This document shows positions 1 through 64,000 of a stretch of 64,000 bases of DNA, in pieces. Where the stretch lies: assembly GCA_024103135.1 (NCBI GenBank), contig JAGFIZ010000098.1, positions 1 through 64,000 of the forward strand, in the 5' to 3' direction. Both the position numbers and the translations under genes were made by a program. The DNA is from Bradyrhizobiaceae bacterium (GTDB lineage Bacteria > Bacteroidota > Ignavibacteria > Kapaibacteriales > Kapaibacteriaceae). Numbering within the stretch: the first letter of the stretch is position 1; each line of letters starts with the position of its first letter. The notes beneath the pieces were generated by a model that saw only the letters and a list, made by a program, of their open reading frames with translations, was not told where the DNA came from and did not search any database.

Positions 1-515
1 GGGACTTGGATGCGCTGAGGGTAGTGCCGTCGTCCCGGCGTAGGCGGGGATCACTGCTTATTCCTCGGAGTCCCTGCTTGCGCAGGGAAGACAAGGGAGG
101 TTGTCGTCCCCGCGCAAGCGGGGACCCAGGGGATGTTGTAGCACGTAGGGGGGTGCCGTCTTCCCCGCGGTAGGGTCGTCATCCCCGCGGAAGCGGGGAC
201 CCAGGGGATGTTGTAGCACGTAGGGTAGTGCCGTCATCCTGGCGAACGCCGGGACCTGCTTGCGCAGGGAAGACAAGGGAGGTGGTCGTCCCCGCGAAAG
301 CGGGGACCCAGTACTCCTCTTTCTGGATCCCTGCTTGCGCAGGGAAGACAAGGGAGGTGGTCGTCCCCGCGGAAGCGGGGACCCAGAACTTTTCACTAGG
401 CCCCCGCTTTCGCGGGGGTGACGGGTAAAGGAGCAGTACGATCAAGCGTTGTTCACAACCAAGCATTCTGGGTCCCGGCTTTCGCCGGGATGACGGGCTT
501 TCGCCGGGATGACGA
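1..515. repeat. Cluster of REP-like imperfect palindromes
   Basis: The first half-kilobase has no convincing gene and is packed with short hairpins. Two kinds alternate: GTCCCCGC-nnAA-GCGGGGAC (106-125, 182-199, 288-307, 363-382) and TCCCTGC-TTGC-GCAGGGA (71-88, 328-345). Related forms lie at 401-418 and 473-490. Longer direct copies are visible: the stretch containing ATGTTGTAGCACGTAGGG occurs near 121-150 and 197-226, and a roughly 55-base block pairing the two hairpin types recurs near 74-128, 253-309 and 330-384. This is the usual look of dispersed intergenic palindromes (REP/BIME-like) that translate as low-complexity Arg/Gly/Pro peptides. ORFs crossing it on both strands are by-products. 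The region ends just before the hairpin at 532-562. Confidence 0.8.
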
Positions 516-531
516 GAGTAAGCAGAATGTG

Positions 532-562
532 CCTACTCACGCTCATCAACAGCGTGAGTAGG
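532..562 (-). terminator. 12-bp hairpin after the secreted protein gene
   Basis: CCTACTCACGCT (532-543) and AGCGTGAGTAGG (551-562) form a perfect 12-bp stem with a 7-base loop. It starts one base past the stop codon of the minus-strand gene ending at 564. There is no clear U-run after it, so it may act as a terminator with help or as an mRNA 3' stabiliser. Confidence 0.55.
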
Positions 563-563
563 A

Positions 564-1868
564 TCAGTGCTGTACGGTGATGACGCGTGAAAAGGTGTGT
601 GTGCCAGTTGATATCACAAGCACGTAGGTTCCGGAAGGGAAGGACGTGGTAGGAAGAAGGGCCGACCCGTTAACAGTTATGGAATGGACGATACTGCCAA
701 CAGCATCAAAGACTGTTACACTCACGCCTTCACCAGTTGGTGATTGAATCAGCAGATGGTCGGTAGCAGGGATGGGGCCGAGGTGAAGGGGTGGTTCGGT
801 GTGTTGGGGTGTACCGTTGTTGACCGATGTTGGGGCAGTGTGACGCACCACATACACACCACGCATGTTGGGATCGGAACTATTGCTGTAAACCTGCAAG
901 AGGTCTCTCCAGACGCCAAAGCGGAAACGAGAAATCTGTTCGCCGTAGGGGAGTCCGCCGTTGTCGGCAGCAACCCACGCTGAACCATTCCACCAAAAAC
1001 AGGCGTTGGCATTCGTCGGCATGCGGAACAATCCGAAGAGAACACCAGCGAGTTCCTTAAGGTCGACTACGGCTGGAAGCTTCTCGGGCGACGCACTCAA
1101 TCCATGCGATGCTTGAATCCAGCTTCTGCTACTCAGATCAAACCGCACAGCTCCAAAGCCCCCTGCCCCCCATACCTCATCGTTGTGGACCTCTACGGCA
1201 TTGAGTAAGCCACCGGCCTGCACAGGGATGGCACTCTTGCTCCAGGTAATGCCAGCATCGGCTGACCACATCGTGGCCTGCGTGCCACAAGCAACCCACA
1301 CGGTGCTGGTAAGCGCTAGATCCTGTAAGTCTCCTACCTGCTGGGCAACCTTGGTTCGAAGCCAGGTCTCGCCACCGTTGGGACTGGTGAAGACGATGCC
1401 CTGCTTGGTGTAGGCATACAGCATCTCTCTCTCACTGCACAGCTCAACTATGTCTTGGCCGGGATCCAGCGTGAAGGCCGCCTTCCAGTTCCAGGTTGTT
1501 CCACCGTCGGTGGTGGTGTGCATCCTAACGGTGCGGTCAGACTGCATGCTGAGTCCAATGACTGAGTGGGACGTTGCACAGGCACTGATGAGCCCCTGCG
1601 GTAGCTTGTCGGAAATACTCCACCACATGAATCCGCCGTTGTCGCTCAGATACACTTCTTGCTGACTGTACAACAATGAAACACTGTGATGAGCTACAAG
1701 CTTGCAGTCACTCTTTACCTTGATGCCGGCTGACTTTGTCCACTGACCCTGTGCATAACCTACCTGTGTGCCAACCACACCAAGGACTAGTATGAGAACG
1801 GCAGCCACAATCGTGAAGCGGTACCTTGCAAAGCACATACGTAAATATACGGAATTCAGGTTGTTCAT
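564..1868 (-). CDS. Secreted BNR-like protein with probable T9SS C-terminal domain
   Basis: A 434-residue exported protein. Residues about 15-40 form one hydrophobic segment ending in GYAQG, which fits a signal peptide. The middle has repeated short blocks such as TTDGGTTWNW, SPNGGETW and SADAGITW, the Asp-box (BNR) signature of beta-propellers of the sialidase/Vps10 type. The last 70 residues (VTVFDAVGSIVHS to TFSRVITVQH) resemble a type A Por secretion sorting domain, so it is probably secreted by the type IX system and attached to or released from the cell surface. The usual YPNP opening of that domain is missing, so this part is less sure. The upstream Met of MNNLNSV is kept, though a start at MCFARYRF is possible; no Shine-Dalgarno is visible. 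It shares the repeat type with the much larger protein at 18587-22060. The substrate is unknown. Confidence 0.75.
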   Translation of the reverse strand: MNNLNSVYLRMCFARYRFTIVAAVLILVLGVVGTQVGYAQGQWTKSAGIKVKSDCKLVAHHSVSLLYSQQEVYLSDNGGFMWWSISDKLPQGLISACATSHSVIGLSMQSDRTVRMHTTTDGGTTWNWKAAFTLDPGQDIVELCSEREMLYAYTKQGIVFTSPNGGETWLRTKVAQQVGDLQDLALTSTVWVACGTQATMWSADAGITWSKSAIPVQAGGLLNAVEVHNDEVWGAGGFGAVRFDLSSRSWIQASHGLSASPEKLPAVVDLKELAGVLFGLFRMPTNANACFWWNGSAWVAADNGGLPYGEQISRFRFGVWRDLLQVYSNSSDPNMRGVYVVRHTAPTSVNNGTPQHTEPPLHLGPIPATDHLLIQSPTGEGVSVTVFDAVGSIVHSITVNGSALLPTTSFPSGTYVLVISTGTHTFSRVITVQH

Positions 1869-1920
1869 GAATACGTACGTAAGGCAATTTCAATACCAAG
1901 TTGTAATACGTTGAAAAACA

Positions 1921-1945
1921 AAGGCCTTGACATTGTCAAGGCCTT
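1921..1945 (-). terminator. Rho-independent terminator of gcvP
   Basis: AAGGCCTTGAC, loop ATT, GTCAAGGCCTT gives an 11-bp perfect stem. Read on the minus strand it is followed by TTTGTTTTT. It lies about 80 bases past the gcvP stop codon, so gcvP transcription should end here. Confidence 0.85.
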
Positions 1946-2026
1946 GTTCAATATGCAATAATATGTGGAAAAAGGGAGAGTTTCCACTGCCTATCCACAG
2001 TTGTAGATAGTCAGTGGGGACGGTGG

Positions 2027-4897
2027 TTAGGCGTATTCCTCGACTGGTGGACAGGAGCAGACGAGGACCCTATCGCCGTATGCGTTATCCACACGGCTGA
2101 CGGATGGCCAGAACTTTCTGTCACGTACCCAAGGTAATGGGAAGGCAGCCTGCTGACGTGTGTAGGGGTGTTCCCATGCGTCGGCAGTGATGACGTGTTG
2201 TGAATGTGGCGCATTCTTAAGCACGTTATCCTTGGCGTCTGCCTCGCCTGAGCAGACGGCTTCAAGCTCGGCATGGATCGTCAGCATAGCCTCGACAAAC
2301 CGATCCAGTTCGGCCTGACTTTCGCTTTCCGTTGGTTCGATCATCAGTGTGCCTGCAACAGGGAACGAGACCGTTGGTGCATGGTATCCAAAGTCCATAA
2401 GCCGCTTGGCAACGTCTTCTACCTCGATGCCACCCCGCTGTTTGAATTCCCTAAAGTCCAGGATGAACTCGTGTGCGCAGCGTCCTTCCGACCCAGTGTA
2501 GAGCACAGAGTAGGCCCCACTGAGCTTGTTCATCAAATAGTTGGCATTAAGAATGGCATGTCGGGTTGCTTCCGTCAGTCCGTCCGCGCCCATCATCCTG
2601 ATGTATGCCCACGAAATGAGCAGGATCGACGCAGAACCCCACGGTGCTGCGCTCACCACATCGTGTGAACTGTCGGATGCATCGAAGATGTGGTTGGACG
2701 TCGAAGGGAGGTAAGGGGCTAATTCAGTTGTGCAGCAAATTGGTCCCATACCTGGTCCGCCACCACCATGAGGAATGCAGAAGGTCTTGTGCAGGTTAAG
2801 GTGGCAGACGTCGGCACCGATGGTGCGTGGACTGGTGAGTCCAACCTGCGCATTCATGTTGGCACCGTCCATATAGACACGTCCTCCGTACTGGTGGACG
2901 ATACTGCAGACGTCCTTAATCGTCTCTTCGAACACGCCGTGTGTACTTGGGTAGGTAACCATCAGTGCAGCAAGGTCCGACGCATGGGCTTCGGCTTGCT
3001 TCTGGAGGTCGACCATGTCGATATGGCCATGGGCGTCACTCTTTACCACCACGACCTTCATACCGGCCATGACGGCCGACGCCGGGTTGGTTCCATGGGC
3101 GCTTGCTGGAATGAGCACGACGTTGCGGTGACTGTTGCCTTGTGCCTCGTGGAACCGCTTGATGCAGAGCAATCCCGCATATTCACCCTGTGCACCAGCA
3201 TTGGGCTGGAGTGAGCATGCATCAAATCCCGTGATCTCGCTTAGCCAGCGTTCAAGCTGCGAGAAGATCTCCAGGTAGCCCTTGGCTTGCGAACGCGGGA
3301 TGAAGGGATGGAGTCCACCAAACCCAGGCCAGGTAATGGGCATCATCTCTGCCGCAGCATTGAGCTTCATGGTGCATGAGCCAAGCGGGATCATGCTGTG
3401 GACGAGTGAGAGGTCCTTGTTCTCAAGTCGCTTCATGTACCGCAGCAACTCATGTTCGGTATGGTAGCTGTTGAACACTGGGTGCTGAAGGTAGGCCGAC
3501 GTCCGCAGTAACGTTGTTGGAATCGAACTTGCAACGGTACTCAGAAGCGCTTGAATGTTCGGCATGGAATGTCCGTTGCCAGCAGCATTCGAAAAGACAG
3601 AGAAGAGTGCTTCTACATCGGCAACGGTCGTTGTTTCGTCCAACGACACTCCAATCTTGGTGCCACCGGGGAAGTACCGCAGGTTGATGTTTGCGGCTTC
3701 GGCAAGTGGACGTACCGTTTGTTCCTGTGCATGGATGACGATGGTATCAAACCAATGCTTCGATTCAACAGTGTAACCAAGCCCCCTGACCCCTTCGGCA
3801 AGAACGGAGGTAAGCTGGTGAACGCGTGTGGCAATGTTCTTGAGGTTTTCAGGACCATGGTACACGGCATACATCGCAGCAATGTTGGCAAGCAATGCTT
3901 GCGCCGTGCAGATGTTGCTGGTTGCCTTGTCACGACGGATATGCTGCTCTCTGGTCTGCAGTGCCATGCGATAGGCCGTGTTACCGGAGGCATCAACGCT
4001 TACGCCGATGATCCTACCCGGTAGGAGGCGCTTGTAGCTTTCCTTCGTTGCAAGGAAGGCAGCGTGCGGACCGCCAAATCCCATCGGTACACCAAATCTC
4101 TGAGCAGAGCCAACGGCAACGTCGGCACCAAACTCTCCTGGTGGCTTGAGCAGTGTTAGAGCCAGGAGGTCAGTTCCCACCGTTACCAAACATCCAGCCT
4201 CATGAGCTCGTGTACAGAGTTGTTCATACTCTTCGACTTCTCCGCTGCCATTCGGATACTGAACGTAGCATCCAAACACATCGTCGGTAAACTCAAACTC
4301 CTTCCATGGTCCGATACGCAGTTCGAGTTCCAATGGAATTGCGCGCGTTCGGAGGACGTTGAGTGTTTGTGGGAACACCTGCTCATCCACAAGCAGAACA
4401 TGTGCATTCTTGCGTGCACCGGTCATCCCCGCAACCATCATGTGCATGGCCTCTGCAGCAGCCGTTGCTTCGTCGAGCAACGAGGCATTGGCAATCTCCA
4501 TGCCGGTGAGATCCATCACTACGGTCTGGAAGTTGAGGAGCGACTCGAGACGACCCTGAGCAATCTCCGCCTGATACGGTGTGTATTGCGTATACCAACC
4601 GGGATTCTCCAGAAGGTTTCGCTGAATCGTCGGTGGGGTAATGGTGCCGTAGTAGCCCATGCCGATGAATGATCGTGCCTGCACGTTCATCCCTGCCAAG
4701 GCCGAAGCTTCTGCAAGCATCTCGGTTTCTGATGCTGCTTGGGGGAGGGAAAGCGGACGTGTCAGGCGGATCGATGCCGGGATCGTTTGGTCGATCAATG
4801 CATCAATGCTTGGAGCATCGATGGTTTGAAGCATGGAGTCAATAGCATTCAGATCGGCACCAGTATGCCTCGAGCGAAACTCTTCTTTGAACAACAT
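2027..4897 (-). CDS. gcvP: Glycine dehydrogenase (decarboxylating), P protein
   Basis: The P protein of the glycine cleavage system decarboxylates glycine with pyridoxal phosphate and passes the aminomethyl group to the lipoyl H protein. At 956 residues it is the single-chain form, with both halves fused as in E. coli, rather than the split GcvPA/GcvPB form. The first half begins [14 protein letters not shown]; the second carries [15 protein letters not shown] and the PLP-lysine region [16 protein letters not shown] (lysine near residue 703). It stands alone: gcvT and gcvH are not in this window. An own terminator follows at 1921-1945. It links to threonine dehydrogenase (48246-49253), which together with a ligase not seen here would produce glycine. 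No Shine-Dalgarno or consensus promoter is clear ahead of the start. Confidence 0.97.
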
Positions 4898-4989
4898 TGG
4901 TTGATTATTGGATGTAAGGGTGATGAATAGTGGAGGGCGAATCGGTAGAATTCTCGTTAGGAGTTATTATCACAAGTCCTGTTCACAGA

Positions 4990-5040
4990 TTCTGATCATT
5001 GATCCTGACCACAGATCTCGGTCACGCAACATGATCAGAA
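4990..5040. repeat. Nested inverted repeat between gcvP and the HMA gene
   Basis: TTCTGATCAT (4990-4999) pairs perfectly with ATGATCAGAA (5031-5040), and inside it TGACC pairs with GGTCA around a 9-base loop. Four GATC sites fall in the element. It lies 17 bases past the stop of the HMA gene and about 95 bases ahead of gcvP, so it could be a 3' stabilising hairpin, a terminator without U-tract, or an operator region for gcvP. Confidence 0.5.
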
Positions 5041-5056
5041 CTCGCGGCTGTCGGAC

Positions 5057-5380
5057 TTAGTCGCGGTACTTGCAACAATCAGGCAGTGCCTCGTAGGACT
5101 CATCTGTGGCCTTCTTTCCATCGGCATCGTAGCCGGCTGCGAGGACTGAACTAACAATCTTGTCCTTCGTGGTCTTTGTATCGTCGAACTTCACCGTGAG
5201 CTTGTGTTCCTTTCTGTCCCAATCAGATTCGATAACACCCTCGACGGCATTGGATGCCTTTTCAATACGCTTCTTGCACATGCGGCAATTACCATTGACG
5301 TCGAGTACAACGGTCTGCTCGGCAGCCCAAAGTGCAACGGGGAGGAGTAGGCTTAGTAGGACGACAAATGTTCTACGCAT
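5057..5380 (-). CDS. Exported heavy-metal-associated (HMA) domain protein
   Basis: A 107-residue protein: signal peptide MRRTFVVLLSLLLPVALWA, then one ferredoxin-like HMA domain with the metal motif NCRMCKKR (CxxC), and an end rich in Cys (DCCKYRD) that could add metal ligands. The family binds soft metals such as Cu(I), Zn or Hg; small exported forms like this are common in Bacteroidota. The start is placed at the second in-frame Met because AAAGGA lies about 8 bases upstream and the signal peptide begins there; an upstream Met at 5422 would add 14 polar residues. The gene is monocistronic here. A 7-bp inverted repeat (ACGAAAT 5429-5435, ATTTCGT 5443-5449) upstream could be an operator, but this is only a shape. 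The metal cannot be told from sequence. Confidence 0.85.
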   Translation of the reverse strand: MRRTFVVLLSLLLPVALWAAEQTVVLDVNGNCRMCKKRIEKASNAVEGVIESDWDRKEHKLTVKFDDTKTTKDKIVSSVLAAGYDADGKKATDESYEALPDCCKYRD

Positions 5381-5758
5381 GACGGTTCCTTTGATGTAAG
5401 GTGATGGAGTTGTGTAATCCATAGAAAGACGAAATTCGGGACATTTCGTTTGATGGCAAGCGGGAATCGTCCGACTCCTTGCACCATCCCGTTGTTCTGT
5501 GAGTTTGTCACCCTCGCTAGAATCAGGTGTTGGGTACCGTCGTTTCGCTAGCAGTCGTTACGAAGGAGCTTGACGATGACAACGTTGGTGAGCAGAGTCG
5601 TCGTTGAAAGACGATGGCATGAACATGTTGGACGCATGACGTTGGCTGAAGGGGGCTTTGTAGCACTGAATTCAATAAGCAGGAGACGAGAACGACATAA
5701 TCGTGTGTGGTAACACAAACCGTAAATACTCGTAGTTTTGATGCTCTTTAAAATTGTT
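5381..5758. other. Intergenic region between divergent HMA and efflux genes
   Basis: About 380 bases without a believable gene. It should hold the start signals for both divergent transcripts: the inverted repeat at 5429-5449 on the HMA side and a TAnnTTTG box at 5733-5740 on the efflux side. It also has one AGGGGGCT copy (5650-5657) and a small palindrome GTGTGGTAACAC near 5704-5715. An ORF of 72 codons on the minus strand has no family features and no start signal, and I do not call it. Confidence 0.5.
5733..5740 (+). promoter_or_regulatory. Bacteroidota-type -7 box TAGTTTTG for the efflux operon
   Basis: TAGTTTTG matches TAnnTTTG exactly, 18 bases ahead of the Met at 5759. If used, transcription would begin near 5745, which excludes the possible TTG and ATG starts at 5738 and 5741. 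No clear -33 TTG was found. Confidence 0.4.
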
Positions 5759-6829
5759 ATGAGCAAACCTATTCGTTACCTCGTCATTGGAGTGCTTGCA
5801 GCATTAGCAATTGGTGCGGGGATTTGGTATCGCACGACCTCTGGATCGTCAAACACTGGAGGACCCGGTGCACAGCGACCTACGGGTCCGGTACGTGTAG
5901 ATGCAGCAGTGGTACATGCTGTGGCATTTTCTGAATCACTGGTTCTTAACGGCGAAATCATGCCTGCCGAACACGTCGACATCTACCCGGAAATCGGTGG
6001 TCGAATTGTAGGTATCGACGTTCGCGAGGGTGCCATCGTAAGACCCGGTCAGGTGCTGTTCCGACTCGATGATGCAGTACAGAAGGCACAGCTTCATAAG
6101 CTGCAGGCACAGTTTGTCATCGATAGTGTGCAACTACAGCGATTGGAGTCGCTCAAGAAGGTCGACGGTGTAAGCATGCAAGACCTTGATGCAGCGCGCG
6201 CACAGGTGAAGATCCGCAAGGCAGAAATCGAGTCAGCCGAAGACGCCCTTCGCAAAACGCGTATCACCGCATCGTTTGCCGGCAAGGTAGGACTACGCAT
6301 GGTAAGCGTTGGCGCAGTCGTTTCCCCACAGACGTTGCTCACGACGTTGTCGGACGTCAGCTCGCTAAAGATGGATGTGTCCATTCCGGATCGGTATGCC
6401 TTTACCATTCGTGATGGCAGCACACTGCGGTGTGTTGCTCATAACAACAAGGGAGCAGATACAATTCAAGCACAAGTCTATGCTCAGCAACCAACGCTGG
6501 ACCAAGGAACGCGTACGCTTCGAGTACGAGCGCACGTTCCGGCAAAAGCCGCCGTTGTTCCAGGTACCATCGTCGACGTCATCCTCAACACCTCTGCCAT
6601 TCCCAATGCAATCCTCATTCCCACGCAGGCAGTTCAGCAAGGGATGAAGGGGGCATCGGTGTTCGTACTTAATGGTAGCCGGGTTCGTGAAGTCAACGTG
6701 GAGCTTGGTGGACGTACGGCCGACAAGGTGCACGTGCTACATGGCCTTACCGAAGGCGATACCATTGCCACATCGGGTCTGCTCGTTCTAAAGAACGGCA
6801 TGCCAGCCCAACCTATCATCAAGCAATAA
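5759..6829 (+). CDS. RND efflux periplasmic adaptor (membrane fusion protein)
   Basis: A 356-residue HlyD/AcrA-type adaptor that would bridge the inner-membrane RND pump (10219-13263) and the TolC-like channel (13268-14575). One N-terminal membrane segment (YLVIGVLAALAIGAGIWY) anchors it. A lipoyl-like half with EIGGRIVGIDVREGAIVRPGQVL follows, then a coiled-coil hairpin (about residues 100-165), the second lipoyl half (FAGKVGLRMVSVGAVV) and the C-terminal beta-barrel and proximal domains (LIPTQAVQQG). The start MSKPIRYLV is chosen because the likely promoter box ends at 5740. First gene of the efflux operon; two unrelated genes separate it from its pump. Substrates cannot be predicted. Confidence 0.93.
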   Translation: MSKPIRYLVIGVLAALAIGAGIWYRTTSGSSNTGGPGAQRPTGPVRVDAAVVHAVAFSESLVLNGEIMPAEHVDIYPEIGGRIVGIDVREGAIVRPGQVLFRLDDAVQKAQLHKLQAQFVIDSVQLQRLESLKKVDGVSMQDLDAARAQVKIRKAEIESAEDALRKTRITASFAGKVGLRMVSVGAVVSPQTLLTTLSDVSSLKMDVSIPDRYAFTIRDGSTLRCVAHNNKGADTIQAQVYAQQPTLDQGTRTLRVRAHVPAKAAVVPGTIVDVILNTSAIPNAILIPTQAVQQGMKGASVFVLNGSRVREVNVELGGRTADKVHVLHGLTEGDTIATSGLLVLKNGMPAQPIIKQ

Positions 6830-6866
6830 CGCGCCATCATTTACTCACCGTTTCGAAGCACATCGT

Positions 6867-7700
6867 ATGCGTAGTCTCACCCTTTTAACCTTTATGGCCA
6901 TTGCCACGCTTGCCATGAGTGCACAAGAACTCAAGCTTCCTGCTCTAAGCCCAACCTGCACGATCAAGCAGGGGTTTTCTACTAGCAACATCGAAATCGT
7001 TTATAGCAGACCATCAATGCGAGGACGCAAGATCTTTGGTGATCTGGTACCCTTTGGCAAGGTATGGCGCACTGGAGCCAACGCTGCAACAAAGATTACG
7101 TTCGAAGAAAAGGTCGAGATTGCTGGGAACGAAGTTCCTGCCGGGACCTATTCGTTCTACACGATCCCCGGCGAACATGAGTGGGAGATCATCATCAACA
7201 AGAACACTGGCAGTTGGGGAGCGTACGGCTATGCAAAGTCCGACGATGTAGCCCGCATCAAGATGCCATCGCAGCGAATTCAGGATGTTGTGGAAACCTT
7301 CTCCATCAACATCATCAACATTACATTCTCGAGCTGCGAGATCGAACTGCTATGGGAGAACACACGAGTAACAGTGCCTGTTGTATGCAGAAATCAGGAA
7401 CGTCTGGCTGCCGAGATTGATAAGGTCATCAACCATCCCGTGATTCCATACCATCAGGCAGCAACCTACCTGTACGAGTCGCATGGCGATCTGAAGAAGG
7501 CCCTCGAGTATTCAACAAAGGCAACGGAGCAAAGCCCCAAGGCCTATTGGACCTTTATGCTCAAGGCAAGAATTGCTGCACGTTTGGGCGATAAAGCCAC
7601 GGCTCGTCAAGCCGCTGAGCAAGCCATGAATGTTGCAAAGGGAACACCAGCCGAACAGGAATATCAGCACCTGGCAACGGAGCTCATCAAGTCGCTCTAG
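6867..7700 (+). CDS. DUF2911 protein with C-terminal TPR-like helices
   Basis: A 277-residue exported protein: signal peptide MRSLTLLTFMAIATLAMSAQ, then the DUF2911 domain (about residues 25-170) with the family sequence RPSMRGRKIFGDLVPFGKVW, RTGANAATKITF and PAGTYSFYTIPGEHEWEIII. The last 100 residues are helical with repeat character (YLYESHGDLKKALEYSTKA, ARLGDKATARQAAEQAM), like a pair of tetratricopeptide repeats. DUF2911 is common in Bacteroidota and has no assigned function. The gene lies 37 bases after the efflux adaptor, and its TAG stop touches the GTG that could start the next gene. Its place within the RND operon suggests a periplasmic role linked to export, but this is inference. 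Confidence 0.9.
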   Translation: MRSLTLLTFMAIATLAMSAQELKLPALSPTCTIKQGFSTSNIEIVYSRPSMRGRKIFGDLVPFGKVWRTGANAATKITFEEKVEIAGNEVPAGTYSFYTIPGEHEWEIIINKNTGSWGAYGYAKSDDVARIKMPSQRIQDVVETFSINIINITFSSCEIELLWENTRVTVPVVCRNQERLAAEIDKVINHPVIPYHQAATYLYESHGDLKKALEYSTKATEQSPKAYWTFMLKARIAARLGDKATARQAAEQAMNVAKGTPAEQEYQHLATELIKSL

Positions 7701-7705
7701 TGCCC

Positions 7706-10222
7706 ATGCCTCCATTCCCTGCTTTCTACCTTCGAGCGTGCATCGTCGGCTTGCTGTGTCTGACGTCGACTACGGTCGTAGCTCAACAACGCCAGGCCAT
7801 GTCCGCAGCAGAGGTGACGGAACGTTTGCACCGACTGAATACGGTGGCATCCGTGATGTACGTGGCTGCACATCCGGACGACGAGAATACACGTCTGCTG
7901 GCATGGCTCGCCAAGGGACAACACATCCGCACGGTGTACCTCTCGCTCACACGAGGTGATGGTGGACAGAACATTCTTGGTGCCGAGCAAGGATCAGCCC
8001 TTGGGTTAATTCGCACACACGAGCTGCTCGAAGCGCGAAAGATGGATGGAGCCGAACAACTGTTTGCTCGTGCAATCGACTTTGGCTTTTCCAAGAATGC
8101 AACCGAAACGTTTGCCCATTGGAACAAGGCACAACTTGTTGTCGACGTAGTCCGCGCAATTCAGGATGTGCGACCCGACCTGGTGATTTGTCGCTTCCCG
8201 AAGGACTCAATGGCCGGACATGGTCAGCACTCCGCTTCGGCCATCATCGCCGAGGAAGCCGTGAACTACTGTTATGGTACTGCCGATGATGGACTGACCA
8301 GGGAAGTGGATTCAATCCTGGCTGCGTCGGGAGTCCGACGTCAGCAACTCTGGAAGCCAACCCGACTACTCTTCAATGCCTTTCGGTTTGGCGATCGGAG
8401 TACCATACAGGACGACATGTTCAAGGTCACCGTAGGACAGTTCGATCCTCTCCTTGGCATGGGCTATGGAGAGTTGGCAGGCAAGAGCCGGAGCATTCAC
8501 CGTAGTCAAGGTGCTGGCACGCCGAGCAATCCGGGGAAGGCCGATGAGTTCTTTCGTGTGCTTGCTGGCAAGCCCCTTGCCTCCAATGCACAGTCGTTGT
8601 TTGACGGTATCGATCTCACATGGTCACGCATTGGTTTGTCTGACGTGGCTGATACGATTGCAGCCATAATCCATGACTACCGACCCGAACATCCAGAACT
8701 CCTGCTGCCGAGGTTGTTTGCATTGCGCAACCAGCTTGCTTCGGTGTCCACCAACACTATCCGCGACGGTGCTTGGCTAGACCGTAAGAAGGCAGAGCTG
8801 AATGAACTTCTCCTTGGCTGTATGGGATTGGTGTGTGACATATCGGTGCCAAAGCAGACAGCACTAGCCGGTGACCAGCTTGCTGCTCAGTTACGAATCA
8901 CGCAGCGTTCGGGACGTCCAGTATCCATTACCCACATTGCCTGGCCTACTGGCGAGTGGAAGGGGGCTATGCAGTGCAACTCCGATGAGTTGGTAAAGCA
9001 GGATCTGTCGGTTACGATCGACCCAACAACGTCACCAACAAATCCGTATTGGTTGGATAGTGTGCCGGTGGCCGATCTGTATGTACTTGCAGACAATGCC
9101 CACCTCCGCTCGGCAACGACCTTTGCCGCCGTACCGATGCGGATTACCGCAATGCATGGCAACGACAGCATTTCATTCTGGGTGAACCTGAGCAGCAAGC
9201 GACTCGACCCCACGCATGGCGATGTGATCGAACCACTTCGCATCATGCCGCTGGTGAGTATCGAGTCCATGAACAAGGTAGTCATGGCAACGTCCAACAC
9301 TGCAGTGTTCAAGGTTCATCTTCATGCCTTTGCTCACATCGAGAATGCCACGGTGACCATTTCGCAGCAGCATGGTGAGTGCGCTCGCATTACCGGGGTA
9401 ACCATTCGTAGTGGTATGGACACGGTCATTGCCATCCCAGCAACGAAGCTCACCAGCGGTGTTGTGCAGTTGGCGTGCCATGTTGGTCAGTCGACGTTCC
9501 GGCATACCGTGCGTGAAATTCGTTATGACCATTTGCCGACGCTACAGATGCTGGAGTTGGCTCAAGCCCATGTTGTCGCTCAACCAATAATCTGCACAGC
9601 TGGTAAGGTCGGTTATGTGAAGGGTGCTGGAGATGCCATCCCACAGGCACTCGAAGCAATGGGTGTAGCCGTTGAAGAACTGGCTGACAATCAATTGCTG
9701 GATGCTGCCTTACTGCGATCGTATGATGCCATCGTAGTCGGTGTACGTGCCGTGAATGTTCGCAAGAGCATGAGTCACCTTATGCCTGCCTTGCTTGACT
9801 ATGTCCACAACGGTGGAACACTCGTGATGCAGTACACGACAACACAGGACATGTCCACCAAGCAACTCGGCCCCTTTCCCTTTACGGTTTCACGAAATCG
9901 TGTTACCGAAGAGGACGCGGCGGTGACGGTGCTTCAGCCAAAGGCACGATTGCTGACCTATCCGAACGTCATCACTTCAGCCGACTTCACGAATTGGGTG
10001 CAGGAACGTGGTCTGTACTTTCCTTTCCCGTTCGATGAGCGATACACGGCCTTGCTGTCGATGGCTGACGGTAATGAACAACAGCAGCATGGATCGTTGC
10101 TCTATGCACAGTACGGTAGGGGACACTACATCTACTGTGCATTGTCGTTGTTCCGACAGGTGCCGGTTGGTGTACCTGGGTCGATGCGTTTACTTGCGAA
10201 CATGATTAGTGTAGGGAAATGA
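7706..10222 (+). CDS. PIG-L family deacetylase with C-terminal ThuA/GATase-like domain
   Basis: An exported 838-residue protein. After a signal sequence (YLRACIVGLLCLTSTTVVAQ) comes a PIG-L/LmbE domain with the zinc motif AHPDDE and the companion segment GDGGQN; a second conserved part, AGHGQHSASA, supplies the other metal histidine. The family removes N-acetyl groups from GlcNAc-containing and similar substrates. The middle 400 residues are beta-rich. The end (DNQLLDAALLRSYDAIVVG, LLDYVHNGGTLVMQYTT, GRGHYIYCALSLFRQ) resembles the glutamine-amidotransferase-like ThuA fold seen in large Bacteroidota PIG-L proteins, without a clear catalytic Cys. A GTG at 7700 is an alternative start. Its TGA overlaps the RND pump ATG (ATGA), so the two should be co-translated. 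The substrate is unknown. Confidence 0.9.
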   Translation: MPPFPAFYLRACIVGLLCLTSTTVVAQQRQAMSAAEVTERLHRLNTVASVMYVAAHPDDENTRLLAWLAKGQHIRTVYLSLTRGDGGQNILGAEQGSALGLIRTHELLEARKMDGAEQLFARAIDFGFSKNATETFAHWNKAQLVVDVVRAIQDVRPDLVICRFPKDSMAGHGQHSASAIIAEEAVNYCYGTADDGLTREVDSILAASGVRRQQLWKPTRLLFNAFRFGDRSTIQDDMFKVTVGQFDPLLGMGYGELAGKSRSIHRSQGAGTPSNPGKADEFFRVLAGKPLASNAQSLFDGIDLTWSRIGLSDVADTIAAIIHDYRPEHPELLLPRLFALRNQLASVSTNTIRDGAWLDRKKAELNELLLGCMGLVCDISVPKQTALAGDQLAAQLRITQRSGRPVSITHIAWPTGEWKGAMQCNSDELVKQDLSVTIDPTTSPTNPYWLDSVPVADLYVLADNAHLRSATTFAAVPMRITAMHGNDSISFWVNLSSKRLDPTHGDVIEPLRIMPLVSIESMNKVVMATSNTAVFKVHLHAFAHIENATVTISQQHGECARITGVTIRSGMDTVIAIPATKLTSGVVQLACHVGQSTFRHTVREIRYDHLPTLQMLELAQAHVVAQPIICTAGKVGYVKGAGDAIPQALEAMGVAVEELADNQLLDAALLRSYDAIVVGVRAVNVRKSMSHLMPALLDYVHNGGTLVMQYTTTQDMSTKQLGPFPFTVSRNRVTEEDAAVTVLQPKARLLTYPNVITSADFTNWVQERGLYFPFPFDERYTALLSMADGNEQQQHGSLLYAQYGRGHYIYCALSLFRQVPVGVPGSMRLLANMISVGK

Positions 10223-13200
10223 ATCTCTCCGTACTTACCATCCGACGTCCCGTCCTGAGTACCGTACTCAGCGTCATCCTCGTTCTACTTGGTGTTATTG
10301 GCTACCTGTTTCTCGGTGTAAGGCAGTTCCCCGACGTTGATCCGCCGAACATCACGGTCACCACGACCTATGCCGGCGCGAATGCCGACGTAATCGAAGC
10401 ACAGATTACCGAGCCCCTTGAAGAGAGCATCAATGGCATTGCAGGCATTCGTTCGCTCACATCGCAGAGTAGTGACGGAAGGTCACAGATCACGGTAGAG
10501 TTCGTGTTAGGAGAAGACCTCGAACAAGCAGCGAACGACGTTCGAGACCGTGTTGATAGAGCAAAGCGCAACCTTCCGCCTGATATCGACCCACCGATTG
10601 TAGCGAAGGCCGATGCCAACAGCAGGGCAATCCTGGTGATGACGGTGCAGAGTACCGACAGGACGCTCGGTGACCTAACGGCATTTGCAACGAATGTGCT
10701 CAAGGAACGCCTGCAGACCATTCCTGGCGTTGGTGCGATCACGATCTGGGGCGAACGCAAGTATGCCATGCGCATTCTCATGGACCCGGAAAGACTGGAA
10801 GCGTTCAACCTGACAACGGTGGACGTACAGCGTGTGCTTGCTGCAGAGAATGTCGAGTTACCTGCTGGTAAGCTCGAGGGTACGACGACGGAGCTCACCG
10901 TCCGCACAATGGGTCGGCTTAGCACAGTCGAAGAATTCTCCAACCTCATCCTTCGCTCCGTCAATGGTGCCACGGTACGTCTACGCGAAGTTGCCACTGT
11001 TTACCTCGGCGCCGAGAACGAGCGTACGATTCTCAAGCGTGATGGTGTACCGATGGTGGGCTTGGCCATGTCGCCCCAACCTGGTGCGAACCAAGTGCAG
11101 ATCTCCGATGAGTTCTACAACCGGTATGAAGCGTTGAAGAAGTTCGTACCGAGCGACATTCACCTTAACGTGTTTTTTGATGACACGGCCTTCGTACGTG
11201 GGGCCATCGAGGAAGTAGAGGAAACTCTTCTCATCGCCTTTAGCTTGGTCGTCGTCATCATCTTCTTATTCCTCCGCTCATGGCGTGCAACACTCATTCC
11301 CGTCGTTGCCATTCCCGTGAGTTTGATTGCCACATTCTTTGTGATGTGGATTTCCGGCTTCTCCATCAACGTTCTTTCCTTGCTTGGCGTCGTATTGGCC
11401 ACGGGCTTGGTGGTTGACGATGCCATCGTGGTGATGGAGAACATCTATCGTCGGATTGAAGGGGGCGAAGGATCACGCGAGGCAGGGGAGAAGGGTGCAA
11501 CGGAAATCTTCTTTGCCATCGTGTCGACCACGATCACACTCGTTGTCGTCTTCCTGCCGATCATCTTCCTTCCTGGACTCACGGGCAGACTCTTCCGTGA
11601 GTTTGGCGGAGTGGTCGCGGCCAGCGTTGCCATCAGTGCCTTCGTGTCGCTCACGCTCACACCGATGATGAGCTCGCGGTTCTTGCATGCACACGACATG
11701 GACAGTTGGCTTGCCCGTGTTACCGAGCCCTTCTTTGTTTGGCTTAACAACGCCTACAGTGCGGTGCTTAACCGTGTGATGAAGGCACCGATCATCGCCA
11801 TAATCATCATGGTTGCATCCCTTGTCCTTATCTGGCTACTTGGTAGTGGTCTGAAAACAGAGCTTGCTCCTCTGGAAGACAGGGGGATGATAACCATCAA
11901 TGCAACGGCACCAGAAGGGACGACCTTTGATAAGATGGACGTCGTGATGGACTCGCTCACGGCAACCATTGGGCATACGGTTCCTGAAAAGCGAATAATG
12001 CTAACCGTTACCTCACCAAGCTTCTTTGGTGGCGGTAACAACAACGGCTTTGCTCGGGTGATTTTGCAGCCATCGACAGAACGTGAACGTTCCCAGATGG
12101 ATATCGCCAAGGGGCTGACTGGAACGCTCAGACAAAACAATGATGCAAGGTTCCTGGTCATGCAGGATCCGACCATTTCTACTGGACAGCGGTCAGGATT
12201 GCCGGTTCAGTACGTGTTGCAGGCTTCAGAGCTGGAAGATCTCCGTGAGGCATTGCCGAAGTTTCTTGAAGCGGCTGGTGCAGATCCGACGTTTACCGTC
12301 GTCGACGTGAACTTAAAGTTCACCAAGCCCGAAGTGGTCGTATCGATCGATCGTGACAGGGCACGCGATCAAGGAGTGAGCGTGGATGACATTGCTCGCG
12401 TCCTTCAAGCGGGTCTGGCAGGTCAGCGCTTCGGATACTTCATGCGCGATGGAAAACAATACCAGATCCTTGCCGAGGTAGAACGCAACCAGAGAGCTAC
12501 CCCCGACAACCTGCGTAGTCTGGGTGTGAAGTCGGCCTCGGGCGCCATTCTCCCACTGGCAAGTTTTGTGAAATTGGAAGAACGGAGTTCTCCGCCTGCA
12601 TTGTATCGGAATGACAGAAACGTCAGCGCAACCATCAGTGCTGGTTTGGCGCCAGGCAAGACCATTGGTGACGGGATAGCTGCAATGGACAAGGTTGCAG
12701 CGTCAACCCTGGACAGTCGGTTTACCCACACGTTAGCCGGTGAATCAAGAGATTTTGCCGAAAGCAGTTCCAGCTTGATTTGGGCATTCCTACTGGCCTT
12801 GGTCTTCGTTTATCTAGTGTTGGCTGCACAGTTCGAAAGCTTCGTGGATCCATTCACCATCATGCTTACCGTGCCCCTTGCCCTTGCCGGTGGAGTGCTT
12901 GCCCTATGGATTACCGGCGATACGCTGAACATCTTTAGCGAGATCGGAGCCGTAGCCTTGATTGGACTCATCACGAAGAATGGAATTCTAATCGTGGAGT
13001 TTGCCAATCAACGAATGGAAGAAGGACTGTCCGTCTTCGATGCTGCATTCTCGGCTGCTTCGTCGCGGTTCCGTCCGATCTTGATGACCTCGCTGGCCAC
13101 CATACTTGGTGCACTTCCGATTGCATTGTCGCTCGGTGCTGCCTCTGGCAGCCGTGCAGGTCTAGGCGTGGTTATCGTTGGAGGCATGTTGTATTCAACA

Positions 13201-13263
13201 TTGCTTTCGTTGCTGGTGGTTCCAGCGCTCTACATCACTCTAAGCAGACTCAAGAAACACTGA
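10219..13263 (+). CDS. RND family efflux pump, HAE1-type inner-membrane transporter
   Basis: At 1014 residues this is a full-length AcrB/MexB-like proton-driven pump. The N-terminal helix (TIRRPVLSTVLSVILVLLGVIGY) is typical, followed by the porter domain (QFPDVDPPNITVTTTYAG). The proton-relay Asp pair is in TM4 (GLVVDDAIVVMENIYRR) and the matching Lys in TM10 (LIGLITKNGILIVEFANQ). Two blocks of six membrane segments and two large periplasmic loops give the expected duplicated layout. The ATG overlaps the PIG-L stop by four bases and the TolC gene starts 5 bases after its own stop, so translation is coupled. Drugs, dyes or lipids are possible substrates; the closest functional subgroup cannot be told. 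Confidence 0.96.
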   Translation: MNLSVLTIRRPVLSTVLSVILVLLGVIGYLFLGVRQFPDVDPPNITVTTTYAGANADVIEAQITEPLEESINGIAGIRSLTSQSSDGRSQITVEFVLGEDLEQAANDVRDRVDRAKRNLPPDIDPPIVAKADANSRAILVMTVQSTDRTLGDLTAFATNVLKERLQTIPGVGAITIWGERKYAMRILMDPERLEAFNLTTVDVQRVLAAENVELPAGKLEGTTTELTVRTMGRLSTVEEFSNLILRSVNGATVRLREVATVYLGAENERTILKRDGVPMVGLAMSPQPGANQVQISDEFYNRYEALKKFVPSDIHLNVFFDDTAFVRGAIEEVEETLLIAFSLVVVIIFLFLRSWRATLIPVVAIPVSLIATFFVMWISGFSINVLSLLGVVLATGLVVDDAIVVMENIYRRIEGGEGSREAGEKGATEIFFAIVSTTITLVVVFLPIIFLPGLTGRLFREFGGVVAASVAISAFVSLTLTPMMSSRFLHAHDMDSWLARVTEPFFVWLNNAYSAVLNRVMKAPIIAIIIMVASLVLIWLLGSGLKTELAPLEDRGMITINATAPEGTTFDKMDVVMDSLTATIGHTVPEKRIMLTVTSPSFFGGGNNNGFARVILQPSTERERSQMDIAKGLTGTLRQNNDARFLVMQDPTISTGQRSGLPVQYVLQASELEDLREALPKFLEAAGADPTFTVVDVNLKFTKPEVVVSIDRDRARDQGVSVDDIARVLQAGLAGQRFGYFMRDGKQYQILAEVERNQRATPDNLRSLGVKSASGAILPLASFVKLEERSSPPALYRNDRNVSATISAGLAPGKTIGDGIAAMDKVAASTLDSRFTHTLAGESRDFAESSSSLIWAFLLALVFVYLVLAAQFESFVDPFTIMLTVPLALAGGVLALWITGDTLNIFSEIGAVALIGLITKNGILIVEFANQRMEEGLSVFDAAFSAASSRFRPILMTSLATILGALPIALSLGAASGSRAGLGVVIVGGMLYSTLLSLLVVPALYITLSRLKKH

Positions 13264-13267
13264 TGTC

Positions 13268-14575
13268 ATGAGACTTGTTGTCATCCTCTGTTCTATGGCG
13301 ATCGCATCGGCTACCATGAGTGCAGCCGACACATTATCGCTTTCGCTCAAGCAGGCCATTGACCTTGCCCTCCAGCGCAACTTCGATGTGCGTCTTGCAC
13401 GTCAGGACTCTCTGCTTGCCGCAAACACTGGTGCCACAGCGATTACGGGCTATCTGCCACGGGTGAACGTTGCCGGTAATGCCAGCACAGGGAGGACGGA
13501 CCTGCGGCAAACGATGGCTGACGGTAGACTCATTGCCAAGGATCAAGCAGCAGTACATACGCTGGGTGGAAGCGTAGCATTGCAATGGACCTTGTTTGAT
13601 GGGTTCAAGATGTTTGCAACGGCCGACAAGGCACGAGCACTTGAAGAACAAGGCATTGCACGTATGCGTGCAACCATGCAGACCGTGATTGCCGACGTGA
13701 TTACGGCGTATGCAGCCGTGGTAGCTGCTCAGCAGTTTCAAACAATCGTCGACAGCGCCTTTGTCCTTGCCGAACAACGGTTCTCGATAGCCCAGCAGCA
13801 GTATGATGTGGGTACGACGAGCGGCGTGGATCTTGCACAAGCACGGATCGACATGAACTCACAACGGGTTATGGCCGTGCAGACGCGTGCCGATCTTGCC
13901 AATGCAACGTCGGCCCTGCTCACGCTACTGGGTCTGCCAACTTCTACCTACGTCATGGCTGACACTGCACTCGAAAGCGTTTCGGTACCTTCTGCGAACG
14001 ACTTAACAAACCGCTTGGACTCGTTGAACCCCGACCTCATCGTTTTGCAGAAGTCCCTCGAGGTTGCCTCGGCACACGTCCGCGAAACCAATGCCGCCTT
14101 CATGCCTCAGATCGGTGTTTCGGCATCATACCAGTACAATCGTGTGAATCAGGACGCTGGTTTTGTGCTTCAGAACCAATCGGCGGGGTGGACGCTTGGG
14201 GCACAGTTGCAATGGAATATCTTCAATGGCTTTGCCGATAACCTTGCCCGTGAACAAGCCTTGCTCGAAGTTCAGCGAACAAGGATCAACGTGGAAGCGG
14301 TGGGCAATGTATTGCGTGGTCAAGTCGATCGCATGTATCGCAACTACCAAACGGCCTCAGCACAATTGGTTCTGGAACAAGCGTCGTTCGATGATGCACA
14401 ACGCAATGCCTCCGTTGCGGTGGACGGATTGAGAATTGGGACCGTGAACGCCTTACAGGTTCGACAGGCCTTACTCACGTTGCTGGAGATCGGTGAGCGG
14501 GTTGTAAAGCGTCGGTACGAACAACGTCTTGCAGCCACCGAACTCTTCCGGCTAACCGGCATGCTCGTGCAGTAG
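13268..14575 (+). CDS. TolC family outer-membrane efflux protein
   Basis: A 435-residue channel subunit. It has a signal peptide (MRLVVILCSMAIASATMSAA) and two repeats of the outer-membrane efflux domain, each starting with a helix-rich part (LSLKQAIDLALQRNFDVRLAR; VAAQQFQTIVDSAFVLAEQRF) and a beta segment (VALQWTLFDGFKMF; AQLQWNIFNGFADNLA). The family forms trimeric tunnels crossing the outer membrane. It completes a self-contained tripartite exporter with the adaptor and pump, and ends the operon; the next gene has its own promoter box. Confidence 0.94.
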   Translation: MRLVVILCSMAIASATMSAADTLSLSLKQAIDLALQRNFDVRLARQDSLLAANTGATAITGYLPRVNVAGNASTGRTDLRQTMADGRLIAKDQAAVHTLGGSVALQWTLFDGFKMFATADKARALEEQGIARMRATMQTVIADVITAYAAVVAAQQFQTIVDSAFVLAEQRFSIAQQQYDVGTTSGVDLAQARIDMNSQRVMAVQTRADLANATSALLTLLGLPTSTYVMADTALESVSVPSANDLTNRLDSLNPDLIVLQKSLEVASAHVRETNAAFMPQIGVSASYQYNRVNQDAGFVLQNQSAGWTLGAQLQWNIFNGFADNLAREQALLEVQRTRINVEAVGNVLRGQVDRMYRNYQTASAQLVLEQASFDDAQRNASVAVDGLRIGTVNALQVRQALLTLLEIGERVVKRRYEQRLAATELFRLTGMLVQ

Positions 14576-14601
14576 TGAACTGCACTACTCGGCCATACCC
14601 C

Positions 14602-14609
14602 TAAGTTTG
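14602..14609 (+). promoter_or_regulatory. -7 box TAAGTTTG ahead of fumC
   Basis: An exact TAnnTTTG match in the gap between the efflux operon and fumC. It would give a leader of about 65 bases. A -33 TTG is not evident. Confidence 0.4.
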
Positions 14610-14681
14610 CACCTATGGTGTAGCTGTTGATTAGGCAGCCACACGACCAGAGTTTATCAATCATTCGGCATACAGAGTACC

Positions 14682-16073
14682 ATGTCTACAAGAATCGAAC
14701 GTGATACGATGGGTGAAATCGAAGTCCCATCGTCAGCATATTACGGCGCACAAACAGCACGGAGTCTTATCCATTTTGCCATTGGCACGGATACCATGCC
14801 AAAGGAGGTAATCCGCGGCATGGGCATACTCAAGAAGGCTGCTGCCATGGTCAACCGTGACCTAGGTAAGCTTTCGGCAGAAACGGCTGGACTGATCATG
14901 GCTGCTGCCGACGAGGTGATTAGTGGCAAGCTTGATGCACACTTCCCGTTGCGGGTGTGGCAAACAGGGTCTGGTACTCAGTCGAACATGAATGTCAACG
15001 AAGTCATCGCCAATCGTGCAATCGAGATGGCAGGGGGCGAGTTGGGCAGTAAGAAACCCGTCCACCCGAACGACGACGTAAACAAATCACAGTCATCAAA
15101 CGATACGTTCCCGACGGCGATGCATATCGCTGCGGCTACGGCTGTGAGCGAACAGTTAATTCCAGCCGTGACGGCCCTACGCGATACCTTGTCCGCCAAG
15201 GCCACGGAATTCCAGCATTTGATCAAGTCTGGCAGAACGCACCTGATGGATGCTACTCCGGTAACGCTTGGACAAGAGTTCGGCGGTTACGCACAACAAC
15301 TCACCAACGGTATCGCACGTCTGCAGAATGCCTTGGAAGGCGTCTACGAGTTGGCACTTGGTGGCACTGCCGTAGGAACAGGCCTGAACACTCACCCTGA
15401 GTTTGCCGTGCGTTCTGCAGCAGCCATTGCCCATCTCACAGGTCTGCCCTTTGTATCGGCACCAAACAAGTTCGAGGCACTTGCTGCCCATGATGCTCTG
15501 GTATTCCTCCACGGTGCATTGAAGACGCTTGCATCGTCACTCATGAAAATTGCCAACGACGTTCGGTGGATGGCATCGGGTCCACGTTGTGGCTTCAACG
15601 AAATCAGCATTCCCGAAAACGAACCTGGCTCGTCCATCATGCCAGGCAAGGTCAATCCTACACAGAGCGAAGCCATGACGATGGTCTGTGCCCAGGTCAT
15701 GGGCAACGACGTAGCTGTGAACGTTGGTGGTAGCAGTGGCAACTTCGAGCTGAATGTGTTCAAGCCACTCATCATTCACAATGTGCTGCAGAGTACGCGA
15801 CTCCTGGCCGACACGTGCACGATGTTCCGCATTCATTGTGCAGAGGGCATCGAAGCCAACGTCGAACGATTGCAGTATTACAACCAGAACACCTTGATGT
15901 TGGTAACGGCCTTGAATACACACATTGGCTACGACAAGGCAGCAGCGATTGCCAAGAATGCCCATAAGAAAGGCATCACTCTCAAGGAAAGTGCCATTGA
16001 GCTCGGACACCTTACGGCCGATGAATTCGATGCGTGGGTACGTCCGGAAGACATGCTTGGACCCCACGTGTGA
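14682..16073 (+). CDS. fumC: Class II fumarate hydratase
   Basis: The oxygen-stable, iron-free fumarase of the TCA cycle (fumarate + water to L-malate). Its 463 residues match the usual length. Diagnostic parts are [23 protein letters not shown] at the start, [21 protein letters not shown], the active-site TSGRTHLMD-like segment ([21 protein letters not shown]) and the superfamily signature [15 protein letters not shown] with the catalytic serine. Aspartase and argininosuccinate lyase share the signature, but the N-terminus and the [10 protein letters not shown] segment fit FumC. The stop codon is shared with the GTG start of murB (GTGA). Confidence 0.96.
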
Positions 16074-17071
16074 ACGTCGAGCATCACGTAGACCTGGCGG
16101 CTTACACCACGTTTGGAGTGTCGGCACGTGCTAGTACGGTGGTTACCGTAACCACGACCGATGAGCTGCGTGAAGCACTGTTGAACTACCCTCAGGCGCG
16201 CTTGATGGGAGGGGGCTCCAACATCCTTGTCACCCAGGATGTAGACGTCCCGGTGATTCGTATTGCCTCGAAAGGGATCGTCGTTGTCTCGGAAGCCGAC
16301 GAGTTTGTGCTGGTTGAGGTACAGGCCGGTGAACTATGGCACGACCTGGTTACCTGGGCTGTTGACCATGACTATGGTGGACTGGAGAATCTTGCCCTCA
16401 TTCCAGGAACTGTAGGTGCAGCACCCATGCAGAACATTGGTGCGTATGGCGTAGAGCAGAACCTGGTGTTTCATTCGCTTACCGCATTGGATGTAGCGGA
16501 TGGAAGTAGCAGAACCTTTACCGGCAGCGATTGTGAGTTCGGATATCGCAGTAGCGTCTTCAAGACAACACTTCGAGGTCGGTATGCGATTGCAACGGTA
16601 ACCTATCGTCTAACCAAGCCCCCTCACAACCTCCACACAGGGTATGCCGACGTTGCGGCTCGACTACAGGGCCATGAGCAGCCGACGCTACGCGACGTCT
16701 ACAATGCCGTGGTATCAATTCGCAGAGCCAAGCTGCCCGATCCGAAGGTCGTTGGCAATGCGGGATCGTTCTTCAAGAATCCCGTGATCGACGTCAGCAC
16801 CTTCCAGGCACTCCTTGCAGAGCATCCAACCTTGCCGTCATACCTGATCAATCAAGAGCAGGTGAAGGTACCGGCAGCCTGGTTGATTGATCATGCAGGG
16901 TGGAAAGGATATCGCGAGGGATCGGTTGGCGTTCACCATAACCAGGCCTTGGTTCTTGTTAACCATGGGGGAGGCAGTGGACGTGAAGTGCTGCAACTGA
17001 GTAAGAAGATTCAACGAAGCGTTGAAGAGAAGTATGGAATTCTTCTCGAGCCGGAAGTGAATCTGTGGTAG
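16070..17071 (+). CDS. murB: UDP-N-acetylenolpyruvoylglucosamine reductase (type I MurB)
   Basis: Reduces enolpyruvyl-UDP-GlcNAc to UDP-MurNAc, the second committed step of peptidoglycan synthesis, using FAD and NADPH. The 333 residues show the FAD domain start ([17 protein letters not shown]), the flavin loop [28 protein letters not shown] and the catalytic [10 protein letters not shown], the pattern of the E. coli-like type I enzyme. The start is the GTG overlapping the fumC stop by four bases; an upstream ATG at 16034 would lie inside fumC and add residues without homology character. It carries two AGGGGGCT copies in opposite directions (16210 and 16617). Confidence 0.95.
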
Positions 17072-17195
17072 TGGCAAGACGTTGTTATAGGGTGCTATTC
17101 CGTTGATACGTAGCATCACGGATGACTTGATCAGTCTTGCTCTTTACTTTAGCTGTAGTTCTTGATTTCATCACGTCACCATTTCAACCTAGGTC

Positions 17196-17693
17196 ATGAT
17201 GTACAGAATCGTCACCATCGCATTGTCGGTCTTCATCTGTTGCAGCGGCATACAGCAAGCATCGGCACAGCTCAATCAACAAGAAATCACCATCATGCAG
17301 ACGTTGTTCGGGATGGATAAGCGAGCCATGGCTGTGCAGGCAATGAAGCTTTCTGCGCCTGATAGCATTGCCTTCTGGCCGTTGTTCGACAAGTATGAAA
17401 TGCAGCGATCAGAGCTAAGCAAACGTCGTATTGATCTTGCTCAAGGATTTGCTCAACGGTTCCCGAACATGTCGCATGCAGAGATTGACGCAATGATTGA
17501 TGCTATGGACGATGCCGAAGATGATCTGCGTGACCTGATCATGGACTACTACGACGAGATCAAGGAACGATCGTCAGCTCAAACGGCTGCAATGTTCTAC
17601 GAATTCGAAACCTACATCAACAATGCCGTTGCCATACATCTGCAGCAAGGTGTAAGCTTGGTTGCGCAGTTTCCGGTCAAGCCCAAGCCCTGA
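17196..17693 (+). CDS. Small exported helical protein, function unknown
   Basis: A 165-residue protein with a signal peptide (YRIVTIALSVFICCSGIQQASA) and an all-helical mature part. The segment FWPLFDKYEMQRSELSKRRIDL and the acidic stretch DAMDDAEDDLRDLIMDYYDEI resemble the periplasmic Spy/CpxP-like or heavy-metal sensor-like helical hairpins found across Bacteroidota and Proteobacteria, but I see no signature strong enough to name it. Two adjacent Met codons (17196 and 17199) could start it. It sits alone after murB with a 124-base gap. Confidence 0.8.
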   Translation: MMYRIVTIALSVFICCSGIQQASAQLNQQEITIMQTLFGMDKRAMAVQAMKLSAPDSIAFWPLFDKYEMQRSELSKRRIDLAQGFAQRFPNMSHAEIDAMIDAMDDAEDDLRDLIMDYYDEIKERSSAQTAAMFYEFETYINNAVAIHLQQGVSLVAQFPVKPKP

Positions 17694-17697
17694 CGGC

Positions 17698-17723
17698 TTA
17701 CATGCCCATGGTGTTGCATGTAA
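17698..17723. terminator. Hairpin between convergent genes
   Basis: TTACATGC (17698-17705) and GCATGTAA (17716-17723) form an 8-bp stem with a 10-base loop, just past the stop of the plus-strand gene and before the end of the minus-strand LOG gene. A wider pair, GCCCTG near 17687 and CAGGGC near 17735, may enclose it. The position suggests a two-way terminator. Confidence 0.45.
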
Positions 17724-17783
17724 ACGCACATCACCAGGGCTGGCTGACAGGATCGGCTATTGTTGACCTGTTTGGCTTCGATG

Positions 17784-18575
17784 TTAGTCCTGCGGAATGA
17801 ACAGATGCTGCTTGAGTCCAAAGCGCTTCACAACGTGCTTCTTGAGATAGGCGCAAGCATCCTCCACGGAGTCCGTATAGTAAAACCGGTCCAGGTCTGA
17901 CGGACTAATCGTACCCTCTTGAATGAACTTTCTGGCGGCAGCCATGATTTCTTCGTAGTACTCCGTACCCATCACCACAACAGGGAAGTTGCGGATCTTG
18001 TTGGTCTGCATGAGCGTAATGGCTTCGTACAACTCGTCAAGTGTTCCAAAGCCCCCTGGCATCACCACAAAACCAAGAGAGTATTTGATGAGCATGAACT
18101 TCCGTACGAAGAAGTAGTCAAACTCGATCATGATGTCGAGATACGGGTTCGGATTCTGCTCATGCGGCAGTTGAATGTTGCAGCCGATGCTGATGCCACC
18201 GACTTCCTTCGCACCACGGTTGGCAGCTTCCATGATGCCCGGGCCACCACCGGTGAGGACGGTGAAGCCCATGTCGGCCAATGCTGCTCCCATCTCCTGA
18301 GCAAGCTTGTAATACTTGTGATCTTCCTTGAAGCGGGCTGATCCAAACACCGTGATGCATGGACCAACGAAGTGCAGGCGTTGAAAGCCCCTGATAAACT
18401 CCCAGGCAACACGGGCGACGAAGGTGAATTCGCGGAAGCGACTAAGCGGACCAGAGAGGAATTCACGCTCGGCGCCATTGGATGACTTCATTGAAGCTGG
18501 TAATGACTTCCGTAGCTGGGCATTACGCAGTTTGTTGAGTTTCCGTCTGTCGGACGGAGTGTTGTTTTCGCTCAT
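17784..18575 (-). CDS. TIGR00730 / LOG family Rossmann-fold protein
   Basis: A 263-residue member of the lysine-decarboxylase-like LOG family. Studied members hydrolyse nucleoside 5'-monophosphates to base and ribose 5-phosphate, including cytokinin activation in plants and bacteria. Visible family motifs are VFGSARFKED, TGGGPGIMEAANRGAKE and MPGGFGTLDELYEAITLMQT (the PGGxGTxxE nucleotide-binding and catalytic motif). The N-terminal 45 residues are basic and variable. The start is the ATG of MSENNTPSD; it lies 6 bases after a TAATTTTG box, so the mRNA is probably leaderless. The older name lysine decarboxylase is not supported. Confidence 0.9.
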   Translation of the reverse strand: MSENNTPSDRRKLNKLRNAQLRKSLPASMKSSNGAEREFLSGPLSRFREFTFVARVAWEFIRGFQRLHFVGPCITVFGSARFKEDHKYYKLAQEMGAALADMGFTVLTGGGPGIMEAANRGAKEVGGISIGCNIQLPHEQNPNPYLDIMIEFDYFFVRKFMLIKYSLGFVVMPGGFGTLDELYEAITLMQTNKIRNFPVVVMGTEYYEEIMAAARKFIQEGTISPSDLDRFYYTDSVEDACAYLKKHVVKRFGLKQHLFIPQD

Positions 18576-18581
18576 TGTTTG

Positions 18582-18589
18582 CAAAATTA
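18582..18589 (-). promoter_or_regulatory. -7 box TAATTTTG overlapping the upstream stop codon
   Basis: On the minus strand TAATTTTG-CAAACA-ATG: the box uses the TAA stop of the upstream BNR gene and is followed after 6 bases by the LOG gene start. Exact TAnnTTTG match. Confidence 0.5.
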
Positions 18590-21500
18590 CTTGAGAACTA
18601 CGAACGGTGCTGTGTCTATGGTGCGACCGTTCGACGACGCCACGACGGTGTAGGTGCCTGTGGCAAGGATATCCGACGCGATACCAGTAACGAAATCAAT
18701 CCCGGCATCTTGCATGCCCGTGTATAACGTGGCAACGTGAGTTCCGAGTGCATCGACAATCCTAAGCGTGAGCTGACGTGGAAGTGTAGCCGCTGCAACC
18801 GTGATGTTTACCGAAGTCGAAGCCGGGTTTGGATAGACACTTACATGATTGAGCGGAGAGCCGTAGGAAGATTCGGTGATGCCGGTGACGGGCGGACGTT
18901 TGAAGTCGTACCCTGTGATCTTGTAAATCGTCCCTCCGAAATCACCCACCCACAGCATACTGTCGCGTCGGTCTAGCTCGATGCCACGTGCGTTGATTAG
19001 TCCGGTTGGTGTCTGTAACGTAATGCGATCTCGCTCTATGCTCAGCGAACTAGTAGCAAACTTGATGGCATAACAATCCGTGAGTGCACCACCGTCTGAC
19101 GGGAAGAATGTGCATGTCTGCAGAAGATTACCATCGTCGTCGGATGCAAGGCAGCGCGGACCATAGCGCACCTTATTGGGATTGTCCTGCTCGTCGAGTA
19201 CTTCGCCATTCGTACTCATCAGGTACAGACGTTGGTAACCATCGCGCTCACCAGCATAGAGAATGCCGTTGAGAAATTCCAGTCCTGTTGGGTAGTTGCG
19301 TGCACCCGATGGGAATGAATTCTGTAGCGTGCCATTCGTATCCAGTACGAATATCACGGCTCCGTCACCCGCAGAACTATTGAGCTTGTGCAGGTAGATG
19401 GTTTGTGTTTCCCGATCAAACGTCAGGTCGGTAAACAAGGAATCGCCAACTCCTGCAGGTAAGCGAACGGCTTTCTTCACCGCAAGGGTCGTGTAGTCAA
19501 GCTTGTACAGGTAGGGTGTGTAGAAACTGGTCGACCAAAGACCGTCGCGTCCATCCCAAGCAAGGCCGTATGGAACCCATGGTACCGATACTCTCGATAC
19601 GATGCTGCCTTTGTCGAGCGTCTGAATCGTAAAGGTGTTGCTAACCTCTTGCTGGTTTGGATTCGACTCCGACGTAATGCGGATTCGACCGACGATGGTT
19701 GGCCAGTTAGGCACTTTCCATCGATAGGCCGTTCCATGTACAGCACTTGCCAGAGGCTTCCACTCGGCTCCGTCATCTACACTGTACTCAATCGTTACCG
19801 GTGGTGCGAATCCCGTCCACGATACCGTTGTGGTGAGCAGTCCCGTAAAAATCTCGGCACCATTAGGAGCAACAATGCGTGGATCGGAAGGGACGGTACT
19901 GAGCAGTGATGTTTCCCACGCTCCACGTCCATGCGTTACGCAACGCAGGTAACCGAACTGTGCATTGAGTTTGATACCGGTCACAACCGTTCTAGGAAGC
20001 CCCTTCCCATACGGCAGCCATTGATTACCACCGTCGAATGTTGCAAACACCCCAACATCGGTTGCGATGAAGAGAATGTTCTCGTCGTCGGGGTGCACGG
20101 CAAGTCCGTTGACGGCAACATCGGGCATGTTGCCCCAGAGCGACTTCCATGTTGCACCTAGATCGGTGGTCTTCCAAACATTCGGTGCGCCATAGGCACC
20201 AAACGTAACCCACGCAGTATTCAGATCGGAGGGCGAACAGATGATGCTGCTCACGTAGCGATTCGAAAGCTCCGTTCGTTGAAGATCTACCCACGTGTCG
20301 CCGTTGTCGGTGGTGACCTTGATCTCTCCGGTATTCGACCCCGCCCACATGGTTGACGGATCGACTGGACTAAACGCCAGTGCAGAAACGTTGTTGACGA
20401 AGTATGGCGAGATAGGGAACCAGTAATCGCCTGATTCAAAGGTGCTCCACACTCTACGTCGTCCATGGATAAGCGTTGCACCATCAATCGGGCTTACCGC
20501 CATGGGTGCAGCCCACAGCGCTTGCTCACTTTGGTCGATGCCCGACGTAATGCGCTGTGCTACGCCAGTTCGAAAGTTTACTCGGAAGGGGGCTCCGTTG
20601 GGATTGTTGCCATAGACGATGTCCGGATCATCGGGGTTGACGACGGTAACCATGCCGTCACCACCGAAGATGCTATCCCATTCAACCTGACCAAACGTGC
20701 CAAGCGTACCGTTGTCCTGTGTACCACCAAAGGCACGCTCAACGCGTGACGGGTCGTTGTCAAAATCATAGAACTGCGTGATCTCCAGTCCGTTGTTCAA
20801 GGCTTGCCACGTAACGCCAGCATTGGTCGACCGCAGCATACCGCCGTCGCAGCCAGCGTAGATCGTACCGTCCTTCGCAATAGCAAGGCAGTGCTGATCA
20901 ACGTGAGGGACGTTCTGTCCGTTCTGGTCATCGGAGTATCCACGTGTAAGATTGGACCATGTTTGTCCATTTCGAGTACTCCAGATATCAATGCCACCAG
21001 CATAAGCTTCCTGTGGGTTGGTAGGGCTTACGACAATGTAGTTGTCATAGAACCCTTGACTGCCCGAAGGATTGCAACTGCCGGCAAAGAAGCATCCTTG
21101 TCCATCCTGATATTGAACGTCCCACGAGGCACCCCTGTTCGTACTCTTGGCGATGACGGCAAGATCGTTGATCTCCATCAAGGTGTAGAGGATGTTGGGA
21201 TCGGATGCACTTTGTTGAACGCTGGTTCTGCCTATACGACCAGATAGTCCGTTCATCCTGAGCGACCAGGTGCTGCCTCCGTCAGAGGTGTAGAGGATGC
21301 CCTTCTCGGCCACGCCAACAAACCATTCGTTGGGGTCGGCCGGGTTGATCGACATGTCGTACACCGTCTCATTGAGCACACGGTTCCAGGTCTTCCCATC
21401 ATCGGTGCTCTTGTAGACACCAGGGTTGGTGTTCATGCATGCAGCCATCATCAAGGACGTGTTCTTCGGGTGCACGTAGATGCGTGAGATGGAACCCACG

Positions 21501-22060
21501 TGGGTAAGGCCGATGGTTTGCCACGTCTCACCAGCATCGGTACTCTTCATCAAGCCGGCACCAAGAAAGGTATTGGCGTTCGTTACCTGTTCGCCCGTTC
21601 CTGCATAGATGATGTCGGGATTGTCGGGATGAAACCATAGCGAGCCCATGGCCATGGCGTTGGCGTCGTCGGTAAGTGGACGCCAGTTCTTGCCCGCATC
21701 ATCAGTCCTCCACACTCCACCGGCAGCAGCGCCGATGTACATGCGATTCTGGTCGGTAGGATGAATGATGATGCTCTTGACGCGACCGCCAGTACTATGC
21801 GGACCCATCGAACGCCACTGCGGCTGATCTGCTTGTACGGCAGCATGAAGCTTGTCCTGGTCCATCCGACGTACGGCTTCGATGGCACGTACACGAATGT
21901 CTTCCGGCAACGTCACACCCTGCGGCTGTCTGCGTTGCTTGAAGGAATCAAAACGTCCGCGAATCTTCCCATGCTCGTCATGTGGTCGCAGCTGTCCCCA
22001 AGCACTTCCAACACAACACACAACCAATAAGCACACAGTGCCAATGTATTTCATGTACAT
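18587..22060 (-). CDS. Giant secreted BNR/Vps10-type propeller protein with T9SS sorting domain
   Basis: About 1157 residues. Signal peptide MYMKYIGTVCLLVVCCVGSAWG is followed by many Asp-box repeats over residues 60-700 (RTDDAGKNWRPL, STDAGETWQTI, STDDGKTWNRV, TSDGGSTWSLR, TTDNGDTWVDL, TTDLGATWKSL), suggesting one or two sialidase/Vps10-like propellers. A beta-sandwich segment (EIFTGLLTTTVSWTGFAPPVTIEYS) and a second, NHL-like propeller come next. The end is a type A Por sorting domain opening with VYPNPASTSVNITV. It is expected at the cell surface, exported by the type IX system; no glycosidase catalytic set is recognisable, so adhesion or polymer binding is as likely as hydrolysis. The start is set by the TAAGTTTTG-GGAC-ATG layout; Met at 22054 is the alternative. 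Confidence 0.9.
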   Translation of the reverse strand: MYMKYIGTVCLLVVCCVGSAWGQLRPHDEHGKIRGRFDSFKQRRQPQGVTLPEDIRVRAIEAVRRMDQDKLHAAVQADQPQWRSMGPHSTGGRVKSIIIHPTDQNRMYIGAAAGGVWRTDDAGKNWRPLTDDANAMAMGSLWFHPDNPDIIYAGTGEQVTNANTFLGAGLMKSTDAGETWQTIGLTHVGSISRIYVHPKNTSLMMAACMNTNPGVYKSTDDGKTWNRVLNETVYDMSINPADPNEWFVGVAEKGILYTSDGGSTWSLRMNGLSGRIGRTSVQQSASDPNILYTLMEINDLAVIAKSTNRGASWDVQYQDGQGCFFAGSCNPSGSQGFYDNYIVVSPTNPQEAYAGGIDIWSTRNGQTWSNLTRGYSDDQNGQNVPHVDQHCLAIAKDGTIYAGCDGGMLRSTNAGVTWQALNNGLEITQFYDFDNDPSRVERAFGGTQDNGTLGTFGQVEWDSIFGGDGMVTVVNPDDPDIVYGNNPNGAPFRVNFRTGVAQRITSGIDQSEQALWAAPMAVSPIDGATLIHGRRRVWSTFESGDYWFPISPYFVNNVSALAFSPVDPSTMWAGSNTGEIKVTTDNGDTWVDLQRTELSNRYVSSIICSPSDLNTAWVTFGAYGAPNVWKTTDLGATWKSLWGNMPDVAVNGLAVHPDDENILFIATDVGVFATFDGGNQWLPYGKGLPRTVVTGIKLNAQFGYLRCVTHGRGAWETSLLSTVPSDPRIVAPNGAEIFTGLLTTTVSWTGFAPPVTIEYSVDDGAEWKPLASAVHGTAYRWKVPNWPTIVGRIRITSESNPNQQEVSNTFTIQTLDKGSIVSRVSVPWVPYGLAWDGRDGLWSTSFYTPYLYKLDYTTLAVKKAVRLPAGVGDSLFTDLTFDRETQTIYLHKLNSSAGDGAVIFVLDTNGTLQNSFPSGARNYPTGLEFLNGILYAGERDGYQRLYLMSTNGEVLDEQDNPNKVRYGPRCLASDDDGNLLQTCTFFPSDGGALTDCYAIKFATSSLSIERDRITLQTPTGLINARGIELDRRDSMLWVGDFGGTIYKITGYDFKRPPVTGITESSYGSPLNHVSVYPNPASTSVNITVAAATLPRQLTLRIVDALGTHVATLYTGMQDAGIDFVTGIASDILATGTYTVVASSNGRTIDTAPFVVLK

Positions 22061-22064
22061 GTCC

Positions 22065-22073
22065 CAAAACTTA
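22065..22073 (-). promoter_or_regulatory. Promoter-like box TAAGTTTTG four bases before the BNR gene start
   Basis: One base longer than TAnnTTTG. It is followed by GGAC and ATG, the same 4-base spacing seen for ubiE and pyrF. It faces the ubiE box at 22115-22122 across a gap of only 41 bases, so the divergent promoters are close together. Confidence 0.4.
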
Positions 22074-22114
22074 GTCCGCAAAATACCTGAACAAAGCAGA
22101 CCAACCATCTGCCA

Positions 22115-22122
22115 TAGCTTTG
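22115..22122 (+). promoter_or_regulatory. -7 box TAGCTTTG four bases before ubiE
   Basis: TAGCTTTG-CACA-ATG: an exact consensus box so close to the start codon that transcription should begin at or beside the A of ATG. Points to a leaderless mRNA. Confidence 0.5.
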
Positions 22123-22126
22123 CACA

Positions 22127-22816
22127 ATGAGCGAGCAAGTGCAACAGATGTTTTCAAGCATTGCCCACCGGTACGACAGGGCCAATGCCATTCTCTCGGT
22201 AGGGATCGACCGTTCATGGCGACGCACTACGGTAAAACTCTCTGGTGCCAAACCGGGTAGCAAGGTCCTCGATTGTGCTACCGGAACGGGTGACCTTGCG
22301 TTGGCCTTCAAGAAACAGGTAGGGGGCTCTGGAGTTGTAGTGGGGACGGATCTGAATGAAGCGATGCTTGCCTATGCTCCGGAGAAGGCTAAAGCACAAC
22401 ACCTGGATATCAGCTTTTCCCGTGCCGACGTTCAGGAACTGCCGTTTGCAGACCACTCTTTCGACATTGTGAGCATTGCCTTTGGTATACGGAATGTTGA
22501 CGATCCTTCACGTGGGTTAACGGAGATGGCAAGAGTGTGTGTGCCAGGTGGTCGCGTAGTGGTCCTCGAGTTCGGTCAACCCCGTGGTCCCATGGGCTGG
22601 CTCTACCGTCAATACAGCAAGCACATCATCCCACGTATTGGCGCCATGGTTACGGGCAGGCGGAGTCCGTACGAATACCTTCCATCCACAGCTGCGCGCT
22701 TCCCTGCAGGCCAGGCCTTCGTAGATCTCATGAATGGAACGCAACGATTCGCTTCAGTCACTGCCCATGCACTTACGGGTGGTGTTGCTTACGTGTATGT
22801 TGGTCACGTACGATAG
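22127..22816 (+). CDS. ubiE: Demethylmenaquinone / ubiquinone C-methyltransferase
   Basis: A 229-residue SAM-dependent methyltransferase of the UbiE/MenG family, which makes menaquinone from demethylmenaquinone (menG role most likely, since FCB bacteria use menaquinone). Visible family parts are the MFSSIAHRYDRANAILSVGID start, SAM motif I LDCATGTGDLALAF, and SIAFGIRNVDDPSRGL, followed by RVCVPGGRVVVLEFGQP. The final codons and TAG stop fall inside the first unit of a 26-bp tandem repeat array. It supplies the quinone used by the NDH-2 enzyme at 36762-38075. Contains AGGGGGCT at 22321. Confidence 0.95.
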   Translation: MSEQVQQMFSSIAHRYDRANAILSVGIDRSWRRTTVKLSGAKPGSKVLDCATGTGDLALAFKKQVGGSGVVVGTDLNEAMLAYAPEKAKAQHLDISFSRADVQELPFADHSFDIVSIAFGIRNVDDPSRGLTEMARVCVPGGRVVVLEFGQPRGPMGWLYRQYSKHIIPRIGAMVTGRRSPYEYLPSTAARFPAGQAFVDLMNGTQRFASVTAHALTGGVAYVYVGHVR

Positions 22817-22908
22817 CATCGTACGCTAGAAACGTACGATAACATCGTACGTCAGAAACGATTGCTAACATCGTACGCCAGAAACGATTGCTAACATCGT
22901 ACGCCAGT
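22805..22908. repeat. Four 26-bp tandem units with internal palindrome
   Basis: Units at 22805-22830, 22831-22856, 22857-22882 and 22883-22908. The first two hold a perfect dyad CGTACGAT-3 bases-ATCGTACG; in the last two the left arm has changed to CGATTGCT while the right arm ATCGTACG is kept. The first unit also encodes the last residues and stop of ubiE. The array ends 42 bases before pyrE. It may be a hairpin array ending the ubiE transcript, a set of protein-binding sites, or a young minisatellite. Confidence 0.85.
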
Positions 22909-22938
22909 ATCATCCGTGAGTATGCAAAGGCATGGATG

Positions 22939-22945
22939 TAATTTG
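22939..22945 (+). promoter_or_regulatory. Promoter-like TAATTTG four bases before pyrE
   Basis: TAATTTG-CAGT-ATG: a seven-base form of the -7 box (one n missing) with the same 4-base spacing to the start codon as ubiE and pyrF. It favours the Met at 22950 over the one at 22932. Confidence 0.4.
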
Positions 22946-22949
22946 CAGT

Positions 22950-23477
22950 ATGAGTTCAATGACAAAAGCCGACCTAGCCCGACAGATTGTGGAGGTTGCC
23001 CAGTTGAAGGGGACCTTCTTGTTACGAAGTGGACAAACGAGTGACACGTACTTCGACAAGTACCAGTTTGAATCTCGTCCACAACTCCTGGCATCGCTTG
23101 CACAGTTGGCAAGCCCCCTGATTCCACCAGATACCGAGGTGTTGGCTGGACTCGAGCTCGGTGGTGTTGCCTTTGCCGTTGCACTGAGTCTGCAATGCGG
23201 CCTACCCGTCTGTTTCGTCCGCAAGAAAGCCAAGGAATACGGCACATGTCGGCTTGCCGAGGGAGCCAGCGTCGAAGGCAAGAAGGTGTTGATCGTTGAA
23301 GACGTGGTAACCTCTGGCGGACAGGTGCTCATCAGCGGAAAGGACTTACGTGATCTTGGTGCTCGGATTACCGACGTGCTCTGTGTGATTGATAGAGAGC
23401 AAGGTGGACGTGAGGCTTTGAGCAAGGAGGACTACAACCTGATCAGTGTATTCACCAGGACAGAACTGCAAGCATGA
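22950..23477 (+). CDS. pyrE: Orotate phosphoribosyltransferase
   Basis: Transfers phosphoribose from PRPP to orotate, giving OMP in de novo pyrimidine synthesis; OMP is then the substrate of pyrF (46406-47155). The 175-residue protein has the type I phosphoribosyltransferase fold with substrate hood GTFLLRSGQTSDTYFDKYQF, VLAGLELGGVAFAVA, and the PRPP loop VLIVEDVVTSGGQ. Start chosen from the promoter-like box upstream; Met at 22932 or 22959 are alternatives. Its TGA overlaps the ATG of the exonuclease gene (ATGA), so the two form an operon. Confidence 0.94.
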   Translation: MSSMTKADLARQIVEVAQLKGTFLLRSGQTSDTYFDKYQFESRPQLLASLAQLASPLIPPDTEVLAGLELGGVAFAVALSLQCGLPVCFVRKKAKEYGTCRLAEGASVEGKKVLIVEDVVTSGGQVLISGKDLRDLGARITDVLCVIDREQGGREALSKEDYNLISVFTRTELQA

Positions 23478-24244
23478 AGATTGTAAGCTGGAATATCAAT
23501 GGCATCAAGGCAGCGTTGAACAAGGGCTTTCTTGATTGGCTGCATAGTGCAAAACCCGACGTCGTGTGTTTGCAGGAAACAAAGGCAGCACCGGAAAACA
23601 TTCCCGATGCAGCACGTAACATCCCTGGTTATGAAACCTTCTGGCATCCATGCGAGCGAAAGAAGGGGTATAGCGGCGTTGCCGTTCTTACGAAGATCAA
23701 GCCAGAGAATGTGAACATGAAGATCGGTGTAGAAGACATCGACAATGAAGGAAGAATCCTTGAAGTGGATTACGGTGCCTTCATTCTCTATGGCGTGTAC
23801 TTTCCGAATGGGAGTAAGGACTGTGTTCGCGTTCCCTACAAGCTAGACTTTTACGACAAGCTGTTTGCACGCTGTAAGGAGCAGCGGAAGGCCGGACGGA
23901 AGATCGTCGTCTGTGGTGACTACAACACAGCGCATAAACCAATCGATCTGGCACGGCCAAAGGAGAACGAGAAAACGACGGGCTTCCTTCCCGAAGAGCG
24001 CGTCAAACTCGACGAACTTGTTGCCGATGGTTGGCTTGACACCTTCCGTGAGTATCACCCCGACGAAGCCGAACAGTACTCATACTGGGACCAGATTACC
24101 AGGGCACGAGAACGCAACGTTGGGTGGAGGATCGACTATCACTTTATCACCAGTGATCTTCGACCAAGCTTGAAGAATGCCTACATCTCGCAAGAGGTCA
24201 TGGGAAGCGACCACTGTCCTGTTGGTATCATCCTTAATCCGTAA
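23474..24244 (+). CDS. xth: Exodeoxyribonuclease III (AP endonuclease)
   Basis: Cleaves DNA at abasic sites and removes 3' blocking groups in base-excision repair. The 256-residue protein has all the metal and catalytic segments of the ExoIII family: IVSWNINGIKAAL, CLQETKA (metal Glu), VCGDYNTAH, GWRIDYHF and GSDHCPVGI (catalytic His). Translationally coupled to pyrE. Its 3' end overlaps the end of the convergent LolA-like gene by about 11 bases, leaving no room for a separate terminator; a small CCGT-AAAC-ACGG hairpin lies there. Confidence 0.95.
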   Translation: MKIVSWNINGIKAALNKGFLDWLHSAKPDVVCLQETKAAPENIPDAARNIPGYETFWHPCERKKGYSGVAVLTKIKPENVNMKIGVEDIDNEGRILEVDYGAFILYGVYFPNGSKDCVRVPYKLDFYDKLFARCKEQRKAGRKIVVCGDYNTAHKPIDLARPKENEKTTGFLPEERVKLDELVADGWLDTFREYHPDEAEQYSYWDQITRARERNVGWRIDYHFITSDLRPSLKNAYISQEVMGSDHCPVGIILNP

Positions 24245-24932
24245 ACACGGAATTCGGTATCGGTACATTGAACCGATACTCGGAGTACCAGACCTCGATC
24301 ACGGCGGAGATTGATTTGCCGGGCTGATCAGGCTTTTTCTTCTCGAACTCACCAGTCATACTTGCCGGCAAGTCGAATGGCTGAACGTTGAGGATGAACT
24401 TGGCGTACGAAGGCAGTGCATAGGAACGGGCCGACTGATTCTCGTAGACGAGTTCTGCTGTGACCGTTCCGCCATTCTTCGTTGTTGTCGCAATCTTTCG
24501 CACGAGCATTGTTGTGGTATCAACCCACAACGTGGCAACGACAATGGAAGCATGTTCATCGGTGGGAAGCACCTTGATTTTACGCATAGTAACACCGTGA
24601 AAGGATTCACGGCCGGCATCCACCGTCACGTGTGGCGTACTTAGCAGCGTCTGCAGTTGCATTCCTGCACCCTGCTTTGGGAAGATGGAGAAACCATCGG
24701 CCTTTACCTGCATACGGTCGGGTGCCTTGTAGTATAAGGTTGCCGACGACGGGGCAGCCTCGAGGAATGGTATGGTAGCCTTGATGCGCATCTGTGCCGT
24801 ATAGCTCTGTGCCTTGGTAAGGCGTCCCTTTATACTCTTGACGATGCTTTCGACGGCGTCCGGGGTATCGGCAGCATGACCGAGCGATGATGCACCAAGG
24901 AGTATGGCAAGTATGAGAACGAAGCGAGTCAT
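24234..24932 (-). CDS. LolA-like exported protein
   Basis: A 232-residue protein with a signal peptide (TRFVLILAILLGASSLGHAA) and a mature part of the LolA/LolB-like fold: a helix (AVESIVKSIKGRLTKAQSYTAQMRI) followed by antiparallel strands such as LYYKAPDRMQVKA and VATLWVDTTTMLVRKI. Outer-membrane lipoprotein-sorting protein is the usual annotation, but carrier activity is not shown by the sequence. The ATG overlaps the stop of the ABC permease, making it the third gene of a transporter unit, so it may be a periplasmic partner. Another protein of similar fold lies at 59022-59771. Confidence 0.75.
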   Translation of the reverse strand: MTRFVLILAILLGASSLGHAADTPDAVESIVKSIKGRLTKAQSYTAQMRIKATIPFLEAAPSSATLYYKAPDRMQVKADGFSIFPKQGAGMQLQTLLSTPHVTVDAGRESFHGVTMRKIKVLPTDEHASIVVATLWVDTTTMLVRKIATTTKNGGTVTAELVYENQSARSYALPSYAKFILNVQPFDLPASMTGEFEKKKPDQPGKSISAVIEVWYSEYRFNVPIPNSVFTD

Positions 24933-25765
24933 GTCAGGATGTCTTTCCGCGTCATCACCCAGAGCGCAAGGAGATAGCAGCCAATACAATGTGCGGCAAG
25001 CACCGAAGCACTAGTGATGATGGTATGCCATGGTACCTGCATGTCAAAAAAGTGTCGCCACGTATTAATGTGCGTCGTAAAGAACATCGGACGTACAACA
25101 TCCATCCATGGTGCCGAGATCATCGACAGGATCAAGAAGACGATGATTATGGCCATGGTCGTCATGATTGGTCCAATGGCATTCTCTACAAACGAAGAGA
25201 GTGCAAAGGCAATACTCGACACGGTGGACATTGCCAGGGCTGCATAGGCAAACGTCAGTGCAAAGCGCCAGAATGCATCGTGCGTTGCGATGATGGTGAT
25301 CTTGGATTTGATAACCACTACCTCGCCCGTGCCTAGCATGGCAATGCCCAAGCCTAGACTTAGGACGGCCATGAAGAGCACCAAGCTGTTGGTGCTGATC
25401 AGCGTAGCAATGTACTTGCTCGTGACCATGGTGGTACGAGAGATCGGACGTGTGAGGATCAGCCGGTACGTACCACCAGTAGCTTCACCTGCGAGGATGT
25501 CGCCAGCAACAAGTGACACCAGGAAGGGGACGTGTACGAAGAGCATTCCACAGATCAAGTAGGTGGCACTATAGCCATTCATCAGGTTGCCTGTAAACGC
25601 AAACACTTGCTGTAGACTTTGCGTGGCAAACTCGAAGTAGCGCATGCCCTCGATTTTCAATGAAACGATGATGATAGGGATGACGACACCAAGTGCTATG
25701 AAGCCAATGTAGGTCCTCCATTTTGAGAAGACCTTGAAGAGTTCTACGCGCAGGGCTGCCATCAT
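24929..25765 (-). CDS. ABC-2 type transporter permease
   Basis: A 278-residue membrane protein with six predicted helices. The first (WRTYIGFIALGVVIPIIIVSL) follows a short cytoplasmic start ALRVELFKVFSKW, as in Nos/Gld-type ABC-2 permeases. VAGDILAGEATGGTYRLILTRPISR after the second helix is the typical coupling segment. It pairs with the ATPase encoded just upstream (ATGA overlap). The pair resembles GldA/GldF-type and other undefined Bacteroidota exporters; nothing identifies the cargo. Confidence 0.88.
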   Translation of the reverse strand: MMAALRVELFKVFSKWRTYIGFIALGVVIPIIIVSLKIEGMRYFEFATQSLQQVFAFTGNLMNGYSATYLICGMLFVHVPFLVSLVAGDILAGEATGGTYRLILTRPISRTTMVTSKYIATLISTNSLVLFMAVLSLGLGIAMLGTGEVVVIKSKITIIATHDAFWRFALTFAYAALAMSTVSSIAFALSSFVENAIGPIMTTMAIIIVFLILSMISAPWMDVVRPMFFTTHINTWRHFFDMQVPWHTIITSASVLAAHCIGCYLLALWVMTRKDILT

Positions 25766-26487
25766 GATTGAGCCTCGCGTGTGATTCCGATGAAGTACTC
25801 TTCGAGTCCTTGGTCGCGGACAATATCGTGCACCTTGCCTTCTACGATGGCCTTGCCACGGTTGATGATAATCATGCGAGTGGCGGTGAGTTCTACCTCC
25901 GGCAGGATATGCGAAGAGAGCACGATGGTCTTGTTGTGATCCTTTGCCAGACTCACGATGATGTTACGCACATCTACCATGCCGTGTGGATCCAGACCGG
26001 TAGTTGGCTCGTCGAGAATGATCAAGTCCGGCGAGTGCAATAATGCCTGTGCAATCCCAAGGCGCTGTTTCATGCCATGAGAGAAGGTCTTCACCTTGCT
26101 TTCCGATCGGGAAGCAAGACCAACGAGGTCCAGCGTTTGGAGAATGCGTTGTTTGCTAACGTCGGTACCACTAAGCCGACCAACAATTTCAAGATTGTTC
26201 CTGGCCGAGAGGTAGTTGTAAAAGTCCGGTCGTTCGACAACGCATCCAATGCGTCGTAAGATTTCCTTGCGGTTGGTGGCAAGGGGCTTACCAAAGATGT
26301 CGATGGTCCCCGCTGTGGGCTTTACTAACGAAAGCATCATGCGGATGGTCGTGCTCTTGCCAGCACCGTTGGGACCAAGGAAGCCATACACGTCACCACG
26401 ATACACCGTCAGATCCAATCCATCTACAGCCGTAAAGCTGCCGTAGGTCTTACGCAGACCCCGCACCTGTATGATGGGATCTTCCAT
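25762..26487 (-). CDS. ABC transporter ATP-binding protein
   Basis: A 241-residue ATPase of the CcmA/NodI-like subfamily. Walker A GPNGAGKSTT, signature FSHGMKQRLGIA, Walker B LIILDEPTTGLDPHG, and a switch His in VLSSHILPE are all intact, so it should be active. The start is the ATG of MEDPIIQV; an in-frame TTG at 26499 is less likely. The gene is coupled to the permease (24929-25765). The ATPase follows murD by 23 bases. Confidence 0.94.
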   Translation of the reverse strand: MEDPIIQVRGLRKTYGSFTAVDGLDLTVYRGDVYGFLGPNGAGKSTTIRMMLSLVKPTAGTIDIFGKPLATNRKEILRRIGCVVERPDFYNYLSARNNLEIVGRLSGTDVSKQRILQTLDLVGLASRSESKVKTFSHGMKQRLGIAQALLHSPDLIILDEPTTGLDPHGMVDVRNIIVSLAKDHNKTIVLSSHILPEVELTATRMIIINRGKAIVEGKVHDIVRDQGLEEYFIGITREAQS

Positions 26488-26510
26488 GTTGGTGTGCAAT
26501 GACTGTGGGA

Positions 26511-27836
26511 TTACAAGCTAAGGACGGACTGCTTGTAAACCGTGCCGCGGTCTTCGAATGATCTGAACATGTCGAAGCTCTTGCATGCGGGTGACAGGAG
26601 GACGATGTCGGCAACGTCAGCCAACTCAGCTGCAGCATGCACGGCCTCGTCCATCGAATGTGCCTTGACGCAGCGATGCGTCGTGCACCAGCGATTGAAA
26701 ATAGCGTCGGCCTGTTCTCCAATACACACAATGGCCTTGACGTTGGTGCTTACCAACTCATCAAGCAGCGAGTAATCGTTGTCGTCGGCCCGTCCACCAG
26801 CAATCCATACAATCGGATGGTCGAAGCTGGCCAAGGCATACCATGCTGCGTTGATGTTCGTGGCCTTACTGTCGTTCACCCACCGTACACCAGCAAGGGT
26901 GCGTACGGTCTCCAAGCGGTGCTCAACACCGGAGAACGAGCTTAGGGAATCACGAATGTGTTCATTGCTTACCTCGAATGCTCGCGAGGCAAGGGCCGAG
27001 GCCATGGAGTTGTATGTGTTATGCAACCCCGGTAAACCCAAATGACGGGTGGGCATAAGTGGCTCCTCTTTGTTGCTGCTTCGGAACACCACTTCGCCCC
27101 CCCGGACGAATGCTCCGTCAACTTCCTCGCGGACGCTGAACAGTGCTGTGGTGCATCCTACCATTGTTGCCGCAGACCGTGTGAACTCGTCGTCGGCATT
27201 CAAAACTACGAGGTTCTTGTCCGTCTGTCGAGCAAAGATTTTCCACTTGGACTTACAGTACTCATCGAAACTGCCATGATAGTACAGGTGATCGGGTGTG
27301 ATGTTGAGAATTACACTAACATCGGGCTTGAACTGAACTGTGGTATCTAGTTGAAAAGAACTGGCTTCTACAACCACCACATCACTGGCCTCAAGGTTAT
27401 GCACAAGCGCGCTCAATGGAGTACCAATGTTTCCACAGGCATGGGCTTTGATGCCTGCATGGTTCAAAATGTGGGCAGTGAGTGCCGTTGTCGTCGTCTT
27501 CCCATTGGTCCCGGTGATGGCAATGATTCTGTTCTTCACATACCGTGATGCGTATTCGAGCTCACCGATGATGGGGATGTTGGCATCCTTGGCTGCTAGG
27601 CGAACGGGGTGAGAAGGAGGGATGCCAGGGCTTACGATCAGCAGATCGGTCTTCAATGCACGGTCGGTATGTCCGCCAAACTCTGCTTCGATATGATGCT
27701 CAGCGAGAGTGACTACTGCATCGGCACGTTGCTCTGCCGTGACGGATTCCGTAACGAATACCTGTTCGTTGTTCTGTGAGGCAAGAATAGCTGCGGCGAT
27801 ACCGCTACGACCTGCTCCGAGTACGGTTATGTGCAT
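26511..27836 (-). CDS. murD: UDP-N-acetylmuramoyl-L-alanine--D-glutamate ligase
   Basis: Adds D-glutamate to UDP-MurNAc-L-Ala in the cytoplasm. The 441-residue protein shows the three Mur-ligase domains: Rossmann-like N-terminus (VLGAGRSGIAAAILA), central ATPase with AITGTNGKTTTTALTAHIL and ILNITPDHLYYHGSF, and C-terminal GVEHRLETVRTLAGVRWVNDSKATN with VWIAGGRADDNDY. This marks MurD over MurC/E/F. It is outside a classical dcw cluster, standing between isoprenoid genes and an ABC transporter. A 78-base gap separates it from the prenyl synthase gene. Confidence 0.95.
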   Translation of the reverse strand: MHITVLGAGRSGIAAAILASQNNEQVFVTESVTAEQRADAVVTLAEHHIEAEFGGHTDRALKTDLLIVSPGIPPSHPVRLAAKDANIPIIGELEYASRYVKNRIIAITGTNGKTTTTALTAHILNHAGIKAHACGNIGTPLSALVHNLEASDVVVVEASSFQLDTTVQFKPDVSVILNITPDHLYYHGSFDEYCKSKWKIFARQTDKNLVVLNADDEFTRSAATMVGCTTALFSVREEVDGAFVRGGEVVFRSSNKEEPLMPTRHLGLPGLHNTYNSMASALASRAFEVSNEHIRDSLSSFSGVEHRLETVRTLAGVRWVNDSKATNINAAWYALASFDHPIVWIAGGRADDNDYSLLDELVSTNVKAIVCIGEQADAIFNRWCTTHRCVKAHSMDEAVHAAAELADVADIVLLSPACKSFDMFRSFEDRGTVYKQSVLSL

Positions 27837-27914
27837 GGTAGTGTGAGTTGAAGAAGATGCTCACTGATATCCATCCAGTGAGTCTGTGTGAGGATGTCGA
27901 AGGTAACGCTACGA

Positions 27915-28898
27915 TTATGCATTGCGGGTAATGAGACCGTTAGCCAAGTCTTCAAGGAGAGTGCGAGCTGCCGTGTCCGGTAGCGTGTGTAGGTGGGTGA
28001 AGGCCTCGTGGGTGAGTGTGCGGACAAGATCCTGTGCCTCCTTCACGATGCCAAGGCGAACCATACACTCACGCATTTCGGCTATACGACTGTGAGGTAT
28101 GCCGCGGTTGGCAAAGAAGTCGGTGACGATACCGCAACAGGGGTCACCCTGTTGGTGTGCGACCTCCTGCAGGCGTAGCACCAACCACGTGCGTTTGCCT
28201 TCCACGAGATCACCACCGGCGGCTTTGCCGAATTCTTCCGAGCCCATAAGGTCGAGCACATCGTCCTGCATCTGAAAGGCAATGCCGATGTTTCGTGCAA
28301 AGGTCTGCAGGTTCGTCAGTTGAACGTCGGTAGCACCACCGATCAGTGCACCTATGACAACGCTGGCTTCCAGGAGCCGAGCAGTCTTGCGTTCGATCAT
28401 GCCGAAGTACTCGTCGACGCTTACGTGCTGCCGATGCATCAAGGCCATGTCGAGTGCCTGGCCTTCGCAGACGTCGATAAATCCCTGCGCAAAGGCATTG
28501 AATACAGCGTCTTGCTGGTTGGCGTGGACGGCACTTCGGGCAAGGAGTTTCATGCCAATGCCGATCATCACGTCACCGCTGAGGATTGCTGCATTCTCGC
28601 CGTATTGGACGTGAATGGTAGGCCGACCTCGCCGCAAGGCAGAGCTGTCCATAATGTCGTCATGCACTAACGTGAAGTTGTGCAAGAGCTCTACGGCTAG
28701 TGCTGCACTAACGGCCTGTTGGATGTTGCCACCAACGGCTTCGGTGGCAAGGAGTACAAGGGTTGGACGTAGACGCTTGCCTCCTGCATCGAACAGGTAC
28801 TTGATCGGCGTATAGAGTTCACCAGGTTCGGCATAGCATGCAAGTTCTGCTTGCAACGCGTCTTCGATGGTTTGGTAATAGTCAGAAAGTTGCTTCAT
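27915..28898 (-). CDS. Polyprenyl synthetase (trans-isoprenyl diphosphate synthase)
   Basis: A 327-residue chain-elongating prenyltransferase. Both Asp-rich motifs are present: FTLVHDDIMDSS and FQMQDDVLDLMGS, with GGKRLRPTLVLLA near the start. It condenses IPP with allylic diphosphates, providing quinone side chains or other polyprenyls. Its ATG overlaps the stop of idi (ATGA), so precursor supply and use are coupled. The final chain length cannot be read reliably here. Quinone use fits with the menaquinone methyltransferase at 22127. Confidence 0.94.
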   Translation of the reverse strand: MKQLSDYYQTIEDALQAELACYAEPGELYTPIKYLFDAGGKRLRPTLVLLATEAVGGNIQQAVSAALAVELLHNFTLVHDDIMDSSALRRGRPTIHVQYGENAAILSGDVMIGIGMKLLARSAVHANQQDAVFNAFAQGFIDVCEGQALDMALMHRQHVSVDEYFGMIERKTARLLEASVVIGALIGGATDVQLTNLQTFARNIGIAFQMQDDVLDLMGSEEFGKAAGGDLVEGKRTWLVLRLQEVAHQQGDPCCGIVTDFFANRGIPHSRIAEMRECMVRLGIVKEAQDLVRTLTHEAFTHLHTLPDTAARTLLEDLANGLITRNA

Positions 28899-29965
28899 GG
28901 TTCACGAGTTAGACAGCGATGTAGGTCGGCAATGGTGCCTGACCCTGTCAAAAACATCCACCGCATGAGGTCGGCCCTCCACGTTTGAATGCAGGTGGTG
29001 ACTGCTGCGGTGCCACCACGTTCATGAGCCTGGAGAAGTGGTCTGGCACTCCCACAGAGGTCAGCACCGAGCGCAATGGCGCGTGCAAGATGTCCTCCAC
29101 CATCGATCCCACCACTGGCGATGATCGTGGGGAATGCGGAAGGGGGCTTGGTAGTCTGTGGTATCGTCGACTGATGTTCACGTCGCATTGACGCGAGTTC
29201 TCGAATGCATTGTGCCGTGGGTATGCCGACATCGCGATACTGCATGAGTGACGAGGCATCGGGCCGACGCATGAGCTCGACGGCTGCCCAACTGGTACCG
29301 CCGGCTCCGCCGACGTCAATGACCTGTACTCCTGCACGAATCAACGGGGCTCCAGCGCGTTGGCCTATGCCTGCGCCGACTTCCTTGACCAGGACGGGCA
29401 CTGGTGAGTATTCGACGGTTGCTGCAATGGCATCAAGAACACCACTGTAGTGTGGCTCGCCCTCAGGTTGCATGAGCTCCTGCAAGGGATTTAGGTGGAT
29501 GCCAAAGACGGACGCACCGACGAGGTCCACAAGCTCGTCAATCTTGTCGGTCAGTACGTCCGAACGGTGCCACTCCGCCAGCTGGACTGCACCGATGTTC
29601 GAGATGATGGGGATTTGCGCCGAGGCATGACGTACCACACTGAACGACGAACGGTGTTTGTGGTCTTCGACGGCAGCCCGCATCGAGCCAACGCCCAAGG
29701 CCACATTGACTTCGACGGCAGCGGCTGCAAGACCTTCGTTGATTCGCTCTGCATCGGGATAACCACCCGTCATCCCTGAAATCACTAGTGGCAACGAGAG
29801 CGTATGACCAACAAACTCCACCTGCGTCTGAATCGCATCAACGTCGATTTCGGGAAGTGCGGTGTAGGGAAGAACAACTTCGTCCAAACCATTGGTAAGC
29901 TCCGCAAAGCCCACCTGTTCGTTAACGACGAGTCTGACGTGATCTTCCTTCCTGTTCGAAATCAT
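28895..29965 (-). CDS. idi: Type 2 isopentenyl-diphosphate delta-isomerase (FMN)
   Basis: Interconverts IPP and DMAPP using reduced FMN and Mg2+. The 356 residues include the family start SNRKEDHVRLVV, the flavin segment PLVISGMTGGYPDAERINE, ALGVGSMRAAVED, the substrate part IHLNPLQELMQPEGE, and the phosphate-binding IIASGGIDGGGHLARAIALGAD. It is distinct from the type 1 Nudix enzyme. Carries AGGGGGCT at 29141 within a Lys-Pro-Pro codon run. Ahead of the start a TATTTTCG box with 3-base spacing is close to, but not quite, the local promoter consensus. Confidence 0.95.
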   Translation of the reverse strand: MISNRKEDHVRLVVNEQVGFAELTNGLDEVVLPYTALPEIDVDAIQTQVEFVGHTLSLPLVISGMTGGYPDAERINEGLAAAAVEVNVALGVGSMRAAVEDHKHRSSFSVVRHASAQIPIISNIGAVQLAEWHRSDVLTDKIDELVDLVGASVFGIHLNPLQELMQPEGEPHYSGVLDAIAATVEYSPVPVLVKEVGAGIGQRAGAPLIRAGVQVIDVGGAGGTSWAAVELMRRPDASSLMQYRDVGIPTAQCIRELASMRREHQSTIPQTTKPPSAFPTIIASGGIDGGGHLARAIALGADLCGSARPLLQAHERGGTAAVTTCIQTWRADLMRWMFLTGSGTIADLHRCLTREP

Positions 29966-29985
29966 GCACGAAAATATCCCTGTTC

Positions 29986-31020
29986 CTAGATCACCACATA
30001 CATGCCGCCAGGCAGGTGCTGAATTTTACCATCCAATTCGAGGTCGAACAATCGTACCATGGCTTGTGAGACCGCGCATTTCCAACATGCTGCTGCATGC
30101 TCGACGGTGAAGGGGTTTGCACCAAGAAGTTCGGTTGCCTGACAAGGTGATTTGGCCCTGGCCGACGTTGGTACAGGATCATGCATTCCAAAGGTGGCCG
30201 ACAACAACTCATCGGCCGAGGTAAGAATCCGTGCCTCTCCACGGGCGATGAGTTGGTTGGTGCCGACGCTACGACTGCTGGTAATCGGACCTGGCACGGC
30301 CCACACTGGCGTGAGTTGTTTTCGAGCGAACTCTGCCGTTATGAGTGATCCTCCAGTGGCCTTGCTTTCTACAACGACCACTGCATCGGACAGACCGGCA
30401 ATGATGCGATTCCGGGCGGGGAAGTACGGTGGGAGGGCGGCAACATGACAAGGATGTTCGCTAACGACGGCACCGCCCATCTGCACGATGCGCTGCACCA
30501 TGCGTTGTGCCGTGTTGGGCGAAATGCGATCGATGCCACTTGCTACGACAGCAATGGTCTGCCCACTAGCTTTGATGCATGCTTCGTGAGCCAACATGTC
30601 GATGCCACTGGCAAGTCCACTTACAATCACGCAGCCAGCATTCACCCACCGCTTAACGAGCTGCTCCGTTGCTGGCTTTCCATAGGCCACCGTACATGTG
30701 CGCGTCCCAACCACGGCGATCGTGGGATTGGTGATGTCCGGTAGCGTACCAAGAACATAGATTACCATCGGTGGCTGTTCTAGTCCGCGCAGCCTTGCTG
30801 GATATTCCTCGTCCCACACGGTCATCACCTGCACGCCGGCCTTACTTGCATCGGCCAGTATGGTGTCGGCCAACTCCTTTGCATCCATCTCCATGGCTCC
30901 CAGCGAGTGCAAAGCCCCCTTCCAATCATGGTGTGTTTCGACCAAGGCAATGCGTTCTGCATTGCTGAGTTTGCCTAGGCGCGAGAGGGCAACGATTTCC
31001 GTAGGTGTCCACGAGTGCAT
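29986..31020 (-). CDS. dprA: DNA-processing protein DprA
   Basis: Loads RecA on incoming single-stranded DNA during natural transformation. The 344-residue protein has the Rossmann-like core with VGTRTCTVAYGKPATEQLV, IVSGLASGIDMLAHEACI, FPARNRIIAGLSDAVVVVESK and GGSLITAEFARKQL, which are the family hallmarks. The C-terminal 60 residues form the expected winged helix-like DML1 domain; an N-terminal SAM-like part precedes. A gene like this also occurs in non-competent bacteria, but with comF in the same window transformation is plausible. Two AGGGGGCT copies lie at its 5' end (30913) and just upstream (31080). Confidence 0.95.
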   Translation of the reverse strand: MHSWTPTEIVALSRLGKLSNAERIALVETHHDWKGALHSLGAMEMDAKELADTILADASKAGVQVMTVWDEEYPARLRGLEQPPMVIYVLGTLPDITNPTIAVVGTRTCTVAYGKPATEQLVKRWVNAGCVIVSGLASGIDMLAHEACIKASGQTIAVVASGIDRISPNTAQRMVQRIVQMGGAVVSEHPCHVAALPPYFPARNRIIAGLSDAVVVVESKATGGSLITAEFARKQLTPVWAVPGPITSSRSVGTNQLIARGEARILTSADELLSATFGMHDPVPTSARAKSPCQATELLGANPFTVEHAAACWKCAVSQAMVRLFDLELDGKIQHLPGGMYVVI

Positions 31021-31102
31021 GCAGGTTGGTGCAGGCAGCGGGAAGAATGTGACGTGTAGCGTACGTGCCGACGGGAGGTAGGGGGCTGAGGTTAGGTTAA
31101 CG

Positions 31103-33853
31103 CTAGATTAGCGCCTGCTTGACGTGCATGATAACGTCCGCCTTGATGTCAGCCGGCAGAGTGCTGGTGATCTCATCCAAGGCCGTCGTAAGCCGATGTG
31201 AGAACTCTCTGGCCAGCGTGAGCATTTCTTCGATCAACGGTGCATCGGTGGGCACTTCAAGCGTGCGCTTGCCGAACGAAGCCAAGGTTGCAAGAAGTTC
31301 TGCTTCGGCTTCGGATGAGCAGTCGATGGCATTGACTACACGCTGACCGCTCCATAGGGAAATGTGCCAGGAGAACATGCCATGCTCAAAGCTTACGCTT
31401 GTGATCTCGGGTGGGAGAACGATGGTGCGACTAGTTCCGATGGGCAGTTGTGCAATGCGGACGTCGTACCAATCAATCAAGGGAACAACCCGATGGGTAG
31501 CGGTAAGCTGTGCTGCAAGTGCTGTACCCAGGTAACGAAGATTGGTCGTGGTAGACCGCCAGGTGAGTACAAGACGGTACACCCATCGTTGCTCTTCGGT
31601 CGTTAGTTGATAGATGTCGTGCATGATCACCGTATCAAGCCGACGTCGGTCGCGCTTGATCTTCTCGGCATGGATATCATCAGCATTGCTGGTTCCAAAT
31701 TCATCGGCGACGGATGTGATGGGTCGGTACAACATGTCGCGATGTTTCTTTCCCGACAGCCGAAGCAGTACATCATCGGTCGGCACCTGAAGCTCACACA
31801 TGTCGCGCACGGTCACGTCGGCCACATATTCATGCTGCCTGAGCAACAGATACCAGAACATACCCAGGCTGCTATTCAGCCAAAGGGCTACGGACTCTGC
31901 ATGCTCGGGGTTGTGGAGCACGGCACCAACGGCTGCATCGGTAATAATGGCTTGCGTCGAGTTAATGGCAATGAGCCAGCGATCACCTTGATTCTTGAAG
32001 AAGAGCAGGTCGGGAACGACAAACTCAGGAATACGCCACCAGGGGTCTCTGTTGCGGAGCGATGGACGATTGGACACGCCACCTTGCTCGGCTCGAGCAA
32101 GACGTGCTTGCACGTGTGTACCAATGACGGAGCGATCGTCAGGGAGCATCAGCAGACGTTTCTCCGTGGTAACGATTCCTGCGATGCTTTCGACCTCGTC
32201 TGCAGTGGTGATCAACACGTTGTCGGTAATCACGCCATCGGCGTCCTTACGCTGCCAGGACTCCGCCTCAAGCTGCTCCGCATCGATTTCGGCAATCGTT
32301 GGCGCTAACACATCGTTGGCACCCGTGCGAAGTCCATTCGTCACTTCAGCTATCGATCGTAATGATCGAAGCGTCGGAGCAACCTTGCTGACGATGCTGG
32401 CTATCACGTCGGGCGGGACGAGCAAGTAGTCCCACGACGATTCGGGATCTAACACCATGGAGAGCAGAACGCTCCGTTCGATGTGCCGGACGCTTACCTG
32501 TTGGTTTACTCTGCTTCGCTTGCCGATGGCAAGGTACTTCACATACGTTCGTAGGCTGTCGATGCGATCTTCGTCGAATACATCAGGATTGCCAAGTGAC
32601 GGGATGACTTCGCTCATCGGAAGTCTGATGTTCACAAACGACGTTGCCGAAGCGTGTGGAATGCCGTCAACAGACGTTGCCACCAGACAGCAGACTGACT
32701 TATCAGGCGTTGTGAGCGACTCGGCATCGTCCAGGATAACCCAGCGAAGGTGGAAACGCTCGATCAAGGTTCTGCGAACCTGACCATAACTCTTCTCGCG
32801 TAACACTGCCAATGGCGCAAACCACAGAAGCACACCAGTTGCGGGTATTGAAAGACGCTCGAGTGTTTGCAGACAGGTGTGTGGATCAGACTGTAGACCT
32901 GCCTGTATCTCGACTACGGCTCCAGGAACAAGGGCGGACAGGCGTTGTGCCAACCGACCCAACGAGCTTCCGGATTCCACAACCGTAATCGGTTGGTGTT
33001 GTCCCGCCATCCGTGGCGACAAATCCAATCCGCTCGAAATCAACGCTAGGTCGATGGCGTTGTAGGTGGGCACGGGCATGCCCGTTTCCAGAGCGAGCCA
33101 GAGCTGTAGGTATTCACGTCGTTCGTTTACATCGCCACCCAGACCATCGACGGTCGTGATTTCGTAGAGTAGGTTCGACGCTAGCTCAGTGAAAGCAACA
33201 TCGACGTGTAAGTCAGGTACAGCCGGCAGTCCACCGCCACCACGCCTCTGTTGCTCTGCTGCGTAGGCATTCAACAGATCAATGAGGAGTGGGTACGATA
33301 CAGGTATGGGTGGCAACACCACAGGTAGGTCTGCGAGCTGCAACACATCCGCAAGTTTGTGCGCCTCTGCAGTGGGGAATAACACACGCAGCTCGTTGAG
33401 CACACTCGTAAGCCAAGGGATGGCATTCTCTGTCGACTGTGTAAGAGCAAGGCGCAAGCATTCAGTGATCGAAACACGATGTGCAGCAGCTTCGAGCTGA
33501 TGTTCATCGCTCACCCTAGCCCCTTCCCAGATACCCACGACACAATCGCATAGCGGCTTGCGTTTTGTTAACGCATCGACGGAGAACGCAACAATGGTCC
33601 GCCAGGAACAGATGATGAGCAAGGGGGCTTGGGCACGTGCAGCAGCAGCTCTTGCACGGTCGCGAAGCGCTGTTTCGAATGGTCTGCGTTGTACGTCGGT
33701 TGACGTGGCAAGGGCAAGTGCTGCGCCGCTGCTGTCCTGAACCAGGACAAAATCACCTTCTAGTGTTGTGTGATGAAGGACCGTTGCCTCGAGCATTGCT
33801 CGGTCAGCCGCATCCTGCATACAGGCAGCCAGGAGGTGATTGAGCGTACTCAT
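31103..33853 (-). CDS. Degenerate N6-methyltransferase / type IIG-like protein
   Basis: A 916-residue protein I place by its C-terminal half. NGLRTGANDVLAP (about residue 508), RDPWWRIPEFVVPDLLFF (about 610) and INSTQAIITDAAVGAV with ALWLNSSLGMFWYLLLR are the target-recognition segments of Eco57I/BREX PglX-like N6-adenine methyltransferases. FAPLAVLREKSYGQVRRTLIE (about 345) matches the segment after the catalytic loop. The two key motifs are not there: the SAM-binding DPACGSG position reads VVESGSSLGRLAQRL and no NPPY/NPPF is found. The first 200 residues include APLLIICSWRTIVAFSV, as in the nuclease-like front of type IIG enzymes. It is thus probably a non-catalytic DNA-binding relative. 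Its ATG overlaps the phosphohexomutase stop. No companion restriction gene is nearby. Confidence 0.65.
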   Translation of the reverse strand: MSTLNHLLAACMQDAADRAMLEATVLHHTTLEGDFVLVQDSSGAALALATSTDVQRRPFETALRDRARAAAARAQAPLLIICSWRTIVAFSVDALTKRKPLCDCVVGIWEGARVSDEHQLEAAAHRVSITECLRLALTQSTENAIPWLTSVLNELRVLFPTAEAHKLADVLQLADLPVVLPPIPVSYPLLIDLLNAYAAEQQRRGGGGLPAVPDLHVDVAFTELASNLLYEITTVDGLGGDVNERREYLQLWLALETGMPVPTYNAIDLALISSGLDLSPRMAGQHQPITVVESGSSLGRLAQRLSALVPGAVVEIQAGLQSDPHTCLQTLERLSIPATGVLLWFAPLAVLREKSYGQVRRTLIERFHLRWVILDDAESLTTPDKSVCCLVATSVDGIPHASATSFVNIRLPMSEVIPSLGNPDVFDEDRIDSLRTYVKYLAIGKRSRVNQQVSVRHIERSVLLSMVLDPESSWDYLLVPPDVIASIVSKVAPTLRSLRSIAEVTNGLRTGANDVLAPTIAEIDAEQLEAESWQRKDADGVITDNVLITTADEVESIAGIVTTEKRLLMLPDDRSVIGTHVQARLARAEQGGVSNRPSLRNRDPWWRIPEFVVPDLLFFKNQGDRWLIAINSTQAIITDAAVGAVLHNPEHAESVALWLNSSLGMFWYLLLRQHEYVADVTVRDMCELQVPTDDVLLRLSGKKHRDMLYRPITSVADEFGTSNADDIHAEKIKRDRRRLDTVIMHDIYQLTTEEQRWVYRLVLTWRSTTTNLRYLGTALAAQLTATHRVVPLIDWYDVRIAQLPIGTSRTIVLPPEITSVSFEHGMFSWHISLWSGQRVVNAIDCSSEAEAELLATLASFGKRTLEVPTDAPLIEEMLTLAREFSHRLTTALDEITSTLPADIKADVIMHVKQALI

Positions 33854-35214
33854 GCATGCTCCAGACACTGCCGTACGGTACTGATGAGGTCTAGTGCGTC
33901 AGCTGACGTAGGCGCCTCGGCAATGATGCGGAGAATTGGTTCCGTGTTCGATGCGCGAACATGTACCCAACGGTCTGACCATGCAACGTGGACGCCATCT
34001 TCACGTGAAGGGTTCTCGTTGGCAAACACACTTGCACAATGATCAAGGATGCGCGAAACAGGCATCTCGGGATTTCGATCAATCTTGGTCTTGATCATCG
34101 TATAACTTGGCACTGCCGAACATGCTTCGCGCAACGTCCACCCGTGACGTTGAAGCAAGCTCACGATGAGTGCTAGAGCAACGATACTATCCCGTCCGCT
34201 GTGACAAGCAGGATAGATCACACCGCCGCTCCCTTCACCGCCAATGATGCTATGCTGTTCACGCATACACTGGACGACATTGATTTCGCCAACGGCCGAT
34301 CGATGGGTTGTGGCACCAAACATTGCCGCGACATCGTTCACCATGCGTGTTGTGCTGTAGTTCACGGTAACGGTAGGTTGAATGGCAGATGGTTGACCCT
34401 GTGCATGCTCAAGCACCTGGTAGGTAGCCAGTGTAACGGTGTACTCCTCACCGATGGGCGTCCCCGTATGGTCAACAAGTACCAGCCGGTCTGCATCAGG
34501 ATCGACGGCTACTCCAAACGCTGCTGCATGTTCACGAACGGCATCGCAGAGCTGACCAAGGTTCTCTGGTATTGGTTCGGGTGTATGAGGGAAGATGCCC
34601 GAGCTATTGCAGTGCAAACGAACAACATTGTAACCAAGGCGCTCAAGGAGCTGCGGTACACACACAGAACCGCTGGCGTTGACGGCGTCAACCACCACGG
34701 TCTGTCCAGACGTGATTCCTCTACTTACGGCCGGCAAAGACATTACGCGCTCGATGTGATTGTCGGTAGCTGCCGTTACGCGGACTACTGACCCGGCTTG
34801 CTGTGAATGTTGTAGCGATGTCGCTGCCTCGTCGGCTAGACACCACAGCATGGCACATTGTGCTGGACCAAGGAATACACCATCAGAGCCGAGAAACTTT
34901 AGTCCGTTCCATTGTTCGGGATTGTGCGATGCCGTGATCACGATGCCACCTGAAGCGTCGGAATGCTCAACTTCCAATTGAACAGTTGGCGTAGGAACCA
35001 TTTCGAGCAGTCGTACGGAACGTCCGCATGCCCTCAACGTGCCAACCAGGATGTCCTGTATCCATTCGCCGCTTGGACGTCCGTCACGACCGATGATCAA
35101 CGTGCCGGGCGGACAAAACGCTGCGAACGCTGCAGCATGACGAGTGACGCATTCGGGTGTTAGGTCGGTGCCCAGCGTGGCACGGAGTCCAGAGATTGAA
35201 CGGATCAGCGGCAT
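33850..35214 (-). CDS. Phosphomannomutase/phosphoglucosamine mutase family
   Basis: A 454-residue alpha-D-phosphohexomutase that moves phosphate between C1 and C6 of hexoses. The catalytic serine loop is ITASHNPEQWNGLKF (about residue 93), the metal loop DPDADRLVLVD, the sugar loop GEGSGGVIYP and the phosphate-binding end RASNTEPILRIIAE. It might act on GlcN (GlmM), mannose or glucose; the four families cannot be told apart with confidence here, although the archaeal-type GlmM/PMM layout fits. The start is set by the TAGATTTG box 5 bases upstream; an upstream Met at 35256 is less likely. First gene of the long minus-strand chain. Confidence 0.9.
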   Translation of the reverse strand: MPLIRSISGLRATLGTDLTPECVTRHAAAFAAFCPPGTLIIGRDGRPSGEWIQDILVGTLRACGRSVRLLEMVPTPTVQLEVEHSDASGGIVITASHNPEQWNGLKFLGSDGVFLGPAQCAMLWCLADEAATSLQHSQQAGSVVRVTAATDNHIERVMSLPAVSRGITSGQTVVVDAVNASGSVCVPQLLERLGYNVVRLHCNSSGIFPHTPEPIPENLGQLCDAVREHAAAFGVAVDPDADRLVLVDHTGTPIGEEYTVTLATYQVLEHAQGQPSAIQPTVTVNYSTTRMVNDVAAMFGATTHRSAVGEINVVQCMREQHSIIGGEGSGGVIYPACHSGRDSIVALALIVSLLQRHGWTLREACSAVPSYTMIKTKIDRNPEMPVSRILDHCASVFANENPSREDGVHVAWSDRWVHVRASNTEPILRIIAEAPTSADALDLISTVRQCLEHA

Positions 35215-35219
35215 ATCTA

Positions 35220-35227
35220 CAAATCTA
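35220..35227 (-). promoter_or_regulatory. -7 box TAGATTTG five bases before the phosphohexomutase gene
   Basis: TAGATTTG-TAGAT-ATG on the minus strand. Exact TAnnTTTG match, consistent with a leaderless mRNA and with the start at 35214. Confidence 0.5.
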
Positions 35228-35317
35228 CTCGACCACGCTGATGTACTCTTGAGCAAAAAGTGCAGCCGGTTTGCACCTTGCCGTACGATAACCTAACACA
35301 GGTGAAAAAGCCCCCTG

Positions 35318-36775
35318 CTACCGATGCTTCATCAACGCCTCGATTGCTTCAGCCGTCCGTGGTAGAGCTGCAGAGAGATTCTCCGGCAAACCGGTGGTGA
35401 TGAGGATGTCGTCTTCGATGCGGACACCGATGTTCCACCACTTCTTGTCGCAGGCTGACCCTTCGGCAATGTAGATGCCGGGCTCGACGGTAATGACGGT
35501 GTTGGGTTGGAGCGGACCTCGCGTTCCTGGGTCGTGGACGTCGAGTCCAAGGTAGTGCGACGTGCCATGCATGAAGTAGGAACGAACATCTGACGAATCG
35601 GATGCGATGCCAAGGTTAACAAGACCACGCTGGATGACTGCATACGCTGCCTTATGTGGTGCCTTGAACTCAGCGCCTGCTCTGCAGGCAGCTATGCCAC
35701 TGTCCTGGGCTTCGAGCACGAGATTGTAAATGATGCGTTGCTCCGGAGTAAAGCGTCCGTTAATAGGGAAGGTTCGGGTAACGTCGGCGGTATACCCATG
35801 ATATTCGGCTCCACAATCGGCAAGGATTAGATCGCCGGTACTTGACGCTCTTCTGTTTGCCGTGTAGTGAAGGATGCAGGCATTGTAGTTGCTTCCAACG
35901 ATGCTTGGATAACCCACGTCTTCAGCTCCGGCTCGCTTAAAGGCATACTCCATGAGTGCCTCGATTTCGTACTCGTGCATTGATGGACGTGCCCCTTTGA
36001 TTGCTGCAAGGTGTCCGCCTACCGTGATGTCGACGGCCTTCCGCAGTAGTCGTAGTTCAGCAGTATCCTTGACCTCGCGCATGGCAATCAGAGCGGGAAT
36101 TGGCGTGACCACCGTCAGCGCACCATACTTGTCGGCGAGGTCGTTCTTGTGCTGTGTGTCGACGTACAGATTCTTACCAAGCAATGGCATTGGTACGGAG
36201 CGTGTGGCCCATCCGCTAATGAACAACTGACGCTTGCTGGCATTTCCACCTGCGCTGGCTCCATCGTCCTGCATGCTCTGGTTGGCATTGTCGTTTGGTG
36301 GGCCAAGGAGAGTGTCGAGTATTGACGAAAGCCGACCGTACGTTACCGACGGCGTCAGGCCGTAGACCTGCTCTGCCTCTGTTGGTCCGGCCTGTACGCC
36401 TTGCCATTGTTCACGTGAGGTGTTTCGCTCACGAACAAAGAACGCTTCATGGGTGGTTTTCCCATCAATCACCATAGGGTCCTTACTCAAGAGCAGCGCG
36501 CTGGATGGAAATGGAAAACCCGTTAGATAGAGCATGTCGCTGCTCTGCCGGTACTCATAGTCTACGTCGTTCTGCCGATTTCGAATGTCGGCCGAAAGGA
36601 TCACCGCAATGGCATGAGCTGGTAGACTGTCAATCAGGCGCTGCCGTCGCTCTGCATACACATGTGGTGGGATTCCATCGGTATCGTCGACTCTAAATGC
36701 AAACTTCTGTGCATTCAACTCCGAGATAACGGCAATGAATGCCAGGATGATCACAATCAGCTTACGACTGCTCAT
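35318..36775 (-). CDS. Exported Xaa-Pro aminopeptidase (M24B)
   Basis: Removes N-terminal residues from peptides with proline in second place. The 485-residue protein begins with a signal peptide (KLIVIILAFIAVISELNAQ), then the aminopeptidase P N-terminal domain (RRQRLIDSLPAHAIAVI, DMLYLTGFPFPSSALLL). The metallopeptidase core has all five metal positions in LADCGAEYHGYTADVTRTF, HGTSHYLGLDVHD, TVEPGIYI and IGVRIEDDILIT. The signal peptide implies a periplasmic enzyme. Compared with cytoplasmic forms there is an insert rich in Asn/Ser (about residues 160-175). Its start overlaps the NDH-2 stop by 14 bases, so they may be co-transcribed. Confidence 0.93.
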   Translation of the reverse strand: MSSRKLIVIILAFIAVISELNAQKFAFRVDDTDGIPPHVYAERRQRLIDSLPAHAIAVILSADIRNRQNDVDYEYRQSSDMLYLTGFPFPSSALLLSKDPMVIDGKTTHEAFFVRERNTSREQWQGVQAGPTEAEQVYGLTPSVTYGRLSSILDTLLGPPNDNANQSMQDDGASAGGNASKRQLFISGWATRSVPMPLLGKNLYVDTQHKNDLADKYGALTVVTPIPALIAMREVKDTAELRLLRKAVDITVGGHLAAIKGARPSMHEYEIEALMEYAFKRAGAEDVGYPSIVGSNYNACILHYTANRRASSTGDLILADCGAEYHGYTADVTRTFPINGRFTPEQRIIYNLVLEAQDSGIAACRAGAEFKAPHKAAYAVIQRGLVNLGIASDSSDVRSYFMHGTSHYLGLDVHDPGTRGPLQPNTVITVEPGIYIAEGSACDKKWWNIGVRIEDDILITTGLPENLSAALPRTAEAIEALMKHR

Positions 36776-38075
36776 GGACTTCGGTGGTAGGTGATGTCTT
36801 CAAAGTACGCTGTTCGTGATCATAGAGCAAACGTGCTCCTGGTTGGAAGCTCACATAGTACCACAACCATTCCACCAGCACCTTGAGGCGATTCCTAAAC
36901 GAAATGAGTTTCAGGATGTGTAGGCCTGCCCAGGCAACCCAGGCAAGGAATCCACCAAGTTTGATGTTCGAAATCTCGACCACCGCGCGGGCACGACCGA
37001 TGGTGGCCATCGAACCAAGGTCTTTGTAGGTAAACGGACGTGTAAACGCACGGTCACCATTGGCTAGGCGGACGAGTTCCTTGCCGACATATCGCCCCAT
37101 CTGCATGGCTGGTTGAGCAACGGCAGGAAGTGGTCGGCCAGTTCCATCGTCCATGTGTGCTCCGTCACCCACAACAAACACGTTTGGGTAGGGGGCTATC
37201 CTACACGTGGGGTCGACGATGACGCGACCCTGTCTGTCTAGTGCAGTGTTGAGCTGCGTCAACAAGGGCGATGCAGCATTTCCTGCAGCCCAGATCACAT
37301 TGTTGGTAGGAATTTTCCTGGTGGATTCACCACTCAAGGTGATGTGTGTAGCGGTGATGTCGGTCACGCGAGTCTGCAAGTGAACCTCTACACCAAGGTC
37401 TGTGAGTGATTGTTTGGCATGCTCGGACAACTTGGGATCGAAACCTCCAAGCAACCTGTCGGCTGCCTCCACCAACAACACACGGATCTGCGACCGTGGT
37501 ATGCGTGGAAAGTCCGGGAGCATCGTACGCAGGGAGATCTCTGCAATGGCGCCAGCCATTTCTACGCCGGTTGGACCACCACCGACGACGACGAAGTTCA
37601 ATAGTCCTTCGAGTGCGGGCGTGCCGACGGCTTCGTCGGCAAGTTCAAAGGTTTGAAGTAACGATGTGCGTATGTGTAGTGCATCGTCGACGGTTTTCAG
37701 ACCTGGTGCAACGGCTTCCCATTCGGGATGACCAAAGTAGGCATGGCGCGAGCCAGGAGCGAGAATCAAATAGTCGTATGCATAGGTACCGAGCTCGCCA
37801 TGAATGCAGTTGTGCTCTGGATCAAGCGAGGTAATCGTGTCCATGACCACACGAACATTATCTCGACCACGGAGAATTGCCCGTATTGGCTGGGCAATGT
37901 CGCCTGGCGACAAAGCTGCAGTTGCCACTTGATACAATAGCGGCTGAAAGAGGTGGTGATTGGTTTTGTCGATCAGTGTTACATCAATGCGCGGACTCGT
38001 CAAATTTTGCGCAGCGGCGAGTCCTCCAAAGCCCCCTCCCAGAATAACTACGCGAAGTCGTGTGCCGGTTGCCAT
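36762..38075 (-). CDS. ndh: Type II NADH dehydrogenase (NDH-2)
   Basis: A 437-residue monotopic flavoenzyme that passes electrons from NADH to quinone without pumping protons. FAD site VVILGGGFGGLAAAQNL, NADH site FVVVGGGPTGVEMAGAIAE and the second FAD motif NVFVVGDGAHMDD are intact. After the two Rossmann domains the last 80 residues (LGGFLAWVAWAGLHILKLISF, RLKVLVEWLWYYVSF) provide the hydrophobic membrane-binding part. The start is the ATG of MATGTRLR; a GTG at 38114 would add 13 residues, both lying after the TAGTTTTG box. It would reduce the menaquinone finished by ubiE/menG. Confidence 0.93.
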   Translation of the reverse strand: MATGTRLRVVILGGGFGGLAAAQNLTSPRIDVTLIDKTNHHLFQPLLYQVATAALSPGDIAQPIRAILRGRDNVRVVMDTITSLDPEHNCIHGELGTYAYDYLILAPGSRHAYFGHPEWEAVAPGLKTVDDALHIRTSLLQTFELADEAVGTPALEGLLNFVVVGGGPTGVEMAGAIAEISLRTMLPDFPRIPRSQIRVLLVEAADRLLGGFDPKLSEHAKQSLTDLGVEVHLQTRVTDITATHITLSGESTRKIPTNNVIWAAGNAASPLLTQLNTALDRQGRVIVDPTCRIAPYPNVFVVGDGAHMDDGTGRPLPAVAQPAMQMGRYVGKELVRLANGDRAFTRPFTYKDLGSMATIGRARAVVEISNIKLGGFLAWVAWAGLHILKLISFRNRLKVLVEWLWYYVSFQPGARLLYDHEQRTLKTSPTTEVHEQS

Positions 38076-38124
38076 AATGTTGTACCGAAATGGTATGTGG
38101 TGTATGAAATACACACAGTACGTA

Positions 38125-38132
38125 CAAAACTA
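38125..38132 (-). promoter_or_regulatory. -7 box TAGTTTTG ahead of NDH-2
   Basis: Exact TAnnTTTG match on the minus strand in the short gap after comF. It gives a leader of about 45 bases to the ATG at 38075. Confidence 0.45.
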
Positions 38133-38154
38133 TGGGTTTGTGTCAGTGCAGTGG

Positions 38155-38910
38155 TTAAATCGTTGCACAAAGACTGACTGCGTCAACCCTTCGTGCACCG
38201 GCATCTAGTAAGGCAGAGGCACAGGCATTCATGGTTGCGCCGGTAGTAAACACGTCGTCCACCAGGAGTACGGACTCACCTTGGACCATTCGACTGTCAA
38301 CCGCGCAAAACGCACCACGAACATTCAGCGATCGTGCAGCATCGTCGAGTGCCGTCTGCGTACCAGTATGACGTGTGCGCCAGAGCAGCGTCCGTACTGG
38401 CAGGGACAGCACCGATCCAATCCCGGAGGCAATGGTTAGTGCCTGGTCGTATCCGCGCTCACGCCTGCGTGCACGATGTACGGGGACGTGGGTGACACAG
38501 GTGGTGCGCTCGAGGTCGAGAGCATGCTGCGTTGGGTGTGGATGCCTGCGCTGCTCCAACAAGGCATGACCCAACATCCGTCCCATGGCAACGGCAAGCC
38601 GTTGATGACCACCATACTTGATGGCCATCATCAATGCATGGGCAGGATGTGACGGTCCTAAACTCCAGAGAGCAGTGACGGATGAGAAGGACAACTCATC
38701 GGCATCCAGATGTCGTTGTGCCGTTAGCATCAGCTCGATACTTGTTGGTGCAGGATCACACCGGTCGAGTCCGTCCTGACAAACAAGTGGAAGGGGGCTT
38801 TGGCACGAGATCACCGCACCCGTGATCAGGCAATGGGGTGGATAGAGCGTATTGTCGATGCTTCGCGCTAGAAAACGAAAAAGCCCGACAACGATGTCGA
38901 GCTTTTGCAT
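38155..38910 (-). CDS. comF: ComF family phosphoribosyltransferase-like protein
   Basis: A 251-residue ComF/GntX relative. ComF is required for DNA uptake in competent bacteria. The phosphoribosyltransferase fold shows VPVHRARRRERGYDQA, a run typical of the family, and the PRPP loop VLLVDDVFTTGATM. The N-terminal zinc ribbon seems reduced: only CLITG, an isolated Cys and VCQDGLDRC remain. The only possible ATG is at 38910, and the first eleven codons are themselves a strong Rho-independent terminator for the upstream tryptophan dioxygenase gene. There is no internal ATG, GTG or TTG before the conserved region. AGGGGGCT at 38792. Confidence 0.88.
   Translation of the reverse strand: MQKLDIVVGLFRFLARSIDNTLYPPHCLITGAVISCQSPLPLVCQDGLDRCDPAPTSIELMLTAQRHLDADELSFSSVTALWSLGPSHPAHALMMAIKYGGHQRLAVAMGRMLGHALLEQRRHPHPTQHALDLERTTCVTHVPVHRARRRERGYDQALTIASGIGSVLSLPVRTLLWRTRHTGTQTALDDAARSLNVRGAFCAVDSRMVQGESVLLVDDVFTTGATMNACASALLDAGARRVDAVSLCATI
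38879..38906 (-). terminator. Rho-independent terminator inside the comF start
   Basis: On the minus strand a 12-bp stem with one G-U pair (AAAAGCTCGACA / TGTCGGGCTTTT), loop TCGT, then TTCGTTTT. It lies about 24 bases past the tryptophan dioxygenase stop, yet begins at the fifth base of the comF reading frame. It should end most transcripts, or act as an attenuator for comF. Confidence 0.85.
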
Positions 38911-38929
38911 GGACGGTCGTTGTGATGAA

Positions 38930-40000
38930 TTATGAAGCCGAGGCCTCGTTGACGAATTGCAGTCGATTTGCTACATCGGCGGGCAACGTGGGTCTGGCGG
39001 AGGTAGGCAGGAGGAAGGAGCTGAGTGACGTAACGTCGTCAAACACGCGCTGACGTACCGTGGTTTGCATCAAGTACTCACTTCCGCTGGAGCCGCCGGT
39101 GCCAACGCGCATGCCGATCATTCGGCTTACCATCAACGTATGGCGGTATCTCCAGATGCTTACCAACTTGTCGAGTTCGATGATTGCATCAAGTAGTCTG
39201 TAGGGTGCTTGCAGTAGTGGATAATCACGATAGGTACTGATGAAGAGTATGGCAAGGGTAGCCCGTTGTGACATACGGCGGTGTCCTTGCTCTACCAGAC
39301 CGCTGTACTCCGTAGGATCAAACAAGGCCTGGAAGCCCCGCTCAATACTGTCGATCTGATTCAATGCATCCGTTGGATCACGATGCTCTGCAGTGGCAAG
39401 TGTTCGCACCTCGTCGCGATCGTGATCGAGCATTGCTGCTACTGCCTGACGGTAGGAATCCCAGAAGGCATACTCACCACTCTCCAGGAATGGCGTCTTC
39501 TCGAGCCAGCGTTGGACGACGTTAAAGAGCGTCTGGCTTCCAGCTTTCTCGACGATGGCACGATGTGCGTCCGAAAGTGCATCGGTGTAGTGCTTCAGTA
39601 CGCGCTTGTTCTCGGGTAGACCCAAGGTTTTCTCAAGGACGCGCCACTGGGCACTCTGGAATCCAGAAGCAGGATTGAGCAAGGCACGGAAGTCCATGAA
39701 CTCTCCGGGCGTCATGGTTTCTATCAAATCCCATTGATTGACCAAATGCTCCATGATGCGATTAACGCGCAGGATACGAGCTTGTGCGAGGGCAACGTCA
39801 GACTCACGGATGTAGTCGGTGTCAAACAAGGTGATGACGGAGCCCAGCTCATGTAGCACCTGCTTGAACCACAATTCGAAGGTCTGGTGCGTGATGATGA
39901 ACAACAACTCTTCGTGGGCGGGTTTCCCTGCCTTGTCGCTCTCTGGATGTTGAGCATTGAGAACGGTGTCGAGTGCCAGATAATCTGCATAGTAAACCAT
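38930..40000 (-). CDS. Tryptophan 2,3-dioxygenase family protein
   Basis: Heme enzyme that opens the indole ring of tryptophan with O2, giving N-formylkynurenine. The 356 residues show the substrate/heme segments AHEELLFIITHQTFELWFKQ near the start, ESGFQSAQWR-like NPASGFQSAQWRVLE, and RHTLMVSRMIGMRVGTGGSSG with the proximal heme His. This form is longer than the 280-residue bacterial enzyme, and no formamidase or kynureninase gene is near. The start MVYYADYLAL is 3 bases after the RDD gene stop. Ends at a terminator that invades comF. Confidence 0.92.
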   Translation of the reverse strand: MVYYADYLALDTVLNAQHPESDKAGKPAHEELLFIITHQTFELWFKQVLHELGSVITLFDTDYIRESDVALAQARILRVNRIMEHLVNQWDLIETMTPGEFMDFRALLNPASGFQSAQWRVLEKTLGLPENKRVLKHYTDALSDAHRAIVEKAGSQTLFNVVQRWLEKTPFLESGEYAFWDSYRQAVAAMLDHDRDEVRTLATAEHRDPTDALNQIDSIERGFQALFDPTEYSGLVEQGHRRMSQRATLAILFISTYRDYPLLQAPYRLLDAIIELDKLVSIWRYRHTLMVSRMIGMRVGTGGSSGSEYLMQTTVRQRVFDDVTSLSSFLLPTSARPTLPADVANRLQFVNEASAS

Positions 40001-40003
40001 GGT

Positions 40004-40609
40004 CTAATCCGATATACGATGATGAACAACAGTGTGTGCGATAATGTCGTGGAGTGCTTGACGCTTTTCCGATAACATGAAGAAGAAGCCGATAAAGACG
40101 ACGAAGCCAAGGAAGCCGCCGATGCTATCGACGAAACCCAGACCCGGTGCCAAGGCAATAAACGAGGTGATGGCATTGATGTTCTTGATCGCCCAACGTC
40201 CCAGTAGCGACGAAAGCGGAGCAGGAGTACCATCAGGACGAACGATTACAAGTCGAAGTACACGCTTCCCTGGTGATGCACCAGTTAGACCTTCGATGAG
40301 CGAGTAGGAGATGTTGGCAATGACCGTTGCCAGCATCCATGCGCCCATCCATTCGGAAAGGGGGACAAGGATGTCGGTGGATATTCCCATCGTCTCGTAT
40401 AGCGTCCCGATTGAATCGATCATTGCCGTAATCGCTTCGTTGTTGCCGACGCCGAATGACTTCAACGGGAAGATGAGAGCAAGGGCAAAGAGAATCGATG
40501 CCAGCACATCAATGATGAATGCACCGAGGCGTGGACCAAAGCCCACACGTAGGTTGTAATGAAGCTCAGGTGGTTGTGTGCCACCTTCGTAGAAAGGATT
40601 GGTACTCAT
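40004..40609 (-). CDS. RDD family membrane protein
   Basis: A 201-residue inner-membrane protein. The RDD domain opens with RVGFGPRLGAFIIDVLASILF (conserved Arg and Asp), and another part reads TGASPGKRVLRLVIVRPDG, the common second signature. Four membrane segments are likely. RDD proteins are mostly uncharacterised; some take part in ion transport. The ATG at MSTNPFYEGG overlaps the TGA of the MTHFR fusion (ATGA), which fixes the start, though the open frame extends 56 codons further upstream inside that gene. Confidence 0.85.
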   Translation of the reverse strand: MSTNPFYEGGTQPPELHYNLRVGFGPRLGAFIIDVLASILFALALIFPLKSFGVGNNEAITAMIDSIGTLYETMGISTDILVPLSEWMGAWMLATVIANISYSLIEGLTGASPGKRVLRLVIVRPDGTPAPLSSLLGRWAIKNINAITSFIALAPGLGFVDSIGGFLGFVVFIGFFFMLSEKRQALHDIIAHTVVHHRISD

Positions 40610-42423
40610 GCTTGTAAAATTCTTACTGCAACATCGTACTTCTTGAACGGGGGCATAAGATAGACACCGCCGATGGTATTTCGCACAGCGTGGAGTAGTT
40701 CGACGGCCATGGCAATACCTTCTTCGGTAGCATGCTCCGTAGATGGTCCCGCCTTTGCCATGCGCTCTCTTACCCACGTCGGGATGTTCATCCCCGGCAC
40801 TTCGAAATGTAGAAACTCAGCATGCCGCATCGTGCGCAGGGGAATGATGCCCAACATGAACTTTACCTTGATGTGCTTGATTCTCTCGGTAAAGGCCAGC
40901 ACGGACTCGGCATCGAACATCGGTTGCGAGAAAGCAATCGTTGCACCGTTGTCAACCTTTTGCTCCAATCGTGCAATCTCACGATCAAGGTCTTCGGCAA
41001 TTGGATTAACAGCGCAGGAGATGCAGAAACTCAACTTCTGCCCCAACGGATTACCCAAGAGATCTTGTCCGTTGTTCATCCGGCCCAAGGCGCGAATGAG
41101 TCCGATCGAGTCGACGTCATACACGCTCGACGCAACGGGGAAGTCACCGATGTGCGTTGGGTCGCCAGTCACGGCCAGGATATTTCGCACACCCATGGCA
41201 TGAGCACCAAGCAGTTCGCTCTGCAGACCCACCATGTTGCGATCCCTGCAGGCAATGTGTGTAATGCACTCCATGCCTGTTTGGTCCATCACCAATCGTG
41301 AGATGGCGATTGGACTCATCCGTAGTCGTGCTCGGGCACCATCGCTGATATTCACGGCAGTGATGCCATGGTCTTTCAAGTAGCGTGCGCCGTTGATTAC
41401 CGACGACATATCCGTGCCACGTGGAATGTCTAGTTCTACGGTTGTCGCAAACCCTGTATCAATTGCTTCTGCAAACGCGGTAGGGGGCTCTGGACTACTG
41501 TGGAGATCGAGCTTGCTACTGATGGTTTTTCGTGGTTGAGCATGCGACCCAACGTTGATACCAGCAACTGCCTGAGCAATCGCCCGAACGTGGTCGACCG
41601 TTGCACCACCCTCTGCACCAATGATACTTGCGCCATGTTCTACCAAGCGAACCGCTGCAGAGGCAACATAGGCGGGGTCGGCATCATACACGCACGTGCC
41701 ATCAACCATCGTGGGAATGCCTACGTCGGGTAGTGCGACGAGTGGTGTTGCGTCAACCCGTAGGGCCTGGACAATGCCAAGCATGCGCTGTGGTCCAACC
41801 GTACCATTGCTGCCAAAGGCCTGGATGCTGTGACTAGTCAGGCGTTCTGCAACAGTAGTTGGGAACATCCCCGACAGAATGCTTCCATCTTCTGGAAAAC
41901 TCTTGAGCGCAATCACCGGTAGCGTTGCCGTTACCTTCCGAACGGCAGTAATGGCCAGCTCAAGTTCGTCAAGGTCAATGAAGCCCTTGAGGAGGATTAG
42001 GTCGCAACTACCGGCTACCAGTGCCGTTGCCTGTTCAGTGTAACAGGCCAATACATCCACTGGAGCCAGATCGCCCAGTGGTTGTAGAAGATGTCCGGTT
42101 GGACCAATAACACCAGCAACCATGGCCGAACCATTGGCAGCCGTCCGTGCAATCCAAACACCCTTACGGTTGATTTCGGTAACTCGTGCTGAGAGCGTCC
42201 ACTGTTCCAATGCATACCGATTCGCATGAAACGTGTTGGTCTGAACTAGCGTTGCACCGACGTCGATAAAATCGCGATGGATTTTTTCGATGACCATGGG
42301 CGAGGTAAGATTATAGCGGTCGGGTGGACGTTCAGCAAAGCCCCTGCGGAGGAGTTCGACAGCGATGCTGCCGTCGGCCACGATAGCCGTCGATCCAATT
42401 CTGTCGAAAGAAATCATGCTCAT
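40606..42423 (-). CDS. YitJ-like fusion: homocysteine methyltransferase-like domain + methylenetetrahydrofolate reductase
   Basis: A 605-residue two-domain protein. Residues 320-605 are the FAD-dependent MTHFR part (VELDIPRGTDMSSVINGARY, NILAVTGDPTHIGDFPVASS, GATIAFSQPMFDAESVLAF, FMLGIIPLRTMRHAEFLH) and should reduce methylene- to methyl-THF. Residues 1-310 have the homocysteine S-methyltransferase barrel (IHRDFIDVGATLVQTNTF). All three zinc cysteines of that family are gone: NCxxGP reads SNGTVGP (near 205) and GGCCGT reads GAEGGAT (near 270). The methyl-transfer half is thus unlikely to work in the usual way. Coupled to the RDD gene behind and the DoxX gene ahead by ATGA overlaps. Confidence 0.9.
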   Translation of the reverse strand: MSMISFDRIGSTAIVADGSIAVELLRRGFAERPPDRYNLTSPMVIEKIHRDFIDVGATLVQTNTFHANRYALEQWTLSARVTEINRKGVWIARTAANGSAMVAGVIGPTGHLLQPLGDLAPVDVLACYTEQATALVAGSCDLILLKGFIDLDELELAITAVRKVTATLPVIALKSFPEDGSILSGMFPTTVAERLTSHSIQAFGSNGTVGPQRMLGIVQALRVDATPLVALPDVGIPTMVDGTCVYDADPAYVASAAVRLVEHGASIIGAEGGATVDHVRAIAQAVAGINVGSHAQPRKTISSKLDLHSSPEPPTAFAEAIDTGFATTVELDIPRGTDMSSVINGARYLKDHGITAVNISDGARARLRMSPIAISRLVMDQTGMECITHIACRDRNMVGLQSELLGAHAMGVRNILAVTGDPTHIGDFPVASSVYDVDSIGLIRALGRMNNGQDLLGNPLGQKLSFCISCAVNPIAEDLDREIARLEQKVDNGATIAFSQPMFDAESVLAFTERIKHIKVKFMLGIIPLRTMRHAEFLHFEVPGMNIPTWVRERMAKAGPSTEHATEEGIAMAVELLHAVRNTIGGVYLMPPFKKYDVAVRILQA

Positions 42424-42869
42424 CTGTTGTTGGCTAGTCTATCGTCCAACGACAAGATGGTATTGGGACGCAACATCAACGCAATGCAGCCGAGGATCAT
42501 GAGCGAGTTCTTTCCAACCTTCAGCCAACTCACTTCTTCGCCCCCTTGCTCACCAAAACATCCACAATCGATCTGCAGACCTTGGATGACGGCATAGGCC
42601 ACGGCGATGGTAAACACGAGCAGCATGGCTCCACACAAGAAGGCCGATGTTCGTGTTTTGAAGCCAAGCAACAGACCTACCGCAGCAAGGAGTTCCAACC
42701 ATGGAAGGATCAGAGCAATGCCATGAGAGCTCCACTCTGGAACGAGATGGTAATGTGAAATCGAGGTAGCAAAAGCCAGCGGATCTACAAGCTTTGGAAT
42801 TGCAGCATACAAGAAAAATCCTGCAATGAAAATCCGCACAACAAACAAAGCAATGGGGGTAACTGCCAT
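42420..42869 (-). CDS. DoxX/MauE family membrane protein
   Basis: A 149-residue integral membrane protein with four helices (LFVVRIFIAGFFLYAAIPKL, IALILPWLELLAAVGLLLG, CGAMLLVFTIAVAYAVIQG, SLMILGCIALML). The pair of cysteines in QIDCGCFG lies in the third loop; this CGCFG motif marks the MauE/DoxX-like redox-associated group, related to thiol redox partners such as DoxD and MauE. The start is at MAVTPIALF because a TAGATTTG box lies 5 bases upstream; an upstream ATG at 42914 would add 15 residues. Its stop overlaps the MTHFR ATG. The role is unknown. Confidence 0.82.
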   Translation of the reverse strand: MAVTPIALFVVRIFIAGFFLYAAIPKLVDPLAFATSISHYHLVPEWSSHGIALILPWLELLAAVGLLLGFKTRTSAFLCGAMLLVFTIAVAYAVIQGLQIDCGCFGEQGGEEVSWLKVGKNSLMILGCIALMLRPNTILSLDDRLANNR

Positions 42870-42874
42870 GGCAA

Positions 42875-42882
42875 CAAATCTA
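42875..42882 (-). promoter_or_regulatory. -7 box TAGATTTG five bases before the DoxX/MauE gene
   Basis: TAGATTTG-TTGCC-ATG on the minus strand, the same octamer as before the phosphohexomutase gene at 35214. It supports the shorter start and a leaderless mRNA for the operon. Confidence 0.45.
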
Positions 42883-42937
42883 CTATATTGAATGCCGACG
42901 GATAATTTTTTCATCTACCACTGTTAGGGAGCCGGAT

Positions 42938-43387
42938 ATGGATGAGTATGGAGTCACGAACAACCTCGGGACTGAAGAGATGGCAGTGTTTGCTGGTGCT
43001 GCCTTGATCATGGGGATTATTGGCCTGGTCATCTACCTGTTTATTGGGTTCTGCCTTGGCAAACTCTTCGAAAAAGCAGGCAAACCACTATGGGCTGGCT
43101 TTGTTCCGATTTACAACCTTGTGGTGATCCTGCAGTTGGTGGGGCGTCCTGTTTGGTGGCTTGCACTGTTCCTTGTTGCCATCATCCCATTTATTGGCAC
43201 AATTGCTGTCGTGGTACTGTCGGCCATTATCTGGATCGACTTTGCAAAGAGCTATGGGAAGGATCTGGTGTGGGGCTTGCTCATAACATTCTTCTCGATC
43301 ATCATGCTCCCGATCATGGCATTTAGCCAGGACATTCGATACATCGGACCCGCTGCGAGTGGTGGAGCAAATGCATCAGGCGTCTAG
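42938..43387 (+). CDS. DUF5684 membrane protein
   Basis: A 149-residue protein with four hydrophobic segments: VFAGAALIMGIIGLVIYLFIG, then LGKLFEKAGKPLWAGFVPIYNLVVIL, a short WWLALFLVAIIPFIGTIAVVVL and LVWGLLITFFSIIMLPIMAF. The K-A-G-K-P-x-W-A-G-F-V-P-x-Y-N run is the DUF5684 signature; the family is small and uncharacterised, sometimes fused to signal peptidase-like modules. It is divergent from the DoxX operon and convergent with the metalloprotease gene, sharing the terminator at 43422-43480. Confidence 0.85.
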   Translation: MDEYGVTNNLGTEEMAVFAGAALIMGIIGLVIYLFIGFCLGKLFEKAGKPLWAGFVPIYNLVVILQLVGRPVWWLALFLVAIIPFIGTIAVVVLSAIIWIDFAKSYGKDLVWGLLITFFSIIMLPIMAFSQDIRYIGPAASGGANASGV

Positions 43388-43421
43388 GCACATGTCGTAA
43401 GACAATACGTTTGCAAAAAAG

Positions 43422-43480
43422 AAGGGTGCCTGCAACGATCGTGACCAGTTGATGATGGTCGTGAAGTTGCAGGCACCCTT
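43422..43480. terminator. Long bidirectional terminator
   Basis: A perfect 15-bp stem: AAGGGTGCCTGCAAC (43422-43436) with GTTGCAGGCACCCTT (43466-43480). The 29-base loop has its own small TGACCA/TGGTC pairing. Read on the minus strand it is followed by C and TTTTTT (from 43415-43420), ideal for the metalloprotease gene; on the plus strand it is followed by TGTGTTTGG, a weaker tail for the DUF5684 gene. Confidence 0.9.
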
Positions 43481-43509
43481 TGTGTTTGGTTTGCTACTGT
43501 GTTGGTGGA

Positions 43510-45978
43510 CTAATGGTTGGTCGCGAGGGCACGCTTGATCTGCAGCAGAAGGTCGGCATAATGCGCCTTGCTCAATGCGTCCGACCCAGCCCCCTGCAGT
43601 CGTTTTTCTAATGCGGAAAGGTGAGCGCGGGAGAGTGCACGTACGTCCGACTTGGTTGCATCTGGGAATAAGGAATGCAAGAAACTCGGTATGCCCGTCA
43701 TGTTCGGTTGTTCAGTTTTTCCGATCAAGGTCTGGATGTACTCACGCTGAAGATTACGACGGAAGTAGTCAACGGATGACCGCGTGGTGAGATCGGCGAA
43801 GACAAGTTTTTCTACATCGTCGAGTAGTTCCGTGGCCTTGTACGGCGCAGCGTTACGTGCTTCGAGAGCAAGCATGCGAACGAGCTTGTCGGTGCTGATC
43901 AACGTCCGCATGAACCGTGCCTGATATGAGGCTAGACGCTCGGTATAATCCGTTGGGTCAAGTCTGTTCACCACGTTTGAATCAAGCAACCACATTGGCG
44001 TAGTAAACAACTGCTCACCGACGAATGCTACTGCTTGTTGCTGACGTTCTCGTGATACGGGTTGTGCAACGTACTCGGTGGCAGATCCAAAGACCTTGGA
44101 GTTGACGATTACACCGCCGGGTACGTTGGCAGCATGACCAATCTCGCGCGAGAACTGGTACCAGATGTCGTCGTAGGCTTCCTGTAACAAGGTGAAATCC
44201 TTGCCTTGGTGACGTGTTGCGTCAATGACATAGCCGACGGCACGCTTGAGATTGGCAATGCCATACGTGCCTGCCTTTACCGGGTCATCACCTAGGTCTT
44301 CCGTCTGCGACGTTGGATCGTAGATCATCCACTGCTGCCGACCAAATCGCTTGTATGGATCCGATTCTGCAGCGGTTGCCCAGGCATTCAGGGTATCGAG
44401 TTCGTCGTCTGGAGTTTTGGCTGACAGGATTGGACGATAGCCCCACTGCACTGCCCAATGATCATACGGACCTACCTTAGGGAACACGTCCACATTATCG
44501 CCTGGCTGTGCTATGTAGTTGTAACGAGCATAGTCCATGATTGATGGTGCCGTACCATGGGTTGCACAGAACTGCGCCGAGCGTAATGAGTCCACAGGAT
44601 AGGCACTGCTTGAACCCATGTTGTGAGGGAAGCCAATGGTATGACCAAACTCGTGGGCTGCTACCGTGGCAATCAGGGCACCCATCAAGCTATCCGAGTA
44701 GGGAACTCGGCGTGAGCGTGGATCGCTGACGGCTTGTGCAAAGAACCAGCCCGTTTGCAGTTTGAGAACGTTGTGGAACCAGCCGATGTCGCTCTCTAGA
44801 ATTTCACCTGTCCGCGGATCGTGGATTTGCGGACCATACGCATTCTCGATCGGCGAAGGGAAGTAGCGGATCACACTGTACCGTGCATCCTCGGGTGACC
44901 ACGTGGAGTCTTCCTCCTTCGTTGGCGGGTCCAGCACACGCACGGCATTCTTGAACCCGGCAGCTTCAAAGGCAGGATTCCAGCTTTCGATGCCCTTGCG
45001 AAGCCATTCACGCCATTGGACGGGTGTGGCTGGATCGAGATAGTAGACGATTGGCTTGATTGGCTCTACTAGCTCGCCGCGTAAGAAGGCTGCCGTATCG
45101 GATGGCTCAAGACGCCACCGTAGGATGTAGGTGCGCTGGACAGCTTCGGGTTCCGGGCGTCCATAGTCGATCTGACGCAAGGCAAAGAAGCCCACGCGTT
45201 GGTCGGCCAGGCGCGGCATCATTGGTCGCTCAGGCAACTGCACCATGCTATGGTGCATGCTAAAGGTCATGGTCTGCGACTCACGGTTCTGCGGTGGCTC
45301 GCTAGCCGCAAAGGTGATGACGTTTTCGACTTCTACGTTGGTTGGAAAGCTACGAGCGTAGTCGATGTAAGACCGATCCTTGTCGAGACGAGAAATCTTG
45401 TACTGTTTGCGGACGTCTTGACCGGGAGTCAGGATTCCCACGTCGGAGGTAAACAATCCGGTTACGTCAAGCACAATACCCGTGGTGTCGGCATTGTACG
45501 CTGCAATCGGAAATGCCTCGATGATCTCTTCGAAGTTGGCTGCCTTAACAGCTCGGTGGATGGCCATGCTGTCGGCCGCTACGTTCTCATAGCTCACCGT
45601 TCGCAGGAGCACCTTGTCGAATCGTTTCTCCCATCGGACGACGGACGTATTGCACTCTTCACCCCCGTACCCGACCTGTGGAGTCTTGCTGATTCTGCTC
45701 ACCAGCAGGAATTCCTTGCCTAGTTGCTTGTTCGGAATCTCGAAGTAGACCTTCTCGTCGATTCGGTGGACAATGAACAAGCCGGAATCCGAAACGGCCT
45801 CCTTGGTGATCACCTTACTGTAGGCCTTGATCTTTCCGGGTTTTGATGCTCCCGTGGAGTCAGCACTGCCCGCAGGTGAACCACCACCGGAAGATGGTGC
45901 AGAACTACAAGCCGTCAGGATGAGAATGCTCGCGCAACACGCAGAGAAGAGCCAATGGGTGGGTTTGGTCATGGTCAT
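43510..45978 (-). CDS. Zinc-dependent lipoprotein metalloprotease (DUF5117/DUF4953 type)
   Basis: About 822 residues. A lipoprotein signal ends in LILTACSS, placing Cys near residue 24 and anchoring it to the membrane. The long N-terminal part (EVEN, FEIPNKQLGKEFLLVSRISK, ERPMMPRLADQRVGFF) is the DUF5117-like domain; the catalytic metzincin domain has AAHEFGHTIGFPHNMGSS (HExxHxxGxxH, near residue 443). A helical C-terminal 250 residues follow. Families like this are common in Bacteroidota and act on extracellular proteins, but the substrate is unknown. The start is MTMTKPTHW rather than the Met at 46044, because only that gives a proper lipoprotein signal. Confidence 0.88.
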   Translation of the reverse strand: MTMTKPTHWLFSACCASILILTACSSAPSSGGGSPAGSADSTGASKPGKIKAYSKVITKEAVSDSGLFIVHRIDEKVYFEIPNKQLGKEFLLVSRISKTPQVGYGGEECNTSVVRWEKRFDKVLLRTVSYENVAADSMAIHRAVKAANFEEIIEAFPIAAYNADTTGIVLDVTGLFTSDVGILTPGQDVRKQYKISRLDKDRSYIDYARSFPTNVEVENVITFAASEPPQNRESQTMTFSMHHSMVQLPERPMMPRLADQRVGFFALRQIDYGRPEPEAVQRTYILRWRLEPSDTAAFLRGELVEPIKPIVYYLDPATPVQWREWLRKGIESWNPAFEAAGFKNAVRVLDPPTKEEDSTWSPEDARYSVIRYFPSPIENAYGPQIHDPRTGEILESDIGWFHNVLKLQTGWFFAQAVSDPRSRRVPYSDSLMGALIATVAAHEFGHTIGFPHNMGSSSAYPVDSLRSAQFCATHGTAPSIMDYARYNYIAQPGDNVDVFPKVGPYDHWAVQWGYRPILSAKTPDDELDTLNAWATAAESDPYKRFGRQQWMIYDPTSQTEDLGDDPVKAGTYGIANLKRAVGYVIDATRHQGKDFTLLQEAYDDIWYQFSREIGHAANVPGGVIVNSKVFGSATEYVAQPVSRERQQQAVAFVGEQLFTTPMWLLDSNVVNRLDPTDYTERLASYQARFMRTLISTDKLVRMLALEARNAAPYKATELLDDVEKLVFADLTTRSSVDYFRRNLQREYIQTLIGKTEQPNMTGIPSFLHSLFPDATKSDVRALSRAHLSALEKRLQGAGSDALSKAHYADLLLQIKRALATNH

Positions 45979-46405
45979 GGTGTAGGGGTTACTGATGACG
46001 CTGCTGCTCAATGGCCTCCAATCCAGAGGGTGATCGAATGCCATGAACTAGGACAGCAGCAAGGGCAAACCATAAAAATAGACACGGTACGGAGCTACCG
46101 TGATCTGGTTACAAAAAAAATGATGCCCGGCGCGTCGGGTGGGAGGGATATTGCGCGCTCGGGCATCTCTGGTGCGACGTGTGGAGGATTGGAGGGCCGG
46201 ATCGGGTATGCCACACGTCTGCTTCGGGGGATTTGCTTCTCTGGTTTTCAACGACATATGTAATGACACCGAAACCGACGTACAGTTACACATGTTGAAA
46301 ACAATGACGAGCAATCAGGAATTTGTTGTATTGATGCAACGATTTTCCGCGGTTTTGGTGACAAGTCACGGAGAAATTTCTCGTCCCCTTCGGTAGCTTT
46401 GGCGT
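45979..46405 (-). ncRNA. Structured intergenic region; candidate leader attenuator or small RNA
   Basis: No believable gene lies in these 427 bases. On the minus strand two strong hairpins come in order: GACGTGTGG/CCACACGTC (46176-46184 with 46211-46219), then a 13-bp stem, bulged once, GATGCCCG-GCGCG with CGCGC-CGGGCATC (46122-46134 with 46154-46167), followed by A and eight Us (46113-46120). That is a textbook terminator, but no minus-strand gene lies upstream of it. It is about 135 bases ahead of the metalloprotease start, so it could end a short regulatory RNA or attenuate that gene. No promoter box was found for it. Confidence 0.45.
46394..46401 (+). promoter_or_regulatory. -7 box TAGCTTTG four bases before pyrF
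   Basis: TAGCTTTG-GCGT-ATG: the same octamer and the same 4-base spacing as ubiE. Predicts a leaderless pyrF mRNA. Confidence 0.5.
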
Positions 46406-47155
46406 ATGGACGTACATGGTTTATGTGTTGGCCTGGATCCCGATCTCAAGCGAATGCCCAAGGAGTTTGCCTCGGTTTCGAGCATCGTCGAGTATATGCG
46501 CCTTGTGGTCGACGTCACCCAACACGTGGCAAAGGCCTACAAAATCAACACGGCATTCTTCGAGCAGTACGGACTGGATGGTTACCGTGCATTGTTTGAA
46601 ACCCGTGAGATCGTTGGCAATCGGTTCTGTGTGATCGACGCCAAGCGTGCCGATATCGGTAATACCTCTGCGGCCTACGCACGGTGCTTGTTCGACGAGT
46701 TGCGTGCTGACGCCGTTACCGTAGCCCCTTACATGGGGAGCGACTCCGTGTCGCCCTTCCTCGATCGTGGCTTGACCTACCTCCTGGCGCTTACCAGCAA
46801 CCCTGGCTCGGCCGACTTTCAGCGTCAGCACATCGGTGGTGGGAATCACACACTCTATGAAACCGTTATCGAAACAGCAATGGGGTGGAAGGGGGCTTCC
46901 CCAATCGGTTTTGTTGTTGGTGCCACTCACCCTGGTGAGCTTGCTCATGTACGGACTCTCGTCCCCAATGCGCCACTCCTGATCCCAGGCATTGGTGCGC
47001 AAGGTGCCGATGCACGAACAACAGCCGAGGCCAATGGTGATGGTCCAGCATTGTTCAACGTGGGCAGGGCAATCCTCTATGCAAACACCAAGGCCGACTC
47101 TGGAGAGAGCATACGAGACGCTGCCGAACAGTTCGCTCGCGACCTGTCACGCTAG
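46406..47155 (+). CDS. pyrF: Orotidine 5'-phosphate decarboxylase (type 2)
   Basis: Removes CO2 from OMP to make UMP, the last step of de novo pyrimidine synthesis. The 249-residue protein has the core VGLDPDLKRMP, the catalytic Asp-Lys-Asp array VIDAKRADIGNTSAAYA, VAPYMGSDSVSPFL and, near the end, LIPGIGAQGADA with the phosphate-binding loop. The length and these motifs fit the type 2 subfamily. It is unlinked from pyrE (22950), but both show the unusual promoter-start spacing. AGGGGGCT at 46890 in a Lys-Gly-Ala frame. Confidence 0.94.
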   Translation: MDVHGLCVGLDPDLKRMPKEFASVSSIVEYMRLVVDVTQHVAKAYKINTAFFEQYGLDGYRALFETREIVGNRFCVIDAKRADIGNTSAAYARCLFDELRADAVTVAPYMGSDSVSPFLDRGLTYLLALTSNPGSADFQRQHIGGGNHTLYETVIETAMGWKGASPIGFVVGATHPGELAHVRTLVPNAPLLIPGIGAQGADARTTAEANGDGPALFNVGRAILYANTKADSGESIRDAAEQFARDLSR

Positions 47156-47165
47156 GCTCGCTGCA

Positions 47166-47183
47166 ACACACACGATTGTGTGT
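47166..47183. promoter_or_regulatory. Inverted repeat over the DUF2851 start codon
   Basis: ACACACA-CGAT-TGTGTGT, a perfect 7-bp stem with a 4-base loop, begins 11 bases after pyrF. It includes the GTG at 47180-47182. It may end pyrF transcription weakly or mask the next start; no U-run follows. Confidence 0.35.
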
Positions 47184-48166
47184 CGATTATCAACCTACCA
47201 GAACGCTTACTCCAACGGGCTGCTCACGTTGCTCTTACCGATGTGACCTGTCTTTGGGAGTGTACGAATGCCGACGTGATCCAGGTCGTTGCTGCTGGAC
47301 TGCCTAACGTCCACGCCGGACCTGACTATCAGGACATGGCCGTGCTCCACAATGGCATTGTCTACGTTGGCGACGGGGAGTTCCATAGACGCACCAGCGA
47401 CTGGAATGCTCACGAACATTCGGAAAGTGAACGCTATGCTGACCTGATGCTCCACATCGTGCTTGACGATGATGTGCCAGATACGACCTTGGCACGATGG
47501 ACTGTGGTAATCCCTAAGGATCGGATCTCCGAGGCCTTGACCTACTGGCGTAACAAGAAGCGCCAAGCAAATGTCGACATCGAAGAGGTCCAGCACTATG
47601 CTCTCTTGCGCTTGCTCCGTCACACCGCCGACGCACAGGCACTGACCTTGAGGTTGGGGCTAACGGAAGGACTGCGTGCTATGGCCAGCAGTTGGTTTTC
47701 ACGTATGGCTGCCAAATCCCGTCGGCCCGTTGACACGCAAGCCTACCTGCACGTGCGTAACAACTTGGCATCCAGCGCTCTGGGCAAGCTTGTGATAAAC
47801 TTCCCATCGATCCCGTCGGCCGACATACCAACCTGCCTTGAGCAAGCCTCACAACAACGCATTGCTACCGAAGGGGCGGCGATACGAAGGGAGTTGCTCG
47901 TTAACGTGATACTGCCCTTCCTGTTCACTCAGGCCACGCATGATCAGCGCGTTGTGCTACTCCAATGGTATTGGGGAGCGAGGTCAGCCCATGAATACGG
48001 CATCTTGGGACGGAAGTTCTCAAGTCAGCCACAAGATCATGTGTGGGAGCAACAGGGAATGCTGGAGTTCCTCCGGCATCACGGCCGACGAATCTCTACG
48101 TGTGGTGAGGCAATTCGCGCCTATGGAGTGGCCGGTACGCTGGAATTCTTACGAGCCTCAGGATAA
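47180..48166 (+). CDS. DUF2851 family protein
   Basis: A 328-residue cytoplasmic protein of a family frequent in Bacteroidota. The diagnostic region is the N-terminal third: LPNVHAGPDYQDMAVLHNG, VYVGDGEFHRRTSDWNAHEHSESERYADLMLHIV. The E-H and SDW-H-H run looks like a nuclease or metal-binding core, but no activity has been shown. The rest is helical (RNKKRQANVDIEEVQHYALLRLLRHTADAQALTLRLGL). The GTG start is inside a hairpin; no better start is evident. It lies 24 bases after pyrF. Confidence 0.88.
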   Translation: MSIINLPERLLQRAAHVALTDVTCLWECTNADVIQVVAAGLPNVHAGPDYQDMAVLHNGIVYVGDGEFHRRTSDWNAHEHSESERYADLMLHIVLDDDVPDTTLARWTVVIPKDRISEALTYWRNKKRQANVDIEEVQHYALLRLLRHTADAQALTLRLGLTEGLRAMASSWFSRMAAKSRRPVDTQAYLHVRNNLASSALGKLVINFPSIPSADIPTCLEQASQQRIATEGAAIRRELLVNVILPFLFTQATHDQRVVLLQWYWGARSAHEYGILGRKFSSQPQDHVWEQQGMLEFLRHHGRRISTCGEAIRAYGVAGTLEFLRASG

Positions 48167-48217
48167 GCCTCAGCACAAGGCGCAGCATAAGCCGCATACA
48201 CACCGCAGGATACACCC

Positions 48218-48225
48218 TATCTTTG
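48218..48225 (+). promoter_or_regulatory. -7 box TATCTTTG ahead of the threonine dehydrogenase gene
   Basis: Exact TAnnTTTG. Followed at 48236-48240 by AGGAG and, after AAAGC, by the ATG at 48246. This gene has a normal leader of about 15 bases with a Shine-Dalgarno, and this sets the start: the open frame itself reaches back to 47940 inside the previous gene. Confidence 0.55.
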
Positions 48226-48245
48226 TGGCTTTCCCAGGAGAAAGC

Positions 48246-49253
48246 ATGTCAACCATTGTCATTACCGGTGCCAGCGGAGAAATAGGTCACAGTCTTATTG
48301 AGGCATTCCACGCCATCGGTGGAAATCGTCTTATTGCGTTAGACCTGAATCCGCTACCGGATGACCTACGGGCAATGGTCGACGAGTCGATTACAGCCGA
48401 CGTGGCAAGCCCTGCAGCAGTTGAGCAGTTGGAGAAGTTCGAGGTTGACGAAGTATATCATCTTGCAGCATTACTGTCGACCAGTGCCGAGCGGAATCCT
48501 GAGCTTGCCCATCACGTCAACGTCAACGGCACGTTGGGTCTGCTCTCCATGGCACGTCGCATTGGTACCAAGCGCGGTACACCCGTAAAGTTCTTGTTTC
48601 CAAGTACGATTGCCGTGTATGGTCTGCCAAGCGTAGATCAAAAGCGCGTGGCTGGAGCAATCACCGAAGACCAGTACTTGCAGCCGACGACGATGTACGG
48701 CATCAACAAGCTCTATTGCGAGCAGGTCGGTGCCTATATGAGCGATCGATACGGTCAGCTTAGTGAATCAGCTGGCACGTCCGGACTCGACTTCCGTGCA
48801 CTTCGCTTCCCTGGATTGATTAGCGCAACTACGGTTCCAAGTGGTGGTACGAGCGACTATGCACCCGAGATGATTCATGCTGCAGCACAGGGGAAACCCT
48901 ATGCATGCTTTGTCCGCCCCGACACACAAATCCCATTCATGGCCATGCCTGATGGCGTAAAGGCCTTGCTTGCGCTTGCCCAAGCCCCCTTACAATCGCT
49001 CACACGAAGGACGTACAACATCGGGGCCTTTGCACCAAGCGCCGAGGCAATTGCCGAGTATGTATGTCGGGCATTCCCGAATGCAGAGGTAACGTATGCG
49101 CCTCATGCCAAGCGACAAGCGATTGTTGATAGTTGGTGTGCAGACGTCAACGACCAAGCAGCTCGGGCCGATTGGGGATGGACGCCAGACTATGATATGA
49201 ACAGAGCGTTCGAGGAGTATTTGGTTCCAACGATTAGCAGCGTATACGCCTAG
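48246..49253 (+). CDS. L-threonine 3-dehydrogenase, short-chain (epimerase-like) type
   Basis: A 335-residue NAD-dependent member of the extended SDR superfamily. NAD site ITGASGEIGHSLIEAF; catalytic YGINKLYCEQVGAYMSDRYG (YxxxK). The substrate side reads FRALRFPGLISATTVPSGGTSDYAPEM and YAPHAKRQAIVDSWCADVNDQAAR, with DWGW after it. These segments match the Flavobacterium-type threonine dehydrogenase more than sugar epimerases. It would oxidise threonine to 2-amino-3-ketobutyrate, normally split to glycine and acetyl-CoA; gcvP at 2027-4897 could then use the glycine. AGGGGGCT at 48983. Confidence 0.85.
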   Translation: MSTIVITGASGEIGHSLIEAFHAIGGNRLIALDLNPLPDDLRAMVDESITADVASPAAVEQLEKFEVDEVYHLAALLSTSAERNPELAHHVNVNGTLGLLSMARRIGTKRGTPVKFLFPSTIAVYGLPSVDQKRVAGAITEDQYLQPTTMYGINKLYCEQVGAYMSDRYGQLSESAGTSGLDFRALRFPGLISATTVPSGGTSDYAPEMIHAAAQGKPYACFVRPDTQIPFMAMPDGVKALLALAQAPLQSLTRRTYNIGAFAPSAEAIAEYVCRAFPNAEVTYAPHAKRQAIVDSWCADVNDQAARADWGWTPDYDMNRAFEEYLVPTISSVYA

Positions 49254-49256
49254 CAC

Positions 49257-51224
49257 ATGGTGGCTGGCGATCAACTCAGAAACCAGCTTGTACACGAGTC
49301 ATCGGTGTATTTGCAGCAGCATGCTGCCGACCCGGTGGCATGGCAGCCATGGTCTGCCGAAGCGTTTGACTATGCACGTCGTAACAACCTGCCGGTGTTT
49401 GTCTCGATCGGTTACTCCACATGTCATTGGTGTCATGTGATGGCCCATGAAAGCTTCCAGAACCCGACAATTGCTGAGTATCTGAATCAGCACTTCGTGT
49501 CGATCAAGGTCGATAGGGAAGAGCGTCCCGACGTTGATGCGTTTTGCATGGATGTCTGCCAGGCAACTACCGGACATGGCGGGTGGCCGTTAACCATCAT
49601 GATGGATGCCGACCAGCGTCCGTTCTTTGCTGGAACGTACTTCCCACCCAAGTCTACACAGAACAGAATGGGATTCTGGGAACTCATCCAACGTGTTCAT
49701 ACGACGTGGGTAGAAGACCGTCCGCGTATTTCCAACATTGCCACGCAAATCCTTCAGGCCATGACGGATGCAGCAAGCTCCGGTAGGCCAGGTCCTGTGC
49801 CATCCACCATCATCCCCACCGTTATCGACTGGCATAGTCAGCGATACGATGCTTCGCATGGTGGCTTTGGACAGGCACCCAAGTTTCCATCAGCGCATCG
49901 ACTCCTGTTGCTCCTGCGATATGCAGCGCGTACGCAGAATGCCAATGCAACCAACATGGTGGTGAATACGCTTCGTGCCATGCGTGCCGGTGGACTCTAC
50001 GACCACGTGGGATTCGGCTTCCACCGATACAGCACCGATGCCCGATGGCTTGTACCACATTTCGAAAAGATGCTCTCCGATCAGGCCATGCTGATGATGG
50101 CCTACACCGAAGCGTGGCAATGCACCCATGATGGCGTATTCAAGACAACGGTGTTTGAGCTCGCAGAGTACGTTCACCGTGAGCTTACGCTTCTTAACGG
50201 AGCATTCTGTAGCGCCCAGGATGCCGATAGCGATGGCAAGGAGGGGGCGTTCTACCTGTTCACACTAGATGAATTCCAGCGTATTGCGAACGATGTCGAC
50301 GATGCAGACGGCCTGGCTACACTCCTTGGTGTTAGTGCTACGGGCAACTTCGTCCCACCAGAAGGAGAGTCTGGTAGCGAAGCCGTCAACATCCTTCATT
50401 GCAAGCCACAGGACCTTGACGAACTCATTGTCAGCAAAGCGTGGGATACGGTGCGCCGTGGACTCCTGGCCTATCGCTCAACCAGAGTACCTCCGCTAAC
50501 CGATGGTAAGCTGCTACCAGATTGGAATGGACTGATGATAGCGGCTCTGGCTAAAGCTGCTCGGGTGTTTGGCTCAGCAGACTTGCTTGACATGGCAGTT
50601 CGAGCCGAGCAAGTAGTGGAGCCAAGGACGCATCTATTGGACGATCATGCCATGCTTGCATGGGGGTGTGTGGAGTTGTACCAAACCACCGGGAATGATC
50701 AATATCTCGATCGTGCATGCAGGTTGGTTGAACGCATTCACGCCAGCTTCTATCACGACGGGAAGGTTTACCTTACTTCAATCGATGCCGAAACCGTTCC
50801 TGTACGTCAGCGCATGCCGTATGACGGTGCATATCCCAGCGGCAACAGTGTTGCTGCCTTGGTCTTGGCTCAGCTTGGCCACTTACTTCACAATGATGTG
50901 TACATCCAACGGGCAACGGAGTACATAGAGCAGTATGCCGACCTCTTGCAACAACCATCGGATTTCTGTGGGCTGTTGCTTGGGTGGGAATACCTGGCCA
51001 ATGATGCACTTACATTAACGCTTGGTCAGGCAGCACATACATCAACCATCGAATTGCACTCTATTCAGCAAGTGATTCACCACGTGTATGTGCCGTGGCT
51101 ACTTGTGCAACACGATTCCTCACTTACAGCGCTTGCAATGTTCTGCAATCAGACGTCGTGTGAGGCACCACTAAATCACGTTGATGATGTGGTGGTTAGG
51201 CTGACAAAGGAGGTCACGGCATGA
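49257..51224 (+). CDS. YyaL/SSP411-like thioredoxin-domain protein (DUF255)
   Basis: A 655-residue protein with an N-terminal thioredoxin-like domain: [39 protein letters not shown] (CxxC), [15 protein letters not shown] six-hairpin glycosidase-like toroid follows ([59 protein letters not shown]). The family is widespread, with relatives from bacteria to mammalian SPATA20; its role is undefined, though redox or sugar-related work is often proposed. The ATG is 3 bases after the dehydrogenase stop, and its TGA overlaps the ligase ATG. Confidence 0.9.
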
Positions 51225-52681
51225 CCTTTATCCTTGTTGGCTTACAGTTCGCTCAGGTACTAGGATTTTTCTCACTCTTCGCTATTGGCACATTTGGTTT
51301 TACGGTTGGTGAACTGTTCATGGTGTTTGCCATTCTGTACATGGCAATACAAACCATTTGGTTCGGCCGACCTCTGAGAATCCCAACAAGTCTGGAGATG
51401 CTTGCCCTAGGCGCATTGCTGGGTGCCTTTGCTTTGTCGACGCTAGTCGTTGGACTAGGTGGTGACAAACCCGTTATCATCCAGGCCGCCAAAACCTTCT
51501 CCCACGTTGCCATGCTGTGGGTAGCAGCTGTGGCGATAATCTGCTACCCGATTACGGCAAAACAATGGGTCGTGGCCTTACGCTGGAATATGGCCATCGC
51601 TGCTGTTGTCTGCTTGTATGCCGTTTATCAACTACCGGCACGAATGCTGGACTGGCCGCTGGCTTGGATTACCATTACCAATGCATCGTTTGGCCGAGGT
51701 GAACTTGATGGGGCGGTTACCGAACAGTTGGCATTGCAGTTTGCCGACTTCTTCCGTGCCACCTCGTTGTTTAGCGAGCCGTCTGGCTTGGCCACCTATG
51801 CAGCATCGACCTTGTTGATTCTTGTTGTTCCCATGTTGCGGTCCGGCAGATCAATCATCACGTCGAAAGTTCTCACGTGGTCACTGGTAGTCTTGCTACT
51901 CCTATCCATGCTCCTTGCATTCTCACTCACAGGCGTGATGATCCTTGGTGTTTGCGGCCTGGCAACTGCACTGCTTTTTCATAAGCAAGTGATCAAGCGT
52001 CTGTTCATCACTGCTGTGGCTGCCGTCGCCGTCCTCGGCGTTGGTAATATTCTTGTGTACCAACTCACGAATTTTGATGTACTCGAAACCTTTGCATTGC
52101 GTATCAGAGGCGTTGTGTCGGGCGAGGCATCCAAGATGCAGTCAGGCGACATTATTGTTGGTGAGTCCTATGACCAACGTGAATCAGACTACCTCGTGTC
52201 CGCAGCAGTATGGGAGAAGAATCCAATTGTTGGTGTGGGGCCAGGGTGTTTTAGCATTTCCGAGGATGGCAAGAATCATTCCGAGCCTTTTGTAAGCAGC
52301 ACCTATGCATCCGTTGCGGCAGAACTTGGATCCGTAGGCCTCATTGCCCTTGCTGCTTTACATGCTTTTATGCTTTTTGGTTGCGTGAAAGACTACCTGC
52401 AATGGAATGTAATTGCCGAAGAGCAGGGCACCTATCGAGAACTGTTAGTACCATTTCTGCCAATGAAGGTGCTACAGCTCATTGTTATCTCATTTACTGC
52501 AAATACCTTGATTTCACCAACGATGTTTTCTGATTTTGCGCTGGTCTTGGGCATTCAACAACACACGCGACGCGAGTTGCAAGAGAAGGCGGAGAAAGAG
52601 ATATACTTCGTTCGAATACCATTAAGGACTAGAGTGATCATGTGGCTACGGAAGGGGGCTAGAGTTGGCACAGATTATTGA
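51221..52681 (+). CDS. O-antigen ligase/polymerase-like membrane protein
   Basis: A 486-residue protein of about twelve membrane segments. The Wzy_C-like region has [19 protein letters not shown], a long periplasmic loop with [15 protein letters not shown], and [20 protein letters not shown], patterns common in O-antigen ligases (WaaL) and polymerases (Wzy). It would join or polymerise surface glycans on the periplasmic side. No other glycan genes are close, so its polymer is unknown. The stop lies 17 bases inside folD, and the AGGGGGCT at 52653 in its last codons sits 4 bases before the folD start. Confidence 0.85.
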
Positions 52682-53567
52682 TGGAAAGGCAATTGCTGCC
52701 GACATACGGCAGGAATTGCAAACTGACGTAGCCGAGGTCGAGAAGGCCTTGGGCAGACCACCAGGATTGAACCTCCTGTTGGTTGGCGAAGACCCTGCCA
52801 GCCAGGTGTACGTGCGGAACAAAGCAAAGGACTGCGCCGAAGTCGGCATTGCCTCCGTCGTCCAACGTCTACCTGCAACAACCTCGCAAGCAGAAGTGCT
52901 GGCACTCATTAGTCAGTGGAATGCCGACGATTCCGTTGACGGTATCCTGGTGCAACTACCACTGCCAAAGCATATTGATGAACATCGTGTGCTCGAAGCC
53001 ATCGATCCTCGCAAGGATGCCGACGGATTTCATCCGATGAATGCCGGCAAACTCATGATTGGTCTGGAAGGCTTTGTCCCTTGCACGCCTGCAGGCGTTG
53101 TCGAGATGCTACGTCGAAGCAAGATCGACACCCAAGGCAAGCACATCGTGGTTGTTGGTCGAAGCAATATCGTGGGTAAGCCCCTTGCCATCTTGCTTGC
53201 ACAAAAGCATGCCATGGGGAATGCAACGGTTACGATTTGTCACACAGGTACGCCTGACATTGCCGTTCACACGAGGATGGCCGATATCGTGGTTGCAGCC
53301 GTAGGCCGACCCGATACGATCACCGCCGATCATGTCCGCGATGGCGCTGTCGTGGTGGACGTTGGGATGAATAGGGTCGACCTTCCCGATGGCAAGAGTA
53401 AGCTGGTTGGCGATGTATCGTACGCCGAAGTAGCAGCCAAGGCATCGCACATTACTCCAGTTCCCGGTGGCGTTGGTCCGATGACCCGCGCCATGCTGCT
53501 GGTGAACACGGTCGAGGCAGCACGCCGCCGCGTGAGAGAGCTTCAAGGAGCACAGCAACCATCATGA
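52665..53567 (+). CDS. folD: Bifunctional methylene-THF dehydrogenase/cyclohydrolase
   Basis: Interconverts 5,10-methylene-, methenyl- and 10-formyl-THF. The 300-residue protein shows [20 protein letters not shown] with the catalytic-region Lys, [16 protein letters not shown], the NADP part [17 protein letters not shown] and [16 protein letters not shown] near the end. A TTG codon is the likely start ([13 protein letters not shown] is the standard beginning), overlapping the previous gene by 17 bases; the guanine run of AGGGGGCT may serve as its Shine-Dalgarno. The stop overlaps the next ATG (ATGA). Works with gcvP and the MTHFR fusion in one-carbon metabolism. Confidence 0.95.
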
Positions 53568-54316
53568 AACGAGAAGTTCTCCCGATCCTGTATGCCGATG
53601 ACGATGTAGTCGTGATCGACAAGCCCAGTGGCATGCTGTCGCTGCCGGATCGTTTCGACACAACACTGCCCAATATCAGACGGATATTGGAAGACATGTA
53701 CGGCGAGATCTACATCGTTCACCGCCTGGATAAGGAAACCAGTGGCGTGATGATCGCTGCTCGAAACGCTCAGGCCCATAAGAACCTCAGCGAACAGTTC
53801 GAGCACCACACCATCCGCAAAATCTATCACGCCATCGTCAGCGGCGTTGTAGAACAGGATGAGTTCCCGATCAACATTCCGTTGATGGCTGACCCCAAGC
53901 GCAAGGGGTTGATGCGTCCATCAGCCCGTGGTAAGGATGCCCACACCATCGTCAAGGTACTCGAACGATTCCGTATTGCATCGTTGATCGAATGTACCCT
54001 GGTCACTGGACGTATGCACCAGATTCGGGTGCATTGTTCGGCTATCGGACATCCACTGCTGGTAGATCCGGATTATGGTACGACAAAGGAGTTCTTGTTG
54101 TCGTCGATCAAGCGACGCTACAATCTCAAGAAGGATACCACGGAGCGACCGGTAATCGACCGTCTTACCCTCCATGCAAAATCCATTGCCTTCCTGCACC
54201 CGTCAACATCCCAGTCCGTAGAGTTTACGAGCGAATATCCACGGGATGTGGCTGCTGCAATTAATGTGTTGCGGAAGTATTCAGCACCGTATAGTTCGAC
54301 GCTTCGGTGGGAGTAG
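53564..54316 (+). CDS. RluA-family pseudouridine synthase
   Basis: A 250-residue RNA pseudouridine synthase. The catalytic Asp is in [17 protein letters not shown], with YHAIVSGVV, and [23 protein letters not shown] in the second half. There is no N-terminal S4 domain, so it is the short RluA/RluC-like form; rRNA or tRNA could be its target. It overlaps the folD stop by four bases and is followed by a short gap before adk. Confidence 0.93.
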
Positions 54317-54389
54317 TTGTAGGCACGAAAGCATGCAATGCCCACATGGCCAAATCACATTTCTCTTCGGTTCAGTTTCTCTTGCTCCG

Positions 54390-54396
54390 TATCTTG
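54390..54396 (+). promoter_or_regulatory. Promoter-like TATCTTG four bases before adk
   Basis: TATCTTG-AACT-ATG: a seven-base form of the -7 box with the recurring 4-base spacing, as seen for pyrE. Weaker than the full octamers. Confidence 0.3.
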
Positions 54397-54400
54397 AACT

Positions 54401-54958
54401 ATGATCATCATCCTCTTTGGTGCTCCCGGTGTTGGAAAGGGCACACAAGCACAGATTCTTGCCGATGAGCTCGGCATAGCACATATCAGCACTGGCGATG
54501 CATTCCGCGCAGCCATCCAGGGGCAGACAGAAGTAGGCCTCATCGCCAAACGATACGTGGATGCTGGTGATCTGGTGCCGGACGACGTCACGGCACGCAT
54601 CGTTGAAGAAGCGATGATCAAGCCGGACTGTCAGAATGGCGTAATCCTTGACGGATTCCCTCGTACCCGCGCACAAGCCGATGCTCTCGCCACCATGCTC
54701 TCACGCATTGGTCAGGAGATTTCCTGCGTGGTGAACATCGAAGTGCCTAATGAACACATTGTCCAACGACTGCTTTCGCGGGGAAGAGCGGATGATACGG
54801 TCGAGGTTATCAACAACCGGCTAGCAGTCTACCAGCAGGAAACTGCTCCGTTGCTGGAGTATTATTCCAAGCTCGGACTTCTCAAGCACTTAGACGGTGT
54901 TGGCTCAGTCGAAGAAGTCAGCCAACGCATCCTTGCTATCGTCTCCCAACCGTCGTAA
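54401..54958 (+). CDS. adk: Adenylate kinase
   Basis: Interconverts ATP + AMP and two ADP. At 185 residues it is the short form without the long LID. Walker A GAPGVGKGTQAQILADELG, AMP-binding STGDAFRAAI, and LDGFPRTRAQADALATML are typical; the LID arginine segment is SRGRADDTVEVINNRL. No zinc-binding cysteines. It stands at the end of the folD-rluA stretch, with a promoter-like box of its own. Confidence 0.95.
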   Translation: MIIILFGAPGVGKGTQAQILADELGIAHISTGDAFRAAIQGQTEVGLIAKRYVDAGDLVPDDVTARIVEEAMIKPDCQNGVILDGFPRTRAQADALATMLSRIGQEISCVVNIEVPNEHIVQRLLSRGRADDTVEVINNRLAVYQQETAPLLEYYSKLGLLKHLDGVGSVEEVSQRILAIVSQPS

Positions 54959-55052
54959 ATTCACTGTAGACCGAGACGTTTCCCACACTCGATGTGGAAA
55001 ACGGCGCGATTGTTGCTGCACTACGTAGACTGTGAAGTATGGGAGAGATATT

Positions 55053-56486
55053 GTGACGCGATCATTACCCGTTTTTGTACTCTGCCTTGCGATGGTTGTC
55101 GGCACGGCAGATGCTCAGCAGTACCCAGGCGAGGTCTCCGGCTGGCTTTCTGGCGTAACGCATAAGTATAACGGGGACTTCAGTGACGATAGTTGGGGGG
55201 CTGGACTCATGGCCTCCTTGCAATATGCGCCTATCAAGCGCCTTGGCATCGAAGCACGGGTAGGACTTGGGGAATACCGGTGGAAAATCGGGAATGCCGA
55301 CATTGCTTCGCATCCAGGGTACTACGGCTTGGGTAGCCAGATTGGGGATAACTACCCAGGCACCCTCACCGAGATTGAGCGGGAGAACGAGAGCAGGATC
55401 ACCACTGTTGATCTGCTGATCAACTATAACCTGGTTGACAACATCGCAGCCATTCCCTTTATCTCTGCTGGGGTGGGCCTCATTGACTACGCTCCGTCAA
55501 CCGACCAGGTGCATGATCCACTGCCAAACTTTTCGACGCAACAATATCAAGGGTCATGCGCCAGCATACCAATTGGTGGCGGCGTACGCATTCCGTTCTC
55601 CTACCGAGCAGGTATCGTCCTCCGTGGCGAGTACCGGTTTGTGTTCTCACAGTTCCTGGACGATGTAAACTTCAATGGCGCGAATGATGGACTGACAAGT
55701 GTCTCACTTGGCTTCTCCTATCGCTTTACCAATCCGCCGCGCCGATGCATGCCATGCCTACCGCCGCATAAGCACAAGCATCCGCACAGCAATTGTGCCT
55801 GTGAAGCTCATCCTGATCATGCCATTGGCGACTGTCCATGTGCACGACTTCTCGAGTCACCAGGCCAACACGACGATCACGATATACGTGGTAATGGTCA
55901 GGACGATTCCAGCAAACCAAATAGCAGGTCCGATAGTCGTGGAAGCGGACAGCAGAACGACGCAAACGATGGCGGTTCCGAGGCAGTTCCTGAAAGTCAC
56001 GGCACACAGTCCAAACCCGATCAGGATACCGTTGGAACTGGCTCCGCAAAACAACGCAGTACACAGCCCCCTTCCACCAAGCCTGCCGCTCCGACTTCAA
56101 ATGAATCGCAGGATCAGGGATGTCCGGAAGGACTCGTAAGAGAGTGTATCGACAAGGTCACGGGTGAAGGCATTTGTGTTGATCCCACGTTCAAACCAGG
56201 TCCTAGTAGAATCGTTTGGGAAGACGCCTTGATCTATGAACAAGGAAGCTCGGAGAACGGCAAGACGCTTCGGTCGGTTGGAAGAGACAATCCATGTTAC
56301 GCCGTTGTGGTGCGTCAGCTACCCAGCTCCTTCTATGCCTGCATTGACTGCTGCTTTGAAAAGCAAGCATCCGGAAGTTCGTCGATCTACAATCCTATTG
56401 GGACGGTGAAGATCGTGAAGGGACGCGGAACGTTCTCGCCAGAGAAGTGTGCTGAGTGCGGACAAGATTCGGCAGAGGGCAAGTAA
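55053..56486 (+). CDS. Outer-membrane beta-barrel protein with polar C-terminal extension
   Basis: About 477 residues. Signal peptide TRSLPVFVLCLAMVVGTADAQQ, then an eight-strand-like barrel (QYPGEVSGWLSG, GLMASLQYAPIKRLGIEARVG, GLTSVSLGFSYRF). After the barrel come a Cys/His-rich stretch (RRCMPCLPPHKHKHPHSNC, then CACEAHPDH and GDCPC), a long Ser/Asn/Gln/Gly linker (about residues 270-350) and a last domain with six cysteines (GCPEGLVRECIDKVTGEGICVDP, FYACIDCCFEK, KCAECGQ). It has no OmpA domain, unlike its neighbour. Start is a GTG, with GGGAGA 7 bases upstream; an in-frame GTG at 55032 is less supported. Paralogue of 56490-58052 in its barrel. Confidence 0.8.
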   Translation: MTRSLPVFVLCLAMVVGTADAQQYPGEVSGWLSGVTHKYNGDFSDDSWGAGLMASLQYAPIKRLGIEARVGLGEYRWKIGNADIASHPGYYGLGSQIGDNYPGTLTEIERENESRITTVDLLINYNLVDNIAAIPFISAGVGLIDYAPSTDQVHDPLPNFSTQQYQGSCASIPIGGGVRIPFSYRAGIVLRGEYRFVFSQFLDDVNFNGANDGLTSVSLGFSYRFTNPPRRCMPCLPPHKHKHPHSNCACEAHPDHAIGDCPCARLLESPGQHDDHDIRGNGQDDSSKPNSRSDSRGSGQQNDANDGGSEAVPESHGTQSKPDQDTVGTGSAKQRSTQPPSTKPAAPTSNESQDQGCPEGLVRECIDKVTGEGICVDPTFKPGPSRIVWEDALIYEQGSSENGKTLRSVGRDNPCYAVVVRQLPSSFYACIDCCFEKQASGSSSIYNPIGTVKIVKGRGTFSPEKCAECGQDSAEGK

Positions 56487-56489
56487 CCC

Positions 56490-58052
56490 ATGATGCGCCT
56501 TTTCCTGGTTGCCATCATCATCGTATCAGCAGTAGGTGAGTTGACTGCACAGGTGCGTCCAGGCGAAGTCGTCGGTACGCTCTCCGGGTCTGTGCTCAAA
56601 CTTCATGGCGACTTTGATGACGACGTGTTCGGACCTGGCGGGCAGGTATCGATCCAGTATGCTCCGATGCGTCGGCTCTTCCTCGAACCACGCTTCGGTG
56701 TAGGCCGAACATCGTGGAAGATTAGCCCATACGATGTTGCCAATCATCCAGACTACTTCGATTTATACGGCACTCAAACACAGCCATTGCTGACCAACGC
56801 CGATTCGGTATACAAGAACAGTGTGGACTTTATCAATGCCGACCTGTTGGTGAACTATGTTCTGGTGCCGAATATTCCATCCGTCGTATTCCTTACCGCA
56901 GGTGTAGGGTACATGAATTGGGGCGCCTATTCACCAAATGGTGAGTTGCTTCCCAATCGCACAGCTGGAGTCTATCAAGGCTCAGCCGTGACCATCCCTC
57001 TTGGCGCCGGTGCAAGAATCCCCTTGTCGAATCGCTTCGATCTTATGGTACGCCTCGAACACCGACTCGTATTCTCCGATTGGGTTGATGATGTGCGTTT
57101 CCTGTCAGGCAACGACGCTTTTACAACGGCATCACTTGGCTTTACCTACCGATTCACTTCGGCGCCACGTCGACCAAAGGATTGGAAGGGGGCTAGGGAA
57201 CACCGTCAACCCGACTGTGCAGATTGCATGCAGCACCCGCCATACTCAATTGGCAACGGAGACGAGTGCAAGGATTGCATACCATGTGACGAGCTACCAT
57301 GCTGTGACGATTACGTATCGTGTTGTGAGGACTGTGAACCATGCATGGGTGAATGCTGCGTATGCTGCTGCACTGACTGTTGTATGTCATGTCCATGCTG
57401 TTATGCCTGTTGTGGATGCCATTGCTGGCCACCAGCACCGGCAGTGCCCGCCGCTCCCGCACCAGCCGCTCCTGCACCAGCCACTCCTGCGCCAGCCGCT
57501 CCCGCACCAGCTGCTCCTGCACCAGCTCCTGCACCAGCGCCAGCACCTGAACCCGAACCAAGTGAGGGTGCCGCACCTGAGCAGCCAGCACCAGAGGCAC
57601 CAGCAGAACCATCGGTTGATACGGAATCAAAGCCGATTCCGACTAAACGTTTTGCCAAGGATATCCGATTCAAACTCGATACCGATGAGTTTGATTTTAG
57701 TCAGCCACAAACTCAGCAGAACCTTGACGAATTGTTGGAGTACATGAAGGAAGCACCGTCAGGGCATGAGGTGATCATCGAAGGCCATGCATCAAGCGAA
57801 GGTCCGCCACAGCGCAACAAGGATCTCAGTCAGATGCGTGCAAAGAAGATCAAGGAATACCTCATTCAACATGGCGTAGACCCATCGAAGATTCGCGGTG
57901 CCGTTGGCTACGGCTCATCGGTTCCTAAGGTCGACGAGCCCTCTCCAGACCAGGTAAAAACCATGTCGCCCGAAGAGGTCGAACGTATTCGTGCACAGAA
58001 CCGACGCATCGAGATCAACGTGCTTAAGGATGCCTATGCAAAGGGAACGTAG
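56490..58052 (+). CDS. Beta-barrel protein with 25-Cys domain, Pro-Ala linker and OmpA domain
   Basis: A 520-residue protein. After a signal peptide (RLFLVAIIIVSAVGELTAQ), residues 25-230 form a barrel like that of the previous gene (QVSIQYAPMRRLFLEPRFGVG, SLGFTYRFTSAPRR). Residues 243-313 contain about 25 cysteines in 70 positions, mostly CC and CxxC pairs (CCDDYVSCCEDCEPC, CCVCCCTDCC), likely a metal-binding or disulfide-rich surface. Then follow Pro-Ala repeats coded by a 15-base unit (57429-57604) and an OmpA domain with FKLDTDEFDFSQPQ and NKDLSQMRAKKIKEYL, which would clamp peptidoglycan. The start could be 56490 or 56493. Three bases separate it from the previous stop. Confidence 0.85.
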   Translation: MMRLFLVAIIIVSAVGELTAQVRPGEVVGTLSGSVLKLHGDFDDDVFGPGGQVSIQYAPMRRLFLEPRFGVGRTSWKISPYDVANHPDYFDLYGTQTQPLLTNADSVYKNSVDFINADLLVNYVLVPNIPSVVFLTAGVGYMNWGAYSPNGELLPNRTAGVYQGSAVTIPLGAGARIPLSNRFDLMVRLEHRLVFSDWVDDVRFLSGNDAFTTASLGFTYRFTSAPRRPKDWKGAREHRQPDCADCMQHPPYSIGNGDECKDCIPCDELPCCDDYVSCCEDCEPCMGECCVCCCTDCCMSCPCCYACCGCHCWPPAPAVPAAPAPAAPAPATPAPAAPAPAAPAPAPAPAPAPEPEPSEGAAPEQPAPEAPAEPSVDTESKPIPTKRFAKDIRFKLDTDEFDFSQPQTQQNLDELLEYMKEAPSGHEVIIEGHASSEGPPQRNKDLSQMRAKKIKEYLIQHGVDPSKIRGAVGYGSSVPKVDEPSPDQVKTMSPEEVERIRAQNRRIEINVLKDAYAKGT

Positions 58053-58263
58053 GGGAACCTAGCGGACTTCTTTTGACCGTTACCTAGCCCCCTTTCGTCC
58101 AAAAAGAGCCGCTCGGAGTCCATATTTTCCTCCGGCAGGTGGTTGCGTAACCACTTGATTTTGCTATACCTTGTCGGTATGTGACAAGATATTCATGCTT
58201 TGCTCATTGCCAGACTGGCTTGCGTAGCCCGAATTTCGCGGCTCGCTGAAACAGATCTGGCGC
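58053..58263. other. Intergenic region with hairpins and an AGGGGGCT copy
   Basis: About 210 bases between the OmpA-type gene and rlpA. It has AGGGGGCT (minus strand) at 58086-58093, a 6-bp hairpin GTGGTT-GCGT-AACCAC (58139-58154) followed by TTGATTTTG, which might end the upstream transcript, and an inverted repeat CTTGTC-GGTATGT-GACAAG (58170-58188), operator-like. No gene is visible. Confidence 0.45.
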
Positions 58264-58962
58264 ATGAATTATTCTGCAATCATAAAATCCCTGGTCTTCG
58301 GACTTGTCTTCACAGCCGTGATGTCTGTGAGCTTCCTTGTCGAAGCTTACGATGCCCCGGATGGAGTGCAGGCCTATGCCAACCATACAGCAGAATTTTA
58401 TGGTCCACCACTCCCAAGTGTTCTGCCCTTGGAGTTAGCAGACCAACCGGATGGGTTGGCATCGTGGTATGGCGGACAGTTTCATGGTCGGAGGACAGCA
58501 TCCGGTACGCGATTTAACAAGGACGACTACACAGCCGCACACCGGTCGTTACCATTTGGTTCCTTGTTGCGGGTTGTGAATAGCAAGACGGGGGAAGCCA
58601 TTGTCGTAGAGGTGACCGATAGAGGTCCATTTGTCAAGCGTCGCGTTGTTGACCTAAGTCAACAAGCCGCAAGAGTCATCGGCGTCAGCGTTACCCCAGT
58701 TAATCTCGAAGCCCTGACACCTTCGGCAGTCACGGATTTTTACGCCGACAATGATTCAACGGTCATTGTCATCACGCCGGACATGCAGGTACAGGCTCGG
58801 GAAGCCGTTGCATTTGTCTCGCTAAGCCCAGCCCCGTCGTACACGGAGGCAGTGCGCCGTGCAGTTGGCCACAACGTCGTTGTTGTACTTCCTGATGGTG
58901 AAGGCGGTACGACGTTTGCCGTAGGCGAGCCGCATCTTGCCGATATCGCATCGGTCGAGTAA
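58264..58962 (+). CDS. RlpA-like septal ring lytic transglycosylase
   Basis: A 232-residue exported protein. N-terminal membrane/signal segment (IIKSLVFGLVFTAVMSVSFLV), then the double-psi beta-barrel of RlpA, residues 65-160: GLASWYGGQFHGRRTASGTRFN, AAHRSLPFGSLLRVVN and EVTDRGPFVKRRVVDLSQQAA. The latter includes the Asp and other residues used by RlpA to cut denuded peptidoglycan. The C-terminal 60 residues show no SPOR domain. It may act in septal wall processing, but targeting by SPOR is missing. Confidence 0.88.
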   Translation: MNYSAIIKSLVFGLVFTAVMSVSFLVEAYDAPDGVQAYANHTAEFYGPPLPSVLPLELADQPDGLASWYGGQFHGRRTASGTRFNKDDYTAAHRSLPFGSLLRVVNSKTGEAIVVEVTDRGPFVKRRVVDLSQQAARVIGVSVTPVNLEALTPSAVTDFYADNDSTVIVITPDMQVQAREAVAFVSLSPAPSYTEAVRRAVGHNVVVVLPDGEGGTTFAVGEPHLADIASVE

Positions 58963-59021
58963 TTGCCTTTTCCGTAAGCTTGTTGTTTGTTACAAGCCCA
59001 CTAACTACCTATTGGAGAACC

Positions 59022-59771
59022 ATGCAACGCTTTTTAGTAGTCGCATTTGCCGTCGTTTGCGCAACGCTACAACTCCGTGCCATCACATTGGATGAAATCG
59101 TAGCAAAACACCTAGAAGCCCGTGGTGGGTTACAAGCCATTACCGCCTTGCATTCACTCAAGATCGAAGGTAGCATGACGATGCAAGGGATGGATACCAA
59201 GTTTACACACTACTTCAAGGATGGTAAGGTGAGACTTGATGTAGAAGTCATGGGACAAGCCATGACTCAGGCATTCGATGGCAAGCAAGCATGGGTCAAG
59301 ACGCCTCAGGAAGAGAATGCAAGAATTGCACCGGAAGAGCAGACAAGTAGAGCAGCCGCAGAGGCGGACTTCACTGGAGCGTACGTGAATACCAAATCCA
59401 AGGGAATCAGTCTTGAGTATGTTGGCACCGTGGATGTAGAGGTGTCAACAGATGCCGGATCGCCAGAGACAACTACTGCGTACAAAATCAAGGTTACGCA
59501 TAAGGACGGCAGCACAAGCTACAGTTACATTGATGCCGTTACATGGATGGAAGTTCAGACGGAAGATGTGATCGACATGGGCGGTGAGAGCATGACCATC
59601 AAGCGAGCTTACACGGATTACAAGCCCGTTGCCGGAGTTCAGTTCCCTATGCTCATCAATGTGTTCTACAATGGCAATGTGGCGCTTACCATGAAGCGTA
59701 CAAGCACTGACGCGACCACAGCAATTGACGATGCGCTGTTTGCAGTTCCTGCCGGCGCAAAGAGTGAGTGA
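59022..59771 (+). CDS. LolA-like exported protein
   Basis: A 249-residue protein with signal peptide MQRFLVVAFAVVCATLQLRA. The mature part starts with HLEARGGLQAITALHSLKIEG, a common opening of outer-membrane lipoprotein-sorting-like proteins, followed by beta strands: TKFTHYFKDGKVRLDVEV, KQAWVKTPQE and VTHKDGSTSYSYIDAV. The start is the ATG with GGAGAA upstream; an in-frame TTG at 58980 is unlikely. It may handle lipids or lipoproteins, as suggested for the family, but no partner is seen. Confidence 0.82.
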   Translation: MQRFLVVAFAVVCATLQLRAITLDEIVAKHLEARGGLQAITALHSLKIEGSMTMQGMDTKFTHYFKDGKVRLDVEVMGQAMTQAFDGKQAWVKTPQEENARIAPEEQTSRAAAEADFTGAYVNTKSKGISLEYVGTVDVEVSTDAGSPETTTAYKIKVTHKDGSTSYSYIDAVTWMEVQTEDVIDMGGESMTIKRAYTDYKPVAGVQFPMLINVFYNGNVALTMKRTSTDATTAIDDALFAVPAGAKSE

Positions 59772-59776
59772 TTCAC

Positions 59777-59784
59777 TAGCTTTG
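59777..59784 (+). promoter_or_regulatory. -7 box TAGCTTTG ahead of the TPR lipoprotein
   Basis: Exact TAnnTTTG match, 5 bases past the previous stop. It would give a leader of about 35 bases to the GTG at 59822. Confidence 0.4.
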
Positions 59785-59821
59785 TAGTCCAGTTTTAGTT
59801 CCTTTTCCTTGGGGTATTGCG

Positions 59822-61318
59822 GTGAAACGCTCACTTCATTTATGTGTATTGGCTGCATTTGCCGTATTAACGTTTTCAGGATTCCAGTGTGCATCGTCAA
59901 ACTTGACGGCAGCCAGGAAGGCAATACAGAACCAAGACTATGCTTCGGCAAAACAAACGCTTGAGCAAGCGCTTGCAGCCAACCCTAATGACTGTGAAGC
60001 ACTGATTCTGCTAGGAGATGTAGCTCGACTTCAGGATGATGCAGACGGTTTGCTAGCCGCTTACACCCGAGCACTGGCATGTCCGGGTATTACGGACAAA
60101 CAACGTGCCGACATCTCGATCCGACTGTACAATGCCTGGGCTGCTGAGTACAACGCCGGGATCACCGGGTACAACGACTACGTGCAATCAAAGGATCGGG
60201 TACGCCTGGAAGCTGCAATCACTCACCTTGAGAATGCTGCTCGAATCAAGCCCTCATACACCGAACCATTGTCGCTCCTCGGCGGATCATACGAAGCCCA
60301 TGGTGATACCGCAAAGGCACAAGCCACCTACGAGCGCTGGTGGATGATCGAGAAGCCAGGGTTTGACATCATGATGGATAAAGGTGTTACACTGGGGATG
60401 TCACGCGATCAGGCGCATGCTATTCTTGGGAAGCCAGCAGAGAGTCAGCAAGACAGTATTCAAGGTGGTGGCCTTATTTACAAGGATAAGATCGACGTTG
60501 GCGGACGAAACATGTACCTATTCAGCAGTGATGAAAAGTCCGGTGCACCAATGGTCGAAGGATGGACGTACAATCCACCAAGCTCCGTCTCACAAGCCGA
60601 AAACTGGAGAGCACGAGTCACGTCGCTCGGTCCCGTCAAGGCACTAGCCTTCATCGCCTACCACGCTGGTAACAAGGAGCGCGCACTTGAGATGGCCAAC
60701 GTCGTTGGGAAGATCAGTCCTACCGACAAGGAACTCGTCCCCCTACGAACACAGGTGCTTCAAGACCTAGGACGAACCGATGCAGCGTTGAAGGAGATCG
60801 AGATTCAACTCAACCGTGACCCTTCCAATGTGAACTACCGCCTCCAATACGCCACATTGCTATCTGGCGCTGGCCGTAACAACGAAGCAATCGAACAGTA
60901 TAACCTTGTGCTCAAAGCCGAGCCATCGAACGATGCCGCACTCTACAACCTTGCTGCTGCATTCAAGAACATTGCCGGCAACAAGCAACGTGCAGAGCTT
61001 GAGAAGATGGACAAGGACAAACGGTATCAGCCCGACATGTCGTACATGGCCGATCTGGCTAAGAGTGCAGAATTCTTCGAAAAGCTCAGAAGTACACCCA
61101 AATACAAGACCGACATCATCGTCTTGGAGCAACTTGCCAACGTCTATGAAGTCACCAAGGAAAAAGCCAAGGTCAAGGCCCTGATCCTGGAACTTGAAGG
61201 ACTCGAAGCACTGAACGAAAAGAACAAAACCTATTACGAGATCATGGAAGGCCTTTACTCAAGGAACAACATGATCGAAAAAATGAAAGTCGCAGCAGCT
61301 AAGGCAGCCAAACTCTAA
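59822..61318 (+). CDS. Tetratricopeptide-repeat lipoprotein-like protein
   Basis: A 498-residue exported protein. The signal segment LCVLAAFAVLTFSGFQCAS ends at a Cys, but with Gln just before it, unusual for a lipobox. Repeats of about 34 residues follow: ARKAIQNQDYASAKQTLEQALAANP, LDVARLQ-like, HLENAARIKPSYTEPLSLLGGSYEAHGDTAKAQATYE, and later DAALKEIEIQLNRDPSNVNYRLQ and AIEQYNLVLKAEPSNDAALYNLA. A SmpA/OmlA-like piece (GMSRDQAHAILGKP) is inserted near residue 190. Start is a GTG. It probably organises a periplasmic or outer-membrane protein complex; the partner is unknown. Confidence 0.85.
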   Translation: MKRSLHLCVLAAFAVLTFSGFQCASSNLTAARKAIQNQDYASAKQTLEQALAANPNDCEALILLGDVARLQDDADGLLAAYTRALACPGITDKQRADISIRLYNAWAAEYNAGITGYNDYVQSKDRVRLEAAITHLENAARIKPSYTEPLSLLGGSYEAHGDTAKAQATYERWWMIEKPGFDIMMDKGVTLGMSRDQAHAILGKPAESQQDSIQGGGLIYKDKIDVGGRNMYLFSSDEKSGAPMVEGWTYNPPSSVSQAENWRARVTSLGPVKALAFIAYHAGNKERALEMANVVGKISPTDKELVPLRTQVLQDLGRTDAALKEIEIQLNRDPSNVNYRLQYATLLSGAGRNNEAIEQYNLVLKAEPSNDAALYNLAAAFKNIAGNKQRAELEKMDKDKRYQPDMSYMADLAKSAEFFEKLRSTPKYKTDIIVLEQLANVYEVTKEKAKVKALILELEGLEALNEKNKTYYEIMEGLYSRNNMIEKMKVAAAKAAKL

Positions 61319-61350
61319 ACCTGGCTGCACCATATTCACCCGGAGAACAC

Positions 61351-61665
61351 ATGGCAGACCAAAAGGACGGTCCACAGCAACATCAGATGACCATCGAGCT
61401 CGGCGAAAAAGAAGCCGAAGGCATCTATTCCAACCTTGCAATCATTTCGCATTCACCCGCAGAATTCGTTGTCGACTTTACCCGGGTACTCCCCGGCGTA
61501 CCTAAGGCACGCGTTCATGCACGTATCGTGATGACGCCAGTGCATGCCAAGCTTCTGCTTCATGCCCTTACGGACAATGTGGCCAAGTACGAGAACCAGC
61601 ACGGCGAGATCAATGTCGATGGCTCACTACCTTCATTCCCGCCAGGCGTTAGTAATGTGAATTGA
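61351..61665 (+). CDS. DUF3467 protein
   Basis: A 104-residue protein with the whole family signature: IELGEKEAEGIYSNLAIISH, EFVVDFTRVLPGVPKARVHA, IVMTPVHAKLLLHAL and NVAKYENQHGEI. The family is uncharacterised and conserved in Bacteroidota and others, with a fold reminiscent of small regulatory or ribosome-related proteins (inference only). CGGAGAA lies 6 bases before the ATG. It is just upstream of rpmH; a promoter box for rpmH sits right after the stop. Confidence 0.9.
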   Translation: MADQKDGPQQHQMTIELGEKEAEGIYSNLAIISHSPAEFVVDFTRVLPGVPKARVHARIVMTPVHAKLLLHALTDNVAKYENQHGEINVDGSLPSFPPGVSNVN

Positions 61666-61670
61666 TTTCG

Positions 61671-61678
61671 TAACTTTG
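61671..61678 (+). promoter_or_regulatory. -7 box TAACTTTG ahead of rpmH
   Basis: Exact TAnnTTTG match 5 bases after the DUF3467 stop, giving a leader of about 45 bases to rpmH. Confidence 0.45.
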
Positions 61679-61724
61679 TTGTTCTATCCAAAAAACACAG
61701 AACGTTACATAGGAATCAGACCAC

Positions 61725-61871
61725 ATGAAACGTACCTATCAACCAAGCCGCAGACGTCGCGTTAACACGCACGGTTTTCGTGCTCGCATGGCCACAAAGA
61801 ATGGTCGCAAGGTGCTTAACCGTCGCCGCGCCAAGGGTCGTTACCGTATCGCTGTTGGTACAGCTCGGTAA
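61725..61871 (+). CDS. rpmH: 50S ribosomal protein L34
   Basis: A 48-residue, strongly basic protein: [20 protein letters not shown], then [18 protein letters not shown], which is the L34 signature. It sits on the large ribosomal subunit. The gene is first in the conserved rpmH-rnpA-yidD-yidC cluster that is usually near oriC in bacteria; dnaA, often next to it, is not present here. Confidence 0.97.
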
Positions 61872-61881
61872 GCGTTGACGC

Positions 61882-62274
61882 ATGAATGTGCAGCCGCTAA
61901 AGGGCTTTGGTGCCTTTGATGCGATACTGCAAAAAGGTAAAAGGTTTACGGTGGGCCCAATAGGGCTCACCGTACTTGTTACTCCATCAGCCCCCTGCAC
62001 TCACCTTGAGTTTGGTGTTGCAATTGGTAAGAAAACAGCAAGGCATGCTGTCGTGCGCAGTAGAGTTCGCAGGTTACTCAGAGTTGCGCTTCGTACCACC
62101 CTTCGTACCTATGGAGATCGATTGAGCGAACTCGGCATCACTGCGATTATTGTGATCTGGCGCAAGCCAGTTGCCCGTCCTTCCTCGATTCGGCTGGCCG
62201 ACGTACAACCGCATGTACAGCGTGCGTTCGACCAGATGCTTGCCACACTCTCGCAACGTGGAGGTGCGCAGTGA
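61882..62274 (+). CDS. rnpA: Ribonuclease P protein component
   Basis: The protein subunit of RNase P, helping the RNA subunit remove 5' leaders from tRNA precursors. It has 130 residues and the core [24 protein letters not shown] (usual RNR motif here R-S-R-V-R-R). The N-terminal part [17 protein letters not shown] matches the usual beginning. Its TGA overlaps the GTG of yidD by four bases. Contains AGGGGGCT (minus) at 61989. Confidence 0.95.
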
Positions 62275-62519
62275 GGTACGTTGTTCTTGGTTTCATCTGG
62301 CTGTACCGACGACTAATATCTCCGCTCTTCCCTCCATCCTGCAGGTTCACCCCCACATGCTCTGAGTATGCTTACACTGCCGTTGAACGCTTTGGCGTAT
62401 TTCGCGGAGGATGGCTTGCTGTAAAGCGTATTGGGAAGTGTCATCCCTTACATCCTGGCGGACACGATCCAGTGCCCGACTCGGAACCCTCTTCACCACA
62501 CGCTCATCCACATTGGTAA
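62271..62519 (+). CDS. yidD: Membrane protein insertion efficiency factor YidD
   Basis: An 82-residue protein. The family core is [21 protein letters not shown], then [20 protein letters not shown] and [13 protein letters not shown], with the three conserved cysteines. It helps YidC insert membrane proteins. GTG start, overlapping the rnpA stop (GTGA). The gene ends 2 bases before yidC. Confidence 0.95.
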
Positions 62520-62521
62520 GT

Positions 62522-64000
62522 ATGGATCGTAAATCACTCATTGGTATCATCCTGATCGGTCTGCTCGTTGCAACATGGGTCTTCGTGCAAAGCATGTTTA
62601 CGAATAGGGACGTTACTCCCGAGAAAACCCAGGCAAACAAGGAGAAGCTTGACAGCCTAGCGTCCACCATCGTGCGTGCATCAAGCGCCCAAGACAGTGC
62701 AGCAACCACAGGTGGCAGCAATGCAGTGACAACGCAGCCAGAGTCGATGGTAACAATCCAGACGGACAGACTTCGCATTCGACTAAGCTCGCATGGCGCA
62801 ACGATTCGGTCGTGGACACTGTTGGATTACCAACCATGGTATAAGGACAGCATGCCCGAGGCCCGCGTAGACCTCATCCACCCAGGAGTCCACGAATTTG
62901 GCTTTTCATTCAGACAGAATAATGGTTCGAAACTCAAGGCACAGGATCTAAACTTTGTATGGAATGTAGGGGGCGATCCAATACGCGTCAAAGGCGCAGA
63001 TTCCGTTGTGGTTAAGGGGACAGCAACGTTACCAACGGGCGGAACCATCGAACGTATCTACACATTTTACGGTGACCGCTACTCCGCATCTACGGAGCTA
63101 GTACTGTCCAACATGGAGCAGACCATACCACAGACCAACCGGTTCGTGAACCTGGAATGGAGTCGCGGTATCCGGTATCAAGAGAGCAGTACGGTAGACG
63201 AGAGCAACAATGCCGTGGCACTGGCATCGTATGGTGACGAAGTAGGGGAGCTTGACGCAACAGATTACAACGCCCCCTTAGAACAAAGTGCAAATGGCAA
63301 CATCAAGTACCTTGCAACACGCACAAAGTACTTTGCTGTCGCCCTCATACCACCTGTCGGATTTGACGGGTCGGCCTTCTACAAAGGCATCCGCTATGGT
63401 GCACCACACGAAGGTCATGTAGAAGAGTACTCGCTTACCTACAAGCTGCCATATACGGGAGGCACGCAGCGACATAAGATGACGCTGTTTGCTGGCCCAA
63501 TGCAGTACGACACTCTTGCCAACTACGGTCTTACTGGCATCCTAAACCTCGGGTGGAAGTGGATCGTTAAGCCCATTGGCGAGTATTTCATGCTTCCGAC
63601 CATGAAGTTCATCCACAACTTCATACCCAACTGGGGCATTGCCATTATCCTCTTTGGTCTATTGCTCAAGGTTATCCTTTACCCATTGAGTATCACGCAG
63701 TTGCAATCGGTACGGAAGATGCAACTCGTAGCACCGCTCATGAATGAAGTGAGGGAGAAGTATAAGGACGACATGCAGCGGCAGCAGAAGGAGACCATGA
63801 AGATCTACTCCGAGTACGGAATCAATCCTGCCGGAGGGTGCTTGCCGCTGATTTTACAAATGCCCATACTCTATGCAATGTATGCCGTACTCAGTCTTAA
63901 CGTCGAGCTTCGGCAAGCAGCGTTCCTTCCATTCTGGATTACGGACCTTTCTGTTCCAGATGTAATCCTCTCGTTACCGTTCAAGCTCCCGCTCGTGAAT
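62522..64000 (+). CDS. yidC: Membrane protein insertase YidC (cut by window end)
   Basis: At least 493 residues are visible and the frame runs off the window. The N-terminal helix (KSLIGIILIGLLVATWVFVQ) is followed by the periplasmic P1 domain (RLRIRLSSHGATIRSWTLLDY; FSFRQNNG; GDRYSASTELVLSN), as in Gram-negative YidC, then by the insertase core: IPNWGIAIILFGLLLKVILYPLS, SVRKMQLVAPLMNEVREKYKDD, EYGINPAGGCLPLILQMPILYAMY. YidC inserts proteins into the inner membrane, with or without SecYEG. The start is the ATG directly after yidD. Confidence 0.97.
   Translation, partial: MDRKSLIGIILIGLLVATWVFVQSMFTNRDVTPEKTQANKEKLDSLASTIVRASSAQDSAATTGGSNAVTTQPESMVTIQTDRLRIRLSSHGATIRSWTLLDYQPWYKDSMPEARVDLIHPGVHEFGFSFRQNNGSKLKAQDLNFVWNVGGDPIRVKGADSVVVKGTATLPTGGTIERIYTFYGDRYSASTELVLSNMEQTIPQTNRFVNLEWSRGIRYQESSTVDESNNAVALASYGDEVGELDATDYNAPLEQSANGNIKYLATRTKYFAVALIPPVGFDGSAFYKGIRYGAPHEGHVEEYSLTYKLPYTGGTQRHKMTLFAGPMQYDTLANYGLTGILNLGWKWIVKPIGEYFMLPTMKFIHNFIPNWGIAIILFGLLLKVILYPLSITQLQSVRKMQLVAPLMNEVREKYKDDMQRQQKETMKIYSEYGINPAGGCLPLILQMPILYAMYAVLSLNVELRQAAFLPFWITDLSVPDVILSLPFKLPLVN

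Follow-up and report, generated by a model that had tools for sequence, protein, structure and literature searches.

The protein encoded by gene B carries one of its segments, a run of 70 residues placed between a predicted outer membrane beta-barrel and a C-terminal OmpA domain, in which 25 residues are Cys. The gene lies in the window, the stretch of 64,000 nucleotides that was analysed as a whole, and its Cys tract is conserved at a syntenic locus in related genomes; a Cys tract has also arisen independently in another family. It is possible that the tract of gene B is a periplasmic Cys/His spacer holding several metal ions of the soft or borderline kind (Zn or Cu class). This reading, drawn from sequence comparison, is tentative, with a probability of roughly 45%, and is narrowly favoured over that of a disulfide cross-linked spacer.

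Gene B and its tandem partner

Gene B (56,490 to 58,052; all features of the two genes are on the forward strand) encodes 520 aa from an ATG start. Its first 21 residues (MMRLFLVAIIIVSAVGELTAQ; 56,490 to 56,552) read as a likely signal peptide, for which a crude hydropathy test was also positive. The predicted outer membrane beta-barrel follows at residues 22-222 (56,553 to 57,155) and ends in FTYRF. As to the N-terminal 8-strand barrel expected of OmpA/OprF-like proteins, the Pfam model OMP_b-brl matches residues 6-222 below threshold, with an E value of 1e-5 and 26.1 bits against a cut-off of 28.7 bits; one gene A from the sister genus passes this cut-off with 29.6 bits.

The preliminary description, made from the letters of the window, had noted about 25 Cys in 70 residues between the barrel and the OmpA domain, and this proved exact. 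All 25 Cys of the protein are within residues 243-312 (57,216 to 57,425), with zero elsewhere, and they are encoded by 13 TGC and 12 TGT codons. On an assumed background of 1.25% Cys, the binomial probability of at least 25 in 70 residues is approximately 1e-29. Among all six-frame ORFs of the window, the runner-up stretch of 70 residues has 13 Cys and is in a shadow frame.

Two further elements of that description, a Pro-Ala arm coded by 15-base repeats and an OmpA domain beyond the tract, were recovered as a tandem repeat and a Pfam match. The arm, rich in Pro, Ala and Glu, occupies residues 314-375 (57,429 to 57,614), and the 15-base repeat underlying it is present in 6.1 copies (57,450 to 57,538). 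The OmpA C-terminal-like (peptidoglycan-binding) domain is at residues 400-488 (57,687 to 57,953), where PF00691 matches with an E value of 1e-15 (58.3 bits, cut-off 27.2). A scan of genome contigs returned just an OmpA-domain match, and the top PDB match for the domain is 5u1h, an outer membrane porin F.

Diaminopimelate is contacted by an Asp, an Asn and an Arg in OmpA domains (PMC7192894 and PMC5974059). Aligned to the solved domains, gene B keeps the Arg (R450) and the nearby Asn and has Ser (S435) at the position of the usual Asp, as is the case for 19 of 19 among the OmpA-type members with the motif listed. The peptidoglycan wall anchor proposed earlier is thus upheld at two positions of this site and not at the third. 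The substitution weakens the case for an anchor more than it does the assignment of the OmpA fold, and binding of this domain to peptidoglycan is likely rather than assured.

Gene A (55,032 to 56,486), absent from the preliminary description, ends 3 bases before gene B begins, and the two probably share one transcript. It is a tandem paralogue of 484 aa, with a barrel 44% identical to residues 9-256 of gene B, a short Cys/His patch at residues 239-270 (CMPCLPPHKHKHPHSNCACEAHPDHAIGDCPC; 55,746 to 55,841), a low-complexity linker and, with no OmpA domain, a C-terminal domain of its own (CPxGxxREC...GICVD...IxWE...; 56,121 to 56,483). This domain has no Pfam match and is found in 5 of the 395 genomes of the phylum sample, only in the genus of the window (g1) and its sister genus (g3). 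The g3 version reads CPxGQHRECFGPPGFGICVD...IRWELA...CKECK.

No Pfam family matches the Cys tract of gene B, including the metallothionein and other metal-binding families. When the tract alone was used as the query in a search of the phylum the sole match was the tract itself, which suggests that it diverges too fast for sequence search. A multihaem cytochrome or haem conduit is ruled out, as no CxxCH motif can be read in residues 243-312. Nor are (TGY)6 poly-Cys runs a general feature of these genomes: among 30 matched loci examined, of many more matches, those in long ORFs (>400 aa) were all at the FolD-RluA-Adk-RlpA locus, and the others were in ORFs below that length, among which several looked like shadow frames or were simple repeats. 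AlphaFold was run on two proteins of the window and gave a pLDDT of 36.6; the model was not used. A literature search found no paper on such a Cys-tract protein.

Distribution and conservation of the tract

The gene order FolD-RluA-Adk-barrel gene(s)-RlpA-LolA-like is syntenic in the family relatives, within reach of the contigs and stretches compared, and genes A and B are both situated between Adk and RlpA. The barrel comparison took in 35 barrel proteins from 20 genomes; the Adk-RlpA slot of G006, G008 and G011 (loci L120, L121 and L122), where the sequence is partly N, was left out. Adjoining RlpA in the window, and conserved with the locus, is an exported protein of unknown family (58,980 to 59,771) with weak, sub-threshold similarity to DUF4292 / T9SS plug.

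The A-B tandem pair is present in g1 and g3, except in the divergent g3 member G016, which has a single B-type gene, and in G020, where the contig begins at B. Within a pair there is usually one long tract (13-25 Cys) and one short or absent Cys patch, with the long tract in gene B in g1 and in gene A in g3. Long tracts often end in CCCCCC, and that of G021 reaches ten consecutive Cys. The short patch in most g3 B genes consists of CxxCxC, a gap, and CCC. The patch of gene A is minimal in G001 and G003, with two Cys, and the gene A of G004 has no Cys at this position. The barrel tree sorts the sequences in part by genus and species and not by their A or B type, as could result if the two neighbouring genes had undergone gene conversion or exchange. 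Genera g4, g5 and g6 have one gene in the same slot, with a spacer made of calcium-type TSP3 DxDGDG repeats. With the long tract changing from one paralogue to the other, and TSP3 repeats taking its place in other genera at the one locus, the evolution of spacers between outer membrane and wall becomes directly comparable.

Conservation of the Cys was checked in the relatives, where the tract is kept under purifying selection. For the gap-free clade of g3 gene A sequences (G012, G014 and G022), the dN/dS of the tract is 0.08-0.14 and 18 of 18 Cys are kept, with p = 0.03 for Cys against other residues in this clade alone. When five pairs from separate clades are pooled, 76 of 88 Cys and 109 of 174 residues of other kinds are kept (p = 5e-5). 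Alignment programs tend to place Cys opposite Cys, which makes the gap-free clade the more reliable of the two. In the short motif of g3 gene B, conservation extends to 18 of 18 Cys and to 12 of 24 other residues (p = 3e-4), and there is no clear Cys preference in the close pair G050 and G122 (17 of 19 Cys, 39 of 47 others).

An independent case is found in genus g25 of family f9. All 7 of its genomes encode a different barrel followed by 10-19 Cys per 70 residues and a Gly/Pro linker. Where the gene is complete, an OmpA domain closes the protein; the contig of G118 ends earlier. No Pfam barrel model matches the barrel-like N-terminal part. A Cys tract thus stands before OmpA in a second genus, whose barrel is unrelated, and is a solution that has recurred at the same place in the architecture.

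In at least one g25 genome, G120, the tract again occurs in a tandem pair of OmpA-type proteins (L123; 2,116 to 3,642 and 3,742 to 5,640, both on the reverse strand). They have the unrelated barrel type, and a Cys tract with 10 Cys per 70 residues is found in each. His-rich stretches come after the Cys tract at the g25 loci L096, L097 and L123, such as HGGHPHVVGHGDHPPIGGHGDHP in L097.

An assembly frameshift and unconserved low-complexity sequence had both been raised earlier as ways in which the tract might prove unreal. The frame of gene B is open and conserved, with no sign of a frameshift, and this, with purifying selection in the relatives and recurrence in g25, rules out both. The Cys tract is neither an artefact nor drifting low-complexity sequence.

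Possible roles of the Cys tract

In layout, gene B encodes an OprF/OmpA-like tether, made up of the predicted outer membrane barrel, a spacer that would lie in the periplasm and an OmpA domain probably meeting peptidoglycan. The spacer is dense in Cys and His and nearly devoid of a hydrophobic core, leads into the flexible Pro-Ala arm, and sits where the orthologues have calcium-type TSP3 repeats. Its Cys thiols would be the working groups and, if the tract binds metal, the ions would be held through Cys and His. The bound metal may shape the otherwise core-less segment and would be buffered just beneath the outer membrane, on its inner side. Within the A-B pair, one gene usually has the long Cys patch and the other the short one.

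Reduced, metal-binding thiols are favoured by the His enrichment, the Cys spacing, the odd Cys counts, the lack of DsbB and VKOR and the presence of DsbD. Among the non-Cys residues near the Cys, the share of His is 7.4-7.8%, compared with 1.6-1.7% for the barrels. This enrichment, approximately four-fold, is also found in the independent g25 lineage, and the ILVMF content around the Cys is halved. CxxC (z 7.6) and i,i+5 spacings are enriched in the tracts and CxC is not, with z-scores that are inflated by the relatedness of the sequences compared. The number of Cys is odd in 12 of 19 long tracts. DsbB and VKOR were each found in none of the 23 family genomes, although the controls matched; DsbD was found in all 23, in 22 of them above the cut-off. 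DSBA is present in 12 of these genomes and absent from the source genome.

Against metal binding are the lack of a match to any Pfam metal family, the unenriched CxC, the absence of a recognised metal-resistance gene beside the A-B pair and the all-or-none Cys pair of the OmpA domain described below. His is missing from a few of the long tracts (G004, G015 and G017), and its enrichment would also fit a linker that is simply polar and flexible. It is somewhat unlikely that there is a class of metallothionein-like periplasmic modules, anchored at the outer membrane, which evolved at least twice as OmpA-type spacers and store or buffer soft metals at the inner side of that membrane in hosts without the usual disulfide oxidases. 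The preliminary description had listed metal sequestration, a redox relay and a disulfide-bonded spacer as roles; the sequence evidence leans to the first or the last, and for a redox relay nothing was found specifically in support.

The leading alternative, itself a tentative one, is that inter- and intramolecular disulfides mesh A and B, and perhaps their neighbours, under the outer membrane. The density and position of the Cys are kept while the nearby sequence varies, Cys patches are usually present in both tandem partners, and pocket pairing, as in the hypothesis for chlamydial Cys-rich proteins (PMC7589890), would suit the CC pairs and the stretches of as many as ten consecutive Cys. There is also a Cys pair in the OmpA domain that is all-or-none, with both Cys present in 14 of 14 proteins from g3 to g6 and both absent in 6 of 6 from g1. 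This coupling implies periplasmic oxidation and points to disulfides being made in that compartment in the family. The pair is lost only in the genus whose gene B has the long tract, which would fit avoidance of mispairing with stray Cys. However, such a mesh would have to form in a family with neither DsbB nor VKOR in its 23 genomes and DsbD in all of them, and in a source genome without DSBA. The tract is kept with or without DSBA, and disulfides leave the His enrichment unexplained.

Considerably less probable is a switch of the OprF kind, in which disulfides of the spacer would tip the C-terminal half towards one of two forms, a closed tether of two domains or an open barrel with a large pore. 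Disulfides shift the balance of open and closed forms in OprF (PMC10960818), and the CxxCxC...CCC of the sister-genus gene B would be a comparable small cluster, but 25 Cys are far beyond what this would need, and in g3 the long tract is in gene A, which has no OmpA domain to rearrange. Near-neutral expansion of a tolerated Cys patch by slippage at TGY codons, with no specific function, is the least probable reading and already disfavoured: runs of 5-10 Cys do differ in length between relatives, and several clades show little retention of the non-Cys residues, yet dN/dS is about 0.1 in the alignable clade, Cys are kept above other residues, and the tract recurs at the same architectural position in another family.

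It is the combination of a conserved envelope segment that is one-third Cys with a family lacking any recognisable DsbB or VKOR that gives the tract its interest. Were the thiols loaded with metal, there would be a metal buffer at the outer membrane. Were they oxidised, an unrecognised oxidase or spontaneous oxidation would be needed, and there would be a disulfide mesh outside the Chlamydiae. To our knowledge, neither has a precedent in such bacteria.

Comparison with known systems

Metallothioneins have Cys as about one third of a short polar segment, as in the gene B tract, and CxC spacing is typical of them. The tract differs in having no Pfam match and no CxC enrichment, and in being exported as part of a larger membrane protein.

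In terms of function, the disulfide reading is best compared with the chlamydial outer membrane complex (MOMP, OmcA/OmcB), which shares with gene B the presence of Cys-rich proteins at the outer membrane. Function in these proteins has been linked to clustered Cys, with Cys-rich pockets rather than single residues thought to pair (PMC7589890). No similarity of the chlamydial proteins to the gene B Cys tract was found, and the 9 Cys (2.4%) of MOMP are in the barrel itself, unlike those of gene B. A DsbA/DsbB pair has been reported for Chlamydia (cited in PMC7589890), whereas no dedicated oxidase, DsbB or VKOR, was found in the 23 family genomes.

Nearer relatives are the TSP3-OmpA proteins of G009, G010 and G013, which are encoded at the orthologous locus and have a homologous barrel and OmpA domain. 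They differ in being the product of a single gene and in having DxDGDG calcium-type repeats in place of the long Cys tract.

The closest known layout is that of OprF from Pseudomonas aeruginosa, which has a barrel where gene B has a predicted one, and likewise a Cys-containing spacer and a C-terminal OmpA domain. Its four Cys form two disulfides that affect the open and closed forms (PMC10960818), against the 25 Cys of gene B, which in addition has a Pro-Ala arm and is paired with a tandem gene that lacks an OmpA domain. The order of barrel, Cys tract, arm and OmpA domain was described correctly at the outset, but the layout as a whole, then held to be unlike classic OmpA, is a known one of the OprF type, and it is the Cys-dense spacer alone that is unusual.
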